64,000 nucleotides of DNA from Xanthomonas indica (GTDB lineage Bacteria; Pseudomonadota; Gammaproteobacteria; Xanthomonadales; Xanthomonadaceae), in assembly GCF_040529045.1 (NCBI RefSeq), contig NZ_CP131914.1, positions 2,402,501 to 2,466,500 of the forward strand, given 5' to 3'. This document shows positions 1 through 64,000 of the stretch, in pieces. Below the pieces are notes generated by a model, which saw only the letters and a list, made by a program, of their open reading frames with translations, made no database searches and was not told the origin of the DNA. Every line of letters starts with the position of its first letter. Position 1 is the stretch's first letter. The position numbers were made by a program, and so were the translations under genes.

Positions 1-1
1 G

Positions 2-1162
2 CTGCACCTGGTCGCCGGCGTCAGCTACTACAAGGCGGCGGTGCCACCGCGCATCGTCATCGACGAGTACGCCATCGATGCCGAGACCGCCGCGCTGCTG
101 GACAGCGTGTACCTGCATGGCCTGGGCGAGTTCGCCTATCGCAACGGCCTGGACCTGCGCGGGCGCATCCGCTTCCCGGCCGCCGAGGCCGGCGCGGCCG
201 ATGCGGCGGCGCTGGGCCTGCGCGACCGGGCCCTGGTGGCGATCGGCGGCGGCAAGGATTCGCTGGTCAGCATCGAGGCCTTGCGCGCGGCCGGCGTGGC
301 GCAGACCGTGACCTGGATCGGCGGCTCGCAGCTGATCCGCGCCTGCGCCGAGCGCACCGGGCTGCCGACCTTGAACATCGGTCGCACGCTGGCGCCGGAA
401 CTGTTCGAACTGAACCGGCAGGGCGCGTGGAACGGGCATATCCCGGTGACCGCGGTGAACTCGGCGATCCTGGTGTTCGCCGCGGTGCTGCACGACGCCG
501 GCCAGGTGGTGTTCTCCAACGAGCACTCGGCCAGCTACGGCAGCCAGATCGCCGGCACCGGCGAGGTCAACCACCAGTGGTCCAAGGGCTGGGCCTTCGA
601 GCAGGCGTTCGGTGCCCAGGTGCAGCGCTACGTGGCCGCGGACCTGCACTATTACTCGTTGCTGCGCCCGCTGTCGGAACTGGCGGTGGCGCGGCAGTTC
701 GCCAAGACCGACCACTACGACGCGCATTTCTCCAGCTGCAACCGCAATTTCCACATTCTCGGCGAGCGTCCGGCGCACCGCTGGTGCGGGGTCTGCCCGA
801 AGTGCCATTTCGTGTTTCTGGCGCTGGCGCCGTTCATGCCCAAGACGCGGCTGGTGCGCATCTTCGGCCGCAACCTGCTCGACGATGCCGGCCAGGCCGG
901 TGGCTTCGATGCGCTGCTGGAGTTCCAGGACCACAAACCATTCGAGTGCGTCGGCGAAGGCCGCGAATCGCGTGCGGCGATGGCCGCGCTGGCGGCGCGT
1001 GCGGAATGGAAGGAGGACGCGCTGGTGGCGCGCTTCATCCGCGAGATCCAGCCGCAGCTCGACCCGGCCGACCTGCGCGTGGAGCCGTTGCTGGAACTGG
1101 ACGCGCAGCACCGCATCCCGGCCGACCTGTGGGAACGCGTGCGTGCGAATTTCGCAGCTTGA
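2..1162 (+). CDS. murL: UDP-MurNAc-L-Ala-L-Glu epimerase MurL, 5' end outside window
   Basis: MurL epimerises the terminal L-Glu of UDP-MurNAc-L-Ala-L-Glu to D-Glu in an ATP-dependent reaction, replacing glutamate racemase plus classical MurD in Xanthomonas. The reading frame is open to the first bases of the window ([19 protein letters not shown]), so the true start lies upstream and the GTG at 41 is internal. Seen here are a nucleotide-binding-like GGGKDS loop and a Cys/His patch, [12 protein letters not shown], near residue 255 of the visible part. The gene overlaps murD2 by 20 bp, which indicates translational coupling. Assignment rests on recognised family features and on the partner gene. 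Confidence 0.88.
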
Positions 1163-2585
1163 GGCGCAGCGCGTCGCGTTGTGGGGCTGGGGTCGCGAGG
1201 GCCGTGCGGCGTATGCCGCGGTGCGTGGCTGGGAATCGGGAGACGGAATCGGGAAAGCGCGACGCGCGCTGCCGCTGACGGTGTTCTGTTCGGCTGACGA
1301 GGCGGCGGAGATCGCCGCCTTGCACGATCCCGACCTGCACGTGGACACCGAGGCCAGCGCCGAGCGCCTGGCCGCGTTCGATGTCGTGATCAAGTCGCCC
1401 GGGATCAGTCCGTATCGACCCGAGGCACAGGCTGCCGCCGCGCGCGGCACGCGCTTCATCGGCGGCACCGCGCTGTGGTTTGCCGAGCACGCCGGCGCGG
1501 ACGGGGTGGTGCCCGGCAGCGTCTGCGTCACCGGCACCAAGGGCAAGAGCACCACCACCGCGCTGCTGGCGCACCTGCTGCGCGCCGGCGGCCACCGCAC
1601 CGGCCTGGTCGGCAACATCGGCGTGCCGCTGCTGGAAGTGCTGGCGCCTACGCCGCCGCCGCAGTACTGGGCGATCGAACTGTCCAGCTACCAGACCGGC
1701 GATGTCGCCCGCAGCGGCGCGCGGCCGCAGCTGGCGCTGGTGCTGAACCTGTTTCCCGAGCATCTGGACTGGCACGGCAGCCAGGCGCGCTATATCGCCG
1801 ACAAGCTCGAGCTGGTGACGCACGCGCGGCCGCGCATCGCCCTGCTCAATGCCGCCGATCCGCAGCTGGCCAGCCTGCAACTGCCCGACAGCGAGGTGCG
1901 CTGGTTCAACCGCGAGGACGGCTGGCACATGCGCGGCGAGGTGGTCTATCGCGGCGATACGGCGGTGTACGACAGCGCGCAGGCGCCGTTGCCGGGCCGG
2001 CACAACCGCGGCAACCTGTGCGCGGTGCTGGCCGCGATCGAGGCGCTGGGCCTGGACGCGGCGGCGCTGGCGCCGGCGGCCGATCGCTTCCGGCCGTTGC
2101 CGAACCGGCTGCAGACCCTGGGCACGCGCGACGGCGTGACCTATGTGAACGATTCGATCAGCACCACGCCGCATGCCAGCCTTGCCGCGCTGGAGTGCTT
2201 CCGCGGGCGGCGCATCGCACTGCTGGTCGGCGGCCACGACCGCGGCCTGGACTGGCAGGATTTCGCCGCGCACATGCGCGATGGCGGTGCACCGCTGGAG
2301 ATCGTCACCCTGGGCGCAAACGGCCCGCGCATCCATGCGTTGCTGGCGCCGCTGGCCGCCGACGCCGACGCCGGCTTCGGCCTGCATGCCGCGGCCGACC
2401 TGGCGGAAGCGGTGGCGCTGGCGCGCACGGCGCTGGGCGAGCAGGGCGGCGTGGTGCTGCTGTCGCCCGGTGCGCCCAGCTTCGGCGCCTACCGCGACTA
2501 CGTGGCGCGCGGCCGCCATTTCGCCGCGCTGGCCGGCTTCGACCCGGACGCGATCAGCGCCATTCCGGGGTTGGGTATCGCCTGA
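1143..2585 (+). CDS. murD2: UDP-MurNAc-L-alanine--L-glutamate ligase MurD2
   Basis: This Mur ligase adds L-Glu (not D-Glu) to UDP-MurNAc-L-Ala; MurL then epimerises the product. The ATP-binding loop [14 protein letters not shown], the central-domain ELSSYQ motif and the C-terminal domain are intact over 480 residues. The chosen start is the GTG at 1143 ([17 protein letters not shown]), which lies inside the 3' end of murL; the open frame extends further up but only through murL sequence. Residues about 30-38 are encoded by a GGGAATCGGG-type stretch (1230-1256) resembling the local intergenic repeats, which may be a small insertion. Cytoplasmic. Confidence 0.9.
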
Positions 2586-2835
2586 ATCGCAGCGCGGCAT
2601 CGGCGCACGCGCTGCGCTGGTGTCGCGCTGTCCGCCGCGAGTGCTGCGCGTTGCGATGCGTGGGCCCTGGCCTGGCATGCGTGCTGCGGAAAGAACCTGC
2701 CCGGAAGCGGCCGCCGGGCCGCCACGCGACGGCGCTGTGCGCCTTGTCCCAGAGCCATCGCCGGCCGCAGTCGTCCTCACCTCGACGTGCATGGCTCGCT
2801 CTAGACTGCCGCCTGGTTCCCATGTGAGAAGGGCG

Positions 2836-3639
2836 ATGCGCACACGTTCGATGATGCGGTGGACCGGTTTGCTCGGGCTGGCCTTGGCGCTGCCGCTGCC
2901 GGCCTTGGCGGCGATGCAGGCCAAGCCGGTGGAGTGGCAGGTCGGCAAGGACAGTTTCAGCGGCGTGCTGGTCTACGACGATGCCGAGCACGAGAAGCGC
3001 CCCGGCCTGGTGATGGTGCCGAACTGGCGCGGCGTCAACGACTCCGCGGTGGAGAAGGCCAAGCGCCTGGCCGGCGACGACTACGTGGTGCTGGTGGCCG
3101 ACGTCTACGGCAAGGGCAAGCGACCGGCCAACGACACCGAGGCCGGGCAGTTCGCCGGCGCGTTGAAGAAGGATCCGGCCACGCTGCGCGCGCGGGCGTT
3201 GGCGGCCGTGGCGGCGCTGAAGGCGCAGGTGGGCAAGGCGCCGCTGGATCCGGCCCGGATCGGCGCGGTGGGCTTCTGCTTCGGCGGCACCACGGTGCTG
3301 GAACTGGTCCGTGCCGGTGCGCCGCTGGCCGGGGTGGTGAGCCTCCACGGTGGCCTAGCCACCGCCGCCCCGGCGGCCGCGGGCAGCGCCAAGGCACCGG
3401 TGCTGGTGCTCAACGGCGCCGACGACAAGAGCGTGAGCCGCGACGACATCGTCGCCTTCGAGCAGGAGATGAACCGCGCCGGCGCCGACTGGCAGTTCGT
3501 CAACTTCAGCGGTGCCGTGCACTGCTTCGCCGAAGCCGATGCCAACAGCCCGCCGGGCTGCCAATACAACCCCCGCGCCGCCAAGCGTGCCTATCGCATG
3601 CTTGAGGACTTTTTCGAGGAGCGGTTCGGGCGGGAGTAG
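2836..3639 (+). CDS. Exported dienelactone hydrolase family protein
   Basis: An alpha/beta hydrolase of the dienelactone hydrolase family, 267 residues. An N-terminal signal peptide (MRTRSMMRWTGLLGLALALP, then an ALA-A cleavage site) points to the periplasm. The nucleophile motif is GFCFGG, with a Cys in the elbow as in classical dienelactone hydrolases; the acid lies in NGADD and the histidine in GAVHCF. The ATG at 2836 follows a GAGAAGGG ribosome site; the frame is open further upstream but without family-like sequence. The substrate is unknown, and no pathway partner lies next to it. Confidence 0.8.
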   Translation: MRTRSMMRWTGLLGLALALPLPALAAMQAKPVEWQVGKDSFSGVLVYDDAEHEKRPGLVMVPNWRGVNDSAVEKAKRLAGDDYVVLVADVYGKGKRPANDTEAGQFAGALKKDPATLRARALAAVAALKAQVGKAPLDPARIGAVGFCFGGTTVLELVRAGAPLAGVVSLHGGLATAAPAAAGSAKAPVLVLNGADDKSVSRDDIVAFEQEMNRAGADWQFVNFSGAVHCFAEADANSPPGCQYNPRAAKRAYRMLEDFFEERFGRE

Positions 3640-3687
3640 GGAGGTGCCTCCGGGATTCGGGAGGTGCCTCGCGCAGCGCGCTTGGCG

Positions 3688-3831
3688 GGATTGGGGATTG
3701 GCAAAAGCGATGGGTCGCGCTTTGCCAATTCCACTGTGGTAGCCAGGCGCAACGCGTATGCGCCGCTGACTCGGGCGGATGAGTCCGCAACACGTCAGGT
3801 GTCACGAATCGCTTTGACCAATCCCCAATCC
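3688..3831. repeat. 144-bp element with 22-nt terminal inverted arms
   Basis: The arms are 3688-3709 (GGATTGGGGATTGGCAAAAG and on) and 3810-3831; they are reverse complements at 20 of 22 positions. The element lies between the dienelactone hydrolase gene and the Cdd1-like gene. A 12-nt direct repeat, GGGAGGTGCCTC, starts just upstream at 3639 and again at 3659. The arms belong to the same GGGATTGGGGATT family seen in several other gaps of this window. Confidence 0.6.
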
Positions 3832-3882
3832 CTCCGGCGCGCGGTAGGGCGCCGATGGCGGCCAAACGGGCCTAATGAGCCC

Positions 3883-4146
3883 TTACGATGTCTTGGAGGA
3901 GCGCTTGAGTAAGTGCGCCTGCGCCGCGGCGATGGCGCCGTCCATGGCCGCGCGCGCTTGCGGGCTGTTGCGCCAGCAGGTGGAGCCGAGCAGCGCCGCA
4001 GCCTGTTCAGTGAGTTGCCGTGCATCGCAGGCAGCTAGCGCCTGCAGCGAATGCACGCCCAATTGTTCCAGGCGCGCGACCACGGTGGGGCCGACGCCTT
4101 TCACCGCCAGCAGCACGGCACGGTCCTCGGCGTTAAAGGCGATCAT
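3883..4146 (-). CDS. Cdd1-like helix-hairpin-helix protein
   Basis: A small protein of 87 residues. The central motif AVKGVGPTVVARLEQLGV is a helix-hairpin-helix of the kind found in Cdd1 ('pathogenicity locus') family proteins, probably contacting nucleic acid. The start chosen is the ATG whose complement is 4144-4146; the open frame runs on into ispB but the upstream part is an out-of-frame shadow. It begins 13 bp after the ispB stop on the same strand, so the two are probably co-transcribed. Function is not established; the family name does not prove a role in virulence. Confidence 0.6.
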   Translation of the reverse strand: MIAFNAEDRAVLLAVKGVGPTVVARLEQLGVHSLQALAACDARQLTEQAAALLGSTCWRNSPQARAAMDGAIAAAQAHLLKRSSKTS

Positions 4147-4159
4147 GCCCGCGCAGCGA

Positions 4160-5158
4160 TCAATGTCTGCGTTCGACCGCGTAACGCGCCAGCCCGCGCA
4201 GGGCGGCCACGGCCTCGTTCTCCGGCAGGCCGTCCAGGGCGCGCTCGGCGGCGGCGGCGTAGTCGGCCGCGCGGCGGCGGCTGTAGTCGATGCCGCCGCT
4301 GGCCTCGATCGCCGCCAGCACCTCCGGCATCGCGCTGGCGTCGCCCTGTTCGACGATCTGGCGCAGGCGCGCGCGGGTGGCGTCGTCGGCATGCGCCATG
4401 GCGTGGATCAGCGGCAGCGTGGCCTTGCCCTCGGCCAGGTCGTCGCCCAGGTTCTTGCCCAGGTCGGCGGCGTCGGCGGTGTAGTCGAGCACGTCGTCGG
4501 CGATCTGGAATGCATAGCCCAGCTGCATGCCGTAGTCGTACAGGCGCTCCTGCACGTCCTCGCTGGCGCCGGAGGCCAACGCGCCGAGGCGGGTGCCGGC
4601 GGCGAACAACACCGCGGTCTTGCGCTCGATCACGCGCAGGTAGGCGGCCTCGTCGGTGTCCGGGTTGTGCACGTGCAGCAGCTGCAACACCTCGCCCTCG
4701 GCGATGCGGTTGGTGGTGTCGGCCAGCAGGCGCATCACCGCCATGCTGTCCAGCTCCACCATCAGCTGGAAGCTGCGCGAATACAGGAAGTCGCCGACCA
4801 GGACGCTGGGCGCGTTGCCCCACAGGGCGTTGGCGGTGCTGCGGCCACGGCGCAGGTCCGATTCGTCCACCACGTCGTCGTGCAGCAGGGTCGAGGTGTG
4901 GATGAATTCGATGATCGCCGCCAACTGGTGCTGCATCGGCCCGCCGGCGCCGCAGGCGCGGCCGGCCAGCACCACCAGCATCGGCCGCAGGCGCTTGCCG
5001 CCGGCGGAGACGATGTGGTCGGCGATCTGGTTGATCAGCACGACGTCCGACGCCAGGCGGCGGCGGATCAGGGCGTCCACCGCGGCCATGTCCGGCGCGG
5101 CGAGCATCTGGATCTGGGGCAGGCCCAGGGCGGGGCTGAGGGATTCGGCGATGCTCAT
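4160..5158 (-). CDS. ispB: Octaprenyl (polyprenyl) diphosphate synthase
   Basis: A trans-type polyprenyl diphosphate synthase that builds the side chain of ubiquinone from isopentenyl diphosphate. Both aspartate-rich motifs are present, LLHDDVVDESDLRRG (about residue 90) and IADDVLDYTAD (about residue 220), with the GGKRLRPMLV motif near residue 55. At 332 residues the length fits the family. The ATG at 5158 (MSIAESLSPAL) was preferred over the longer open frame because the upstream residues look like non-coding sequence. Followed closely by the Cdd1-like gene. Confidence 0.92.
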   Translation of the reverse strand: MSIAESLSPALGLPQIQMLAAPDMAAVDALIRRRLASDVVLINQIADHIVSAGGKRLRPMLVVLAGRACGAGGPMQHQLAAIIEFIHTSTLLHDDVVDESDLRRGRSTANALWGNAPSVLVGDFLYSRSFQLMVELDSMAVMRLLADTTNRIAEGEVLQLLHVHNPDTDEAAYLRVIERKTAVLFAAGTRLGALASGASEDVQERLYDYGMQLGYAFQIADDVLDYTADAADLGKNLGDDLAEGKATLPLIHAMAHADDATRARLRQIVEQGDASAMPEVLAAIEASGGIDYSRRRAADYAAAAERALDGLPENEAVAALRGLARYAVERRH

Positions 5159-5438
5159 GCGGACAGGACTGGAAACGTGCGCAAAGTATAGGCTGCGCGG
5201 CCACATCCGTCCCGCTGTGGGCCGGGGCAGGGGGCGGAGGGCTTGCCACGCCTGGGTCCGCGCGCCCTGTGGCCGCGCCCCGGCAGGATTCCGACAGGCC
5301 AATACGGCGTTTTCCGGGGTGCCAGCGGGCGCCTGGCGCAGGCCGCTCCAGCCCGGCGATGTTAGGATTGCTCCCCGAAATCTTCTTTACCGCTCTGCGC
5401 GCCCCCCCGGCCGCGGAGACCCCAGACGGAAGCAGCTC

Positions 5439-5966
5439 ATGGCCCGCGGCATCAACAAAGTCATCCTCGTCGGCAACCTCGGCAACGATCCCGACACCAA
5501 GTACACCCAGGCCGGCATGGCCATCACCCGGATCAGCCTGGCGACCACCAGCGTGCGCAAGGACCGCGACGGCAACCAGCAGGAACGCACCGAGTGGCAC
5601 CGCGTCGTGTTCTTCGGAAAGCTTGGCGAGATCGCCGGCGAGTACCTGCGCAAAGGCAGCTCGGTCTACGTCGAAGGCTCGATCCGCTACGACAAGTACA
5701 CCGGCCAGGACGGCGTGGAGAAGTACTCCACCGACATCGTCGCCGACGAGATGCAGATGCTCGGCGGCCGCGGCGAGGGCGGTGGCGGCGGCATGGGCGG
5801 TGGCGACCGTCCGCAGCGCTCGGCCCCGCCGCGCCAGGAACGCTCCGGCATGGGCGGTGGTGGCGGTGGCGGTGGCGGGCAGGATTACGCGCCGCGCCGG
5901 CAGCAGCCGGCCCCGCAGCAGTCCGCGCCGATGGACGACTTTGCGGACGACGATATCCCGTTCTGA
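5439..5966 (+). CDS. ssb: Single-stranded DNA-binding protein
   Basis: SSB coats single-stranded DNA in replication, repair and recombination. The N-terminal OB fold (MARGINKVILVGNLGNDP) covers residues 1 to about 110. A long Gly-rich linker with GGGGGGGG runs follows, then the acidic tip MDDFADDDIPF that recruits partner proteins. The protein has 175 residues. It is divergent from ispB, with a 280-bp promoter region between them that shows no gene, and it is followed by a strong terminator. Confidence 0.96.
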   Translation: MARGINKVILVGNLGNDPDTKYTQAGMAITRISLATTSVRKDRDGNQQERTEWHRVVFFGKLGEIAGEYLRKGSSVYVEGSIRYDKYTGQDGVEKYSTDIVADEMQMLGGRGEGGGGGMGGGDRPQRSAPPRQERSGMGGGGGGGGGQDYAPRRQQPAPQQSAPMDDFADDDIPF

Positions 5967-5991
5967 TTCTTAGTGGTTCTGCGATGCAGAC

Positions 5992-6033
5992 AAACCCCGG
6001 TAAGCCAGTGTGCTTGCCGGGGTTTTTCTTTTT
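5992..6033 (+). terminator. Rho-independent terminator of ssb
   Basis: A stem formed by AAACCCCGGTAAGC and GCTTGCCGGGGTTT is followed by TTTTTCTTTTT. It starts 26 bp after the ssb stop. Confidence 0.9.
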
Positions 6034-6294
6034 GCACGAGATATTTTCCTTTCTGCCGGCCTGGGCTCTGTGTTCTGCGCCGAGATGGTGTAAACGATGG
6101 GCGATGGGCATCGGGTGGGCCGACGCGTGCATGCACGCGGCGAGTGCCCCGCTGTTCTCGCCTTCGCCGAATCAGGTTGATCGCCAACGTGGCTTCGCGC
6201 GCCGTCGCTTCGCGCGCCGCCTTTGCGCGGCGTCTCGTGCCGGGTTCATGCTGTCGCTTACGGCAGGCGAGCGTGGCCGGACGGACCAAGCGTC

Positions 6295-6359
6295 GTAGGA
6301 GTGGCTTTAGCCGCGACGGCGTTCCCGGGAAAACCTGTCGCGGCTAAAGCCGCTCCTAC
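6295..6359. repeat. REP palindrome (GTAGGAG type)
   Basis: A near-perfect inverted repeat. The left arm begins GTAGGAGTGGCTTTAGCCGC and the right arm ends GCCGCTCCTAC, with a short loop GTTCCCGGGAAA. It lies in the 800-bp gap between ssb and the catabolic locus. Apart from the ssb terminator, this REP and the operator at 6711, I see nothing coding in 6034-6773. Confidence 0.85.
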
Positions 6360-6710
6360 GAAAAAGCACATCGGCGGCACTCTTCGCCGCACCGCGATCG
6401 TGTCCCATGAATGCGCGTAGCAGCGTGGCGGGGATGCTCTGAAGCTCTCGGTCGCAATCATCATCCCAGTCACCTTGCAGGCCGTCCAGTGCCGTGGGAA
6501 CACGGCTTTACCGGCGTGTCGCCATGCTTCGCTGCGTGGGCATGTCCACACGCATGTCAGCCAGCTCTTCGCTGCATATCTGCTCGGCCACCTCCGTGCG
6601 CCGGCCAAACTCATTACCGTCACGCAGCGATCAGCGCCACAGGCGTTGTGCCCTGCAGCATGGGTTTTCGTGCACCGCGTCTTGCAAAAAAGTCATTCCC
6701 TCCCGTATGG

Positions 6711-6724
6711 TTCAATCGATTGAA
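6711..6724. promoter_or_regulatory. Probable LacI-family operator, left end of locus
   Basis: A perfect 14-bp palindrome, TTCAATCGATTGAA, with the central CG typical of LacI-family operators, lies 50 bp before the first gene of the plus-strand operon. The same sequence with two changes occurs at 15680-15693 beside the LacI gene. Confidence 0.7.
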
Positions 6725-6773
6725 TCGCGGCGATTCGTCAGCGTTTGAGACCGGTTGGGAGGCCGGAAGGTGG

Positions 6774-7673
6774 ATGTCTATCCATTCGATCGGACCGGCG
6801 CCGGCCTCGGGGTTCACGAGGCGAGACGCGCTGCGCATGGCGGTCGCCGGGAGCCTTGGCCTTGGGGCGGCAGCGGGCATGCTGTCGGCGCGTGCTGCTG
6901 GCACGCCGCTCAGGGGCAACCTGAAGCAATCCGTGGCCCGCTGGACGTTTCCGCAGCTGTCGACCGCACAGCTTTGCCAGGTGGTGAAGGGCATGGGGTT
7001 CGCCGCCATCGATCTGGTTGGCCCGAAGGATTGGCCCACGCTCAAGGCGAATGGCGTGTACTGCGCGATGTGCAACGGCGCGGAACTCGGCCTGGACAAG
7101 GGCTTTGCCGGCAGCCAGTTCCACGACGAGCTGGTCGAGCGCTACACGCGGCACATCGACCTGGTGGCCGATGCCGGCTATCGCAACCTCATCTGTTTTT
7201 CCGGCAATCGGAATGGCATGGATCCCCAGGACGGCATGGCTAATGCCGAAGTCGGGCTCAAGCGCATCCTCCGGCATGCCGAGAAGCGCGGGGTCGTGCT
7301 GGTGATGGAGCTGCTGAACTCCAAGGTCGATCATCCCGACTACCTGTGCGACCACTCCGCCTGGGGCGTCGAGCTGTGCCGGCGGATCGGCTCGGACCAT
7401 TTCGGCCTGCTCTACGACATCTACCACATGCAGATCATGGAGGGCGACATCATCGCCACCATCGGCAAGCATCACGCGTTCTTCAAGCATTACCACACCG
7501 CCGGCGTTCCGGGTCGGCACGAGATCGGGGACGCTCAGGAGCTCCACTATCCCGCCATCTGTCGCGCGATCCGCGATACCGGTTTCGACGGCTATCTGGC
7601 GCAGGAGTTCGTTCCTGCGGCACCGGATCCCGTCGGCTCGCTGCGCGAGGCGATCCGCCTCTGCGACGTCTGA
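6774..7673 (+). CDS. Tat-exported TIM-barrel isomerase (hydroxypyruvate isomerase-like)
   Basis: A sugar phosphate isomerase/epimerase family (AP endonuclease 2-like TIM barrel) protein of 299 residues. The N-terminus carries a twin-arginine signal (FTRRDALRMAVAGSLGLGAA), so it should act in the periplasm. Probable metal-site residues sit in VMELLNSK, YDIYHMQ and FKHYHTAG, as in hydroxypyruvate isomerases. The start is the ATG at 6774 behind a GGAGGCCGGAAGG stretch. It heads a four-gene operon with the GMC dehydrogenase, its small subunit and a DUF1080 protein, suggesting it handles the keto-sugar product. The exact substrate is inferred from context only. Confidence 0.8.
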   Translation: MSIHSIGPAPASGFTRRDALRMAVAGSLGLGAAAGMLSARAAGTPLRGNLKQSVARWTFPQLSTAQLCQVVKGMGFAAIDLVGPKDWPTLKANGVYCAMCNGAELGLDKGFAGSQFHDELVERYTRHIDLVADAGYRNLICFSGNRNGMDPQDGMANAEVGLKRILRHAEKRGVVLVMELLNSKVDHPDYLCDHSAWGVELCRRIGSDHFGLLYDIYHMQIMEGDIIATIGKHHAFFKHYHTAGVPGRHEIGDAQELHYPAICRAIRDTGFDGYLAQEFVPAAPDPVGSLREAIRLCDV

Positions 7674-7703
7674 AACGATATCCACCCAGGTGAAGTAGAA
7701 CCC

Positions 7704-9389
7704 ATGGCAGACAATCATTACGACGCCATCGTCGTCGGCTCGGGAATCAGTGGCGGTTGGGCGGCGAAGGAACTGACCGAGAAGGGGCTCAAGGTCCTGA
7801 TGCTGGAACGCGGACGCAACATCGAGCACGTCAAGGACTACGTCAACGCGATGAAGGAGGCGTGGGATTTCCCGCACCGCAACCGCCCGACCCAGGCGAT
7901 GAAGGCCGCTTATCCGGTGCTGATGCGCGACTACGGCCTGGTCGAGAACCTGCAGGGAATGTGGGCCAACGAACAGGAATCGCCCTACACCGAGATCAAG
8001 CGGTTCGACTGGTTCCGCGGCTATCACGTGGGTGGCCGCTCGCTGATGTGGGGACGGCAGAGCTATCGCCTGTCAGACCTGGATTTCGAGGCGAACCTCA
8101 AGGACGGCATCGCCACCGATTGGCCGATCCGGTACGCCGACATCGCTCCGTGGTACGACCACGTGGAGAAGTTCGCCGGCATCGCCGGCACGCGCGAAGG
8201 ACTGGACGTGTTGCCGGACGGCGAGTTCCTGCCGCCGATCCCGTTGAACATCGTCGAGAAGGACGTCGCCGCGCGGATCAAGAAGGCCTTTGGCGGCACC
8301 AGGCACCTGATCCACTCGCGCACCGCGAACATCACCCAGCCCAAGGTCGAGCAGGGCCGCGTCAACTGCCAGTATCGCAACAAGTGCATTCTGGGCTGTC
8401 CTTTCGGCGCTTACTTCTCGACCCAGGCGGCCACGCTGCCGGCGGCCATGAAGACGGGCAACCTGACCTTGCGGCCGTTCTCGATCGTCAAGGAGGTGCT
8501 CTACGACAAGGACCGCAAGCGTGCGCGCGGCGTGGAGATCATCGACGCCGAGAGCGGGCAGACCTACCAGTACACGGCCAGTGTCATCTTCCTCAACGCG
8601 TCCTCCTTCAACTCGACCTGGCTGCTGATGAACTCGGCCACCGATGTCTGGGACGGCGGCCTCGGGTCCTCGTCCGGCGAGCTCGGGCACAACGTGATGG
8701 ACCATCATTTCGGCGCCGGCGCCTCTGGCCGGGTCGAGGGCTACGACGACAAGTACTACTTCGGCCGGCGTCCCTGCGGCTTTTACGTGCCGCGGTTCCG
8801 CAACGTCGCCAGCGACAAGCGCGGCTACCTGCGCGGCTTCGGCTATCAGGGCGGCGCGAGCCGCACCGGCTGGTCGCGCGAGATCGCCGAACTGAACATC
8901 GGCGCCGACCTGAAGGAAGCGCTGACCGTGCCGGGCGACTGGCGCATCGGCATGACCGGGTTCGGCGAAATGCTGCCGCACCACGGCAACACGATTCGCC
9001 TGGACCCGCAGCGCAAGGACAAATGGGGGTTGCCGGTGCTGGCGATGGACGTGGCGATGCGCGAGAACGAAAAGGCCATGCGCAAGGACATGGCCGCCGA
9101 TGCCGCCGAGATGCTGGAGGCGGCCGGGGTCAAGGACGTGAAGATGCACGATGCCGACTATGCGCCGGGCAAGGGCATCCACGAGATGGGTACCGCGCGC
9201 ATGGGCCGCGACCGCACGAACTCCGTGCTGAACCAGTACAACCAGGTGTGGGATGCGCCGAACGTCTACGTGACCGACGGCGCCTGCATGACCTCCAGCG
9301 CCTGCGTCAATCCCTCGCTGACCTACATGGCGCTGACCGCACGTGCCGCCGATCATGCCGTGCGCGAACTGAAAGCGGGGAACCTGTGA
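7704..9389 (+). CDS. GMC-family FAD dehydrogenase, large subunit (glucoside 3-dehydrogenase-like)
   Basis: A 561-residue GMC oxidoreductase. The FAD-binding GSGISGGWAAKEL motif lies at residues 12-24 and the C-terminal active-site region contains HEMGTARMG and CVNPSLTYMA. Three cysteines at 222, 228 and 232 (C-x5-C-x3-C) match the spacing I recall for the 3Fe-4S ligands of bacterial FAD glucose dehydrogenase catalytic subunits. There is no signal peptide of its own, so it probably crosses the membrane bound to the Tat-exported small subunit encoded next, whose start overlaps this stop (TGATG). With that subunit and the cytochrome c at 11043 it could form a glucoside 3-dehydrogenase; the substrate is inferred. 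Confidence 0.87.
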   Translation: MADNHYDAIVVGSGISGGWAAKELTEKGLKVLMLERGRNIEHVKDYVNAMKEAWDFPHRNRPTQAMKAAYPVLMRDYGLVENLQGMWANEQESPYTEIKRFDWFRGYHVGGRSLMWGRQSYRLSDLDFEANLKDGIATDWPIRYADIAPWYDHVEKFAGIAGTREGLDVLPDGEFLPPIPLNIVEKDVAARIKKAFGGTRHLIHSRTANITQPKVEQGRVNCQYRNKCILGCPFGAYFSTQAATLPAAMKTGNLTLRPFSIVKEVLYDKDRKRARGVEIIDAESGQTYQYTASVIFLNASSFNSTWLLMNSATDVWDGGLGSSSGELGHNVMDHHFGAGASGRVEGYDDKYYFGRRPCGFYVPRFRNVASDKRGYLRGFGYQGGASRTGWSREIAELNIGADLKEALTVPGDWRIGMTGFGEMLPHHGNTIRLDPQRKDKWGLPVLAMDVAMRENEKAMRKDMAADAAEMLEAAGVKDVKMHDADYAPGKGIHEMGTARMGRDRTNSVLNQYNQVWDAPNVYVTDGACMTSSACVNPSLTYMALTARAADHAVRELKAGNL

Positions 9390-9961
9390 TGGAACGTCGC
9401 GAACTGCTGAAGATGATCTTTGCCGCCACGGGCGCGGCCATGGTGGGCCTGCCCGCGCTGGTCCAGGCACAGGCGCCGGTCGCGGGGGCGAAGGCGCTCT
9501 TCTCCGTCACCGATGTCGCCACGTTGGACGAGATCGCCGAGACCATCCTGCCGCGGACCAAGACACCGGGGGCGAAGGACGCCGGCGCCGGCGCGTTCAT
9601 GGCCAAATTCGTCACCGACTGCTACACCCCCCGGCAGCAGGTGGCGTTCCGCGCCGGCCTGGCCGAGATCGACAAACGTGCCGGCGGTCGTTTCGTGTCG
9701 CTCACGCCACAGGCCCGCACCGAGCTGCTGCGCGCCCTGGATGCGGAAGCCAGGACACAGCTCATCGACGTGACCGACACCGGGACCGCCAAAGCGGCGG
9801 ACGCGATGCCGCATCCCTTCACGATGCTCAAGCAGCTGACCATCTTCGGCTTCTTCACCTCCCAGGTCGGCGCGACCGACGTGCTGCGCTACGTCGCCGT
9901 GCCGGGCCGCTACGAGGACCTCACCTATGTTCCCGGTACGCCTGCTTGGGCAACCAGTTGA
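9389..9961 (+). CDS. Gluconate 2-dehydrogenase subunit 3-like small subunit (Tat)
   Basis: A 190-residue protein of the gluconate 2-dehydrogenase subunit 3 family. The N-terminus MERRELLKMIFAATGAAMVG is a Tat signal (RRELLK). Family features include DEIAETILPRTKTPGAKDAG and the FTMLKQLTIFGFFTSQVG segment. In related enzymes this subunit acts as chaperone and Tat hitch-hiking partner of the FAD subunit. Its start codon overlaps the stop of the GMC gene by one base, indicating tight translational coupling. Confidence 0.87.
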   Translation: MERRELLKMIFAATGAAMVGLPALVQAQAPVAGAKALFSVTDVATLDEIAETILPRTKTPGAKDAGAGAFMAKFVTDCYTPRQQVAFRAGLAEIDKRAGGRFVSLTPQARTELLRALDAEARTQLIDVTDTGTAKAADAMPHPFTMLKQLTIFGFFTSQVGATDVLRYVAVPGRYEDLTYVPGTPAWATS

Positions 9962-10004
9962 TGGACCGCCACGCGTTACCCTTCCTCCCGTTCCTGGAAA
10001 CACG

Positions 10005-10748
10005 ATGACCAGACCCCTGCTGATGGCCGCCTGTCTGCTGGCCGCGGCGCCTGCATTCGCGCAGGCCGACGGCGATCCCGCACGCGACCCGGCCAAGACC
10101 GAAGTGTGGAAGCCCGTGCCTGCGATCGTGGCCACGCCCCCGGGCGGCGCGCCCTCCGATGCGATCGTGCTGTTCGATGGCAAGGATCTGTCGGCCTGGG
10201 AGTCGGAGCAGGGCGGACGCGCGCCCTGGACCGTCGCCGACGGCGCGCTGACCGTGGTGCCGGGCAGCAAGGGCATCCGCACCAGGCAGCGCTTCTGCGA
10301 CATCCAGTTGCACGTCGAGTGGCGCACGCCCACCGAGACCCGCGGATTCGAAGGCCAGCAGCGGGGAAACAGCGGCATCTTCCTGCAGGAACGGTATGAG
10401 TTGCAGGTGCTCGACAGCGACAACAACCCGACCTATGCCAACGGCCAGGCCGGTGCGATCTACAAGCAGGCCATTCCGCTGGTGAATGCCTCGCGTGCGC
10501 CGGGCCAGTGGCAGGTGTACGACATCATCTGGAAGGCGCCCCGTTTCTCGCAGGGCGGCGGTCTTACTTCACCGGCCCGCATCACCGTCCTGCACAACGG
10601 CGTCCTGGTGCAGGACGACACCGCGCTGTCCGGCAAGACCGAGTACATCGGCGCGCCGTCGTATGCGCCGCATGCCTGCGCGCCGATCCTCCTGCAGGAG
10701 CACGATTCGAAGGTCAGCTACCGCAACATCTGGGTGCGCGAGCTTTAG
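10005..10748 (+). CDS. DUF1080 (3-keto-disaccharide hydrolase-type) periplasmic protein
   Basis: A 247-residue DUF1080 protein with a signal peptide ending AAAPAFAQA. Characteristic segments are AIVLFDGKDLSAWE and GNSGIFLQERYELQVLDS, in a concanavalin-like beta-sandwich. Members of this family cleave 3-keto-glycosides made by glucoside 3-dehydrogenases. It is the last gene of the plus-strand operon. The ATG at 10005 was chosen because the signal peptide starts there; the upstream extension is not family-like. The specific glycoside is not known. Confidence 0.83.
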   Translation: MTRPLLMAACLLAAAPAFAQADGDPARDPAKTEVWKPVPAIVATPPGGAPSDAIVLFDGKDLSAWESEQGGRAPWTVADGALTVVPGSKGIRTRQRFCDIQLHVEWRTPTETRGFEGQQRGNSGIFLQERYELQVLDSDNNPTYANGQAGAIYKQAIPLVNASRAPGQWQVYDIIWKAPRFSQGGGLTSPARITVLHNGVLVQDDTALSGKTEYIGAPSYAPHACAPILLQEHDSKVSYRNIWVREL

Positions 10749-11042
10749 CGCCGGCGCGCAGTCGGCGCCGGTCGCCTGGGACGTCTGATCATTCCCGAAC
10801 CTGACGTGCCGCGATCGCGCGCGCTTGTGGCAAGAAAAGCGAAAGCAGTGGATGTGAGTCCACGCCCAAGCGATGACGTAGCGATGGGCGCACACAACCA
10901 CGGTCTTTCGGCTTGGGGCCGGGCAGGCGCGCGGCCCATACAGTGCTGCTTGCCCTGACAGCCGGTCAGGCGCTGCGCCACGCAACGCCGGCCGTGCGCC
11001 TGCCACACCCAGTGCGGCAGGCTCAGGAATTGGCGACAGTCC

Positions 11043-11339
11043 CTACTGCGCCAGGAAGCTGGCGAGGTTGTCCACGTCCTGTTGGGACAGCTGCGAGAAG
11101 GGCGGCATCAGCCCACCGCCGTTGCGGATCTTCTCCTTGATCTGCGCGGGCTGCAGGCGCTTGCCCACGTCGGTCAGCGCGGGGAACGTGGGCGGGACGC
11201 CCGCGCGATTCGCGCCATGGCAGGCCGTGCAGTGGGTTGCGTAGAGCTGCGCGCCGGCCGTCGGGTCGTCCTTGGACCACGCCGTGGCCGCAAGCGTCGT
11301 CCCCAGCAGCACCACGGCCATCGTCAGGATCGTTTTCAA
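11043..11339 (-). CDS. Small exported cytochrome c
   Basis: A class I cytochrome c of 98 residues with a signal peptide (KTILTMAVVLLGTTLAATAW). The haem site is CTACH and the sixth ligand is probably the Met in GGGLMPPF. The best start is a TTG (complement of 11337-11339) six bases after GGAGG; there is no in-frame ATG before the signal peptide. It is the last gene of the minus-strand operon, 17 bp after the isomerase gene. It is the likely electron acceptor of the GMC dehydrogenase encoded on the opposite strand. Confidence 0.84.
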   Translation of the reverse strand: MKTILTMAVVLLGTTLAATAWSKDDPTAGAQLYATHCTACHGANRAGVPPTFPALTDVGKRLQPAQIKEKIRNGGGLMPPFSQLSQQDVDNLASFLAQ

Positions 11340-11356
11340 GCGGGCCTCCTTGTGGA

Positions 11357-12211
11357 CTAACGCGGCGCGGCGGCGGGCATGTGGTCGCGCAGGTACGCCG
11401 CCCCGGTCTTGACGACGGTGGCCGGATCGCGCGGTTGGTCGTGCTCGATGATGTACCACTGCACGCCGCTCGCCGCCGCGGCAGGCAGGATCGCGCTCCA
11501 GTCCAGCACGCCCTGGCCGACGGCGGCGAAGCCCCCTTCGTCTGTGGCCTGGCCTTTCGGTGCATTGTCCTTGGCGTGGACCGAGAACAGCCGGCCCTTG
11601 AACTTGCCCAGCATCGCCGCCGGGTCGTAGCCCGCACGCGCGACCCAGGCCAGGTCCAGCTCGGTCTGCAGATCGGGGCCGGCCGCGGCGAACAGCAGTT
11701 CCAGGCCGGTCTTGCCCTCGAAGTCGACCAGTTCGAAGTCGTGGTTGTGATAGGCCAGGCGCATGCCCTTGGCGCGCACCCGCGTCGCGAGCTGGCCCAG
11801 TTCCTTGCCCAGCGCGGTCCAGCCTGCGGCGTCGGTGGGCCGCTCCTTCTGGTCCAGATACGGCACCACCAGCATCGTGTTGCCGATCGACCGGTTGAAC
11901 GCCACCACCCCGTCCAGATCCTTGCGCAGATCCGCCAGTTGCACGTGGGACGAGATCGCCTTGATCGAATACCTGTCCAGCAGTTGCTTGAGTTCGACCG
12001 CGCCGACGTTCTGCGTGCCGACCGTTTCCACTGCGCCGACGCCTGCGTCATGGACGATCTTCAACTGTTGGTCGAGCGAGCCGGCGTTGCGCAGCGTGTA
12101 CATCTGCACCGCGATGGGCGCCTGCGGACCGGCGATGTCGTGGGCGAAGGCGGGCAGGGCAGCGAGGAGCAGCAGTGCGAGGGTTGCGGTTCTGCGTGTC
12201 GGTGTGTTCAT
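11357..12211 (-). CDS. Periplasmic sugar isomerase/epimerase (TIM barrel)
   Basis: A sugar phosphate isomerase/epimerase family protein of 284 residues with a Sec-type signal (ATLALLLLAALPAFA). Probable metal ligands are in LAYHNHDFELV, TELDLAW, FSVHAKD and YIIEHDQ. A GGGAGGACTT ribosome site precedes the ATG. It lies between the Gfo/Idh/MocA gene (19 bp gap) and the cytochrome c gene (17 bp gap). Context suggests it isomerises a keto-sugar in the periplasm. Confidence 0.82.
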   Translation of the reverse strand: MNTPTRRTATLALLLLAALPAFAHDIAGPQAPIAVQMYTLRNAGSLDQQLKIVHDAGVGAVETVGTQNVGAVELKQLLDRYSIKAISSHVQLADLRKDLDGVVAFNRSIGNTMLVVPYLDQKERPTDAAGWTALGKELGQLATRVRAKGMRLAYHNHDFELVDFEGKTGLELLFAAAGPDLQTELDLAWVARAGYDPAAMLGKFKGRLFSVHAKDNAPKGQATDEGGFAAVGQGVLDWSAILPAAAASGVQWYIIEHDQPRDPATVVKTGAAYLRDHMPAAAPR

Positions 12212-12230
12212 CAGGAAGTCCTCCCGGGAG

Positions 12231-13355
12231 TCAATCGATGGATGTCCAGCCGCGTGTCCTGGCCGATGTGATGACGCGATCGACGATCAGCGCCGAGCGC
12301 GCCCCGTCGTCGAAGGTGGGCAGGCCGTCCGGCCGCTCGCCTTCGATGGCGCGGTAGGTGTCGGCGACGAACGCCTCGAAGCAATCGCCGTAGCCCTGCG
12401 CGTGCCCGGCCGGCAGCGTCGCCAGCCGGCGTTGTTCGGCGCTGCCGGCACCCGGCCCGCGCACGAAGATTTCCTCGCGCTGGTCGGGCCGGCCGATCCA
12501 AAGACGCTCTGCGTCCTCCTGGTCGAACGCGACGCTGGCGCTGGCGCCATCGATCTCGAACCAGAGCCGATTGCGGCGGCCCGCCGAGACCTGGCTGACC
12601 GTCAACGCGGCCAGCGTGCCCGCGCCAGTCCTGAGCATCGCCATGGCCACGTCTTCGCTCGCGACCGCCTGCATCGCGCCTCCCGCCGCTGGCGTGGTGA
12701 AGCTCTGCCCGGTGTTGGCGCCGCGCTCGGCGATCACGGTCGCGAACGCCGCGCTGACCTCGGCGAAACGCTCGCCGCTCACCCATTCCACCAGGTCGCA
12801 CCAGTGCGAGCCGATATCGGCGAACACGCGCGACGCGCCGCCCAGCGCCGGGTCCACGCGCCAGTTGTTGCTGGCAGGGTCCAGCAGCCAGTCCTGCAGG
12901 TAGCTGCCGTGGATCAGACGCAATGGCCCCAGTTCGCCCTGGGCGATGCGGGCGCGCGCCTCGCGGACCACCGGGTGGTAGCGGTAGACGAACGGCACCG
13001 TGGCGACCAATCCGGTCGAGCGGGCCAAGGCCGCCAACGCCCGGGCGTCCTCCAGCGTCGTCGCCAGCGGCTTCTCGCAGATCACGTGCTTGCCGGCGTC
13101 CAGCGCCGCCTGCGCCATGGCGCGGTGCAGATGGTTGGGCGTGCAGACGTGCACGACCTGCACCTGCGGATCGGCGACCACGTCCTCGAGATCGCGATAG
13201 GCGCGCGGGACATCCCACGACTGGGCGACCTCGCGTGCGCGCTGCGGGGAAGAGGCGGCGACGCCGCGGACCGCGGCGCCGGCCAGCAGCGCCGCGCGAC
13301 GATGCACGGCGCCGATCATGCCGGTGCCGACGATGGCGATTCCAAGCTTGGGCAT
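12231..13355 (-). CDS. Gfo/Idh/MocA-family NAD(P)-dependent oxidoreductase
   Basis: A 374-residue oxidoreductase with an N-terminal Rossmann motif (LGIAIVGTGMIGAVH) and the family signature HVICEKPLATT near residue 95, whose Lys is the usual active-site residue; SHWCDL follows around residue 185. It has no signal peptide, so it is cytoplasmic. It starts at an ATG behind GAGGAG. Within the locus it may reduce or oxidise the 3-keto-sugar after import. A partial operator-like sequence (TCAATCGAT) overlaps its stop codon, 20 bp before the next gene. Confidence 0.85.
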   Translation of the reverse strand: MPKLGIAIVGTGMIGAVHRRAALLAGAAVRGVAASSPQRAREVAQSWDVPRAYRDLEDVVADPQVQVVHVCTPNHLHRAMAQAALDAGKHVICEKPLATTLEDARALAALARSTGLVATVPFVYRYHPVVREARARIAQGELGPLRLIHGSYLQDWLLDPASNNWRVDPALGGASRVFADIGSHWCDLVEWVSGERFAEVSAAFATVIAERGANTGQSFTTPAAGGAMQAVASEDVAMAMLRTGAGTLAALTVSQVSAGRRNRLWFEIDGASASVAFDQEDAERLWIGRPDQREEIFVRGPGAGSAEQRRLATLPAGHAQGYGDCFEAFVADTYRAIEGERPDGLPTFDDGARSALIVDRVITSARTRGWTSID

Positions 13356-13366
13356 CGGTGGGCTCC

Positions 13367-14584
13367 TCAAGGCGCGGAAGGGGCGGCCGCAACGCTGGGA
13401 CGGTCGCGGAACAGCAGCAGGAAGGCGACCAGCACGACCAGCGCGACGCCGGCCGGGAACAGCCAGATCCGCTGCCAGTCCGGGCCCGTCGCGGTGGTGT
13501 AGTGCTCCACCACCGCGCCGGACAGGAACGTGCCGATCAGCATGCCCACGCCGTACGTGGCCAGGGTGATGAAGCCCTGCGCACTGCTGCGCGCGGCGGG
13601 GCCGGCATGCGCATCGGTGTAGATCTGGCCGGTGACGAAGAAGAAGTCGTAGCAGATGCCGTGCAGCACGATGCCGAACACCAGCAGGGCAAAGCCGCCG
13701 CCGGCATCGCCGAAGGCGAACATCGCGTAGCGCACCACCCACGCCGCCATGCCCACCGCCAGCATCGTCTTGACCCCCAGCCGCACGAACAGGAACGGCA
13801 TGGCCAGCATCAGCAGGACTTCGGACACCTGGCCCAGCGATTGCAGGCCGGCTGCGCCGCGCACGCCCAGATCGTTGAGGTACGGATTGGTGAAGTTGTA
13901 GTAGAACGCCAGCGGGATGCAGATGGCGATGGACGCCAGGAAGAACACCAGATAGGAGCGCGACTTGAGCAACCGCAGCGCGTCCAGGCCCAGGATCTGC
14001 CCCAGCCCGGCGTCGCGCTGTCGCGCCAGGGGCGGCGTGTGCGGCAGGGTGAAGGCATACAGGCCCAGGGCCAGCGACGCCACTGCCGCCATCCGGAACG
14101 TCAGCTCGAGCCGATGCGCCTGTTCCCAGCCCAGCCAGCCGATCAACACGCCTGCCACGATCCAGCCGACGCTGCCGACGACCCGCACCGGCGGAAACTG
14201 CTTTTCCGGCGATTGCATGTGTCGCATCGCCACGCTGTTGGCCAGTGCCAGCGTCGGCATGAACAGCAGCATGTAGCCCATCACGCAGGCGAAGAACACG
14301 CCGAAGGTGGTCGCGGTGGACGCCAGCCATAGCAGCACCGCCCCAGCCAGGTGCAGGAGTGCGAGGATGCGCTGCGCCGCGAAGTAGCGATCGGCGATCA
14401 GGCCGACCAGGAACGGCGCGACGATGGCGCCGATGGACTGGCTGAGGAACGCCGTCGCCACCTGGCTCGCGCTGGCCTGCAGGGGACCTTGCACCAGGTA
14501 CGTCCCCAGGGTCACGAACCAGGCCCCCCAGATGAAGAACTGCAGAAACATCATCGCGCCCAAGCGCGACATGGTGTGCGTCAT
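13367..14584 (-). CDS. MFS permease, nucleoside:H+ symporter type
   Basis: A 405-residue integral membrane protein with about 12 hydrophobic segments, resembling the NupG/XapB nucleoside:H+ symporter family (FLQFFIWGAWFVTLGTYL at the N-terminus). In sugar clusters like this one such permeases probably import a sugar rather than a nucleoside; that is inference from context. Its ribosome site is GGGAGGGG. It sits between an isomerase (27 bp upstream) and the Gfo/Idh/MocA gene (11 bp downstream). Confidence 0.82.
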   Translation of the reverse strand: MTHTMSRLGAMMFLQFFIWGAWFVTLGTYLVQGPLQASASQVATAFLSQSIGAIVAPFLVGLIADRYFAAQRILALLHLAGAVLLWLASTATTFGVFFACVMGYMLLFMPTLALANSVAMRHMQSPEKQFPPVRVVGSVGWIVAGVLIGWLGWEQAHRLELTFRMAAVASLALGLYAFTLPHTPPLARQRDAGLGQILGLDALRLLKSRSYLVFFLASIAICIPLAFYYNFTNPYLNDLGVRGAAGLQSLGQVSEVLLMLAMPFLFVRLGVKTMLAVGMAAWVVRYAMFAFGDAGGGFALLVFGIVLHGICYDFFFVTGQIYTDAHAGPAARSSAQGFITLATYGVGMLIGTFLSGAVVEHYTTATGPDWQRIWLFPAGVALVVLVAFLLLFRDRPSVAAAPSAP

Positions 14585-14611
14585 GACGTCCCCTCCCAGG
14601 GCGGTAATGGC

Positions 14612-15664
14612 TCAGGTCCCCAACATGCGGCGCAGCGATTCCGGATCGGCGCCGCTGCCGGCGAAGTCGTCGAAGGCGCGCTCGGTCACGCGGATGATGT
14701 GGTCGCGAATGAACGCGGCACCCTCGCGTGCCCCATCTTCCGGATGCTTCAGGCAGCACTCCCACTCCAGCACGGCCCAGCCCGGGAAATCGTATTGCGC
14801 GAACTTCGAGAAGATCGCCTTGAAATCGATCTGACCGTCCCCGAGCGACCGGAACCGCCCCGGACGATCGATCCAGTCCTGGTAACCGCCGTAGACGCCG
14901 CTGCGCGCGTTGGCCCGGTACTCCGCGTCCTTGACGTGGAAGATGCCGATCCGCGCGTGGTAGCGATCGATGAAGCCCAGGTAGTCCATCTGCTGCAGCA
15001 GCAGGTGGCTGGGGTCGTACAGGATCTTGGCGCGCGGATGGTGGTCGACCACGTCCAGGAAGCGCTCGAAGGTCGCGCCGTCGTGCAGGTCCTCGCCCGG
15101 GTGGATCTCGAAGCAGAGGTCCACGCCGCAGGCGTCGAAGGCATCCAGGAGGGGGCGCCAGCGCCGGCCGAGTTCGGCGAAGGCTTCTTCCACCAGGCCG
15201 GGCGGGCGTTGCGGCCAGGGGTAGAAGTAAGGCCAGGCCAGCGCGCCGGAAAACGTGGCATGCGCCGTCAGCCCCAGGCGCTGGCTGGCCTTGGCGGCCA
15301 GCTGAAGTTGCTCTACCGCCCAGGCCTGGCGTGCGGCGGGGTTGCCGCGCTTGTCCGGCGGGGCAAATCCGTCGAACAGGCTGTCGTAGGCGGGGTGGAC
15401 CGCGACCAGTTGCCCCTGCAGGTGGGTGGACAGCTCGGTGATCTGCAGGCCGTGCCCGGCCAGCATGCCGGCGAGGTCGTCGCAGTACGCCTGGCTGTGC
15501 GCGGCCTGGGCCAGATCGAACAGGTGGGGCGCGCTGGTCGGCACTTGTAGGCCAGAATAGCCCAGGCCCGCGGCCCATTCGGCCAGCGTGTCCAAGCGAT
15601 TGAAGGGAGGTGTGTCGGCGATGAACTGTGCCAGGAACAGCGCTGGACCCTTGAGCGTCTTCAA
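14612..15664 (-). CDS. Cytoplasmic sugar isomerase/epimerase (TIM barrel), first gene of minus operon
   Basis: A sugar phosphate isomerase/epimerase family protein of 350 residues without a signal peptide. Probable metal-site segments are CFEIHPGEDLHD, YDPSHLLLQ, FHVKDAEY and VLEWECC. The start must be the TTG at 15664 (MKTLKGPALFLAQF) because an in-frame TGA lies five codons upstream. A GAGGGCG ribosome site precedes it. The start is only about 17 bp from the operator at 15680, so LacI binding should block it directly. It is one of three TIM-barrel isomerases in the locus. Confidence 0.82.
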   Translation of the reverse strand: MKTLKGPALFLAQFIADTPPFNRLDTLAEWAAGLGYSGLQVPTSAPHLFDLAQAAHSQAYCDDLAGMLAGHGLQITELSTHLQGQLVAVHPAYDSLFDGFAPPDKRGNPAARQAWAVEQLQLAAKASQRLGLTAHATFSGALAWPYFYPWPQRPPGLVEEAFAELGRRWRPLLDAFDACGVDLCFEIHPGEDLHDGATFERFLDVVDHHPRAKILYDPSHLLLQQMDYLGFIDRYHARIGIFHVKDAEYRANARSGVYGGYQDWIDRPGRFRSLGDGQIDFKAIFSKFAQYDFPGWAVLEWECCLKHPEDGAREGAAFIRDHIIRVTERAFDDFAGSGADPESLRRMLGT

Positions 15665-15679
15665 CGTGATTCGCCCTCA

Positions 15680-15693
15680 TGCAATCGATTGAA
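15680..15693. promoter_or_regulatory. Probable LacI-family operator, right end of locus
   Basis: TGCAATCGATTGAA matches the left operator at 6711 in 12 of 14 positions and shares the 3' extension TC. It lies in the 98-bp divergent region between the isomerase operon and the LacI gene, so it could control both. Confidence 0.7.
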
Positions 15694-15762
15694 TCATCCT
15701 AGCATGGGCCTCCCGCAAGACCCGTTGTGCACTGCACAGCAGAAAGAAGAAGAGCTCAGTTC

Positions 15763-16770
15763 ATGGCGACAACCATCTACGACATCGCAAAGCACGTCGG
15801 CGTCACCGCCGGCACGGTGTCGCGGGCGCTTTCCCGGCCGGAGAAAGTCCTGCCCGCCACGCGCGCGCGCATCGAGCAGGCCGCCGCCGCGCTGGGCTAT
15901 GTCCCCAACACGGTGGCCAGGACGCTCAAGACCCAGCGCAGCGGCAAGCTCCTGGTCACCGTCCCGGACATCGCCAATCCGTTCTTTGCGCAGATCCTGC
16001 AGGGCGCGGAAGACGCCGCGCAGGCGGTCGGCTACGCGGTCCTGCTGGGCGATACCCAGCACCAGCCCGACCGCGAGGAGCGCTATGCGCAGATGCTCCG
16101 GCGCAACGAGGCCGACGGCCTGATCGTGCTCGGGCACCGCCTCCCGCCGACGGCGCGCGAGATCGTCAAGCAGCAGGGCGCGGCTGCGCCGGTGGTCAAC
16201 GGCTGCGAGTTCGATCCGGCGCTGGGGATTCCCAGCGTCCACATCGACAACGCGGCCGCCGCGCGCGCCGTGATGGACCACCTGTATGGCCTGGGGCACG
16301 AGCGGATCGCCGTGGTGGGCGGCCCGCCCGACAATCCCCTGCATCAGCAACGCCTGGAAGGGGTCCGGGCCTGCGCCAAGGCGCACCGCCGCCTGCGCAG
16401 CCTGACCGTCGTGCCGGGCGACTTCTCCGTGGAATCCGGCCATGCGGCTGCGGCGGCGCTCCTGGGCCGTGCGCCCGTACCGACCGCGATTTTCTGTTTC
16501 AGCGACCAGATGGCACTGGGTGCCCTGGCGGCCTGTCGGGACCTGGGCATCCGCGTGCCGGACGACCTGTCCATCGTCGGCTTCGACGACCTGGCATCGT
16601 CCAGTTACCTCACGCCCCCGCTGACGACCATCAGGCAGCCCATGCGCGACATCGGGGTCCGCGCGGTCAACCTGCTGCTCGCCATCATCGAGCGGGGGGA
16701 CGTGTCGCTGCAGCAGACGCTGGATTTCCGCTTGATGGTGCGCGGGTCGACCGCGGCGCCGAGGGGGTAG
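15763..16770 (+). CDS. LacI-family transcriptional regulator
   Basis: A 335-residue regulator. The N-terminal helix-turn-helix (TIYDIAKHVGVTAGTVSRAL) is followed by the hinge ALGYVPNTVARTLKT and a periplasmic-binding-protein-like sensor domain. The ATG at 15763 gives the canonical LacI N-terminus; the longer frame adds 12 unrelated residues. It is divergent from the isomerase operon and flanked by the operator at 15680. It probably represses both operons of the locus and its own gene until an inducing sugar is present. Confidence 0.92.
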   Translation: MATTIYDIAKHVGVTAGTVSRALSRPEKVLPATRARIEQAAAALGYVPNTVARTLKTQRSGKLLVTVPDIANPFFAQILQGAEDAAQAVGYAVLLGDTQHQPDREERYAQMLRRNEADGLIVLGHRLPPTAREIVKQQGAAAPVVNGCEFDPALGIPSVHIDNAAAARAVMDHLYGLGHERIAVVGGPPDNPLHQQRLEGVRACAKAHRRLRSLTVVPGDFSVESGHAAAAALLGRAPVPTAIFCFSDQMALGALAACRDLGIRVPDDLSIVGFDDLASSSYLTPPLTTIRQPMRDIGVRAVNLLLAIIERGDVSLQQTLDFRLMVRGSTAAPRG

Positions 16771-16832
16771 GCGACTGCGGGATGTGGGGCGATCGGTTTG
16801 ATCGGTGCCCGTTTCCGTTTCCGTGGCAGAGG

Positions 16833-16867
16833 AAGGGCGTACGGCCTCCAGGCTGCACGCCCTTTTT
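16833..16867 (+). terminator. Terminator after the LacI gene
   Basis: A stem of AAGGGCGT and ACGCCCTT with a 16-nt loop is followed by a T-rich end (TTTTTGG). Confidence 0.7.
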
Positions 16868-16978
16868 GGCTTTCGTGACGTCGCTGGAGGTCGGCGCCCG
16901 GGGTTCCGGTGCGCCAGCGGCAGCGCTTGGATTAGACTTCACGCGTACGTCACGCCAACAGGAACAGGGGAACAAGGA

Positions 16979-18961
16979 ATGAAGAGGGGACTGCACGCAG
17001 TCGCGTTGTTGTGTCTGCTGGGAGCGGGGAATGCGTGGGCGCAGGTGGATCTGGCGCCGTATCTGGTCAAGGAGCAGGTGGAAACACTGAAGTTGTCGCC
17101 CACCGGTGAGTACTACGCGGCGACGGTGCCGCTGGAGGATCGGACCGCGCTGGCGATCATGCGCCGTGCCGACAACAAGATCGTCGGCAGCTTCTCGATG
17201 GAGAAGAACACGCACGTCTCCGATTTCGTGTGGGTCAACGACACGCGCGTGCTGTTCAACATGGTCCAGAAGATCGGGCAGCGGGATCAGCCGTGGGGGA
17301 CCGGCGAACTGTTCGCGATCAACGCCGACGGCGGGGCGGCGGAGTTGTTGGTGGGCCAGCGCGTGACCGGCAACGGGCCGGGTACGCTGATTCAGACCAA
17401 GAAGGTGGAGAAGGTTGCCGCGTATTTCGTTGGTTCGCTGCCCGGCGACGACCGCAACGTCATCATCCAGGCGCAGCCGTTCAGCACCAGCCAGGATCCT
17501 TACAGCCGCACCGAAGTCATGGACGTCTATAGCGGCCGCCGGCGGTTGCTGACCGGTTCGCCCAAGGTGCGTGGTGCCGATTTCTACAGCGATGAGCAAG
17601 GCAAGGTGCGCTTTGCCTTGGGCGCGGATGCCGACAATGCCAAGAAGCTGTTCTATCGCGATGCGCAGGGCAGCGACTGGAAGCTGATCAACGACGAAAA
17701 TGTCAGCCAACATGTGGAAACGCCGATCGGTTTCTCCGAAGACGGGCATGTCGCGTACCTGCAGGTACAGCAGGCGAAGGGCAGTGACGTCATCGAGTCA
17801 TGGAATACAGACAGTGGCGAGCGCAAGGTGGTGGCGCGCGATGTGCTGGCCGATCCCTACCAAATCATGTATCGCCATGGCACCCGCGTCCCCGTCGGGA
17901 TCGAGGTACTGGGCGACACGCCACGCAGCGTGTTCTTCGATACGAATTCGCCCGAAGCCAAGACCCAGCGTTCGCTGGAAGCGGCCTTCCCCGGGCAGGC
18001 GGTCTACGTCACCTCCAGCACCCGCGACGGCCGGCTCAACCTGGTCAACGTGCAGTCCGGGCGCAATCCGGGCGAGTTCTACCTGTTCGACACCGTCGCC
18101 AAGAAGGCCGATTTCGTGTTTGCGCGCCGCGCCGCACTGCAGCCGCCGAAGCTGGCGGAGGTGCGGCCGATCACGCTGCAGGCGCGGGATGGTCTGGCGC
18201 TGCACGGCTTCGTGACGCTGCCGGCGGCGGCCAAGTCCGGCAAGGTGCCGATGGTGGTGATGCCGCATGGCGGGCCGTTCGGGATATTCGACAACGGCAT
18301 GTTCGATGAGGACGCGCAGATCCTGGCCAGCGCCGGTTATGCGGTGCTGCAGGTCAATTATCGGGGTTCCGGCAACTACGGGCGGGCGTTCCAGCAGGCG
18401 GGCGCCGGTCAGTGGGGCGGCAAGATGCAGGACGACGTCACCGACGCCACGCGCTGGGCGATCGACCAGGGGATCGCCGACCCGCAGCGCATTTGCATGT
18501 ACGGTGCCAGCTATGGCGCCTATGCGTCGTTGATGGGTGTGGCCAAGGAGCCGTCGCTGTATCGCTGCGCCGCTGGTTATATCGGTGTTTACGATCTACC
18601 AATGCTGTACGTCAAAGGTGATACTCAGCAGCGCGATTCAGGCAAGACCTACCTGAGCGAATGGGTGGGCTCTCCCAGCGAGCTGGCCGCGGTGTCGCCG
18701 GTGAATCTCGCCGACAAGATCAAGGTGCCGGTGTTCCTGGCGGCTGGCGGCGAGGACGAGCGCGCGCCCATCCAGCACTCCAAGAAGATGGAAGCCGCGC
18801 TGAAGAAGGCGGGCGTGCCGGTGGAGACACTGTACGTGCCGACCGAGGGCCACGGCTTCTACACCGAGGCGCATCGACGCGAGTTCTACACCCGGCTGCT
18901 GGCGTTCCTGAGCAAGTCGCTGGGCGGTGCGCAGGCGGCGCCGGCGCCTACCAAGCAGTAA
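16979..18961 (+). CDS. Exported S9-family (prolyl oligopeptidase-type) peptidase
   Basis: A serine peptidase of 660 residues with a signal peptide ending NAWAQ. The N-terminal half is a beta-propeller-like region. The C-terminal alpha/beta hydrolase domain has Ser511 in GASYGAYAS, the acid in GGEDERAP and the histidine in EGHGF. The start ATG at 16979 follows AACAAGGA. It is convergent with the asparagine-synthetase-like gene, 331 bp away. Most relatives are general dipeptidyl/acylaminoacyl peptidases; lasso-peptide isopeptidases also belong to S9, so a link with the neighbouring RiPP-like locus is possible but unproven. Confidence 0.87.
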   Translation: MKRGLHAVALLCLLGAGNAWAQVDLAPYLVKEQVETLKLSPTGEYYAATVPLEDRTALAIMRRADNKIVGSFSMEKNTHVSDFVWVNDTRVLFNMVQKIGQRDQPWGTGELFAINADGGAAELLVGQRVTGNGPGTLIQTKKVEKVAAYFVGSLPGDDRNVIIQAQPFSTSQDPYSRTEVMDVYSGRRRLLTGSPKVRGADFYSDEQGKVRFALGADADNAKKLFYRDAQGSDWKLINDENVSQHVETPIGFSEDGHVAYLQVQQAKGSDVIESWNTDSGERKVVARDVLADPYQIMYRHGTRVPVGIEVLGDTPRSVFFDTNSPEAKTQRSLEAAFPGQAVYVTSSTRDGRLNLVNVQSGRNPGEFYLFDTVAKKADFVFARRAALQPPKLAEVRPITLQARDGLALHGFVTLPAAAKSGKVPMVVMPHGGPFGIFDNGMFDEDAQILASAGYAVLQVNYRGSGNYGRAFQQAGAGQWGGKMQDDVTDATRWAIDQGIADPQRICMYGASYGAYASLMGVAKEPSLYRCAAGYIGVYDLPMLYVKGDTQQRDSGKTYLSEWVGSPSELAAVSPVNLADKIKVPVFLAAGGEDERAPIQHSKKMEAALKKAGVPVETLYVPTEGHGFYTEAHRREFYTRLLAFLSKSLGGAQAAPAPTKQ

Positions 18962-19016
18962 GTGATCGGCGCCTGACAAGCCGCGCCTAGGTCCCATGCG
19001 CTACAGCGGTGTGGCC

Positions 19017-19049
19017 TCAGTGCGGTCCGGTGCGTCCGGATCGCACTGA
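19017..19049. terminator. Strong hairpin between convergent genes
   Basis: A 14-bp stem (TCAGTGCGGTCCGG with CCGGATCGCACTGA, including one G-T pair) with loop TGCGT lies between the convergent S9 peptidase and asparagine-synthetase-like genes. It has no T-tract, so it may be a bidirectional or Rho-assisted terminator. The rest of 18962-19292 holds no recognisable gene. Confidence 0.5.
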
Positions 19050-19292
19050 TGCTGGGTGGATGCCATAGCTCCGTGTGAGCAAGTGGCACTTGGAGGACTT
19101 GTCGCCGCCATCGTCATGGAGGGCGCTGGGCCGAGTCGCGATTCTCGGTTGCCCCTGCTCAGCGTGTGCCACGGGTTACTTGCGAGGTGAAAACTGGCGC
19201 TGCATCAAGTGCCGACCACCACTTCGACACCGTCGTGCCGCCACGTCCGGGCCTGCCGGGACGGCCGCTTCGAGGCCTGCTGAGTGCGACTG

Positions 19293-20858
19293 TCAGGCAA
19301 ACTGCCGAACGAAGCGCTCCAGCCAAAGGAACGAGATCAACGGTGCCGTCAGTGGACGCGCGCGCGTCGCCACCAACTCGTCCAGCAATTTCAGTACGGC
19401 GTCTCGGTCGACCAGGCCCAAGTCGGCGAGGGCGCATTCGCTCAACTGCATGGCGATCGTCCTGGCGTGATGTGCGATCAACGCGGGGAGCACATGCGCG
19501 AACGTTTCCTTGCAATAATTCCGCGGAAATATGTCGCCTACCTTGGCCCGTAAATAGCGCCACATCGTTTCTCGATCTTTACGGCACTCGAGGGGGAGGC
19601 CCCGACAGAAAGCCACCAGATGTGGATCGCTTAAGGGATTGACCGGCCAGAGGCCTCGCCGAAGCAGATGGGGAGCCTGGCACGCGTTCGACGCCAATAC
19701 GGATGCGGACAACAGGCCGGCGGGAGCATCAAATCCACTGATCGAGCGCGATGCAGTGAGCGCGCGGGGCGTCAACAACAGGTTCGCGCGACGCTTGGCT
19801 TCTGCGGCCACACCGCTGCCGGGACCGGCGGCGGGATGTTCCTCGTTCCGGTACATCGGCAGCAGCTGGTCTCCGCCAATACCGGTGAAAAGCCATTCGC
19901 TGCCCTGTGCTTGAGCGCAGTCCCACAAATGTTCGAACGCTTCGAGATAGAACTCGGCAAGGGGATAGTCCGGTCGAGCCGCACGCGGTTGCAGATCGAG
20001 CGTTGGCGGAAATGAAACGATAGAGACGCTCGTGTCGCGAAGGCCGAGCTTTTCAACAAGCATGCGGCGGCGTTGGACCTGGTTTTGACTGTCTCCCTCG
20101 TCGAGCAAGATTCCAAAGCTCAGGATGTTGTCATGCGATCGCGTCAGAGCGCACGCAACGGTCGCCGAGTCCATGCCCCCACTCAACTCCGTGGCCACCC
20201 GCTTCGACGCGGGACGAATCGATGTGGCACGGTGCAACAGCTGCTCGAATCGCGCTACACCGTAGTCGATCAGTGCTTCTTCGGAAGGGGGTACGGTTTC
20301 AGCAGGCAAGGGATAGACGTAACGCGTCTTGCTCGGCTCGGCGTAAAGCGTGGCGCGTTCTGTCAGCATCACGACGCCCGAACACAGCTGCCTGGCGGCG
20401 TAGTCCGCGTTGAGTGCGAGACGCCGACTGGCCATCTCCAGGTCGATGGTGGTGGGCCGGGAAAAAAAGTCGGCCAGATCGTAGGAGAGTTCTACTGTGG
20501 CATCGGTGACCCGGCAATAGACCGGCACCGATCCGAGAAGGCCCGCGCGCAATTTCAGTCGGGATCCGGCCTGGGCCACTTCGATCATCAGATAATCAAG
20601 CGGCCAGAGAAGGGCTTCTTTGTAGAGTTGGTTGAATCGATCGGCGTCGACCAACGCGTCCGCCTCGGTTTTTTCAAATGCGATATCCGTGCAGCGCTCG
20701 CGTACCGTCGCGAACCACTGTCCCTGCGTGCGAACCACGACGGTTTCCAGCGCAGGGTGACGGTAGGGCGCGATCTGGCTGTTCCCGAGACACAGGAGAT
20801 TGTCCTGCCACACCGGGGAATGTTCGAGGTCGGAAAAAGCGACGTTGGCCTTGATCAT
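19293..20858 (-). CDS. Asparagine-synthetase-like enzyme (candidate lasso/RiPP cyclase)
   Basis: A 521-residue protein of the asparagine synthase fold. The PP-loop ELSGGMDSATVACAL lies near residue 245 and a second ATP-site segment, GIGGDQLLPMY, near residue 340. The N-terminal domain does not start with Cys, so it cannot act as a glutaminase; this is typical of lasso cyclases and beta-lactam synthetases that adenylate a carboxylate and close an amide bond. The ATG at 20858 was chosen; the frame is open 34 codons further up. It follows a 54-residue peptide gene and an attenuator-like hairpin on the same strand. No B-protein (leader peptidase/RRE) gene was found nearby. The RiPP role is inferred. 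Confidence 0.72.
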   Translation of the reverse strand: MIKANVAFSDLEHSPVWQDNLLCLGNSQIAPYRHPALETVVVRTQGQWFATVRERCTDIAFEKTEADALVDADRFNQLYKEALLWPLDYLMIEVAQAGSRLKLRAGLLGSVPVYCRVTDATVELSYDLADFFSRPTTIDLEMASRRLALNADYAARQLCSGVVMLTERATLYAEPSKTRYVYPLPAETVPPSEEALIDYGVARFEQLLHRATSIRPASKRVATELSGGMDSATVACALTRSHDNILSFGILLDEGDSQNQVQRRRMLVEKLGLRDTSVSIVSFPPTLDLQPRAARPDYPLAEFYLEAFEHLWDCAQAQGSEWLFTGIGGDQLLPMYRNEEHPAAGPGSGVAAEAKRRANLLLTPRALTASRSISGFDAPAGLLSASVLASNACQAPHLLRRGLWPVNPLSDPHLVAFCRGLPLECRKDRETMWRYLRAKVGDIFPRNYCKETFAHVLPALIAHHARTIAMQLSECALADLGLVDRDAVLKLLDELVATRARPLTAPLISFLWLERFVRQFA

Positions 20859-20911
20859 GGCGACTCGGCTGCCTGCGATCGGCGTCGGGTGGTTATCGCG
20901 CTTTCGAACAG

Positions 20912-20939
20912 AAGAACGCCGCCTGATGGCGGCGCTCTT
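20912..20939 (-). terminator. Attenuator-like hairpin between peptide and cyclase genes
   Basis: On the minus strand AAGAGCGCCGCC pairs with GGCGGCGTTCTT (12 bp with one G-U) around the loop ATCA, followed by CTGTT. It lies between the peptide stop at 20973 and the enzyme start at 20858. Such a hairpin would keep precursor mRNA in excess over enzyme mRNA. Confidence 0.6.
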
Positions 20940-20972
20940 TATCGCGATGCCTTGGTGCAATCGCCGTCGTTT

Positions 20973-21137
20973 TTAGCCGCCAGGTTGCGTGGAGTACCCG
21001 CGAGAATCCTCACCAAGATAAGGCTTCATCTCGCAGACGCCAGCCGCCGCAATATTTTGCATGGGCTCGTCGAGCTGGATAGCGAAAGGATTGGAAAGAG
21101 AATCTTGTTTCTCAAGCTTGCCATCTTGAATTTTCAT
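20973..21137 (-). CDS. 54-residue candidate RiPP precursor peptide
   Basis: A short gene with a strong ribosome site (AAGGAG, seven bases before the ATG). The N-terminal 30 or so residues are leader-like and polar (MKIQDGKLEKQDSLSNPF). The segment LDEPMQNIAAAG resembles the end of double-glycine-type leaders (L-x-E-x-L-x-x-V/I-x-G-G). The remainder, VCEMKPYLGEDSRGYSTQPG plus a final G, is a plausible core. The Thr at leader position -2 usual in lasso precursors is absent. GC content is 50 percent (83 of 165 bases), far below the neighbours, suggesting transfer. It is encoded just before the asparagine-synthetase-like enzyme. The sequence is not one I recognise. Confidence 0.6.
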   Translation of the reverse strand: MKIQDGKLEKQDSLSNPFAIQLDEPMQNIAAAGVCEMKPYLGEDSRGYSTQPGG

Positions 21138-21229
21138 CACAAAACTCCTTTTTCTAGATGTCGTCATGTGGCGACGAGCAGAAGCTAGCACCGCGCCCAT
21201 GGCAAGACAAGTTTTTATGGGTGCAATGG

Positions 21230-21262
21230 TTTCATGTGAAACATATGAAACTGGGCGTTTCA
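21230..21262. promoter_or_regulatory. Clustered TTTCA/TGAAA repeats upstream of peptide gene
   Basis: TTTCA at 21230 and 21258 and TGAAA at 21237 and 21246 form an inverted pair with a 2-nt spacer plus two further half-sites, about 95 bp before the peptide start in an AT-rich stretch. This could be a regulator-binding site. The remaining gap up to 21594 shows no gene. Confidence 0.4.
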
Positions 21263-21594
21263 AATGCTTCTCTACATTTATGTGCGAATGACGCCTACAC
21301 GCGCTGTTGATTGCCTTGAGGTGGCGCCGGACAAGGCCGGTATGGCAGCGGGGATGTTATACGTGCCAACGAATGGTCATTGGTGCTCCGAAAAGAGTAT
21401 CGACGCGCGCTCTCCACTTTTCTGATGGAATTCTAGGGGCGCTCCAGCGGGATGCGCGGCGGCTGCACTGGGTCCAGTGCGTTTGATTGCTCAGCGTGAC
21501 CAGCAGGTCTTATCGCCGTCGTTGTCAACTACGACTCAAGATGCGCGCGCCGATGGGTGAACCGGTCGCGTCGCGGCTCGGGCGACGCAGCCGC

Positions 21595-23361
21595 TCAACG
21601 CACCCCGTGCATCATCCGCCGCAGCAGCGGCGCGGCAAGGAAGGCAAGGACGCCGCAGCCCACGCCGATCCACAGCAGTAGCCAGAACAGGTGCGCGTAC
21701 TTGGCCGCGGCGTCGGCGATGTTGAGGGTCTGGCCGTCCGGGACCTCGATCGCGGCGAGCTTGCCGAACAGCGCCGCCAGCGCCTCGGAGAATGCTGTGG
21801 CCAGAAACCAGGTGCCCATCATCAGGCTGACCACCCGCGGCACCGCCAGTTGCGTCACCGCCGACAGGCCGACCGGCGACAGGCACATCTCGCCGGCCTC
21901 CAGCACGAAGTAGGCCAGCACCAGCCACCACACGCTCGCCATCTGTCCGGTGACGCCGACCTGTTGCGCGGCCAGCGCCAGCGGCACGAAGGACAGGCCG
22001 GCCAGCAGAAGCCCTAACGCCGATTTGGCCGGCTTGGACGGCTCGCGCCCACGCCGCGCCAGCCATGCCCACAGCGCGGCGAACAGCGGTGCCAGCAGCA
22101 CCAGAAACAGGGCGCCCAGGTAGGTCAGGGAGCCGGCGGTCTGCGGCAGCACCAGGCAGTCGCGGATCAGGAACAGCAGCATCAGGGCGCTGACCCCGAC
22201 GAACAGCAACCGCGGCGCCGACGAGCCGGGGCGCCGGTCGGACAGCGAGGCCGCCAGCACGAAGCCCAGCGGCGCCAGCAGCAGCGAGGCGATCGACCAG
22301 GGCAGGGGCGTGCCGCCGCGGATCACCAGCGACGGCACGATGTCCTTGGTCATCAACCGATCGGTGAAGGTGACCCACGAGCCATAGGTCTGCTCGTACA
22401 GGGTGAAGTACACCAGCGCCATCGCGATCAGCACCATCAGCGCGATCATCTGCTGGCGCTGCACCGGGGTGCACTGGGTGCCGGTGAACCAGGCGAACCA
22501 CAGCATCACCGCGCCGAGCACCAGCAGCATCAGCAGCAGGGCCAGGGAGATTTCCCCACCCAGGCTGAAGGCGCCGTTGGCCGCGGCCCACATCAAGGCG
22601 GCCACCGGCAACACGCCCAGCACCGCGCAGAGATAGATCGCCCATTCGCGCGGCACGCCGAGCACGCGCTCGCGCAGCAGCGCCGGCTGCGCCGGTTCGG
22701 CGTGGCCGTGCAGGTATTTCTGGCCCCACAGGAACATGCCCAGGCCGAGCAGCATGCCGATGCCGGCGGCGCCGAAGCCGTAGCGCCAGCCGTAGGCTTC
22801 GCCGAGAAAGCCGCACACCAGCGAGGCAAACAATGCGCCGAGGTTGATGCCGGCGTAGAACAGCGAGAAGCCGGCGTCGCGGCGCGGATCGTCGGCCGGG
22901 TACAGCTTGCCGACGATGGTGGAGATGTTGGGCTTGAGGAAGCCCACGCCCATGATGATCAGCGCCAGCGACAGGTAGGTCACGCCCAGGGATGCGGTAT
23001 CGCGCACCACCTCGCCGTTGATCCTCGTGGCGGCGTGACCCTCGAAGGCCATGCCGATGTGGCCGAGCACCAGCAGCAGGCCGCCGAACACCACCGCCTT
23101 GCGCATGCCCAGCCAACGGTCGGCGAGCAGTCCGCCGAGCACGGGCACGCAGTACACCAGGCCGCCGTAGGCACCGAGCAGGTCCAGCCCGGCGTCGTCG
23201 CCGAACAGGTGGTACTTGGTCAGGTACAGCAACAGCAGGGCCTTCATGCCGTAGAAGGAGAAGCGCTCCCACATCTCGGTGAAGAAGCAGACGTAGACGC
23301 CCTTGGGATGGCCGAGGAAATCGTCGCGCGCGTCGCGCAGCGGCAGGGAGGACACGGACAC
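21595..23361 (-). CDS. POT/PTR-family proton-dependent di/tripeptide transporter
   Basis: A 588-residue membrane protein of the proton-dependent oligopeptide transporter family. Signature segments are CFFTEMWERFSFYGMKALL (the ExxERFxYY-type motif, near residue 30) and GADDPRRDAGFSLFYAGINLG-like sequence around residue 155 (FSLFYAGINLGA). There are many hydrophobic helices up to the C-terminus. The start chosen is the GTG at 23361 (VSVSSLPLRDARDDFLGHPK), behind GAGAG. It imports small peptides with protons across the inner membrane. Its upstream gap carries the large repeat array. Confidence 0.88.
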   Translation of the reverse strand: MSVSSLPLRDARDDFLGHPKGVYVCFFTEMWERFSFYGMKALLLLYLTKYHLFGDDAGLDLLGAYGGLVYCVPVLGGLLADRWLGMRKAVVFGGLLLVLGHIGMAFEGHAATRINGEVVRDTASLGVTYLSLALIIMGVGFLKPNISTIVGKLYPADDPRRDAGFSLFYAGINLGALFASLVCGFLGEAYGWRYGFGAAGIGMLLGLGMFLWGQKYLHGHAEPAQPALLRERVLGVPREWAIYLCAVLGVLPVAALMWAAANGAFSLGGEISLALLLMLLVLGAVMLWFAWFTGTQCTPVQRQQMIALMVLIAMALVYFTLYEQTYGSWVTFTDRLMTKDIVPSLVIRGGTPLPWSIASLLLAPLGFVLAASLSDRRPGSSAPRLLFVGVSALMLLFLIRDCLVLPQTAGSLTYLGALFLVLLAPLFAALWAWLARRGREPSKPAKSALGLLLAGLSFVPLALAAQQVGVTGQMASVWWLVLAYFVLEAGEMCLSPVGLSAVTQLAVPRVVSLMMGTWFLATAFSEALAALFGKLAAIEVPDGQTLNIADAAAKYAHLFWLLLWIGVGCGVLAFLAAPLLRRMMHGVR

Positions 23362-23459
23362 GGCGGCTCTCGGTGCAGGAAGGCAGCGGCGGAGTATAGG
23401 GGCGCCGGCGCCCGCTCGAATGGCGGTGCGCGGCATGGAGGGTTCGGCCTGGGGCCGTA

Positions 23460-24034
23460 CCCTCACCCCAACCCCTCTCCCGGTGGGAGAGGGGCTCTTG
23501 CTGTTCCTTCTCCCATCGGGAGAAGGTGCCCCGCAGGGGCGGATGAGGGTCGGGCAGGGCAGTCAATTGCGGGGGCGCGGCGTGCCGCCGGACCCTCACC
23601 CCAACCCCTCTTCCGGTGGGAGAGGGGCTAACTGCTGTTCCTTCTCCCATTGGGAGAAGGTGCCCCGCAGGGGCGGATGAGGGTCGGGCAGGGCAGTCAA
23701 TTGCGTGGGGCGCCGCGTGCCGCCGCACCCTCACCCCAACCCCTCTCCCGGTGGGAGAGGGGCTAACTGCTGTTCCTTCTCCCATTGGGAGAAGGTGCCC
23801 CGCAGGGGCGGATGAGGGTCGGGCAGAGCAGTCATTGCGGGGGCGCCGCGTGCCGCCGGACCCTCACCCCAACCCCTCTCCCGGTGGGAGAGGGGCTCTT
23901 GCTGTTCCTTCTCCCATTGGGAGAAGGTGCCCCGCAGGGGCGGATGAGGGTCTGGCAGGGCAGTCAATTGCGTGGGGCGCCGCGTGCCGCCGCTCCCTCA
24001 CCCCAACCCCTCTCCCGGTGGGAGAGGGGCAACC
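23460..24034. repeat. Tandem array, about 134-bp unit, 4.3 copies
   Basis: Units begin with CCCTCACCCCAACCCCTCTC at 23460, 23593, 23728, 23861 and 23995 (the last partial). Each unit holds two small palindromes (CCTCTCCCGGTGGGAGAGG and CCTTCTCCCATTGGGAGAAG) and ends GCGGATGAGGGT. The copies are nearly identical. The array fills the gap between the POT and OPT transporter genes. It is not a CRISPR: the units are long and lack short repeats with unique spacers. Confidence 0.9.
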
Positions 24035-24190
24035 ATCCGCCCCTGAGCGCTGCTACTTCTGCGAATCCCTAATCCCAACTCCCCAATCCCCGCCCCCCAG
24101 GCATGTGCCACAAGCTGGGTGCCATTAGGCTGGACTTGCCCGGCCCCAGACGCTAGCGTGCAAAGCGTTTTTGTCGTTTCAGGGGTAACC

Positions 24191-26149
24191 ATGAACAATG
24201 CTGCCGCGCCGCGCCAGCTCACGTTCCGTGCCGTGGTGCTGGCGATCGTGCTGGCCGTGGTGCTGTCCGCCGCCAATGCCTACCTCGGTCTGTTCGCCGG
24301 CCTGACCATCGCCACCGCGATTCCGGCGGCGGTGGTGTCGATGGGCGTGCTGCGCCTGCTCGGCGGCGGCACCATCCTCGAGAACAACATCGTGCAGACC
24401 GGCGCCTCGGCCGGGTCCTCGATCGCGGCGGGGGTGATCTTCACCATCCCGGCGCTGGTGATCATGGGCTACTGGCCGGACTTCAAGTACTGGTGGGTGC
24501 TGGGCATCGCCGGCATGGGCGGCCTGCTCGGCGTGCTGTTCTCGGTGCCGCTGCGGCGCTCGATGATCGTCGAGGATCCGCTGCCGTTCCCGGAGGGCAA
24601 GGCCGCCGCGGAAGTACTCAAGGCCGGCGAGAATCCCGGGCCGGGGCTGAAGATCCTCGGCCTGTCGGCGGCGATCGGCGGGCTGGTCAAGCTCGGCGCG
24701 GCCAGTGGCCTGAAGGTGATCCCGGATACCTGGGCGCAGGCCGCGTACATCGGCAGCAGCAAGATGGTCGGCTATGTCGGCACCAATCTGTCGCCGGCGC
24801 TGCTGGGCGTGGGCTACATCGTCGGGCTCAACGTCGGCATCGTGGTGCTGTCCGGCTCGATCCTGTCCTGGCATCTGGCCATCCCGCTGTACCAGCAGTT
24901 CTTCATGGGCTCCGATCCGGCACTGGCGCAGAGCCTGGCCAATGCGCCGGCGGCCGAGGCCGCGTTCGGGATCTGGGCGGCCAAGGTGCGCTACCTGGGC
25001 GTGGGCGCGATGCTGATCGGCGGCGTGTGGACGCTGTTCTCGCTGCGCAAGTCGCTGCTGTCGGGCGTCAAGAGCGGCTTTGCCGCCGCGCGCAAGAGCA
25101 CCGGCGGCGCCGCGGTGGCCGAGACCGACCGCGACCTGCCGATGAAGTGGATGCTGGTGGCGCTGCTGCTGTGCACGCTGCCGCTGCTGGGCCTGTACCA
25201 GGCCATCGTCGGCCAGTGGCACGTCAGCGTGCCGATGACCATCATCATGATCGTCGCCGGCTTCCTGTTCGTGTCGGTGTCCGGCTATCTGGCCGGCCTG
25301 ATCGGTTCGTCGAACAATCCGGTTTCCGGCATCACCATCTCCACCATCCTGTTCGCCTCGGCGGTGCTGGTGCTGCTGCTCGGGCGCGATTCGCCGATCG
25401 GTGCGGTCGCCGCGATCATGATCGGTGCGGTGGTCTGCTGCGCCGCCGCGGTCGGCGGCGACAACCTGCAGGATCTGAAGGCCGGCTACCTGGTCGGCGC
25501 CACCCCGTGGAAGCAGCAGCTGATGCTGGCGATCGGTGCGTTCTCGTGTGCGCTGATCATGGCGCCGGTGCTGAACCTGCTCGCCCAGGCCTACGGCATC
25601 GGTGCGGCCACGCCGCAGCATCCCAATGCGCTGGCGGCGCCGCAGGCCACGCTGATGGCGTCGGTGGCCAAGGGTCTGTTCGGCGGCGAACTGCCGTGGA
25701 CCATGATCGGCATCGGCGCCGGCGTCGGCGCGGCGATCATCGCCCTGGACGAGTGGCTGAAGAAGACCGGCAAGCGCTTCCGCGTGCCGGTGCTGGCCGC
25801 GGCGATCGGCATCTACCTGCCGCTGGAGCTGATGGTGCCGATCTTCCTCGGCGGCCTGCTGACCCATCTGGTCGAGCGCTTCCACAAGATCCGCGCCGAC
25901 GACGAAGAGGGCCGCGACCGCGTGCACCGTCCGGGCACCCTGTTCGCCGCGGGCCTGATCACCGGCGAGGCGCTGATGGGCATCGCCATCGCGGTGCCGA
26001 TCGTGGCCTCCGGTCGCGCCGACGTGCTGGCGCTGCCGGAGGCGTTCCACCTCAACCAGTGGTACGGCCTGGCGCTGCTGGCCTTCGTCGGCTGGCTGCT
26101 GTACCGCACCGGCCGCAAGGGCGACGCCGCGGCCGCGCCGCGCGCGTAA
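24191..26149 (+). CDS. OPT-family oligopeptide transporter
   Basis: A 652-residue integral membrane protein of the OPT family, rich in hydrophobic segments. Recognisable stretches are LSAANAYLGLFAGLTIATAI near the N-terminus, EDPLPFPEGKAAAEVLKAG near residue 130 and SSNNPVSGITISTILFAS near residue 377. OPT proteins take up oligopeptides or metal chelates by proton symport. The ATG at 24191 lies behind AGGGGTAACC; the longer frame adds 24 unlikely residues. It is followed by a strong terminator hairpin. Confidence 0.88.
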   Translation: MNNAAAPRQLTFRAVVLAIVLAVVLSAANAYLGLFAGLTIATAIPAAVVSMGVLRLLGGGTILENNIVQTGASAGSSIAAGVIFTIPALVIMGYWPDFKYWWVLGIAGMGGLLGVLFSVPLRRSMIVEDPLPFPEGKAAAEVLKAGENPGPGLKILGLSAAIGGLVKLGAASGLKVIPDTWAQAAYIGSSKMVGYVGTNLSPALLGVGYIVGLNVGIVVLSGSILSWHLAIPLYQQFFMGSDPALAQSLANAPAAEAAFGIWAAKVRYLGVGAMLIGGVWTLFSLRKSLLSGVKSGFAAARKSTGGAAVAETDRDLPMKWMLVALLLCTLPLLGLYQAIVGQWHVSVPMTIIMIVAGFLFVSVSGYLAGLIGSSNNPVSGITISTILFASAVLVLLLGRDSPIGAVAAIMIGAVVCCAAAVGGDNLQDLKAGYLVGATPWKQQLMLAIGAFSCALIMAPVLNLLAQAYGIGAATPQHPNALAAPQATLMASVAKGLFGGELPWTMIGIGAGVGAAIIALDEWLKKTGKRFRVPVLAAAIGIYLPLELMVPIFLGGLLTHLVERFHKIRADDEEGRDRVHRPGTLFAAGLITGEALMGIAIAVPIVASGRADVLALPEAFHLNQWYGLALLAFVGWLLYRTGRKGDAAAAPRA

Positions 26150-26180
26150 CCGGCGCAACCGCCTCCCGCAACGCAACATC

Positions 26181-26211
26181 CGAAGCCCGGCCCCGCGCCG
26201 GGCTTCGCGTT
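26181..26211 (+). terminator. Terminator after the OPT transporter gene
   Basis: A perfect 10-bp stem (CGAAGCCCGG and CCGGGCTTCG) with a 7-nt loop is followed by CGTTT. The rest of 26212-26599 has no recognisable gene, only a CCAATCCCCAATCCC-type stretch near 26486. Confidence 0.7.
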
Positions 26212-26599
26212 TGCGGCCAAGAGCCGCTGCGCGTGCCGATCCCATCAGCGCTCGCCGGCTGCCCGCGGCACGTGCATCGCGTGGGCCAAGATCGAATCGT
26301 GCCCAGCTGCGTACGCTGGCCGCTGGCCGCCTCACCGCCGGCACCAGCCTTTGTACCTTGCCGGCCCAGCGCATCGCGCGGTCACTCCCGATCCAACGCG
26401 CATCCCAGCCGCGCGCAGGACTACCACTGTCCGTCATCGGCCAGCGCGGATCTCCGTAGCCCCAGCCGAGCCAGCGCCTCGCTCTTCCCAATCCCCAATC
26501 CCGATTCCCCATTCCCGGCTCCTCCATGACTTCAGTCCTTTGCGCCACGCCCACCACGGACCCTACCATCGACGTTTTGCCGTGTTCCGGAGACACCCG

Positions 26600-28669
26600 A
26601 TGACCCTGCGCTACGCCTTGCTGCCCCTGGCCCTGCTGACCGCGCTGCCCGCGCTGGCCGCCACCCGCGGTTTCGATGTCCGCGACATGGTCGCGCTGGA
26701 TCGGGTGTCCTCGCCGCTGCTGACGCCTGACGGCGGCACGGTCGTCTTCGCCAAGCGGCAGATGGACAAGGCGCTGGAGAAGTCCAGCACCAGCCTGTGG
26801 CTGCGCGACCTGCGCACCCGCGATGCGGCCCCGCCCAAGCGGCTGACCCCGGACGGCTGGAACGTCAACTCGCCGGAACTGTCGGCCGACGGCAAGACCG
26901 TGTACTTCCTCAGCGCCAAGTCCGGCCGCCAGCAGCTATACGCGTTGCCGCTGGCCGGCGGCGCGCCGCGCCAGCTCACCGATTTCGCGCTGGACGTGGA
27001 CAGCTACCACGTCGCCCCGCAGGGCGACCGTGTGGCCTTCAGCGCCGGTGTGTTCCAGGACTGCGGCTCGGACCTGGTCTGCACGCAGAAGCGCCTGGAC
27101 GCCAAGAAGCAGTCCAAGACCAGCGGCGTGGTGTTCGACCAGTTGTTCGTACGCCACTGGGATACCTGGAACGACGGCCGCCGCAACAGCCTGTTCGTCG
27201 CGCCGCTGCCGACCGGCGCCAAGGCCAAGCCGGTCGCCGGCGCCTCGGCGATCAGCGTGACCCTGGCCGGCGACATCCCCTCCAAGCCGTTCGGCGGCGG
27301 CGAGGACTACACCTGGGCGCCGGACGGGCAGTCGCTGGTCGCCAGCGTGCGCGTGGCCGGCCGCGAGGAGCCGTGGTCCACCAACTTCGACCTGTACCGG
27401 CTGGATGCGGCCGGCAAGGCCGCACCGGTCAACCTGACCGCGGCCAATCCGGCTTGGGACGCCGGCCCGGTGTTCTCCGCCGACGGCAAGACCCTGTACT
27501 ACCGCGCGATGAAGCGCCCCGGCTTCGAGGCCGACCGCTTCGGCTTGATGGCGATGGACGTGGCCAGCGGCAAGAGCCGCGAGATCGCCCCGCAGTGGGA
27601 CCGTTCCGCCGGCGACATCGTGCTCTCGGCCGACGGCAAGACCGTCTATACCACCGCCGACGACATGGGCCAGCATCCGCTGTTCGCGGTCGACGTGGCC
27701 AGCGGCAAGGTCCGCACGGTGGCGGCCGACGGCAGCGTCGGCGCGCCGGTGCTGGCCGGCAACACCCTGGCCTTCACCCGCAACAGCCTCAAGAGCGGCG
27801 ACCAGATCATGGTCGCCGACGCCGACGGCCAGCAGCCGCGCGCCATCACGCCCAGCGCGGGCGAGATGCTCCCGGACGTGAAATTCGGCGACTACGAGCA
27901 GTTCTCGTTCAAGGGCTGGAACAACGACACCGTGCATGGCTACGTGGTCAAGCCGTACAACTACCAGGAGGGCAAGACCTACCCGGTGGCGTTCCTGATC
28001 CACGGCGGCCCGCAGGGCAGCTTCGGCAATGGCTGGAGCTATCGCTGGAACCCGCAGACCTATGCGGGGCAGGGCTACGCGGTGGTGATGATCGATTTCC
28101 ACGGTTCCACCGGCTACGGCCAGGCCTTCACCGATGCGATCAGCCAGCACTGGGGCGATCGCCCGCTGGAAGACCTGCAGAAGGGCTGGGCCGCGGCGCA
28201 GAAGCAGTACGGCTTCCTCAACGGCGACAAGGCCTGCGCGCTGGGCGCCAGCTACGGCGGCTACATGGTGTACTGGATGGCCGGCAACTGGAACCAGCCG
28301 TGGAAGTGCCTGGTCGACCACGATGGCGTGTTCGACAACCGCATGATGGGCTACGCCACCGAGGAACTGTGGTTCAGCGAGTGGGAGAACGGCGGCACGC
28401 CGTGGCAGAACCCGGCCGGCTACGAGAAGTTCAACCCGATCCTGCACGTGGACAAGTGGAAGGTGCCGATGCTGGTGATCCATGGTCAGCAGGATTTCCG
28501 CATCCCGATGGAGCAGGGCCTGGCCGCGTTCGGCGCGTTGCAGCGCAAGGGCATCGAGTCCAAGTTCCTGTACTTCCCGGACGAGAACCACTGGGTGCTG
28601 AAGCCGCAGAACAGCCTCATGTGGCACGACACGGTCAATGGCTGGCTGAAGCAGCATATCGGGCAGTGA
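26600..28669 (+). CDS. Exported S9-family dipeptidyl/acylaminoacyl peptidase
   Basis: A 689-residue serine peptidase with a signal peptide (MTLRYALLPLALLTALPALA-A). Repeats of the type LSADGKTVYF, VFSADGKTLYY and LSADGKTVYT mark a WD40-like beta-propeller. The C-terminal catalytic domain carries GASYGGYM (Ser), GQQDFRIP (Asp) and DENHWV (His). The domain order is that of secreted Xanthomonas S9 peptidases that act on peptides in the periplasm. The ATG at 26600 is fixed by the signal peptide. It is followed by a GGGGC-type terminator. Confidence 0.9.
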   Translation: MTLRYALLPLALLTALPALAATRGFDVRDMVALDRVSSPLLTPDGGTVVFAKRQMDKALEKSSTSLWLRDLRTRDAAPPKRLTPDGWNVNSPELSADGKTVYFLSAKSGRQQLYALPLAGGAPRQLTDFALDVDSYHVAPQGDRVAFSAGVFQDCGSDLVCTQKRLDAKKQSKTSGVVFDQLFVRHWDTWNDGRRNSLFVAPLPTGAKAKPVAGASAISVTLAGDIPSKPFGGGEDYTWAPDGQSLVASVRVAGREEPWSTNFDLYRLDAAGKAAPVNLTAANPAWDAGPVFSADGKTLYYRAMKRPGFEADRFGLMAMDVASGKSREIAPQWDRSAGDIVLSADGKTVYTTADDMGQHPLFAVDVASGKVRTVAADGSVGAPVLAGNTLAFTRNSLKSGDQIMVADADGQQPRAITPSAGEMLPDVKFGDYEQFSFKGWNNDTVHGYVVKPYNYQEGKTYPVAFLIHGGPQGSFGNGWSYRWNPQTYAGQGYAVVMIDFHGSTGYGQAFTDAISQHWGDRPLEDLQKGWAAAQKQYGFLNGDKACALGASYGGYMVYWMAGNWNQPWKCLVDHDGVFDNRMMGYATEELWFSEWENGGTPWQNPAGYEKFNPILHVDKWKVPMLVIHGQQDFRIPMEQGLAAFGALQRKGIESKFLYFPDENHWVLKPQNSLMWHDTVNGWLKQHIGQ

Positions 28670-28677
28670 GGGGACCT

Positions 28678-28703
28678 GGGGCTCGGGTTTCCGGGCCCCT
28701 TTT
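28678..28703 (+). terminator. Terminator after the S9 peptidase gene
   Basis: A stem of GGGGCTCGG and CCGGGCCCC with loop GTTT is followed by TTTT. Confidence 0.75.
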
Positions 28704-28778
28704 CGGTCATGGCCCAGGTCCCGGGATTGGGGATTGGGGATTCGGGATTTTCCGCGATCCCGGTAACCCGATCGCCCT

Positions 28779-28843
28779 TGTGGGAGGGGCTTCAGCCCCG
28801 ACGCCTTATCGCTAAAGCGTCGGGGCTGAAGCCCCTCCCACAA
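28779..28843. repeat. Second type of REP palindrome (TTGTGGGAGGGGC)
   Basis: Two 27-nt arms are perfect reverse complements, starting TTGTGGGAGGGGCTTCAGCC and ending CTCCCACAA, around an 11-nt loop. The sequence is a variant of the GTAGGAG REP family. It is enclosed by the G-rich arm 28723-28750 and the C-rich arm 28951-28971. Confidence 0.85.
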
Positions 28844-28984
28844 AAAACAGGGTGCTTGCAGTCGCGTCCGTCCTGCGAAGTCGCCGCATGCCGTTGCGCT
28901 GTTTCGATCTTTGTTTCACTTCCAACTCTCAACTTCCAATCTCCAACCGCGAATCCCGAATCCCGAATCCCAGCCCACTGCCTA

Positions 28985-30229
28985 ATGCCCTCGACGCCCC
29001 TGATCACCAACGACATCGTCATCTTCGGCCTGATCGCTGCCACCCTGGGTGCGGTGTTCTGGAGCGCGGCGCGGCCGTCGGGATTCTGGAAGCGCTTCTA
29101 CGGCATCGTGCCGGCGCTGCTGCTGTGCTACCTGATCCCCGGCATCTACAACACCGTCGGCCTGATCGACGGCCAGCACAATTCGCTCTACAACCCGGTC
29201 GCGCGCGATGTGCTGCTGCCGGCGGCACTGGTGCTGCTGACCCTCACCGTCGACCTCAAGGGGATCCTGCGGCTGGGGCCCAAGCTGGTGGCGATGTACC
29301 TGGGCGCGTCCTTCAGCATCATGCTGGGCGCGGTGGCGGCGTTCCAGATCATGAAGTGGCTGCACCCGGTCACCGTGGCCGGCGACACCTGGGCCGGCAT
29401 GGCGGCGTTGGCCGGCAGCTGGATCGGCGGTGGCGCCAATATGCTGGCGATGCGCGAGGTGTTCCAGGTCGATGCCACCACCTTCGGCCAATTCGCGGTG
29501 GTCGACGTCGGCGTCGGCTACGTGTGGATGGCGCTGCTGATCTTCCTGGCGCAGCGTGCGCCGGCCATCGACGCGCGCACGGGCGCCGATACCCGCGGCA
29601 TCGATGAGCTCAAGCAGCGCATCGCCCAGTTCCAGGCCCAGCACGAACGCGTGGCCAGCCTCACCGACCTGATGCTGATCGTCGGCGTCGCCTTCGGTGC
29701 GGTCGGCCTGGCGCATGCGATCGCCACGCCAGCGGCGGCGTGGTTCGACGCCAACGTCAGCTGGGCCAAGCAGTTCAGCCTCGGCTCGCCGTTCGTGTGG
29801 GTGGTGGTACTGGCGACCACCTTCGGCCTGCTGCTCAGCTTCACCCGCGCGCGCACCCTCGAGGGCGCCGGCGCCTCGCGCATCGGCACGCTGCTGCTGT
29901 ACTTCCTGATCGCCTGCATCGGCATGCAGATGGACCTGCTGGCGCTGTTCGACCGGCCCTGGATCTTCGCGCTCGGCCTGATCTGGCTGATCGTGCACAT
30001 CCTGTTGCTGTTGGCGCTGGGCAAGCTGCTGCGGGTGCCGTTCTTCTACTTCGCGATCGGCTCGCAGAGCAACGTCGGCGGCCCGGCCTCGGCCCCGGTG
30101 GTGGCGGCCGCGTTCCATCCGGCGCTGGCACCGGTCGGCGTGCTGCTCGGCACGATGGGCTACGCCACCGGCACCTATCTGGCCTATGTGGTGGGCATCG
30201 TGCTGCGCGCAATGGCCGGCGCCGGCTGA
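28985..30229 (+). CDS. DUF819-family membrane protein
   Basis: A 414-residue polytopic membrane protein of the DUF819 (YjcL-like) family. Conserved stretches include GSWIGGGANMLAMRE around residue 145 and GSQSNVGGPASAPVVAAAF near the C-terminus, which look like a duplicated transporter-type fold. The soluble loop around residues 195-225 is predicted helical (DELKQRIAQFQAQHERV). The substrate is not known. It stands alone between repeat-rich DNA and the lectin gene. Confidence 0.8.
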   Translation: MPSTPLITNDIVIFGLIAATLGAVFWSAARPSGFWKRFYGIVPALLLCYLIPGIYNTVGLIDGQHNSLYNPVARDVLLPAALVLLTLTVDLKGILRLGPKLVAMYLGASFSIMLGAVAAFQIMKWLHPVTVAGDTWAGMAALAGSWIGGGANMLAMREVFQVDATTFGQFAVVDVGVGYVWMALLIFLAQRAPAIDARTGADTRGIDELKQRIAQFQAQHERVASLTDLMLIVGVAFGAVGLAHAIATPAAAWFDANVSWAKQFSLGSPFVWVVVLATTFGLLLSFTRARTLEGAGASRIGTLLLYFLIACIGMQMDLLALFDRPWIFALGLIWLIVHILLLLALGKLLRVPFFYFAIGSQSNVGGPASAPVVAAAFHPALAPVGVLLGTMGYATGTYLAYVVGIVLRAMAGAG

Positions 30230-30585
30230 GTCGCAGCGGCGTTAAAGTCGGCCGCCGCCTGCTGCGGCGGCAACTGCGGCCGGTGTGAGGTTTCGTGCTT
30301 TGGCGCGTATTACCTCGATGACCTTGCTATCTGGACCGCCATGTGCCGAGGCTGTGTGGCGACAGCGTTGACACTGCCAGCCTTTCGGGAAATTTCTGCT
30401 ACTGGCATCTTTCTGATTTTAAGTTGCTTCAGGTGGATTCGTCCTGTTCATTTTTGTAAAGAACTGCCATCATTGCGTTGCCGGCGCGGAAGCTCGGCTG
30501 AAACTATTGAGGATACGCGTCAGTTTCGATTTTTGGTCGCGCGCTTGCCGGCATTCGATGGCTAATTAAATAATCTGGAGTGGTG

Positions 30586-31860
30586 ATGAAAGGGATAGTG
30601 GGTATTGCCTGTGCTGTGCTTGCGATGGCGTCTTTTCAGGCGTCGGCGATCGGTTCCCGATTTGCGAATTATCAAACGACAACGGTTGTGTCGTCTTCGA
30701 AGTCATCTCCTGCGGGCGGTGAGACGATCACCATCACCGGCAAAGTGACAGCCTCGGCCTTGGGTGTCTTTGTCGGCAATCCGATCGCGGGAGAAGATAT
30801 CGGTGGACGAATCAATCTATTTGTGAATGGGGTTTCGATCGGCCAAATGAAGGTTGGCCGTAACAATACCGGGGTGGTGGGGAGGGTGACGGAGCTCGAT
30901 AATGGTTGCTATCTTGCAACACAAGATCCGGCTCGCTGTACTTATTATTTTTATTATGCGCGAGAAGCCAGTTTTTCGATGAGCTATACGCTTCCTGCTC
31001 AGTTCGACAGCGTCACGATCACGGCTAACTTCACCGGCGATTCGAACTTCTCGAAATCCTCTGCGTCTGCCCAGGTCACCCTCAAAAACATGCCCGTCTT
31101 CGGCATGATCAAAGGCATGGGCAACAAGTGTCTCGATGCGGAAGGCGGCGGAACCGCGAACGGTACTGCGATCCAACAGTACGATTGCAATGAAAATGTG
31201 CAGCAAATGTGGAGCGTGGTGTCCGGTTCCGGTTACATCCAGGGCGTGCCGAGTGGTCTTGTCCTGGATGTGAGGGATTACGGCACGTCCAATGGCAGCG
31301 AGCTCCAGTTGTGGGGCGGCCTGGGTGGTACAAACCAGCAGTGGCGCTTCACTAATACAGCAATCGTGGGGATCGGCGGCAAGGTTCTAGATGCTGTCGG
31401 ACAATCCAGCAGTAACGGTACCCGGTTGCAGATGTATTCGTCACTGTCGAACGCAGGTCAGACTTGGAACTATGACCCGATTTCTGGTCAGATCCAGGGC
31501 ATCGGCGGTAAATGCCTGGATGTCGAGAACGGTTCGACTGCGGACGGGACTGTGGTGCAGTTGTGGGATTGCACCGGGGTTCCTCAGCAGCGTTGGGAAA
31601 TGGGAGAGCGCGGTACTTTGCGTTACGGTGGCAAGTGCCTTGAGTCCGCGAATGGCAGCGCTCAGGACGGTAATCCCGTCCGCCTATGGACCTGCAATGG
31701 TGGTGCGCATCAATCCTGGCGTCTGCTGGGTGAAATCCGCAACGTGGGCAGCAATCGCTGTCTGGCGGATCCGGGTCGCGGCACCACGAACGGTGCGCGT
31801 ACCTACATCTGGGAATGCAGTGGCGATGTAAACCAGAAGTGGGATTACTCTTCGTACTGA
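30586..31860 (+). CDS. Secreted protein with Ig-like domain and two ricin-B lectin trefoils
   Basis: A 424-residue exported protein with signal peptide MKGIVGIACAVLAMASFQAS. Residues about 25-165 look like a bacterial Ig-like beta-sandwich (GGETITITGKV, FDSVTITANFTGDSNFSKSS). Six QxW motifs follow (QQMW, NQQW, GQTW, QQRW, HQSW, NQKW), which makes two complete ricin-B beta-trefoils, each subdomain with a GGKCLD-type motif. No catalytic domain is visible, so it probably only binds carbohydrate. The ATG at 30586 follows CTGGAG. Codon use is visibly less GC-rich than the neighbours, suggesting acquisition. The gap 30230-30585 before it is also AT-richer, with no convincing gene. Confidence 0.82.
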   Translation: MKGIVGIACAVLAMASFQASAIGSRFANYQTTTVVSSSKSSPAGGETITITGKVTASALGVFVGNPIAGEDIGGRINLFVNGVSIGQMKVGRNNTGVVGRVTELDNGCYLATQDPARCTYYFYYAREASFSMSYTLPAQFDSVTITANFTGDSNFSKSSASAQVTLKNMPVFGMIKGMGNKCLDAEGGGTANGTAIQQYDCNENVQQMWSVVSGSGYIQGVPSGLVLDVRDYGTSNGSELQLWGGLGGTNQQWRFTNTAIVGIGGKVLDAVGQSSSNGTRLQMYSSLSNAGQTWNYDPISGQIQGIGGKCLDVENGSTADGTVVQLWDCTGVPQQRWEMGERGTLRYGGKCLESANGSAQDGNPVRLWTCNGGAHQSWRLLGEIRNVGSNRCLADPGRGTTNGARTYIWECSGDVNQKWDYSSY

Positions 31861-31872
31861 TTGCCTGAACTA

Positions 31873-31903
31873 GAAGGCCCGGGAATTCCCGGGCCTTCTT
31901 TTT
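31873..31903 (+). terminator. Terminator after the lectin gene
   Basis: A perfect stem GAAGGCCCGGG and CCCGGGCCTTC with loop AATT is followed by TTTTT. Confidence 0.92.
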
Positions 31904-32113
31904 ACGAGCGCCTCCTGGTCGGCTCAGCGTGCTCACATGTATCACGCCTAATACAAACGGCAGAACGATCGCTTGGCGCTGCCAAAGCCTGCGCGGGTCC
32001 ATTTCCATCGGCTTGGCCCCCAGAACGCGGGCTTGATGTTCGCCCGCTCGAACCGTCCCGACGTCTCGGTTGGACAACGTGACGCGCTCTTCAACTGTAA
32101 GCACTGCGAGCGG

Positions 32114-33304
32114 CTACTGCATCGCCACGCTGCGTTGCCGTTCTTCCTGCTGGTGCGGCGGCGCCTGCAGGTTCTGCTGCTGCAGCTGGCCGACGTTGGC
32201 CTGCGACGGCTCGTGGGCTGCGGCGGCGGTCTGCACCTGGCTGCGCAGGTGCGCCGGGTTTTCCGGCTGCCCCTGGACCGCGAACAGGCGATCGCCATCG
32301 CGGCTGGGCAGGACCTGGTCGATGCGCTGCAGGCCGTCCTGGCCGGCACGCGCGGCGACGCTGGCGGCGGTGTTGAGAAAGGCCGCATCGTCGTGCAGGC
32401 CGAGCCGGTCGCGCTGCCCGTCCAACTGGACCACCGCGTCGTTGAACAGGCGGCTGCCGGTGGACAGCGTGCCGGATGGCGCCTGGCCCTGCTGCTGCGC
32501 CAGGTCCTCGGCCTTCATCACCGAGTCGATGCCGTGCAGGTCCAGGCGATGCTTGAGCATCATGCCGGGGATCAGGCGCTGGCCGAACGAGAGCGGGTCC
32601 GGTTCCGGCAGCTGGATCTGGCGGCCGGCGGCGTCGGGCATCAGGCCGCGGGTGAGCAGGTTGTCTTCCTGCAGGTAGGTCAGCAGTTCGTTCTTGACGT
32701 GATAGCCGCGAATCAGCCCGTCGGCGGCATAGGCCTTGGCGGCGTCGGCGTCCAGGCCTTCGCGCTCCAGGGTCTTGTTGTTGACGCCGGCGGCATTGAA
32801 GGTCACCGCGGGCACGTCGTTGACCATCGACGAGGCCGCGGCCAGGCCGCCGCCCAGCGAGTGTCCGGAGATCAGCAGATTGTCGCCGAAGGCCTGCTTG
32901 GCCTGGCTGCCGAGCTGGATCGCCGAGGCGTATTGCGCGTCGGAAAAGCCCAGGCCCTGGCCGAGGTTGTGCTTCCAGTCCTTCAGTTCGTCGGTGCCGC
33001 AGAACCCCAGCACCACGTTGCCCTGCGGGTTGCGGTAGAACGCGGCATCGAAGCCGCTCTTGGCGTCGTGCTGCAGGCTCGGATCGATGCCGGCGCGCTG
33101 CAGCGCGGCGTCGTCCATGCGCGACCAGCCGTCGGGCAGCGCGGCGAAGGTCTCGGCGCCGCCGGCGCGGCGCTCGGCCGCGGTGTGGTAGAGGTCCTGC
33201 AGCAGCGGCGGCAGTTGCCGGTCCACCGCCTGCGGCTGCTGGCCGCGGACGGACTCGGAGAACGCGGTGGACGGGTCGGACGGGGAAAGATCGCTCTGGT
33301 TCAT
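32114..33304 (-). CDS. Class-3 lipase with XVIPCD-like tail: probable T4SS antibacterial effector
   Basis: A 396-residue protein. The N-terminal part is a lipase_3-type alpha/beta hydrolase with nucleophile Ser149 in ISGHSLGGGLAAA and GFCGTDELKDW at about residue 100. Residues about 284-396 match the XVIPCD that directs substrates to the Xanthomonas killing type IV secretion system: RLFNDAVVQL, GLQRIDQVL, RLFAVQG, NPAHLR and a Gln-rich tail (VGQLQQQNLQ). No signal peptide is present, as expected for a T4SS substrate. It follows an exported ankyrin protein by 34 bp, its probable immunity partner. Likely role: phospholipid degradation in rival bacteria; specificity is not shown. Confidence 0.8.
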   Translation of the reverse strand: MNQSDLSPSDPSTAFSESVRGQQPQAVDRQLPPLLQDLYHTAAERRAGGAETFAALPDGWSRMDDAALQRAGIDPSLQHDAKSGFDAAFYRNPQGNVVLGFCGTDELKDWKHNLGQGLGFSDAQYASAIQLGSQAKQAFGDNLLISGHSLGGGLAAASSMVNDVPAVTFNAAGVNNKTLEREGLDADAAKAYAADGLIRGYHVKNELLTYLQEDNLLTRGLMPDAAGRQIQLPEPDPLSFGQRLIPGMMLKHRLDLHGIDSVMKAEDLAQQQGQAPSGTLSTGSRLFNDAVVQLDGQRDRLGLHDDAAFLNTAASVAARAGQDGLQRIDQVLPSRDGDRLFAVQGQPENPAHLRSQVQTAAAAHEPSQANVGQLQQQNLQAPPHQQEERQRSVAMQ

Positions 33305-33338
33305 GCGCGGCTCCGTGCGAGTGTGGCGACCGACCGCA

Positions 33339-34106
33339 TCAGCGGGTCGCTTCCAGGGGGATGGCGTGAGCGCTCAGCCAGTCGCGCACGGCGTTGCGGG
33401 TCTGTTGCGCGCTGGCGTTGAGCAGGCGCTCGGGCGTATTGAAGAAGTACGCCTGGAACGTCTTGCCCTGGGCGTTGCGCAGGCTCGGGTCGACCCCGGC
33501 CTGCAGCAGCTTGGGCACCCAGGGATTGCCGGCGCTGCTCTGCGCGGCCAAGTGCAGCAGCGAGTTACCGGTGGCGTCGACCCGCTTCGGATCGGCGCCG
33601 GCCTTGAGCAGCATCTCGATCTGCGCATCGCGCTTGCTCTGCACGGCGCGGAACAGCGGCGTCCAGTTCGCGCGCGCGCTCACCGGGTCGACCGGGGCGC
33701 CGTGCTGCAGCAGGATCTGCAGGTACTGCGGGTCCTTGGCCATGGCCGCCATGTGCACCACGGTTTCCTGGTCCATGCCCGGCAGCGACGGGTCGGCACC
33801 GGCGTCGAGCAGCGCCGCCAGGGCGCGCGGCTGTTCGTTCCAGATGGCCCATTCGAGCAGGGTGACGTGCTGGTCGCCGTGCGCGGACAGGTCCGTGCTG
33901 GGCGCCAGGGCGGCGATGCGGGCGACGTCGCCGCGCGCGATGGCGGCGGCGATGTCGGCGAGTGCGGGGTCGCGGAACGCGACCGAATGATCCTGCAGCG
34001 AGGCTGACATGGCGGAATGCTCCTTGGCGCCGGACTGGGCGGCGCAACTGACCGAGAAGAACAGCGAGGTCGCGAGTGCGATCAGGGCGGGGACGGGCGT
34101 ACGCAT
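33339..34106 (-). CDS. Exported ankyrin-repeat protein, probable immunity partner of the lipase effector
   Basis: A 255-residue protein with a signal peptide (MRTPVPALIALATSLFFSVS, then CAAQS; the Cys may be lipidated, although the lipobox is weak). Four or five ankyrin repeats follow (VTLLEWAIWNEQPRALAALL, NWTPLFRAVQSKRDAQIEML, GNSLLHLAAQSS). It is the first gene of a two-gene operon with the lipase effector, and its ribosome site is AAGGAG. A periplasmic protein encoded directly before a T4SS effector is the expected arrangement for an immunity protein; the pairing is inferred. Confidence 0.75.
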   Translation of the reverse strand: MRTPVPALIALATSLFFSVSCAAQSGAKEHSAMSASLQDHSVAFRDPALADIAAAIARGDVARIAALAPSTDLSAHGDQHVTLLEWAIWNEQPRALAALLDAGADPSLPGMDQETVVHMAAMAKDPQYLQILLQHGAPVDPVSARANWTPLFRAVQSKRDAQIEMLLKAGADPKRVDATGNSLLHLAAQSSAGNPWVPKLLQAGVDPSLRNAQGKTFQAYFFNTPERLLNASAQQTRNAVRDWLSAHAIPLEATR

Positions 34107-34477
34107 GCAAGGCTCCTTTCCTGTTCGCGGTCCTGGATGACGGCGCGTGTCCTGGCGCCGTTGCCGATGCTAGCAGCCGATCGCCGGGGTTTCGCGGCAG
34201 TTTTGTGACGCGGTCTGCGGATCTTGGGCGGCGTCGTCTCAGGTGGTCGTTGGTTTAACCGGAAACCAACGTTTGCCGGACAGCTGCCGCTGCGATGGGT
34301 GGCGGCGGCGAACGGGCAGGGGGCACGCACAGGGCGCGCGGGGCAGTGCTGCATGCATGTACGTTGCATGCGCCCGCTACGTCCCGGGATCGGTCGCGCT
34401 GCTGCGGCTGCAAGCGCCACACAGGCGAGGGACATGTGCACAGCGGCATAATGGGCGTTTCCCCACAGGAGCGCGCG

Positions 34478-35164
34478 ATGACGGCGACCCCCTTCGACCT
34501 GTTGATCAGCGATTGCGACGGCGTGCTCGTCGACAGCGAAGTGCTGGCCGACCGGGTGATGCTCGACGCACTGGGCGCCTATGTGCCGCGGGTCGAACTG
34601 GAACAGTTTCTCGCCGGCAGCTTCGGCCTCACCGCGCAGGAGATCGTGCAGCGCGTGCAGCGGCAGTACGCGTTGGACCTGCCGCCTGGCTTGTACCAGG
34701 ATATCCGCACGCGCTCCGAAGCGCTGATCGCCGCGGAAGTGCAGCCGATCGACGGCGTGCGCGAGGCCTTGCTGGCATTGCCGCTGCCGCTGGCGGTCGC
34801 CTCCAACAGCATGCGCGAAAGCGTGGTCGCCTCGGTGGCGCGCGCGGGCCTGCGCGAGCGTGTCGGCGAGCGCATCTTCAGCGCCGACATGGTGGCGCGG
34901 CCCAAGCCCGAGCCGGACGTGTACCTGCTGGCGGCACGCACGCTGGAGGTGGCGCCGGAACGCTGCCTGGTGATCGAGGACAGCGCCACCGGCGCCAGCG
35001 CCGCGCTGGCCGCGGGCATGACGGTGATCGGCTTCACCGGTGCCGCGCACATTCCCAGTGGGCACGCCGCGACCCTGCGCCAGCTTGGCGTGGCCGCGGT
35101 GATGGAGCACATGTGTGAGCTGCCGCAGACCTATGCGGCGTTGGTGCGCGCCGCGGCGGCCTGA
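34478..35164 (+). CDS. HAD-family phosphatase (phosphoglycolate phosphatase-like)
   Basis: A 228-residue HAD hydrolase of the beta-phosphoglucomutase/sugar phosphatase subfamily. Motif I is DCDGVLVDSE at residues 12-21, motif II is ASNS near residue 108, motif III is the Lys in RPKPEP, and motif IV is VIEDSATGASAA. The ATG at 34478 follows CAGGAG; a possible ATG at 34451 would add nine residues. The substrate cannot be deduced. The 371-bp gap before it contains no recognisable gene. Confidence 0.85.
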   Translation: MTATPFDLLISDCDGVLVDSEVLADRVMLDALGAYVPRVELEQFLAGSFGLTAQEIVQRVQRQYALDLPPGLYQDIRTRSEALIAAEVQPIDGVREALLALPLPLAVASNSMRESVVASVARAGLRERVGERIFSADMVARPKPEPDVYLLAARTLEVAPERCLVIEDSATGASAALAAGMTVIGFTGAAHIPSGHAATLRQLGVAAVMEHMCELPQTYAALVRAAAA

Positions 35165-35239
35165 AGAGCCGGGATTGGGGAATCGGGATTCGGGAATGGG
35201 AGTAGCCCCGCGAGTGCGTGGCATCCGCGTGCTTCTCCG

Positions 35240-35301
35240 TAGGAGCGGCTTCAGCCGCGACGCGTTACCGGTAATGCGTCGCGGCTGAAGCCGCTCCTAC
35301 A
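35240..35301. repeat. REP palindrome (GTAGGAG type)
   Basis: Arms GTAGGAGCGGCTTCAGCCGC and the matching right arm ending GCCGCTCCTAC flank the loop TTACCGGTAA. It lies in a 387-bp gap that also has a G-rich arm (35171-35200) and a C-rich arm (35518-35548) of the GGGATTGGGG family. No gene is seen there. Confidence 0.88.
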
Positions 35302-35551
35302 ACGGCGCCGCTGGCACTGCTGCCCGAACGTTGGCCGCCGTCTGTGATCAGCTCAGAACCCTGATTGTCCGAAAGGGCGACGAATCCTGATCCCGCTCCA
35401 ACCCCGGCGCTCAACAACGAAACGGCGATGCCTGTCGCCAGGCATCGCCGCGTTCTTCAGCACGTTGGCCGCCGTGTGATCCGGTCGAATGGTCAGGCGC
35501 CTTCAGGCGCCCGCCACCAATCCCCAATCCCGACTCCCCACTCCCGGCCTT

Positions 35552-35776
35552 TCAACAACAGCGAAACCCGCTCTTGCCGCCGTAGCGCGCCTCCTGGCGC
35601 TCGCGGAAGAAGGTCTTGTAGTCCATCGGCTGCTGGTCCGGATGCTTTTCCAGCATGTGCCGCACGTAGTTGTCGTAGTCGGGGATGCCGCAGCACAGGC
35701 GTGCGGTCTGCACCAGGCGCCGCCACAGCCGACGGTGCGCCTGGTACTGCCCGATCGGAACCAGTGCGCCGCCCAT
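35552..35776 (-). CDS. YbdD/YjiX-family small protein
   Basis: A 74-residue protein of the YbdD/YjiX family, which in Enterobacteria is always next to CstA/BtsT transporters. Characteristic segments are [19 protein letters not shown] and [10 protein letters not shown] near the C-terminus. Its ATG overlaps the cstA stop by one base (TAATG), so the two are translationally coupled. Its role is thought to be auxiliary to the transporter; the biochemical function is unknown. Confidence 0.88.
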
Positions 35777-37857
35777 TACAGGTCCGCCATCTGGTGCGGC
35801 TGCAAGGCCACGTACGGGGTCTCGCGGTCGCTGCGCTGCGGAGTGCGGCGGGCGACGAGGATGGTCTTGATCGCGTAGACCAGCACCGCGAACACCACGC
35901 ACAGGAACAGCACGGTCAGGCCGGTGTTGACGTAGGCGTTGGTGACGATCTGCTGCATCTGCGCCACCGACTTGGCCGGTGCGGTGACGGTGCCGCTGGC
36001 GATGGCGTCCTGGAACTTGTGCGCCTGCGCCAGGAAACCCTGCGACGGGTTGGCGTCGAAGATCTTGATCAGGCCGGCATAGGTGGTGCAGATCAGCAGC
36101 CACACCGCAGGCACCGCGGTCACCCAGGCGTAGCGGTCGCGCTTCATCTTGAACAGCACCACCGTGCCCAGCATCAGCGCGATGCCGGCCAGCATCTGGT
36201 TGGAGATGCCGAACAGCGGCCACAGCGTCTGGATGCCGCCGAACGGATCGACCACGCCGGTGTACAGCAGGTAGCCCCACAGCGCCACACAACCGGCGGT
36301 GCCGATGATGTTGGCGGTCCACGACTCGGTCTTCTTCAGCGCCGGCACGAAGTTGCCGAGCAGGTCCTGCAGCATGAAGCGGCCGGCGCGGGTGCCGGCG
36401 TCCACCGCGGTGAGGATGAACAGCGCCTCGAACAGGATCGCGAAGTGGTACCAGAAGGCCATCATCGCGTCGCTGCTGTTAGGGATGGCCTGGTGCAGGA
36501 TCTGCGCGATGCCCACCGCCAGCGTCGGCGCGCCGCCGGCGCGATGCAGGATGGTGGGTTCGCCGATCGCCGCGGCAGTGGCGGTCAGCTGTTCCGGGGT
36601 GATGGTGAAGCCCCAGGTGGTGCTGATGTGGTGCGCGGCGGAGGCGACGTCGGCGCCGATCACCGCGGCCGGGCTGTTCATCGCGAAGTACACGCCCGGG
36701 TCGATGATCGAGGCCGCCACCAGCGCCATCACCGCCACGAACGATTCCATCAGCATGCCGCCGTAGCCGATGTAGCGCATGTGCGACTCGTTGGCGAGCA
36801 GCTTGGGCGTGGTGCCCGAGGAGATCAGCGCATGGAAGCCGGACACCGCGCCGCAGGCGATGGTGATGAACAGGAACGGGAACAGGCCGCCCTTCCACAC
36901 CGGGCCGTCGCCGCTGGCGGCGAATTGGGTGAGCGCCGGCATCTTCAGCTCCGGCATCACCACCAGGATGCCGATCGCCAGGGCGATGATCGTGCCGATC
37001 TTGAGGAAGGTCGACAGGTAGTCGCGCGGCGCCAGCAGCAGCCACACCGGCAGCACCGAGGCGACGAAGCCGTAGCCGATCAGCATCCAGGTGATCTGCG
37101 TGCCGGTGAAGGTGAAGGCCGGGCCCCAGGTCGGATCGGCGGCGACCTTGCCGCCGAACCAGATCGCCGCCAGCAGCAGGATCAGCCCCACCACCGAGAT
37201 CTCGCCGATCTTGCCCGGGCGGATGTAGCGCATGTACACGCCCATCAGGATCGCGATGGGCATGGTCGCGATCACCGTGAACATGCCCCAGGGGCTTTCC
37301 GCCAGCGCCTTGACCACTACCATCGCCAGTACCGCCAGGATGATGATCATGATCAGGAACGCGCCGAACAGGGCGATGGTGCCGGGCACCTGGCCCATCT
37401 CCTCGCGCACCAGGTCGCCCAGCGAGCGGCCGTTGCGGCGGCTGGACAGGAACAGCACCATGAAATCCTGCACCGCCCCGGCGACCACCACGCCGACCAC
37501 CAGCCACAGCAGGCCGGGCAGGTAACCCATCTGCGCGGCCAGCACCGGCCCGACCAGCGGCCCGGCGCCGGCGATGGCGGCGAAGTGGTGACCGAACAGC
37601 ACGTGCTTGTTGGTCGGCACGTAGTCCAGGCCGTCGTTGTTGAGCACCGCCGGGGTGGCGCGGGTGGGATCGAGCTGCATCACCTTGTCGGCGATGAACA
37701 GACTGTAGAAGCGGTAGGCGATCAGGTAGATCGACACCGCGGCCACCACGATCCACAGCGCGTTGATGTGTTCGCCGCGGCGCAGGGCGATGGTGCCCAG
37801 GCAGAACGCCGCCAGGATGGCGAGTGCGGCCCAGGCCAGCTTGGAAAACCCTTTCAT
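35776..37857 (-). CDS. cstA: Carbon starvation protein CstA (pyruvate/peptide transporter family)
   Basis: A 693-residue polytopic membrane protein of the CstA/BtsT family. Signature stretches are [20 protein letters not shown] around residue 85, [19 protein letters not shown] around residue 340 and [16 protein letters not shown] in the C-terminal third. Relatives import pyruvate or peptides when carbon is short. The ATG at 37857 ([13 protein letters not shown]) follows GGGGGAG; a GTG-type start further up is less likely. It forms an operon with the YbdD-family gene. Confidence 0.93.
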
Positions 37858-38003
37858 GCAGAACGCTCCCCCACGAGATGCGTGCAAGGGTCGCCCCGAT
37901 GGCGTGGGGGGTCAATGGTGGGGACGGCCACGGGGCTAGTACTTTGGTCGTAGACAGCCCTGGCGATGCCCTTTGCGGCACGGATGGTCGGCGCGGCGCT
38001 TGA

Positions 38004-38532
38004 GTCCCTCTCCCGCCGGGAGAGGGGTTGGGGTGAGGGTACGGGGGGCGAAGCCCCTCGCAAACCCAGGTTGCGCTGCCGGACGCCGCACGAGGCTGCG
38101 CCCGGACCCTCATCCGCCCCTTCTGGGCACCTTCTCCGGGGGGAGAAGGGGATTCACGGCCTTGAACAGGAGAAGGAGGCGTCAGGGCGCTCAAGCCCCT
38201 CTCCCCTCGGGAGAGGGGTTGGGGTGAGGGTACGGGGGCGAAGCCCCTCGCAAACCCAGGTTGCGCTGCCGGACGCCACACGAGGCTGCGCCCAGACCCT
38301 CATCCGCCCCTGCGGGGCACCTTCTCCCGGAGGGAGAAGGGGATTCATGGCCTCGAACAGGGGAAGGAGGCGTCAGGATGCTCAAGCCCCTCTCCCCTCG
38401 GGAGAGGGGTTGGGGTGAGGGTACGGAGCGAAGCGCTCGCAAGACCCGCCTGTGCCACCAGACGCCGCACGAGACTGCGCCCGCACCCTCATCCGCCCCT
38501 GCGGGGCACCTTCTCCCGGGGGAGAAGGGGGG
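38004..38532. repeat. Direct-repeat array, about 191-bp unit, 2.7 copies
   Basis: The motif AGAGGGGTTGGGGTGAGGGT recurs at 38021, 38212 and 38403. Each unit also holds ACCCTCATCCGCCCC and a CCTTCTCC/GGAGAAGG hairpin. These are the submotifs of the 23460-24034 array in reverse orientation and with a different spacer (CAAACCCAGGTTGCGCTGCC). It fills the gap between cstA and the first pirin gene. Confidence 0.88.
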
Positions 38533-38626
38533 GCGCCGCGGGCGATGGAACGATGGGTTGCGCCGGGCGCGGTTGGTCGCGGCGGCGGTGGCACCCATGG
38601 TGGGGATCTCATCAGGAGATCGTCCC

Positions 38627-39487
38627 ATGACCGCTTCCACCACCGTGGTCCCCGCGCGCATCCTGCGCGCCATCCGCGGCCACGCCACCGCCGACGGCGA
38701 TGGGGTCAAGCTGACCCGCGTCATCGGTGGCGGGGCGCTGCCCGAGCTGGATCCGTTCCTGCTGCTCGACGAGTTCGGCACCGATCGTGCCGAGGACTAC
38801 ATCGGCGGTTTCCCCAGCCATCCGCACCGCGGCTTCGAGACCGTCACCTACATGCTCGACGGGCGCATGCGGCACAAGGACAACCACGGCAACGAGGGCC
38901 TGCTGACCCCCGGCAGCGTGCAGTGGATGACCGCCGGCCGCGGCCTGGTGCATTCGGAGATGCCGGAGCAGGAGCAAGGGCGCATGCGCGGCTTCCAGCT
39001 GTGGGTGAACCTGCCGGCGCGCGACAAGATGACCGCGCCGCGCTACCAGGAGTTCTCCCCCGAGCGCATTCCGGTGGTGCAGCCGGCGCCGGGCGTGACG
39101 GTCAAGGTGATCGCCGGCCAAGTTGGCGAGGTGAACGGCCCGATTACGCAGCCGGCCACCGATCCGCTGTATCTGGACATCGCGCTGGACGCTGGCGCGT
39201 CCTGGGCATTCGAGTTGCCGTCCGGACACAACGCCTTCGCCTACATGTTCGAGGGCGAGGCGGCGCTGGGCGAGGGCGAGGCGGCGCGCATGTTGCCCGC
39301 GCAGACGCTGGCGGTGCTCGGCGGTGGCGACCTGCTGCAACTGCAGGCCGGCGCGCAGGGCGCGCGGCTGATCCTGGTCGCCGGTCGGCCGTTGCGCGAG
39401 CCGGTGGCGCGGCACGGGCCGTTCGTGATGAACACGCGCCAGGAACTGATGCAGGCCTTCGTGGATTTCCAGGAAGGGCGCTTCTGA
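38627..39487 (+). CDS. Pirin-family protein 1
   Basis: A bicupin pirin of 286 residues. The metal-site motif FPSHPHRGFETVTYM lies near residue 60, followed by GSVQWMTAGRGLVHSEMP. The residues His-His-His-Glu used for the Fe site in pirins are present. Bacterial pirins are quercetin 2,3-dioxygenases or regulators; which applies here is unknown. The ATG at 38627 follows AGGAG. A second, more diverged pirin is encoded at 40453-41322. Confidence 0.88.
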   Translation: MTASTTVVPARILRAIRGHATADGDGVKLTRVIGGGALPELDPFLLLDEFGTDRAEDYIGGFPSHPHRGFETVTYMLDGRMRHKDNHGNEGLLTPGSVQWMTAGRGLVHSEMPEQEQGRMRGFQLWVNLPARDKMTAPRYQEFSPERIPVVQPAPGVTVKVIAGQVGEVNGPITQPATDPLYLDIALDAGASWAFELPSGHNAFAYMFEGEAALGEGEAARMLPAQTLAVLGGGDLLQLQAGAQGARLILVAGRPLREPVARHGPFVMNTRQELMQAFVDFQEGRF

Positions 39488-39530
39488 GGACGTGATTCGC
39501 AGCGTCGCTGGTGCGAGGGTTTGCTTGCTC

Positions 39531-39596
39531 GTAGGAGCGGCGTCAGCCGCGACACGCGTTCCCGTGAACCGCTGTCGCGGCTGACGCCGCTCCTAC
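39531..39596. repeat. REP palindrome (GTAGGAG type)
   Basis: Arms GTAGGAGCGGCGTCAGCCGC and the matching right arm ending GACGCCGCTCCTAC flank a loop with CGTTCCCGTGAACCG. It lies between the convergent pirin 1 gene and the small exported protein gene. Confidence 0.88.
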
Positions 39597-39618
39597 GTCA
39601 TGTCTCGGACCTGTGGCC

Positions 39619-40086
39619 TTAGCGCTCCAGCGCCAGGCTCGACTGGCGCATGTCCAGGCCCTGCACCAGCGACTGCAGGGTCTGCAGTTCCTGGGTGTCG
39701 GCGGCGTCGATCCACACCTGCGCGAATTGACCCTTCTTCAGTTCCGCCACCGCGATCCGGCGCGAGGCCAGGCCCGGCAACTCCGCGCCGCCGATGTCGG
39801 GCCGGTACCAGTACACCTGCTCGCCGGCGATGGCGCCCTTTTCCTCGCGCAGCGCGCGCTGCAGCGGAATGTTCGGGTCGCGCGCGGTGAGCATCATGCC
39901 CAGCACCTGACGGCCGTCGGCATCGCTGGCGCGGCAGACGATGAAGCCCTTGTCGCTGCGCTCGCTCCATTGCAGCGTGCTCTGCGGCGGCAGCGGTGGG
40001 CAGTTCTGGGCCTGCTGCGCGGTGGCGGCAGCGGCGGGCAACGCTGCCGCAGCGGTGAGCAGCGCCTTGCGCAAGAGTGTCTTCAT
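39619..40086 (-). CDS. Exported protein of unknown function, 155 residues
   Basis: Signal peptide MKTLLRKALLTAAAALPAAA with cleavage near ATAQQ. The mature part has two Cys (NCPPLP and FIVCRA) that could form a disulphide, and the stretch GLASRRIAVAELKKGQFAQ. I recognise no domain. The start is the ATG at 40086; the longer frame lacks signal-peptide character. The gap 40087-40452 upstream contains no gene I can support. Confidence 0.65.
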   Translation of the reverse strand: MKTLLRKALLTAAAALPAAAATAQQAQNCPPLPPQSTLQWSERSDKGFIVCRASDADGRQVLGMMLTARDPNIPLQRALREEKGAIAGEQVYWYRPDIGGAELPGLASRRIAVAELKKGQFAQVWIDAADTQELQTLQSLVQGLDMRQSSLALER

Positions 40087-40452
40087 TCGCGATGTTCCCC
40101 ATACGCCGCGATGCGACGCGTTCGATCCATACGCACGCCTGTGGCGTCGTCTGCGGGAGCGCCCATCCTGTGCGGGATCCCGGCAGTGCATCCCCCGACG
40201 CAGTGCGTGTCCCGTGTGCGGCCACGCGTACCCGGCCGCGTCTGCACCATAGCCCAGCGCAGCCGCGCTGACAATTGGGATGCGAATTCCGGAATATCCG
40301 CACGCGCAGTATGGCGTAGCGGGACCCGCCTCGCTGCGCCGACACGCAGCTCTTCGCGGGCATGCGGCGCGGCGGACGAGGGACGGGAGAGGGAGCGATG
40401 GCGACCGCGCGGGCCGCTTGCCTGGCTGCCCGCCGAGGTGGCGCTCGGGGTC

Positions 40453-41322
40453 TCAGCGACCCGGTTCGGGCAGCGGGATGAATTCCTGGTCGTCGCCCGG
40501 GATCGTCCCGAAGCGGCCCTCGCGCCAGTCCTGCTTGGCCTGCTCGATGCGCTCCACCGAACTGGAGACGAAGTTCCACCACAGGTGGCGCGGGCCATCC
40601 AGCGGTTCGCCGCCCATCAGCATCGCCTTGAGCGGGGTCTTGGCGCGCAGCCGACCGCGCGCGCCCGGCTCGGGCAGGACCAGGTGCCGCGCCGGGATGT
40701 CCACGCCGTCCAGTTGCGCCTCGCCCTCCAGGATGTACAGCGAGCGCTCGGCGTGGCCGGCGTCCAGGTCGAGTTCCGCGTCCGCGTCCAGGTCCAGGGC
40801 CACGTTGAGGGTGTCGGCGAACACCTTCACCGGCGATTCCTCGCCGTAGGCGCGGCCGGCGATCACCCGCAACCAGGCGCCGTCGCGACGTTGCTGCGGC
40901 AGGCTGGCGGCGGCGTGGTGGTAGAACGCGGGCGCGGTTTCTTCCGCCGATTTCGGCAGCGCCACCCAGGTCTGCATGCCGTGCAGCGGGTGCGCATGCT
41001 CGCGCAGCGCGGTCGGCGTGCGTTCGGAGTGGGAGATGCCGCGCCCGGCGGTCATCCAGTTGACGTCGCCGGCGCGGATCACCTGGTCCGAGCCGAGCGA
41101 ATCGCGGTGGCCGATCTCGCCGGACCACAGGAAGGTGACCGTGGCCAGGCCGATGTGCGGATGCGGGCGCACGTCCACGCCGTGCCCGGGCTCGAACACC
41201 GCCGGTCCCATGTGATCGATGAAGACGAAGGGGCCGACGCTGCGCGCCTGCACGCTGGGAACGGCGCGGCGCACTTCGAAGCCGCCGATATCGTGGACGC
41301 GGGGGGCGATCAGGGTGGGCAT
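40453..41322 (-). CDS. Pirin-family protein 2
   Basis: A 289-residue pirin. The motif VRPHPHIGLATVTFLW lies near residue 55 and GDVNWMTAGRGISHSE near residue 90; the C-terminal half ends PLDGPRHLWWNFVSSS, typical of the pirin C-terminal domain. The start is the ATG at 41322 (MPTLIAPRVHDIGGFEVRR). It is a distant paralogue of the pirin at 38627. The function (quercetinase or redox-linked regulator) is undetermined. Confidence 0.87.
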   Translation of the reverse strand: MPTLIAPRVHDIGGFEVRRAVPSVQARSVGPFVFIDHMGPAVFEPGHGVDVRPHPHIGLATVTFLWSGEIGHRDSLGSDQVIRAGDVNWMTAGRGISHSERTPTALREHAHPLHGMQTWVALPKSAEETAPAFYHHAAASLPQQRRDGAWLRVIAGRAYGEESPVKVFADTLNVALDLDADAELDLDAGHAERSLYILEGEAQLDGVDIPARHLVLPEPGARGRLRAKTPLKAMLMGGEPLDGPRHLWWNFVSSSVERIEQAKQDWREGRFGTIPGDDQEFIPLPEPGR

Positions 41323-41623
41323 GCGGGCGCTCGCAGTCGCAAAAACGGAAGCGAAGCTTCGCATGCGCGACGGCCGCGGTGCGGCGCCATGGCAAGACGC
41401 ACTGTCCCGCATGCGCTCATGCGCGGCAGGCCGATCCGCGATGCATGCGCGCTATGTCGCGCGGTTATGCCGGCGTCCCGGAATCGCATAGTGCGAAGTG
41501 CGCGCGTGTCTTGTCTGCGACGCGGCGGAGGGCCTGTGAATAATCGGCGCGCGTCGTGGCCGGTCATGCGCGCGCGCGACCGTGGCGCTGCATCGATCCC
41601 TCTTCCCCCGAAGGAGCACACGC

Positions 41624-42016
41624 ATGAAGAACGTCGCATCGAACATCCGCTGTCGCCGCCCCGTCCGGGCGCGCCTTGGCCTGGTCCTGCTCGCAGGCGC
41701 AGCGCTTGCGGCCCAGGCGCAAGGCGTGCCGGACATGAACGTGCCCACCGAGATCGTCAACGATCTGTGGGACGCGAAGGCCTTGCTGGTCACCGGTGGA
41801 CAGGGCGCCGGCTGTTATGCGGTGGCCAACGGCCATCGCATCGCCGGCCCGACGCTGCGCACCAATGTCCGCTACACGGCGATCGGCATGTCGACCGCCA
41901 ATTGCGCCGCCGCCAGCGGCATCGCCGGCGTCAATCTCCAGTTCCTCGCGCGCCCGCGTCCGGCGGGCATGTACATCCAGATCGTCGACACTGGCATCAA
42001 CATCAGCAACCGCTGA
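41624..42016 (+). CDS. Exported protein of unknown function, 130 residues
   Basis: The N-terminus has a basic region then a hydrophobic stretch (ARLGLVLLAGAALAAQAQG), a probable signal peptide. The mature part contains VPTEIVNDLWDAKALLVTG and two Cys (GAGCYAV, TANCAAA) and ends DTGINISNR. The ATG at 41624 follows AAGGAG. I recognise no family. It is convergent with the endonuclease V gene. The 301-bp gap before it shows no gene. Confidence 0.62.
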   Translation: MKNVASNIRCRRPVRARLGLVLLAGAALAAQAQGVPDMNVPTEIVNDLWDAKALLVTGGQGAGCYAVANGHRIAGPTLRTNVRYTAIGMSTANCAAASGIAGVNLQFLARPRPAGMYIQIVDTGINISNR

Positions 42017-42046
42017 GCGACGCGGCTGCCGGCCGCAGCGCCCGGT

Positions 42047-42763
42047 TCAGAACAGCGATCGGGTGTCCGCGGCCGGCGCCGGCATCTCGCCGCGGCGCGA
42101 GGCCAGCCGGTCGGCCAGCCGGGTCGGTTCCGGCAGGCGGTAGCCGCGCAGGTAGCGCTGGGTCCAGTGCAGCGCGCTGTCCACCGCCACGCGGTGGCCT
42201 GGCGAGACGATCAGCGGATTGCAGCGCAATTTGCTGCGCAGCGCCCAGCCGACCACTTCGCCGCGGTGCACGATGGGGCTGTGGTCGCCGGCCTGCGCGC
42301 CGGGTTCCTCGAAGCGGCCAGCCAGCAGGGTCTTGGCCACGCCGATGCTGGGCAGCCCGGTGACCACGCCGAAGTGCGCGGCGATGCCGAGCCGGCGCGG
42401 ATGCGCGATGCCCTGGCCATCGACGAACACCAGGTCCGGGCGTTGCCGCAGCAGGCCCAGCGCGGCCAGCAGCGCCGGCAGTTCGCGGAAGCTGAGCAGG
42501 CCGGGCACGTAGGCCATCGACGTGGGCACGCGGGCGATCTCGGCCTGGTGCAACTGCAGGGTCTGCGCATCGAGCAGCACCGCGGCGGCGCGGGTGACCT
42601 GGCCGTCGTCCTCGAAGCCGACGTCGAAACCGGCCAGCCAGCGCGGCGGGTCGGGAACCGCGTCCTGCAGGCTGACCTGGTGCGCCAGCGTCGCCTGCAG
42701 CGCACGCGCCTGCACGATGCTGCCGTCCCAGTCGCCGAACACGGGGTGCGTGGAAGTCTCCAT
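42047..42763 (-). CDS. nfi: Endonuclease V (deoxyinosine-specific)
   Basis: Endonuclease V nicks DNA one phosphodiester 3' of deaminated bases such as inosine. The protein has 238 residues. Family features are the catalytic Asp in [12 protein letters not shown] near residue 47, [15 protein letters not shown] near residue 86, [19 protein letters not shown] with the second Asp, and the GVAKTLLAG segment. Cytoplasmic. The convergent exported-protein gene ends 30 bp away. Confidence 0.92.
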
Positions 42764-42810
42764 GCGTTGATGATCGCGCTGCGGTCGTGGCTGGGGTGTG
42801 GAGGGCCGAG

Positions 42811-42935
42811 ATTGGGGATTCGGGATTGGGGATTCGTTGATGGCGCTTCCCGCGCGGCTCTGGCGATCAGGTGGCGCTTGGCCGCTTCACTTGCTGGAGA
42901 ACCAGGCCCTTGCGAATCCCGAATCCCGAATCCCC
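42811..42935. repeat. Element with G-rich/C-rich inverted arms between nfi and gpmA
   Basis: The left arm 42811-42836 (ATTGGGGATTCGGGATTGGG and on) and the right arm 42913-42935 (CGAATCCCGAATCCCGAATC and on) are reverse complements apart from about one base, separated by 76 bp. Confidence 0.65.
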
Positions 42936-42994
42936 GCCACCAGCTACAATCCAGGGCTGCACCATCCACGCATCCCCCAACGGAGACCGTCGCA

Positions 42995-43744
42995 GTGACC
43001 CGCAAACTCGTACTGTTGCGCCATGGCCAGAGCCAGTGGAACCTGGATAACCGCTTCACCGGCTGGGTCGATGTCGACCTGACCGAGCAGGGCCGCCAGG
43101 AAGCCGTGGCCGCCGGCCGGCTGATGCGCGAGGAGGGCCTGCAGTTCGACGTCGCCCATACCTCCGTGCTCAAGCGCGCCATCCACACCCTGCAGGGCGC
43201 GCTGAAGGAACTGGACCAGGACTGGTTGCCGGTGCACAAGAGCTGGCGCCTCAACGAGCGCCACTACGGCGGCCTGCAGGGCCTGGACAAGGCCGAGACC
43301 GCGGCCAAGCACGGCGAGGACCAGGTCAAGATCTGGCGCCGCTCCTACGATATTCCGCCGCCGCCGATGGACGCCGAGGATCCGGGCCATCCGCTGCACG
43401 ATCGCCGCTACGCCACCCTGGACCGCAATGCGCTGCCGGCCACCGAGTCGCTGGCGACCACGCTCGAGCGCGTGCTGCCGTACTGGCACGACGCCATCGC
43501 GCCGCAGCTCAAGGCCGGGCAGACCGTGCTGGTCACCGCCCACGGCAACTCGCTGCGCGCGCTGTACAAGTACTTGAACGACGTGTCGCGCGAGGAGATC
43601 CTCGAACTCAACATCCCCACCGGCATCCCGCTGCTGTTCGAACTGGACGACACCCTGCAGGTGCAGTCCTACCGCTACCTGGGCGATCCGGAAGCGGCGA
43701 AGAAGGCAGCCGAGGCGGTGGCCAATCAGGGCAAGGCGAAGTAA
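42995..43744 (+). CDS. gpmA: 2,3-bisphosphoglycerate-dependent phosphoglycerate mutase
   Basis: Interconverts 2- and 3-phosphoglycerate in glycolysis and gluconeogenesis. The phospho-acceptor His lies in [20 protein letters not shown] (residues 7-26), with the second His in [15 protein letters not shown] and the conserved [11 protein letters not shown] segment near residue 85. The protein has 249 residues, the family length. The start is a GTG at 42995 ([11 protein letters not shown]) behind GGAGA. Cytoplasmic. Confidence 0.95.
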
Positions 43745-43780
43745 GCGCCCGGCCCGGCGCGCGGTCGTCAGGAGGACGTC

Positions 43781-44029
43781 ATGGGTGGATTCAGCATCTG
43801 GCACTGGCTCGTCCTCCTGGTCGTGCTCGCCTTCCCGCTGCTGATCGCTGTGGTGGTGTGGCTGGCGATCCGCGCCCAGCGGCGTCGGCCGGCGGCCGCG
43901 CCGCCGCCACTGCCGCCCACCGCCTCGGTCGAGCAGCGCCTGCGCGCGCTGGAGCAGTTGAAGGCGCAAGGGCTGATCGACGCCGCGGAGTATGTGCGCC
44001 GGCGCGAGCAGATCCTGGCCGCGGTGTGA
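43781..44029 (+). CDS. Small membrane protein with C-terminal SHOCT-like motif
   Basis: 82 residues with one transmembrane segment (WLVLLVVLAFPLLIAVVVWL, residues about 9-28), a Pro/Ala linker and a C-terminal short SHOCT-like helix pair (LRALEQLKAQGLIDAAEYVR). The ribosome site AGGAGG precedes the ATG. It is 36 bp after gpmA and could be co-transcribed. The function is unknown. Confidence 0.75.
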   Translation: MGGFSIWHWLVLLVVLAFPLLIAVVVWLAIRAQRRRPAAAPPPLPPTASVEQRLRALEQLKAQGLIDAAEYVRRREQILAAV

Positions 44030-44151
44030 GTGCATGGCGCCGCGGCAGGCGGCGCGTCTTCGTGGTCTGGCGAGACGGCGCAGTGCGAGTGCTCGCAATG
44101 CGCGGCGTGTCGCATGCTTCATGAGTTGCTAGGGGTTGGCGCCGGTACGCG

Positions 44152-44874
44152 CTACCAGACGCAACTGGTGAGCAGCAGGCCGGGCTGCACGTCCACCCAG
44201 CGCAGGCGATGCACTTGTCCAACCGGCAAGGCCGGCGCCAGCGGCGCGGCGATGCGCGTGTCCACGCTGCCGCTGTCCGGATCGCAGCCTTCGATGCGCA
44301 AGGCGTCGAAGTCGAAGAAGTGGCCGACGGTCGCCGCCGCAGCCTTGTAGAAACTCTCTTTTGCCGAGAAGCCCAGGGTCAGCGCGTACGGCCAGCCGCG
44401 GGCGCGGGCCAGGCCGGCCAGTGCGGCGCAATCGCTGGCGTCCAGGGCCACGCTGCGGATCGCCTCGAGCTGGTCCGCCGCGACCACGCGTTCCACGTCC
44501 AGGCCGATGCCATGTGCCCCGGCGGATGCCGGCAAGGCGATGGCGACCGCAAGGCCGTCGGTGTGCGAGAGGCTGCCGAGGAAGCCGGCCGGCCAGACCG
44601 GCGCGCGGTCGGCACCGATCGGAAGATCGGTTGCCGCGCTGCCTGCGGCCCGCAGCGCGGCGAGCGCCGCGCGCCGACCGGCCAGATATTCGGCCTGGCG
44701 CTTGCGCACGCTGCGCGCGATCGACGCCGGCCGCTGCAAGCCGTGGCGCTGGAAATCTTCGCTGTCGAAGGCCCCGACCTCGAACGCCAGCAGCCAGGCG
44801 TCCGGCACGGCGATGCCATGCGCGCCGAGGGCGAGGCGGGCGAACGGCGCTGCGACGGGGGCCAGGGCATCCAT
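44152..44874 (-). CDS. Sfp-type 4'-phosphopantetheinyl transferase
   Basis: A 240-residue transferase that moves 4'-phosphopantetheine from CoA to carrier proteins of NRPS, PKS or fatty-acid systems. The Mg/CoA motif HGIGLDVERV lies near residue 127 and the second motif, FSAKESFYKAAAA, near residue 175. The Arg-rich KRQAEYLAGRRAA near residue 60 also fits the EntD/Sfp type. No carrier-protein gene lies beside it, so it probably serves clusters elsewhere in the genome. Confidence 0.88.
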   Translation of the reverse strand: MDALAPVAAPFARLALGAHGIAVPDAWLLAFEVGAFDSEDFQRHGLQRPASIARSVRKRQAEYLAGRRAALAALRAAGSAATDLPIGADRAPVWPAGFLGSLSHTDGLAVAIALPASAGAHGIGLDVERVVAADQLEAIRSVALDASDCAALAGLARARGWPYALTLGFSAKESFYKAAAATVGHFFDFDALRIEGCDPDSGSVDTRIAAPLAPALPVGQVHRLRWVDVQPGLLLTSCVW

Positions 44875-44995
44875 GGCCCTAGCTTAGAGCGTGTGCCGGT
44901 CGTTGCGGGCATGCGACGCGGCCGGTGGAGCGTCGCACGCAGGCGTCGCGTCGGCGACAGCTTCCGCCACCATTCACCCGGATGCAGCGTGCCCG

Positions 44996-45040
44996 GCAGG
45001 AGCGGCTCTTGTCCCCTTGTGCGGCTGATGCCGCTCCTAC
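44996..45040. repeat. Degenerate REP copy
   Basis: The outer arms GCAGGAGCGGC and GCCGCTCCTAC remain, but the inner stem is partly lost. It lies between the GH127 gene end and the phosphopantetheinyl transferase gene. Confidence 0.6.
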
Positions 45041-45064
45041 ACGCTACGTCCCGAAGCGATGCCT

Positions 45065-47050
45065 TCAGCCGTCGCTGGCGTCCACCCACACCCGCATCTC
45101 GCCCTCGCCGCGGTTGGCCCAGGCGAAGTAGGGCACGAAGGTCAGGGTCTGCGGCTGCCGCGCCGGCGGCGGCGCGTCGTAGCGATACAGCGGCGCGGCC
45201 GCGGCGTCGGCATCGCCGTGCAGGCGTTCGCCCGTGGCCTGCAGCAGCACCTGGCCGTCCAGCGCGCCGCTGCCGGGCACGGCCTGCAGCGTGGCGCTGG
45301 CCGGCAGGCGCAACTGATGCAGGTCGGCGCCGTTGTCGGCCTGCTCCAGGCAGTACACCAGCGGTCCACGCTGCACCGCGACCTTGCCGGCCAGGTGACG
45401 CACGCGCGGATGCCCGCTGACCCGCATCGGCGGCATCGGCAGGCGCAGTTGCACGGTGTCGCCGGATTGCCAGCGCCGGCGCAGCACGCAGTAGCCGTGC
45501 TGGTGGTGCGCCTCGATCGCTACCGGCTCGCCGTTGAGCCGCAGCTGCGGCGCCTGGCACCAGTCCGGCAAACGCAGTGCCACTGCCGCGTCCACTGGTG
45601 CGCTGCACTCCACGTCGAAGGCGATCGTGTCCTGCCATGGATACTCGCCGCGCTGGCGCAGGGTCAGGGTCTGCGCGCCGACCTCGAACCGCGCATCGCT
45701 GCCGACGTAGAGATTCACGTACAGGGCGTCGTCGCGGCGGGTGTAGATGTAGTGGCCGAGCGAGGTCAGCACGCGGGCGATGTTGGGCGGGCAGCAGGCG
45801 CAGCCGAACCAGCGCTGGCGTACCGGCTTGACGTGGTCGAAGGTGTGGTTGCCGTGCACCGTGGGCGGGTGCACTTCCAGCGGATTGACGTAGAAGAAGT
45901 GGCGTCCGTCCAGGGCCATGCCGCCCAGCACGGTGTTGTACAGCGCCCGCTCCATCACGTCGGCGTAGCGGCCGTCCGGTGCCAGCTGCAGCATGCGGTT
46001 GGCGAACATCATCAGCCCGATCGAGGCGCAGCTCTCGTTGTAGGCGGTGTCGTTGGGCAGGTCGTAGTCGACGCTGAAGGCTTCGCCGTAGCTCTGCGCG
46101 CCGATCGCACCGGTCAGGTACATCTGTCGCTGCGTGGCGTTGTCCCACAGCCGCACGCAGGCCGCGCGCAGGGTGGCGTCGCCGCTGTGCCGTGCCAGGT
46201 GCGCCACGCCCGCGTACAGGTACACGAAACGCACCGCATGGCCGACCGCGGTGTCCTGCAGCGCCACCGGCAGGTGTGCCTGGCTGTAGGCCTTGTCCTG
46301 GATCATCCAGGCCGGGCCGTGCCCGCCCCAGAAGAAGCTGTGGCCGCGCCTGGCGTACTCTTCGTCGTAGTAGTGTGGCGTGGTGCCGCGCTGTTCGACG
46401 AAATAACGTGCCAGTGCCAGGTAGCGCGCCTCGCCGGTGGCCTCGTACAGGCGCATCAGCGCCAGTTCGATCTCCGGATGCCCGGGGTAGCCGTGCAACT
46501 GCGTCGGGCCAGGGCCGAAAACGGCATCGATGTGGTCGGCGAGCCGGCACACGATGTCCAGCAGGGCGCGCTTGCCGGTGGCCTGGAAGTAGGCCACGCC
46601 GGCCTCGATCATGTGCCCGGCGCAATACAGCTCGTGGCATTCGGCCAGGTTGCTCCAGCGTTCCTGCGGCGCCTTCACCGTGAAGTAGGTGTTGAGGTAG
46701 CCGTCGGCCTGCTGCGCGGCGCCGATCAGTTCGATGGTGGCATCGGCATCGCGCTCCAGCGCCGGGTCCGGATGCTGCGCCAGCAGGTAGGCCACCGCCT
46801 CCAGCCACTTGGCCACGTCGCTGTCCTGGAACACCATGCCGTAGAACGCGCCGTCGCTGCGGCCAGCGGCGATGCGGAAGTTCTCGATGGCGTGGCTGGG
46901 CTCGGCATCGGCGACCTTGTCGTTGAGCGCGTCCCACTGGTAGGGCAGCACAACCTCCTGCACCAGGCGCTGGTAGCGCTGCCAGAACGGATCGGCGATG
47001 CGCAGGTGGGCGAGCGGCAGTTCCGGGGACGGCACGGGCGAATGCGGCAT
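45065..47050 (-). CDS. GH127 beta-L-arabinofuranosidase
   Basis: A 661-residue glycoside hydrolase of family 127, which releases L-arabinose from beta-L-arabinofuranosides such as those on plant hydroxyproline-rich glycoproteins. The zinc/nucleophile site is intact: FGCACCPPNIAR (Cys pair, one the nucleophile) near residue 415 and NESCASIGLMMFANRM near residue 343. No signal peptide is seen, so it acts in the cytoplasm after uptake. The ATG at 47050 is fixed by family-like sequence; the frame is open much further upstream but overlaps the transporter gene. It is 29 bp after that gene. Confidence 0.9.
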   Translation of the reverse strand: MPHSPVPSPELPLAHLRIADPFWQRYQRLVQEVVLPYQWDALNDKVADAEPSHAIENFRIAAGRSDGAFYGMVFQDSDVAKWLEAVAYLLAQHPDPALERDADATIELIGAAQQADGYLNTYFTVKAPQERWSNLAECHELYCAGHMIEAGVAYFQATGKRALLDIVCRLADHIDAVFGPGPTQLHGYPGHPEIELALMRLYEATGEARYLALARYFVEQRGTTPHYYDEEYARRGHSFFWGGHGPAWMIQDKAYSQAHLPVALQDTAVGHAVRFVYLYAGVAHLARHSGDATLRAACVRLWDNATQRQMYLTGAIGAQSYGEAFSVDYDLPNDTAYNESCASIGLMMFANRMLQLAPDGRYADVMERALYNTVLGGMALDGRHFFYVNPLEVHPPTVHGNHTFDHVKPVRQRWFGCACCPPNIARVLTSLGHYIYTRRDDALYVNLYVGSDARFEVGAQTLTLRQRGEYPWQDTIAFDVECSAPVDAAVALRLPDWCQAPQLRLNGEPVAIEAHHQHGYCVLRRRWQSGDTVQLRLPMPPMRVSGHPRVRHLAGKVAVQRGPLVYCLEQADNGADLHQLRLPASATLQAVPGSGALDGQVLLQATGERLHGDADAAAAPLYRYDAPPPARQPQTLTFVPYFAWANRGEGEMRVWVDASDG

Positions 47051-47079
47051 GGAGCGGAGATCCTGGAGGGTGGGGAAGG

Positions 47080-48483
47080 TCAGTGCACCGGGCGTGCGGC
47101 GAGGTCGGCGGCGATGCTGGACAGCAGCGGCCGGCGCAACCGGCAGCGCAGGATCACCGCGGCCAGCAGCAGGTGCAGGCCGGCGGGGATCAGGGTTTCC
47201 AGCAGGGTGATGGCCTGCAGCGACGCGGGACTCTGCTGCGCGGCGCCGGCGCGGTAGCCGGCGTGCACGAACAGCGCGCTGATCACTACCGCGCTCGAGG
47301 CCCAGGCCAGCTTGATGCAGAACAGGTTGAAGGCGAAGTTGATGCCCGAGGAGCGCACCCGGTTCTTCCAGGCGCCGTAGTCGTCGGCGAAGGCCATCAG
47401 CGAGAAATGCAGCGGCAGCGCGAAACCCAGCACCAGGCAGTGCACGAAGATCACCCCCAGCCACAGCGTCTGCTGCGCCGGCCCGGTCGGTAGCCACCAT
47501 TGCGCCACGCCGAACGCGGCCAGCGCCAGGTTGGTGTGCAGGTACAGCGCCAGCGGGTCGAAGCGGCGGCACAGCGCGTTGACCACGATCGCGCCGAGCA
47601 CCGTGGCCAGCGCCACCATCGCGAAGAACAGCGAGGCATAGCCGCTGCTGCCGCCGAGCACGTAGGTGATGAAGTACAGATAGGCGCCGCCGCGGATGTT
47701 GTACACGTTGATCAGCAAGAACGACATCAGCAGCACCAGCCGCAACTGGTCGTTGCGCAGCAGGCCGCGCAGGTGCGCGCCAATGCCGGCGCCGCCGAGC
47801 AGGCTGACCGGCACGCGCTCGCGCACGGCGAAGAAGCAGCACAGGAACATCGCCACCGCCAGCGTGGCCAGCACGCCCACGCCGAGTTGGTAGCCGCGCG
47901 CGGCGTCGCCGTTGCCCAGTTCCCGCACCAGCCATGGCAGCCCGACCGACACCAGGAAGCCGGCAATGCCGCACAGCACGAAGCGCCAGGATTGCGCCGA
48001 GACCACGTCGCGGTGGTCGCCGGTCATGCTGTTGATCAGCGCGCAGTAGGGCACGTTGATCGCGGTGTAGCACAGCGACAGCAGGAAATAGCTGGCGAAG
48101 GCGTAGGCGATCTTCGCGCCGGCGCTCAGCTGCGGCGCGCTGAAGGTCAGCACGCAGGCGATGCCGATCGGCAGCGCGACCCACAGTTGCCAGGCGCGGA
48201 AGCGGCCCCAACGGCTGCGGGTGCGGTCGGCGATCAGGCCCATCACCGGATCGGACACCGCGTCGGCCACGCGCAGCACGGTGAACAAGGTGCCGACCAG
48301 CGCCGGGGTCAGGCCGAAGACGTCGGTGTAGAAGAAGGTGAGGAAGTTGGCGATCAGGCAGGTGACCACCGTGCCGCCGGCATCGCCGAGGCCATAGCCG
48401 AACTTCTCCAGGCGCGACAGGCGTGGCGTGGCGGCGGCCGGTGCGGCGTCTGCAGCGGCGTGGCCGATGGCGGTCGCGTTCAA
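47080..48483 (-). CDS. GPH/MFS-type sugar:cation symporter
   Basis: A 467-residue membrane protein of the glycoside-pentoside-hexuronide family, with [20 protein letters not shown] at the start and [19 protein letters not shown] after helix 2, the family signature. About 12 helices are visible. The start is a TTG at 48483, seven bases after AGGAG; no in-frame ATG is near. It probably imports arabinosides for the GH127 enzyme encoded next. It is divergent from the AraC regulator across 187 bp. Confidence 0.85.
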
Positions 48484-48670
48484 CGGGCGGCTCCTGGCGC
48501 GCCCGGTCCGGCGCCAGCGCAAAGTGGCATGGCGACGCCACTGCGACAAGAGTCTGTGCGGTATAAAACCGGTACGATTCCGACCATGCCGGCCGATTTG
48601 CCCATGGGCAGCACCGCGCATTCGATTGCTGCAGTGCAGCGCGGTGCAGACAAAGGGAGACGTTTCCGAC

Positions 48671-49489
48671 ATGCTCGAATTCGCCGTCGCCTATCCGATC
48701 CGGGTCCAGAACGGAGGGCTTTTCATCTCCCGCGGGGTGGGTGCGCATCCGGCACGGGTCATCCAGTCCTACGAGTTGATCTTCGTCGAGCGCGGCGTCC
48801 TCTCGATTCGCGAACAGGACAACGACTTCCACGTGGGCGCCGGCGAAACGCTGCTGCTGTGGCCCGGCCGTGCGCATGCCGGGCTGGGCCAGTTCCCGGA
48901 CGACCTGCGGTTCTATTGGGTGCATTTCGAACTGGAACCGGGCGTGGCGCGGGCGGACCACGCGGTGCCGCTGTCGATGCCGCAGCGCACCGCGATCCGC
49001 GACCCGGACCGCTTCGTCGGCCTGTTCCGCTGGTTCCTGGCCGAGCAGGAGGAACGGCGCAGGCTGCCGATGCTCGAGCCGATCGTGCTGTCGATGCTGC
49101 AATGCGTGGCCGGTGCCTGGCCGGATCCACACGCGTCCGAGCGCGCCGGGGTGGCGCTGGCGTACCGCGCCAAGCAACTGATCGGCACTCAGTTCCACAC
49201 CGCGCTCACCGCCTCGTCGCTGGCCGCGCAGCTGCACTGCAATCCGGACTACCTGGGGCGCATCTACCGGCGCAGCTTCGGCACCACGCTGACCGAGGCG
49301 ATCCACCGCCAGCGCATCGCCTTCGCCGAGAAGCTGCTGCTGGTCAACACCTGCGCGGTGGACGACGTTGCGCAGCGCGCCGGTTTCAGCGACAGCGGCT
49401 ATTTCCGGCGCGTGTTCCGCCAGCGCCTGGGCATGACCCCCAGCGCCTACCGGCGCCTGTACTGCAAGGAGCACATCAACTCGGGCTGA
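48671..49489 (+). CDS. AraC-family transcriptional regulator
   Basis: A 272-residue regulator with an N-terminal cupin-like sensor domain ([20 protein letters not shown], about residue 50) and two C-terminal helix-turn-helix motifs ([20 protein letters not shown] and [20 protein letters not shown]) ending in the P-S-A-Y-R signature. The ATG at 48671 follows GGGAGACG. It is divergent from the transporter-GH127 operon and probably activates it in response to an arabinoside. Confidence 0.9.
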
Positions 49490-49593
49490 GGCGGCTTGTG
49501 GGGGCGGTGCGCGTGCTGCAAGCCGCGCACTTCTCTGCGGGTGCGCGGGTGTCGGTTGGCTGCTGCGGTCGCAGTGCGTAGCCTGCTTGCGTC

Positions 49594-49661
49594 GTAGGAG
49601 CGGCTTCAGCCGCGACGGGCTTTCCATGGGAAAGCTCGGTCGCGGCTGAAGCCGCTCCTAC
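49594..49661. repeat. REP palindrome (GTAGGAG type)
   Basis: A full copy with arms GTAGGAGCGGCTTCAGCCGC and the matching right arm ending GCCGCTCCTAC. A half copy (right arm only, 49711-49734) follows. Confidence 0.88.
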
Positions 49662-49675
49662 AGCAAACGCGGCTT

Positions 49676-49766
49676 TTGGTTGCTAGCTCTGCGCTTTTAC
49701 GGAAACGCGCTGTCGCGGCTGAGGCCGCTCCTACGGTCCGGTCAATGCCGCGTTGGTTGCTAGCTC
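49676..49766. repeat. 14-bp direct repeats flanking a half REP, overlapping the cheB stop
   Basis: TTGGTTGCTAGCTC occurs at 49676-49689 and 49753-49766; the second copy contains the cheB stop codon. Between them lies only the right half of a REP (49711-49734). This looks like a partial tandem duplication. Confidence 0.6.
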
Positions 49767-50836
49767 AACTGCTGGCCGATCTCGCGCGCCATCGCGTTCA
49801 GCGGCAGGATTTTCTCCGCGCCGCCGCGCTTGATCGCTTCCTTGGGCATGCCGAACACCACGCTGCTCTGTTCGTCCTGGGCCACCGTGCGCGCGCCGGC
49901 CTGGCGCATCTCCAGCAGGCCGACCGCGCCGTCGTCGCCCATGCCGGTCATGATGATGCCCAGCGCGTTGCCGCCGGCGGCGCGTGCGGCGGAGCGGAAC
50001 AGCACGTCCACCGACGGCCGGTGCCGGTTCACCGGCGGCCCGTCCAGCACCTCGACGAAGTATTGCGCGCCGCTGCGCCGCAGCAGCATGTGCTTGCCGC
50101 CCGGCGCGATCAGCGCGCGTCCCGGCACCACGCGGTCGTTGTTGGCCGCTTCCTTCACCGAGATCTGGCACAGCGTGTCCAGGCGCGCGGCGAAGGCGGC
50201 GGTGAACTTCTCCGGCATGTGCTGGACGATGACGATGCCCGGGCTGACCCGCGGCAGCGCGGTCAGCACTTCCTCCAGCGCCTGGGTGCCGCCGGTGGAG
50301 GTGCCGATCGCCACCACCCGTTCGGTGGTCTGCGACAGCGGGCGATTGCCCTGCGCCGGCAGGATCACGTCGGCGGTGTGCTTGATCTCCGGCTCGGCCG
50401 GCGCCACCGCCGGACGCGCCGACAGGCGCTTGACGTTGGCGCGTGCGGCGCTCTTCACCGTGGCGATCATTTCCTCGGCCGAGTCGGTGAGGAACTGCTT
50501 GAGCCCCAGCTTGGGCTTGGTCACCACTGCCACCGCGCCGGCGGCCAGCGCATCCATGGTCACCCGCGCGCCCTTCTCGGTGAGCGTGGAGCAGATCACC
50601 ACCGGGGTGGGGCGCTCGCTCATGATCTTGCGCAGGAAGGTGATGCCATCCATCTTCGGCATCTCCACGTCCAGCACGATCACGTCCGGCCATTGCTGGC
50701 GCATCTTGTCCATCGCCAGCAGCGGATCGGCCGCGGCGGCGATCACCTCGATGCCGGGCGCGTCGTTGAGCACGGCGACCAGCACCTGGCGCACAACCGC
50801 CGAATCGTCGATCACCATGGCCTTGATCGTGGTCAT
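49760..50836 (-). CDS. cheB: Chemotaxis methylesterase/deamidase CheB
   Basis: CheB removes methyl groups from chemoreceptors and so resets adaptation. The 358-residue protein has an N-terminal receiver domain ([13 protein letters not shown]; acceptor Asp56 in [13 protein letters not shown]) and a C-terminal methylesterase domain with catalytic Ser in [16 protein letters not shown], His in [13 protein letters not shown] and Asp in [12 protein letters not shown]. It is the last gene of the chemotaxis operon, 28 bp after cheR. Cytoplasmic. Confidence 0.96.
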
Positions 50837-50864
50837 GCGGGGTTCCCTCCTGGCACGGCGGCCT

Positions 50865-51671
50865 TCATGGTTTGCGGTACACCGACGGCGCGATCTGCAC
50901 CACGTCGCTGTTGACGTCGTTGAGACTCTCGGAGTGGCCGATGCAGAAGATGCCGCCGCGCTTGAGCGCGCCGAGCACCCGCGTCACCACTTCGCGCTTG
51001 GTCTGGGCGTTGAAGTAGATCATCACGTTGCGCAGGAACACCACGTCGAACTGGCCCAGGTTGGGCAGCGGCGCGTTGAGGTTGGCGTGCAGGAAGCGCA
51101 CGTGGTCGCGGATCTTGCGGTCGATCAGCAGGCTACCCTCGTACTCGCCACGGCCCTTGAGGCAGTAGCGCTTGAGCATGGCCGGCGGCATGTGCTCGAT
51201 GCGCATCAGCGGGTAGTGGCCGGTCCGCGCCTTTTCCAGCACGCGGGTGCTGATGTCGGTGCCGACCACCTCGTAGGGACGGCCCTGCAGGGTGTCGTCC
51301 AGCACCATGGCCATGCTGTAGGCTTCCTCGCCGCTGGAACTGGCTGCGCTCCAGCAGCGGAACGGCGCACTGCCGGTATGCGCGGCGGCGACGCTGCGTA
51401 GCAGATCGAAGTGCTTGGGCTCGCGGAAGAAGTAGGTTTCGTTGGTGGTCAGCAGGTCGATGGCGGTCTGCACCTCGCCGCTGCCCTCGCGACTTTCCAG
51501 CAGCTTGAGGTACTGGGTGTAGGTCTGCAGCGAATGCGCCTTCAGGCGCTTGCCCAGGCGTCCGCACAGCATGGCCTTCTTGGCCGGCGAGATGGTGATG
51601 CCGGCCGCGTCGAAGATGAAACGCTGAAACCGGCCGAATTCCTGCTCGGTGATGGTGTCGTGGCTGGTCAT
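50865..51671 (-). CDS. cheR: Chemotaxis protein methyltransferase CheR
   Basis: CheR methylates glutamates of chemoreceptors with S-adenosylmethionine. The protein has 268 residues. Motifs are [18 protein letters not shown] (near residue 77) and the SAM site [16 protein letters not shown] (near residue 108), plus the [14 protein letters not shown] segment. It starts 12 bp after the EAL-domain gene. The chemoreceptors in the same operon end in aromatic tails (see findings) that could tether it. Confidence 0.96.
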
Positions 51672-51683
51672 GGTCGTGGCCGG

Positions 51684-52955
51684 TCAGTGAGTGGAGGCGG
51701 AAGTGGGGGCGCTGGCGGCGCCGGTGGGGCCGTGTTCCTGCAGCAGGCGCTGGTGCTCCAGCAGCCAGGCGTGCAGCGCGCCGCCGCCCAGCGGGCGCGC
51801 CAGCAGATAGCCCTGGCCGAAGTCGCAGCCCAGCTCCTGCAGCAGGGTCCAGTCCTCCACCGTTTCGATGCCCTCGGCGACGGTGTGCAGTCCCAGCCGC
51901 TGGGCCATGCCCAGCGCCGATTCCAGAACCGTGCGCAGGTTGCGGCTGCGGTGCGCGTCGTGGACGAAGATGCGGTCGATCTTCAACTCGGTGAAGGGAA
52001 TGCGCGTGAGTTGCTGCAGCGAGGAGAAGCCGGTGCCGTAGTCGTCCAGCGACAGGCCGAAGCCCTGCAGCCGCAGCCGCGCCAGCATGCCCAGCGCGCT
52101 GCCGCAGACCAGCGAACTCTCGGTGATCTCCAGCACCAGGTCGGATGGCGCCAGGCCATGCTTGCGCAGCAGCCCGAGCAGTTCGTCGAGCAGGTTCGGA
52201 TCCTGCAGCATCCGCGGCGACAGGTTCAGCGCCAGGGTCAGCTGAAACCCGTCCTGCTTCCACGCCGCCAGCCGCGCCAGCGCCTGGTCGGCGACGCAGG
52301 CGGTGAGTGCGTGGATCAGGCCCTCGCGCTCGGCCACGGCGATGAAGCGGTCCGGCGCGATCGGTCCGGCGCTGGGATGGCGCCAGCGCGCCAGCGCTTC
52401 CACGCCGCCGACCCGGCCGCTGCGCATGTCCACCTTGGGCTGGTAGGCCACCTCGATCTCGCCGCGCTGCAGCGCCTCGCGCAGCATCGCGGTCATGGTC
52501 GCCTCGCCCGGCGCCTCGGCGTCGTTCCGCGGCGCCGGTGCGGTCGGTGCGTGGGCGCGCACCGCGGCGGCGAGCTGGGCGGCGCGCAGCGGCTTTTCCA
52601 GTCCCGCCAGCACCTGCAGGCCGTTGCTGCGGCCGACCTGCAGCACCGAGTCGATCAAGGCCGCGCCACGCTGCGAGGCGACCACGATCGGCACGCGCGC
52701 GCCGCAGCGGGCGAGCGCATCAAGCAATTGCACACCGTCCATGCCGGGCATCTCCAGATCCACGATCAGCAGCCCCAGCGGCGAACCCTCGGTCACCCGC
52801 GCCAGCGCGGCATGGCCGTCGGCCGCGCCTTCCACCGCCACCGCCCCCATCCGCAGGCACAGCGCCAGCGCATGTTCGCGCTGGACCTGGCTGTCGTCGA
52901 CCACCAGGACCGTGCCGAAGTGGTGCAGGGCGGCGGTGTCGGGGGGCGTGGGCAT
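51684..52955 (-). CDS. Response regulator with EAL (c-di-GMP phosphodiesterase) domain
   Basis: A 423-residue protein. Residues about 15-130 form a receiver (VLVVDDSQVQREHAL, acceptor Asp66 in LLIVDLEMPGMDG). Residues about 155-400 form an EAL domain with intact catalytic motifs: EVAYQPKVDMRSG, VEALARWRHP, LEITESS, LDDYGTGFSSLQQL and VAEGIETVEDW. It should hydrolyse c-di-GMP when phosphorylated, perhaps by CheA. It lies between cheW and cheR in the chemotaxis operon. Confidence 0.92.
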   Translation of the reverse strand: MPTPPDTAALHHFGTVLVVDDSQVQREHALALCLRMGAVAVEGAADGHAALARVTEGSPLGLLIVDLEMPGMDGVQLLDALARCGARVPIVVASQRGAALIDSVLQVGRSNGLQVLAGLEKPLRAAQLAAAVRAHAPTAPAPRNDAEAPGEATMTAMLREALQRGEIEVAYQPKVDMRSGRVGGVEALARWRHPSAGPIAPDRFIAVAEREGLIHALTACVADQALARLAAWKQDGFQLTLALNLSPRMLQDPNLLDELLGLLRKHGLAPSDLVLEITESSLVCGSALGMLARLRLQGFGLSLDDYGTGFSSLQQLTRIPFTELKIDRIFVHDAHRSRNLRTVLESALGMAQRLGLHTVAEGIETVEDWTLLQELGCDFGQGYLLARPLGGGALHAWLLEHQRLLQEHGPTGAASAPTSASTH

Positions 52956-53004
52956 GCGAAATCCGTTTCGAGGAAAGAGCAGGGCGATGCGCGGCGAAGG
53001 CCGC

Positions 53005-53544
53005 TCAGGCGGCGATGCCTTCTTCCACGTGGGCGTCGAGGCCGGCCATGCTGGCGAACTCCTGAGGCGCCAGCACCGCGTCGGCAGCGAGCAGGATCAC
53101 GAACCGCTCGCCGACCTTGCCCATGCCGTGGATGAAATCGCGGCGAATGCCGGTGCCGAACGCCGGCGGCGGCGCGATGTCCGCCGTGGCGATCTCCAGC
53201 ACCTCGCTGACCGCGTCCACCAGCAGGCCGAGCACCTGGCGCTCCTCGCCGCTGGCGACTTCGATGATGACGATGCAGGTGCGCTTGCTGATCTCGCTGG
53301 GCGCACGGCCGAAGCGCTGCTGCAGATCCACCACCGGCACCACCGCGCCGCGCAGGTTGATCACCCCGCGCAGGGCGGGCGGCATCATCGGCACGTCGGT
53401 CGGCGTGCGGTACTCGATGATTTCCTTGATGCCGAGGATGCCGACGCCGAACATTTCCTTGCCGAGCAGGAAGGTCAGGAACTGGTCCGTCGCCAGGTCG
53501 CCGGCGTCGGAGGGTGAGAGCGAAGCGGGAGCATTCATGGCCAT
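53005..53544 (-). CDS. cheW: Chemotaxis coupling protein CheW
   Basis: CheW links chemoreceptors to the kinase CheA. The 179-residue protein has the SH3-like fold features LTFLLGKEMFGVGILGIKEI, ALRGVINLRGAVVPVVDL and LVDAVSEVLEI. It starts three bases after the stop of the upstream chemoreceptor; a second ATG two codons in is an alternative. It is probably specific for the three receptors of this operon. Confidence 0.94.
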   Translation of the reverse strand: MAMNAPASLSPSDAGDLATDQFLTFLLGKEMFGVGILGIKEIIEYRTPTDVPMMPPALRGVINLRGAVVPVVDLQQRFGRAPSEISKRTCIVIIEVASGEERQVLGLLVDAVSEVLEIATADIAPPPAFGTGIRRDFIHGMGKVGERFVILLAADAVLAPQEFASMAGLDAHVEEGIAA

Positions 53545-53547
53545 GTC

Positions 53548-55476
53548 TCAGAAGGTTTCGAAGTGGGCTTCGTCGAGCGAGTCGGCCAGGACCAGCTGGC
53601 CGTTGGCGACGCGCGCGATCGGCTTGGCCCCGGCGTGCCCGCTGCGGCCGCGCACGGTGCCGGGACGCCGCGCCGCGGTCCTGGCCGGCGGGGTGCCCTG
53701 CACCTTGAAGAAGCTCATCAGCTGCTGCAGCTGCTCGGCCTGCGCGCTCATCTCCTCGGCCGTGGCGGCCAGTTCCTCGGAGTTGGACGCGGCCTGCTGG
53801 GTGGTCTGGTTGAGCTGGCCGACCGCGGCATTGATCTGGCCGACGCCGGAGGTCTGTTCCTCGGAGGCGGCGGTGATCTCCTGCACCAGGTCAGAGGTGC
53901 GCTTGATCGACGGCACCATTTCGTCCAGCAGCTTGCCGGCGTTCTCGGCCAGTTCGACGCTGGAACTGGCGACATCGCCGATTTCCTGCGCCGCGATCTG
54001 GCTGCGTTCGGCCAGCTTGCGCACTTCCGCGGCCACCACGGCGAAGCCCTTGCCGTGCTCGCCGGCACGCGCGGCCTCGATCGCCGCGTTCAGCGCCAGC
54101 AGGTTGGTCTGGTAGGCGATGTCGTCGATGATGCCGATCTTCTGCGCGATCTGCTTCATCGCCTGCACGGTCGCACGCACCGATTCGCCGCCGTCCAGCG
54201 CCTGGCTGGAGGCCTTGCTGGCCATGCCGTCGGTGATCTTGGCGTTCTCGGTGTTCTGCGAGATCGATGCGGTCATCTGCTCCAGCGAAGCGCTGGTCTC
54301 CTCCACGCCGGCGGCCTGCTCGCTGGCCGCCTGGCTCAGCGACTGCGCAGTGGCGCTGACCTCTTCCGAGGCGCTGGCCAGCGATTCGGCATTGCCGTTG
54401 ACCTCGCTGACCACCTGCGACAGGCGCGCAATGGTGTCGTTGATGTAGTTCTTCATCTCGGCGTAGGCGCCGTCGTAGTGCTTGTCGATGCTCTGGGTCA
54501 GGTCGCCCTCGGCCAGGCCGCCCATCACCCGCACCACGTCCTGGATGCTGCCGCCGGTGGTGGTCGCCAGCTCGTTCAGGCCCTGGCCCATCTCACGCTG
54601 GAACCCGGCCAGGCCGTCCAGCGTGATGCGCTCGGAGAAGTCGCCGCGGTTGGCCGCCGCGACCACGCGGCGCTGGCCGTCGATCACCAGCTTCAGCCGC
54701 TCGACCATGGTCCGCATCGCATACAGCGCGCTGCCGGTGTCGTTGGCGCGCACCGCCACCTCCAGGTTGAGGTCGCCCTGCGCCACCTTGTTGGCGATCT
54801 CGGCCACGTAGGCCGGCTCGCCGCCCAGCAGGCGGGTGAGGATGCGCACGATGAAGAACGCCACGACCGCGCCCAGCAGCACGGCCACCACGATGGTGGC
54901 GATGATCAGCGAGCGCGCGGACGCATAGAGTTCGTCGCCGCTGTCGCTGGCGTCCTGGCCGCCCTTGACGTTCAGGTCCACCAGCTTGTCGATCGCCTCG
55001 GCGGTGCTACGGAAGATCTGCCGCTGCTCACCGTTCAGCACGGCCGTCGCCTCCTGGGTCTTTGCCTGCGCGGTGAGCGCCAGCAGCTCCCTGTGCAGTT
55101 CGCTGTAGCGGTCGAATTTTTTGGCGAAATCCGCGTACAGCGCCTGCTCCTCGGGCGAAGAGATCAGCGGGATGTAGGCCTTTTTGTTGTTCTCGAAGGC
55201 CTCGAGCGTCTTGATCATGCGCGTGTCGTAGTCCTGCATCTCGGCCGGACTGGTGGCGACGACCCGTTGCAGCTCGAGCAGACGCAGCTTGTTGAAATTC
55301 GCGCTCATCTCCTCGACGTTGCGTACGCTGGGCAGCCAGTTGGTGGCCAACTCGGTGGAGGAGCCGTTGATGCGGGCCATCTGCATCGTGGCGAAAATGC
55401 CGGTCCCCAGCAACAGCAGCAACACCAGGCCGAAGCCGATGCCGATACGCGTGCCGATTTTCATGTGCTGAAACAT
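53548..55476 (-). CDS. Methyl-accepting chemotaxis protein 1 (with periplasmic sensor)
   Basis: A 642-residue transmembrane chemoreceptor. TM1 ([20 protein letters not shown]) lies near residue 13, the periplasmic four-helix-type domain spans about 35-190, TM2 ([20 protein letters not shown]) is near residue 195, a HAMP follows, and the signalling hairpin ([20 protein letters not shown]) is near residue 465. The last residues are DEAHFETF, a variant of the xWxxF tail for CheR/CheB binding. The ATG at 55476 follows GGGGGAT. First of three receptors counting from the operon's downstream end. Confidence 0.92.
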
Positions 55477-55513
55477 CGTGATCCCCCTGGATGTGATGTC
55501 GTGAAAGTGATTG

Positions 55514-57508
55514 TCAGAACGTATCGAAGTGGGCTTCGTCCGGCGCCGACACCAGTGCCAGGCCGACCTCCCCGAAGCCACGTTTGCGCGCAGGCGCCGC
55601 CTTGCGGGACGGGACGCTGGAGACGGCGGTCGGACGCCGCGGCGCCACGACCTGGTTGGTACGGAAGAAACTCATCAGTTGCTGCAACTGCTCGGCCTGG
55701 CCGCTCATTTCCTCGGCGGTGGCGGCCAGTTCCTCGGAGTTGGCCGCGGCCTGCTGGGTGGTCTGGTTGAGCTGGCCGACCGCGGCGTTGATCTGGCCGA
55801 CGCCGGAGGTCTGTTCCTCGGAGGCGGCGGTGATCTCCTGCACCAGGTCGGAGGTGCGGCGGATCGACGGCACCATCTGGTCCAGCAGCTTGCCGGCGTT
55901 CTCGGCCAGTTCCACGCTGGATTCGGCCACCTGGCCGATCTCCTGCGCGGCCACCTGGCTGCGTTCGGCCAGCTTGCGTACTTCCGCGGCGACCACCGCG
56001 AAGCCCTTGCCGTGCTCGCCGGCGCGTGCGGCCTCGATCGCCGCGTTCAGCGCCAGCAGGTTGGTCTGGTAGGCGATGTCGTCGATGATGCCGATCTTCT
56101 GCGCGATCTGCTTCATCGCCGCCACCGTCGAGCGCACCGCATCGCCACCTTCGTTGGCTTCGCGCGCGGCCTTGGCGGCCATGCTGTCGGTGACCTTGGC
56201 GTTCTCGGTGTTCTGCGCGATGGACGCGGTCATCTGCTCCAGCGACGCGCTGGTCTCCTCCACGCCGGCGGCCTGCTCGCTGGCCGCCTGGCTCAAGGAC
56301 TGCGCGGTGGCGCTCACCTGCTCGGAGGCGCTGGCCAGCGCCTCGGCGTTGATGTTGACCTCGCCGACCACCTGCGCCAGCCGCGCGACGGTGGCGTTGA
56401 TGCTGTCGCACAGTTCCTTCAGCTTGCCCTGGCACTGCACGTCCGCCATCCGGGTCAGGTCGCCGTCCTCGATCGCCTTGAGCACGGCGCCGACATCGTT
56501 GATCGGCCCGATCACCGTATCCAGGGTCAGGTTGATGCCATCGACGATGCGGCGGAAGTCGCCATGGTGCTGGCTGCCGTCGGCACGCACGTCCAGGCGC
56601 CCGGCCGCGGCCGCGTCGGCCAGCAGGCTGGTGTCGCGGATCAGCGCGCGCAGGTTGGAGCGCACCTGTTCGACCGTGTCGTTGATGAACGCCTTCTTGC
56701 CCGGAAAGGCTTCCAGCGGCGCGTCGAAGTTGCCGCGGCCGAACTCGGCGATGCAGGCCATCGCCTTCTTCTTGGTGGCGATGTGGTCGCCGACCATGCG
56801 GTTGATGCCGTCGGCCATGCTGCGGAAGTCGCCTTCGAAGCGGTGGCTCTCGATCGCCACGTCGATGTCGCCAGCATCGTGCTGGGCCGACATGTGCTTC
56901 ATCTGCGTGATCAGCCCCAGCAGATTGCGACGCACCTGCTCGATGATCTCGTTGATGAAGACCTTCTTGCCCGGGAACGTCTCCAGCGGTGCCTCGAAAT
57001 TGCCGCGGCCGAATTCGGCCACGCAGGCCAGCGCCTTCTTCTTGGTGGCGATGTGGTCGCCGACCATGCGGTTGATGCCTTCGGCGATGACCTTGAACTC
57101 GCCGTCGAAGCGCTGGCTGTCGATCACCACGTCGATGTCGCCGGCGTCGTGCTGCGCGGACATGCGCACGATCTCGTCGTTGATCTGACGCACCCCGGTC
57201 TGCACCTGGCGCAGCGCCAGCAGTACTTCGCAGGCCTGATCGTTGCGTATGGTCGGCATCACCACCTCGAAATTGCCGGTGGCGAAGCGTGCCAGGGTGG
57301 TGGTGGCGATCCGCAGCGAGCGGGTGATGGCGTGGACGGTATAGGCCAGCACCGCGGCGGCGATCACCGTGGCGCCGATGCTCAGCGCCAGGGTCTGCCC
57401 GGCGGGCAGGCCGAGCGCGAACCCGCACGCGGCGGCGGCCAATGGCAGCGCGACGGCGATGGCCGAACCGGTCCACAGCTTGGAGGACAGCGAAAGGGAG
57501 TTGGACAT
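55514..57508 (-). CDS. Methyl-accepting chemotaxis protein 2 (no periplasmic domain, two repeat modules)
   Basis: A 664-residue receptor with an N-terminal transmembrane hairpin (residues about 12-60) and almost no periplasmic part, so it senses cytoplasmic signals. Two copies of an about 92-residue module follow (about 108-200 and 202-292), each with [34 protein letters not shown] and FPGKKxFIN, like a HAMP relay. The signalling hairpin ([20 protein letters not shown]) and a tail DEAHFDTF complete it. The start is the ATG at 57508. Confidence 0.9.
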
Positions 57509-57566
57509 GCCGGTGTACCTGTGCGGGTGAAAAGTCCCCGGCCTGACAGGCCGGGACGGAGAGAGT

Positions 57567-59708
57567 TCAGAACGAAACGAATGCCGCTTCTTCCAGGCGC
57601 GCGGCCTGGGCGGTGGCCGCGGGGCCACCGAAGCTGCGGGCGCGTGGTGCGCGCTGCGTCGACATCGGTAGGCGTCGCGGTTGCGGGGCCGGCGCCGGGG
57701 AGGTGGTGGCGCCGGTGGTGAAGAAGCTCATGAGCGTTTGCAACTGTTCTGCCTGGCTGCTTACTTCTTCGGCCGTGGCGGCCAATTCTTCAGCGTTGGC
57801 AGCGGATTGCTGTGTTGTCTGGCTGAGCTGAACCACCGCGGCATTGATCTGGCCGACGCCCGTGCTTTGTTCTTCGGAGGCGGCGGTGATTTCCTGCACC
57901 AGGTCGGAGGTGCGGCGGATCGACGGTTCCATCTCGCCGAGCAGGCGCCCGGTGGTCTCGGCCAGGTTCACGCTGGTGCCGGCGACATCGCCGATCTCGT
58001 GCGCGGCCACCTGGCTGCGCTCGGCCAGCTTGCGCACCTCCGCGGCGACCACGGCGAAGCCCTTGCCGTGCTCGCCGGCGCGTGCGGCTTCGATTGCCGC
58101 GTTCAGCGCCAGCAGGTTGGTCTGGTAGGCGATATCGTCAATGATGCCGATCTTGCGGGCGATCTCCTTCATCGCGGCGACGGTGGCGCGCACCGCCTCG
58201 CCGCTCTCGGCGGCCTCGCGCGAGGCCTTGCCGGCCATGCCGTCGGTGATCTTGGCGTTCTCGGCGTTCTGCGCGATCGAGCCGGTCATCTGCTCCAGCG
58301 AGGCGCTGGTCTCCTCCACGCCCGCGGCCTGCTCGCTGGCCGCCTGGCTCAGCGACTGCGCGGTCGCCGACAGTTCCTCGGCGGCGCTAGCCAGGGTGGC
58401 GGCGTTGCCGTTGACCTCGGTGACGATGCTGGTGAGCTTGTCGATGGTGGCGTTGACGTAGCGCTGCATGTCGGCGAAGGCGCCTTCGTAATGGCCCTGC
58501 ACCTGGCGGCTGAGGTCGCCCTCGGCCATCGCGCCCATGACCTTGATCACGTCGCCGACGCTGCGCAGGTTGCCGCGGGTCTGTTCGATGATCTCGTTGA
58601 TGAAGGCCTTCTTGCCGGGCAGCTGCGGCATCGGTGCGTCGAAGTTGCCGCGGCCGAACTCGGCGACCACGCTCAGCGCCTGCTTCTTGACGGCGATGTG
58701 CGCGGCGACCATGCGGTTGATGGCCTTGCCGATGGCGCAGAACTGCCCGTCCAGGTGCGTGCAGTCGATCTGCACGTCGATGTCGCCCCTGTCGTGTTCC
58801 TCGGACATGCGCGCGATCTCGCCGATCAGGCGCTTGAAGTTGCCGCGCACCTGCTCAAGGGTCTCGTTGATGAAGGCCTTCTTGCCGGGCAGCTGCGGCA
58901 TGCCCGCGTCGAAATTGCCGCGGCCGAACTCAGCGACCACGCCCAGCGCCTGCTTCTTGACCGCGATGTGGCTGCCGACCATGCGGTTGATGCCCTCGGC
59001 CACGCTGCGGAAGTCGCCCTGGAAGTGCGCGCTGTCGATGCTGGCGTCGATCTCGCCGGCTTCGTGCTGCTCGGAGACGCGCCGCATCTCGGCGATCAGG
59101 CCGAGCATGTTGCGCCGCACCTGCTCGATGGTGTCGTTGATGAAGGCCTTCTTGCCCGGGAACGCGGCCAGCGGAGCGGAGAAGTTGCCACGGCCGAACT
59201 CGCCCACGCAGTCGATCGCCTGCTTGCACAGGCCGATGTGGCCGCCGACCAGCTGATTGATGTCGCCGGCCACGGTGCGGTAGGCGCCGTTGGCGCTTGC
59301 CGCGTCCAGCATCACGTCGCAGTCGCCGGCGGCGTGCGCACTGGTCATGTGGGCCACGTCGGCCTGCAGCTGCCGCAGCGGCCGCTGCGCGGCGAGCAGG
59401 GCCTGGCCGATCTCGCTGCCGCCGGCCGCCGCCACGTCCACGCGGTCCAGTTCGCCCTGCGCCAGCGCCTGCAGGCCGGTGCGGGCCACTTCCAGTTCGC
59501 GCTGCGCGGCCGCGGCCGCTTGCTGCGCTGCGCGCACGCTGCGGCCCAGCACCGCGGCGGCGGCCAGCGTGGCCACGGCGACCAGCGTCCAGGCGAGGCC
59601 GCCGGCCAGCGGCAGCGCCAGCGCCGCGATGGCTGCGGCGGCAGGCAGGGCGACGGCGACGATGGCGGCCGTCGAGAGCGGGAACGGGAGCGTCCGGTTC
59701 TGGGACAT
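57567..59708 (-). CDS. Methyl-accepting chemotaxis protein 3 (no periplasmic domain, three repeat modules)
   Basis: A 713-residue receptor closely related to the previous one. It has an N-terminal hydrophobic hairpin ([20 protein letters not shown] near residue 23), then three copies of the about 92-residue module ([60 protein letters not shown]). The signalling hairpin and the tail EEAAFVSF close it. The gap of 54 bp to cheA holds no gene. It probably senses a cytoplasmic signal and uses the same CheA-CheW. Confidence 0.9.
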
Positions 59709-59762
59709 GACAAGGATTCCTGATGAAGGGTGCGGCGGGGGAATGACCGGCGGCGCGACGGC

Positions 59763-61853
59763 TCAGGCCGCCAGCGATTCGGCGCCGGGTTGCAACTGGC
59801 CGAGCAGCGACGGCACGTCCAGGATCAGCGCGACCCCGCCGCTGCCGAGGATGCTCGAACCGCTGATGCCCTTGACCTGCGCGAACACCTTGGAAAGCGG
59901 CTTGATCACCGTTTGCCACTCGCCGAGCAGGGTGTCGACCACCAGGCCGAAACGCTGCGCGCCCTGGCGGATCACCACGATGCTCTCGCGCGCCGGCGGC
60001 GCGCCGGCGATGGCGAACAGCGAGCGCAGGCGCACATAGGGCAGCACGTTGCCGCGCAGGTCGATGTACTCGCTCTGGTAGTTCGGCGCGAACTCCACGC
60101 ATTCCTCGACCGCGTCCAGCGGCACCACGAACACCGACTTGCCGACCCCGACCTGGAAGCCGTTGATGATCGCCAGCGTCAGCGGCAGGCGCACCGAGAT
60201 GGTGGTGCCCACGTCCTGCTGGCTGCTGATGTCCACGCTGCCTCGCAGCGCGGTGATGTTGCGCTTGACCACGTCCATGCCGACCCCGCGGCCGGACAGG
60301 TTGGTGACCTTTTCGGCGGTGGAGAAGCCCGGCTCGAAGATCAGCGCGAACACCTCGCGGTCGGAGAGCTGGCGGCCGGGTTCGATCAGGCCGCGCTCCA
60401 GCGCCTTGGCCAGGATCCGGTCGCGGTTGAGACCGCCGCCGTCGTCGCTGATCTGGATGACCACGCTGCCGGAATCGTGGAAGGCGTTGAGCCGCACCGT
60501 ACCGCGCACCGGCTTGCCGCGCGCCTGGCGCACCTCGGCCGGTTCGATGCCGTGGTCCATGGCGTTGCGCACCAGGTGGGTCAGCGGATCGGCGATCTTC
60601 TCCACCACCGACTTGTCCAGCTCGGTGTCCTCGCCGTTGACCACCAGGGCGATGTCCTTGCCCAGTTCGCGGGCGACGTCATGGACCACGCGGTGGAAGC
60701 GGTTGAAGGTGGCGCCGATCTTGACCATGCGCAGCTGCAGCGCGCTTTCGCGCACTTCCTCGACCAGGCCGGCGAGGATCGAGGTGGATTCCAGCAACTG
60801 CGCATCGCCGGTGCGTTGCGCATTGGCGCCGGTGCTGGCGACGGCGATGATCAATTCGCCGACCAGGTCGATCATGCGGTCGAGCTTGTCGGCGTCGACG
60901 CGGATCGAGCCACCTTCGCCACGTGCGCCCGCGGCCTTGGCGGTGCCGGCGCTGGCGGTGGCATTCGCGGCCGCGGCCGGCGCACTGGCCACGACCGGTG
61001 CGGCCGCGGCCGCCGGGGCGTCAACGCTTTCGAACCCGGCGAAATCGTCGGCGCTGGCCTGGCTGCCGGCTTCGGCCACCAGCAATGGCAGGTCCAGGTT
61101 GGCGGCGTCGCCGTTCGGCTCCACCGCCAGCACCTGCAGGTCGCAGTCGTCGCGCACGAATTCGAAGATGTCCTCGATCGCGGCCTGTTGCGCGTCGCTG
61201 CGCAACAGGATGTCGAAGCCCAGGTAGCAGGCTTCCGGATCCAGCTCCGGCAGGGCCGGCACGCGCTCGTGGCGGGTGCGCACCGCTTCGAGGCTGCCGA
61301 GGCTGCGCAGGCAGCGGATCAGATGCAGCGGCGAATTGCCGAAACGCAGCGCGTCGGCGAACAGTTGCAGCGAAATCCGCCAGTAGCCGGTGTGCGCGGG
61401 CGCTGCCGGCGTGGCGGGCGTTGCCGCCGCCGCTGCGCCCGCCGCGCCGGTGGGCGCAGCGGCAGGTTGCAAATAGGTCTGCAGGCGTTCCAGCAGCGGT
61501 GCGCCTTGGGCGACCAGCGTGGCTTCGTCGGCCTCGGCGCCGGCGGCGGCTTCCACCAGCGCACGGATCTGGTCGCAGCAGGCCAGCATCAGTTGGATCA
61601 AGTCCGAATCCAATGTGACGGCATGCTCGCGCACCAGGTCCAGCACGCTCTCCACCACATGGGTGAAGCCGACCAACTGCGCCAGGTCGAATAGGCCGCC
61701 GGAGCCCTTGATGGTGTGGGCGCCGCGGAAGATCGCGTTGACCGCATCGGGACCGGCTTCGCCGCGCTCGGCTTCCAGCAGATTGCGTTCCATGTCCTCG
61801 AGCAGGTCGCGGCTCTCGGCGATGAAGGTCTGCAGCAATTGATCCATATTCAT
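59763..61853 (-). CDS. cheA: Chemotaxis histidine kinase CheA
   Basis: CheA phosphorylates response regulators under receptor control. The 696-residue protein has an N-terminal Hpt domain (His46 in GAHTIKGSGG), an Ala/Pro-rich linker, a second sensor-like region, a dimerisation domain (KLDRMIDLVGELIIAVAS), the kinase ATPase (HLVRNAMDHGIE, ISDDGGGLN, GRGVGMDVVKRN) and a C-terminal CheW-like domain. The ATG at 61853 (MNMDQLL) or 61847 (MDQLL) can serve as start. Preceded by the STAS gene 13 bp upstream. Confidence 0.95.
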   Translation of the reverse strand: MNMDQLLQTFIAESRDLLEDMERNLLEAERGEAGPDAVNAIFRGAHTIKGSGGLFDLAQLVGFTHVVESVLDLVREHAVTLDSDLIQLMLACCDQIRALVEAAAGAEADEATLVAQGAPLLERLQTYLQPAAAPTGAAGAAAAATPATPAAPAHTGYWRISLQLFADALRFGNSPLHLIRCLRSLGSLEAVRTRHERVPALPELDPEACYLGFDILLRSDAQQAAIEDIFEFVRDDCDLQVLAVEPNGDAANLDLPLLVAEAGSQASADDFAGFESVDAPAAAAAPVVASAPAAAANATASAGTAKAAGARGEGGSIRVDADKLDRMIDLVGELIIAVASTGANAQRTGDAQLLESTSILAGLVEEVRESALQLRMVKIGATFNRFHRVVHDVARELGKDIALVVNGEDTELDKSVVEKIADPLTHLVRNAMDHGIEPAEVRQARGKPVRGTVRLNAFHDSGSVVIQISDDGGGLNRDRILAKALERGLIEPGRQLSDREVFALIFEPGFSTAEKVTNLSGRGVGMDVVKRNITALRGSVDISSQQDVGTTISVRLPLTLAIINGFQVGVGKSVFVVPLDAVEECVEFAPNYQSEYIDLRGNVLPYVRLRSLFAIAGAPPARESIVVIRQGAQRFGLVVDTLLGEWQTVIKPLSKVFAQVKGISGSSILGSGGVALILDVPSLLGQLQPGAESLAA

Positions 61854-61866
61854 GTCGTGCTGCCGA

Positions 61867-62187
61867 TTAGTGAAGGGTGTCGTCGCCGACGCGCTCGAAC
61901 GCGTCGCCCAGGCCGAGCAGGTCCAGCGCATCGCCGACCGCGGTGCTGCAGCCCTCCAACTGCAACGGCCGTCCCAGCGCGCGCAATGCGGCCTGGGTGG
62001 CCAGCAGCAGTTGCACGCCGGTGGCGTCGATGTCGGTCACCTCCTGCAACTGCAGGCGCAGGCCGCCGGGATGTTCCAGCGCGGGCAGCAGCAGCGGCTT
62101 CAATTCGGCTGCACGGCGGATGGTCATGTCGCCGTCCACGCTCAGCTGCAGCGGCAGGTCCTGTTCATCGGGGGGCGTCGAGCGCAT
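61867..62187 (-). CDS. STAS-domain protein (CheA-linked anti-sigma antagonist type)
   Basis: A 106-residue stand-alone STAS domain. The usual phospho-acceptor site DSSG is here DATG (VTDIDATGVQLLLAT near residue 53), so Thr may be the acceptor. The first gene of the chemotaxis operon, 13 bp before cheA. STAS proteins in such operons probably tune kinase or receptor activity; the partner is unknown. A possible sigma-28 promoter lies about 75 bp upstream. Confidence 0.83.
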   Translation of the reverse strand: MRSTPPDEQDLPLQLSVDGDMTIRRAAELKPLLLPALEHPGGLRLQLQEVTDIDATGVQLLLATQAALRALGRPLQLEGCSTAVGDALDLLGLGDAFERVGDDTLH

Positions 62188-62262
62188 GGCGGGTCTCCGG
62201 CAGTGGATGAGTGGAAAGCCGGTGGCGCCCTATGAAGGGCACGTGCAGGCTTCGGTAAGAGC

Positions 62263-62289
62263 GATATCGGCTCAGACAGGAAATATTTA
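62263..62289 (-). promoter_or_regulatory. Possible sigma-28 (FliA) promoter of the chemotaxis operon
   Basis: On the minus strand TAAA is followed 14 bases later by GCCGATAT. The consensus is TAAA-N15-GCCGATAA, so the spacing is one base short. It lies about 75 bp before the STAS start. Confidence 0.4.
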
Positions 62290-62475
62290 GAAATATTTGG
62301 CTTGCGTGAAGCATTTGTCTCCCACGCCGCACGCCCAACCTGAGTGGTTCAGACCAGCGCAAGATGCACATCCCATAAGAACTCGGATGCGATCGGTCGC
62401 CCCTGTCTCCTGCACGTGCCGTGCCAATCGCCACAGCGTGTGAAGACGTCAAAAAAGCCGCACAAGGCAACCCGT

Positions 62476-62495
62476 CGGTCTTCACGTGAAGACCG
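62476..62495. other. 20-bp perfect palindrome between mfd and the chemotaxis operon
   Basis: CGGTCTTCACGTGAAGACCG is its own reverse complement. It could be a dimeric regulator site or a terminator stem for mfd; a T-run on the minus strand (62456-62451) lies 20 bp further on. Confidence 0.45.
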
Positions 62496-62532
62496 TTGCG
62501 TTCGGGTGTCGTGGGGAGCTGCTGGTACCCGT

Positions 62533-62557
62533 ACGCCGCCGCATGTAGCGGCGGCGT
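62533..62557 (-). terminator. Hairpin downstream of mfd
   Basis: A perfect 10-bp stem, ACGCCGCCGC and GCGGCGGCGT, with loop ATGTA, 76 bp after the mfd stop. No T-tract follows directly. Confidence 0.45.
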
Positions 62558-62633
62558 GTCGGAACAGGATGCGTACGGCCGGTGTGCGCCGGCCGCTCGT
62601 ATGCGCAGACGCGGGCTGGATCGCCCGCGCCGC

Positions 62634-64000
62634 TCAGCGCGGCGACAGCGCGGTCAGCAGGCCGCGTGCGGCATTGAAGCGATCGGCCGCTTCCGGCAGC
62701 GGCAGCTTGAGCTTCAGCTTGTCCGGGCCGTCCATCGCGTACAGCTTGGGCTGCTTCTGGATCATCTGGATGATGGTCATCGGATCTACGTTCGGCTTGG
62801 CCTCGAACACCAGGCGCCCGCCGTGCTCGCCGAGTTCCAGCTTGCGGATGCCCAGCGCGTTGGCCTGCAGCTTCAGTTCGGCGATCGCGAACAGGTGCTT
62901 CACCGGATCCGGCAGCAGGCCGAAGCGGTCGATCATCTCCACCTGCAGTTCGCGCAGGCCGTCGCTGTCGCGGGCGCTGGAAATGCGCTTGTACAAGGTG
63001 AGGCGGGTGTGCACGTCGGGCAGGTAGTCGTCGGGGATCAGTGCCGGCACGTGCAGTTCCACTTCGGCGCCGCGCGCTTCCTCGCCGGCGTCCAGATCCG
63101 GCAGCTTGCCTTGGCGGATGCTGCGCACCGCGCGTTCCAGCAGCTCGGTGTACAGGCTGAAGCCGACCTCGGCCATCTGCCCGCTCTGGTCCTCGCCCAG
63201 CAGTTCGCCGGCGCCGCGGATTTCCAGGTCGTGGGTGGCGAGAGTGAAGCCGGCGCCCAGTTCGTCCATCGAGGCGATCGCGTCCAGTCGCTTCTGCGCA
63301 TCGGGGGTGATGCTGCGCCGGTCCGGTACCAGCAGATAGGCGTAGGCGCGGTGGTGCGAACGGCCGACGCGGCCGCGCAACTGGTGCAACTGCGCCAGGC
63401 CGAAGCGGTCGGCGCGGTTGATGACGATGGTGTTGGCGTTGGGGATGTCGATGCCCGATTCGATGATGGTGGTCGACAGCAGCACGTTGAAGCGCTGCTT
63501 CTGGAAATCCAGCATCACCTTTTCCAGTTCGCGCTCGGGCATCTGCCCGTGGGCGATGCCGATGCGTGCCTCCGGCACCAGCTCGCTCAGCTCGCGCTGC
63601 ATGCGGCCGATGCTCTCCACGTCGTTGTGCAGGAAGTACAGCTGGCCGCCGCGCGCCAGTTCGCGCTGGAAGGCTTCGCGCAGCAGCGCGTTGTCCCACT
63701 GGGTAACGAAGGTCTGCACCGCCAGCCGGTTCGGCGGCGGGGTGGCGATGATCGACAGGTCGCGCAGGCCGGCCATGGCCATGTTCAAGGTGCGCGGGAT
63801 CGGCGTGGCGGTGAGGGTGAGCAGATGCACGTTGGCGCGCAGCGCCTTCAGCGCTTCCTTCTGGCGCACGCCGAAGCGCTGCTCCTCGTCGACGATGACC
63901 ATGCCCAGGTCCTTGAACTTCACGTCGGGCTGCAGCAGGCGATGGGTACCGACGATCACGTCGATGCTGCCGGCGGCGACCTTCTCCAGTTCGGCCTTGA
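62634..64000 (-). CDS. mfd: Transcription-repair coupling factor Mfd, C-terminal part
   Basis: Mfd removes stalled RNA polymerase at lesions and recruits UvrA. Only the C-terminal ~455 residues are in the window; the frame is open to the edge (LEKVAAGSIDVIVGTHRLLQ), so the GTG at 63959 is internal. Helicase motifs are visible: VIVDEEQRFGVRQKEAL (DEEQ box), LTLTATPIPRTL, ESGIDIPNANTIVINRAD and QLHQLRGRVGRS, followed by the TRCF C-terminal domain (GAGELLGEDQSGQMAEVGFS). It ends at 62634. Confidence 0.96.
   Translation of the reverse strand, partial: KAELEKVAAGSIDVIVGTHRLLQPDVKFKDLGMVIVDEEQRFGVRQKEALKALRANVHLLTLTATPIPRTLNMAMAGLRDLSIIATPPPNRLAVQTFVTQWDNALLREAFQRELARGGQLYFLHNDVESIGRMQRELSELVPEARIGIAHGQMPERELEKVMLDFQKQRFNVLLSTTIIESGIDIPNANTIVINRADRFGLAQLHQLRGRVGRSHHRAYAYLLVPDRRSITPDAQKRLDAIASMDELGAGFTLATHDLEIRGAGELLGEDQSGQMAEVGFSLYTELLERAVRSIRQGKLPDLDAGEEARGAEVELHVPALIPDDYLPDVHTRLTLYKRISSARDSDGLRELQVEMIDRFGLLPDPVKHLFAIAELKLQANALGIRKLELGEHGGRLVFEAKPNVDPMTIIQMIQKQPKLYAMDGPDKLKLKLPLPEAADRFNAARGLLTALSPR

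Follow-up and report, generated by a model that had tools for sequence, protein, structure and literature searches.

A conserved leader-core peptide and a lasso-cyclase-like enzyme form a candidate two-gene RiPP system in Xanthomonas indica and its relatives

Graspetides of the microviridin type are omega-ester/omega-amide peptides made by ATP-grasp ligases, and the omega-amide ring of microviridin joins Lys to Glu. In other RiPPs, the asparagine-synthetase (AS) fold is known to serve in the making of lasso knots, C-terminal amides and nitriles, according to parts of a 2026 preprint (PMC13060819). It is established, in the same source, that enzymes with a PF00733 domain adenylate a carboxylate, which is then attacked by an amine, and that the AS-like RiPP enzymes TsrC, ScdTA and PesC act on the C-terminal carboxylate. 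The preprint also counts about 300 uncharacterised AS-like RiPP candidates, which may or may not include the family considered here. A literature search of titles and abstract openings, with preprints and most subscription journals largely outside its range, found no description of this family. None is given in the available passages of PMC13060819, PMC13352647 and PMC13133039 either, and the accessible part of PMC13003496 contains none of the terms searched for.

The window analyzed here is a 64,000-nt chromosomal stretch of the X. indica genome, and all coordinates without another source refer to it. On its minus strand, a precursor peptide gene of 54 codons plus stop (20973..21137) stands before the gene of a 521-residue enzyme (19293..20858). 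Inspection of the sequence confirmed the initial annotation of this pair as a low-GC peptide with a ribosome site in front of an AsnB-fold enzyme that lacks the glutaminase Cys. The ribosome-binding site, AAAAAGGAG (21145..21153, minus strand, read from the sequence), ends 7 nt before the peptide ATG, and the GC fraction is 0.503 in the peptide ORF and 0.605 in the enzyme gene, compared with a window mean of 0.678. The peptide matched no family in Pfam or NCBIfam. Its conservation in relatives was examined in ten copies, namely eight from seven genomes of the genus (one of which, G010, has two tandem copies), one from X. sacchari R1 and one from Rhodanobacter sp. ANJX3. The median dN/dS was 0.08 (45 pairwise values), and 39 of the 54 codons vary, 23 of them silently only. 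The peptide ORF is a real gene under purifying selection, with a strong synonymous bias. A search of related genomes found the peptide and the enzyme together in 7 of the 19 genomes of the genus, and this co-occurrence, taken with the synonymous bias of the peptide, is beyond chance.

The two genes lie within an inserted cassette of approximate extent 19048..21586, the limits of which were taken from comparison with one relative (L154) and which is absent from five cassette-free relatives. Nine of the 12 genomes of the genus without the enzyme have the neighbouring symporter. In the five of these nine that were examined, the S9 peptidase and symporter genes are adjacent with no enzyme match, separated by 118-284 bp in four and by 707 bp in the fifth (G014); the corresponding gap is about 2.5 kb in the window. 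The cassette thus comes and goes as a unit, and the POT-type symporter and the S9 peptidase are older host context. The same order of S9 peptidase, enzyme, peptide and oligopeptide:H+ symporter is found in X. sacchari R1, a plasmid-typed record whose enzyme is 80.6% identical to that of the window. Just past the peptide, a decayed remnant resembling the C-terminal end of an S9 peptidase lies on the plus strand (21311-21440) and reads LYVPTNGH, where the S9 peptidase reads LYVPTEGH; at this place, two tandem S9 genes are found in L158, a relative without the cassette. Elsewhere in the window, overlapping ORF translations at about 23470-24130 contain a GEGxxxxPSPxGRG-like stretch several times over, which suggests tandem intergenic repeats, and a 2-kb stretch at 30001-32000 has a GC content of 57%, compared with 68% for the window, and may be an acquired segment.

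Between the peptide and the enzyme, a GC-rich hairpin with a 12-bp stem is encoded on the minus strand (20912..20939). The stem is conserved at other loci: one of 8 bp or more lies between the peptide stop and the enzyme start in 34/34 loci with an upstream peptide. A run of at least three T residues accompanies it in 28 of these, and the window copy is among the six without. The hairpin is probably a partial terminator.

Full-length relatives of the enzyme (E below 1e-150) were found in 29 of 397 genomes of the order Lysobacterales, including an eighth carrier of the genus (G248). Together with four genomes from the genus search, this gives a carrier set of 33 genomes with 34 loci, and the addition of X. 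sacchari R1 gives 35 Lysobacterales loci. A peptide with the leader motif described below is present on the strand of the enzyme in all 35, making 37 peptides; it lies downstream of the enzyme in G317 and upstream at every other locus. When the same 397 genomes were searched with a peptide profile, matches were found in 12, all of them enzyme carriers. One carrier genome (G408) has two cassettes with different cores on different contigs (L069 and L084). For 33 of the 34 genome loci, gene order was compared on the calls of a simple gene finder, by which the enzyme gene was overlooked at four. Outside the Xanthomonas-type synteny block, no third family recurs in more than three loci, and one block of this kind is common to three genomes of one genus. 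At a threshold of E 1e-20, samples of the class (369 genomes) and the phylum (398 genomes) yielded the window genome and no other, which is weak evidence of rarity because at most three to four candidates per genome were scored. The phages searched gave no match to the family. What these loci hold in common, a conserved small precursor gene with leader and core linked to a putative modifying enzyme, is what characterizes a RiPP system.

The enzyme matches PF00733, the C-terminal domain of asparagine synthetases and lasso cyclases, at 46.9 bits (cutoff 21). It falls far below the cutoffs of more specific models, with 31 of 300 bits for the macrolactam cyclase NF033561 and 30 of 267 bits for the AsnB model TIGR01536. 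Two motifs are present in 32/32 family enzymes of the tree set: SGG-x-DS, which in the window enzyme is the ATP-pyrophosphatase loop SGGMDS (residues 226-231; 20166..20183, minus strand), and G-x-GGD, of which the GGD occupies residues 328-330 (19869..19877, minus strand). Lys450 (19509..19511, minus strand) aligns with a position at which five lasso cyclases all have Lys. Of the 32 family enzymes, 27 have Lys here and four have Arg; one Streptomyces enzyme has neither, and all five exceptions lie within the six enzymes of the Streptomyces/Rhizobium branch. Residues 1-3 read M-[I/L]-K in 28/28 alignment rows, so the class II glutaminase Cys, which would stand next to the initiator Met, is absent. 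Judged by its sequence, the ammonia-supplying (glutaminase) half of the enzyme is not functional.

In profile comparison, the family gives E 2.3e-17 with five lasso cyclases and a weaker E 1.6e-11 with five AsnB-type enzymes; four of these lasso cyclases come from clusters with annotated B proteins and one stands beside a B-type match. In a tree of 47 rows, to be read with its long branches and midpoint root in mind, the 32 family enzymes lie on one side of a 100/100 branch, the five lasso cyclases are grouped at 100/99 and the AsnB types at 93/99. A grouping with true asparagine synthetases was looked for in this tree and is not the case. The enzyme is therefore lasso-cyclase-like yet groups with neither set, since its profile is nearer to lasso cyclases and its branch is separate from both. 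AsnB differs further in its N-terminal nucleophile Cys, and the window genome contains a separate AsnB-type frame with GEGSDE (L104). Beta-lactam synthetase (PDB 1jgt) belongs to the same fold family, which in that case performs intramolecular amide formation; it differs in its small-molecule substrate, and its sequence is matched only in part (E 0.0011 over positions 94-260). An AlphaFold2 run with two sequences gave a mean pLDDT of 33.7.

All 37 Lysobacterales peptides carry a leader motif with the consensus NPFxIQx[D/E]xP[M/L], which in the window peptide is NPFAIQLDEPM (residues 16-26; 21060..21092, minus strand). It is likely a docking element for the neighbouring enzyme. The core that follows contains an invariant Lys, the proposed nucleophile (Lys38; 21024..21026, minus strand), whose register after the P[ML] of the motif is fixed in 33 of 35 distinct cores and one residue nearer in the other two. 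It also contains an invariant Asp, the proposed activated carboxylate (Asp44; 21006..21008, minus strand), at K+6 in 31 peptides and K+7 in six, so that K-x5/6-D holds in 37/37, with cores such as KPYLGED, KPMGFPQD, KIDDVGD and KPGLPSD. The residues after the Asp are small or varied and form tails of six residues or more. Across the family, the plasmid peptides described below included, the C-termini vary freely and include GG, DWG, DQT, DQD, EG, YL, DEN and DV. The suggestion in the initial annotation that the leader ends like a double-glycine leader was rejected. The AAAG/AAPG stretch on which it was based is confined to Xanthomonas-type peptides, and other leaders have unrelated residues at that place.

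Beyond the order, a tblastn search of plasmids returned 54 records, from Rhizobium (34), Bradyrhizobium (13), Streptomyces (3), Mesorhizobium (2), Aminobacter (1) and Xanthomonas (1). Fifteen plasmid loci were opened, eight from this list and seven from a second search with a Streptomyces enzyme; one of them is the Xanthomonas locus already counted among the 35. Each of the 15, Streptomyces included, has a short ORF with K-x5-D just upstream of the enzyme, for example KAPFPND in Bradyrhizobium, KGGKPGD in Rhizobium, and KPAGTED, KAAETSD and KMPGGGD in Streptomyces. The carriers of the two-gene unit are bacteria of soil or associated with plants. Nine of these peptides are annotated as hypothetical proteins (L126, L127, L129, L130, L132, L134-L137), and the other six (L128, L131, L133, L138-L140) are unannotated frames chosen with the motif in mind; at L133 there is another, annotated small ORF without the motif, and the L140 record has no annotation at that place. 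The coding status of the Bradyrhizobium frames is less sure because just 4 of the 15 codon changes in a pair of them are silent, without synonymous bias.

Among ordered residue pairs in the C-terminal 32 residues of 24 divergent peptides, Lys with Asp at +6 or +7 ranked first and was found in 23; the exception is the Mesorhizobium peptide of L127, in which the pair sits further up. These pair statistics are descriptive, as the sequences are akin and some were chosen by the motif. In 2000 trials with shuffled peptides, the Lys-Asp pair reached a mean of 6.5 and a maximum of 14 of 24, and the best of all the residue pairs tested across 60 shuffles reached 21, compared with the observed 23; such comparisons overstate independence because the peptides are related by descent.

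The genes around the plasmid pairs differ among the hosts. In three of the opened Rhizobium records (L135-L137), the gene before the pair is annotated as an acyl-homoserine-lactone synthase, and in a fourth (L130) the gene in this place is annotated as a GNAT acetyltransferase. The rhiA gene is near the pair in L130, L135 and L136, and nifHDKEN follows it in L135. In Rhizobium sp. Pop5, an acyl-homoserine-lactone synthase gene lies about 2.4 kb from the pair on the other strand. The rhiI-rhiABCD-rhiR context is described in the accessible part of a 2026 survey of Rhizobium quorum sensing (PMC13133039), where a term search did not find the word "asparagine". A stop after about 370 codons cuts short the enzyme frame of L135 (7938-9600 of this record; plasmid pRL10 of Rhizobium johnstonii 3841, a much-used strain), unlike the frames of other opened Rhizobium records, which are full-length. 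Directly after the enzyme gene, the Mesorhizobium plasmid locus L127 has phosphotransferase and GNAT acetyltransferase genes (9563-10986), with a possible tailoring or immunity function. Two of the three Streptomyces loci (L129 and L132) have an ABC transporter gene of about 580-630 codons after the enzyme gene, which is a possible exporter.

The reading that is favored here, with confidence a little above even, is a two-gene RiPP system in which the core Asp is activated by the enzyme and joined to the side chain of the Lys, giving an isopeptide ring on the intact precursor. The leader of the precursor would dock on the enzyme encoded next to it. Lacking a working glutaminase half, the enzyme would spend ATP to adenylate the invariant core Asp, and the activated Asp would be attacked by the side-chain amine of the invariant Lys, which lies six or seven residues towards the N-terminus. 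A side-chain isopeptide ring of seven or eight residues would thereby close, with a net loss of water and the release of AMP and PPi. Proteases encoded elsewhere may trim the product after cyclization, and owing to the hairpin between the genes, transcripts of the precursor probably outnumber those of the enzyme. With a side-chain nucleophile, no leader protease would be required before cyclization, which fits its absence from the gene pair. The Lys-Asp lactam is also the simplest reading of the sequences and is judged to be somewhat probable, since there is one invariant carboxylate, one invariant amine and no linked protease. That Lys and Asp never vary would also fit a lariat through an N-terminal Lys, or a function of its own for each of the two residues. 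What the sequences show are the paired genes, the selected peptide with its invariant residues, the hairpin, the insertion and a separate enzyme clade; docking of the leader, the bond itself, trimming and export are proposed, as is a biological role for the product.

The proposed system resembles graspetides in its conserved leader motif, followed by a core with a nucleophile and an acid at ring-forming spacing, and in that no cleavage would be required before cyclization. Its Lys-Asp spacing is comparable with that of the microviridin omega-amide ring. It differs from graspetides in that its sole linked enzyme, judged by the gene families that recur near the pair, is of the asparagine-synthetase family.

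Its other likeness is to lasso systems, and the initial annotation had considered a lasso subclass. In this reading, the main rival although it seems unlikely, a protease encoded elsewhere would cut before the Lys, and the alpha-amine of Lys1 would then join Asp7 or Asp8 to give a new kind of lasso or lariat with a tail of at least six residues. Lasso peptides have a threaded topology in which an acid at core position 7, 8 or 9 is bonded to the alpha-amine of residue 1; their leaders have Thr, or rarely Ile, at -2, and a leader peptidase of the PF13471 type (the B protein) is normally part of the cluster. Lasso C proteins (NF033535, NF033561; benenodin-type clusters L141, L142, L144 and L143) belong to the same fold family as the enzyme, share with it a C-terminal stretch of the LADLGLVD/LARHGVIN type and give the better profile match of the two groups compared. 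In both systems, a precursor stands beside a cyclase-type gene, and amide formation on a ribosomal peptide is expected. Counted from Lys as residue 1, the Asp is residue 7 or 8, and lasso peptides with rings of seven or eight residues are known; the tails of at least six residues after the Asp also suit this rival. An alpha-amine, however, would not require Lys in two phyla, and the invariant Lys sets the present peptides apart from lasso precursors, as the separate 100/100 clade sets apart their enzymes. As the initial annotation had stated, neither a B protein nor an exporter stands beside the window pair, and no Thr was found at -2 of the leader for the core starts considered, read by eye: with the Lys taken as the first core residue, E, A, L or Y stands at -2 in the 35 distinct cores, and with Cys35 taken as the first core residue of the window peptide, the residue is Gly. 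The isopeptidase/TonB-receptor set of clusters L141-L144 is also missing from the pair.

A genome-wide search for PF13471, the lasso B protein, which had been proposed along with the lasso reading, gave no match in the window genome. Full-length matches occur in 4 of the 33 carrier genomes (G003, G010, G206 and G317), leaving 29 with none; in 21 the matches are weak and partial (above the Pfam cutoff in 15), and eight, the window genome included, have no match at all. The weak matches were considered as B proteins and rejected, as all three that were checked among the 21 are general transglutaminase-like proteins of about 500 residues with a much better match to PF01841. Membership of a lasso subclass was rejected on these grounds, namely the rare B protein, the lack of Thr at -2 and the separate enzyme clade, and it is retained as a rival. 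Pseudomycoidin reportedly forms without a leader peptidase, so the lack of a B protein is compatible with a lasso. In G001, which belongs to the genus and does not carry the cassette, lasso B-type and C-type genes are adjacent (L089, 4593-7224).

Processing by trans-acting enzymes, which the initial annotation had raised, is possible, with C39 peptidase genes elsewhere in the window genome. Such peptidases are present in five of the six carrier genomes searched; the window genome has two, and the window itself has none. PF05402 (PqqD-type) gave one match in each of four of the same number of carrier genomes searched (six), all four belonging to the genus of the window, and none in the two carriers of another family. 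For this reason, a PqqD-type domain is no shared partner.

Another reaction at the activated Asp is also improbable: it could become an aspartimide, be converted to Asn with free ammonia or be ligated to an outside amine, with the Lys serving recognition. The small or varied residues after the Asp would suit this, and PF00733 enzymes activate carboxylates and can use free ammonia, as PesC did in vitro according to the available part of PMC13060819. It would leave unexplained why an invariant Lys stands at two spacings from the Asp, and the enzyme has no glutaminase half as an ammonia supplier. C-terminal amidation or nitrile formation, as by TsrC, ScdTA or PesC, is very improbable. Like the present enzyme, these are PF00733 enzymes acting on ribosomal peptides, and the parts of PMC13060819 that describe them show that such AS-like RiPP enzymes exist. 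By the same descriptions, PesC uses glutamine, whereas the present family lacks the required glutaminase Cys; its peptides vary freely at the C-terminus, and the conservation of Lys and Asp would have no explanation. The view that a metabolic asparagine synthetase of the ordinary kind happens to lie next to a chance ORF, for which the generic PF00733 annotation alone would speak, can practically be dismissed in view of the purifying selection, the linkage in all examined loci, the clade apart from AsnB types and the separate AsnB-type frame of the window genome.

The lasso and double-glycine parts of the initial annotation have thus given way, while its broader claim of an undescribed amide-forming RiPP candidate, made of a precursor and an AsnB-type enzyme, is supported, and neither the selection analysis nor the tree speaks against it. 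It is an evenly balanced question whether the Lys-Asp pairs represent an undescribed RiPP class, present in both Pseudomonadota and Actinomycetota, whose one lasso-cyclase-like enzyme takes the part of a graspetide ligase and, having evolved within the asparagine-synthetase fold, closes the Lys-Asp side-chain ring under the guidance of the leader and independently of a protease. If this is true, the asparagine-synthetase fold also makes side-chain isopeptide rings without prior removal of the leader, and it would have converged on graspetide chemistry. The unit appears to need two genes alone, so it would be easy to test and could serve peptide engineering. On the symbiotic plasmids of Rhizobium, the pair lies in the rhi region with an acyl-homoserine-lactone synthase gene before it, which suggests that its product may be a peptide of the legume rhizosphere under density control; that it is both density-controlled and exported can be offered as a reasonable guess only. 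An unstudied peptide beside a quorum-sensing synthase gene on Rhizobium plasmids may have a role in nodulation or competition, and such a role is testable.
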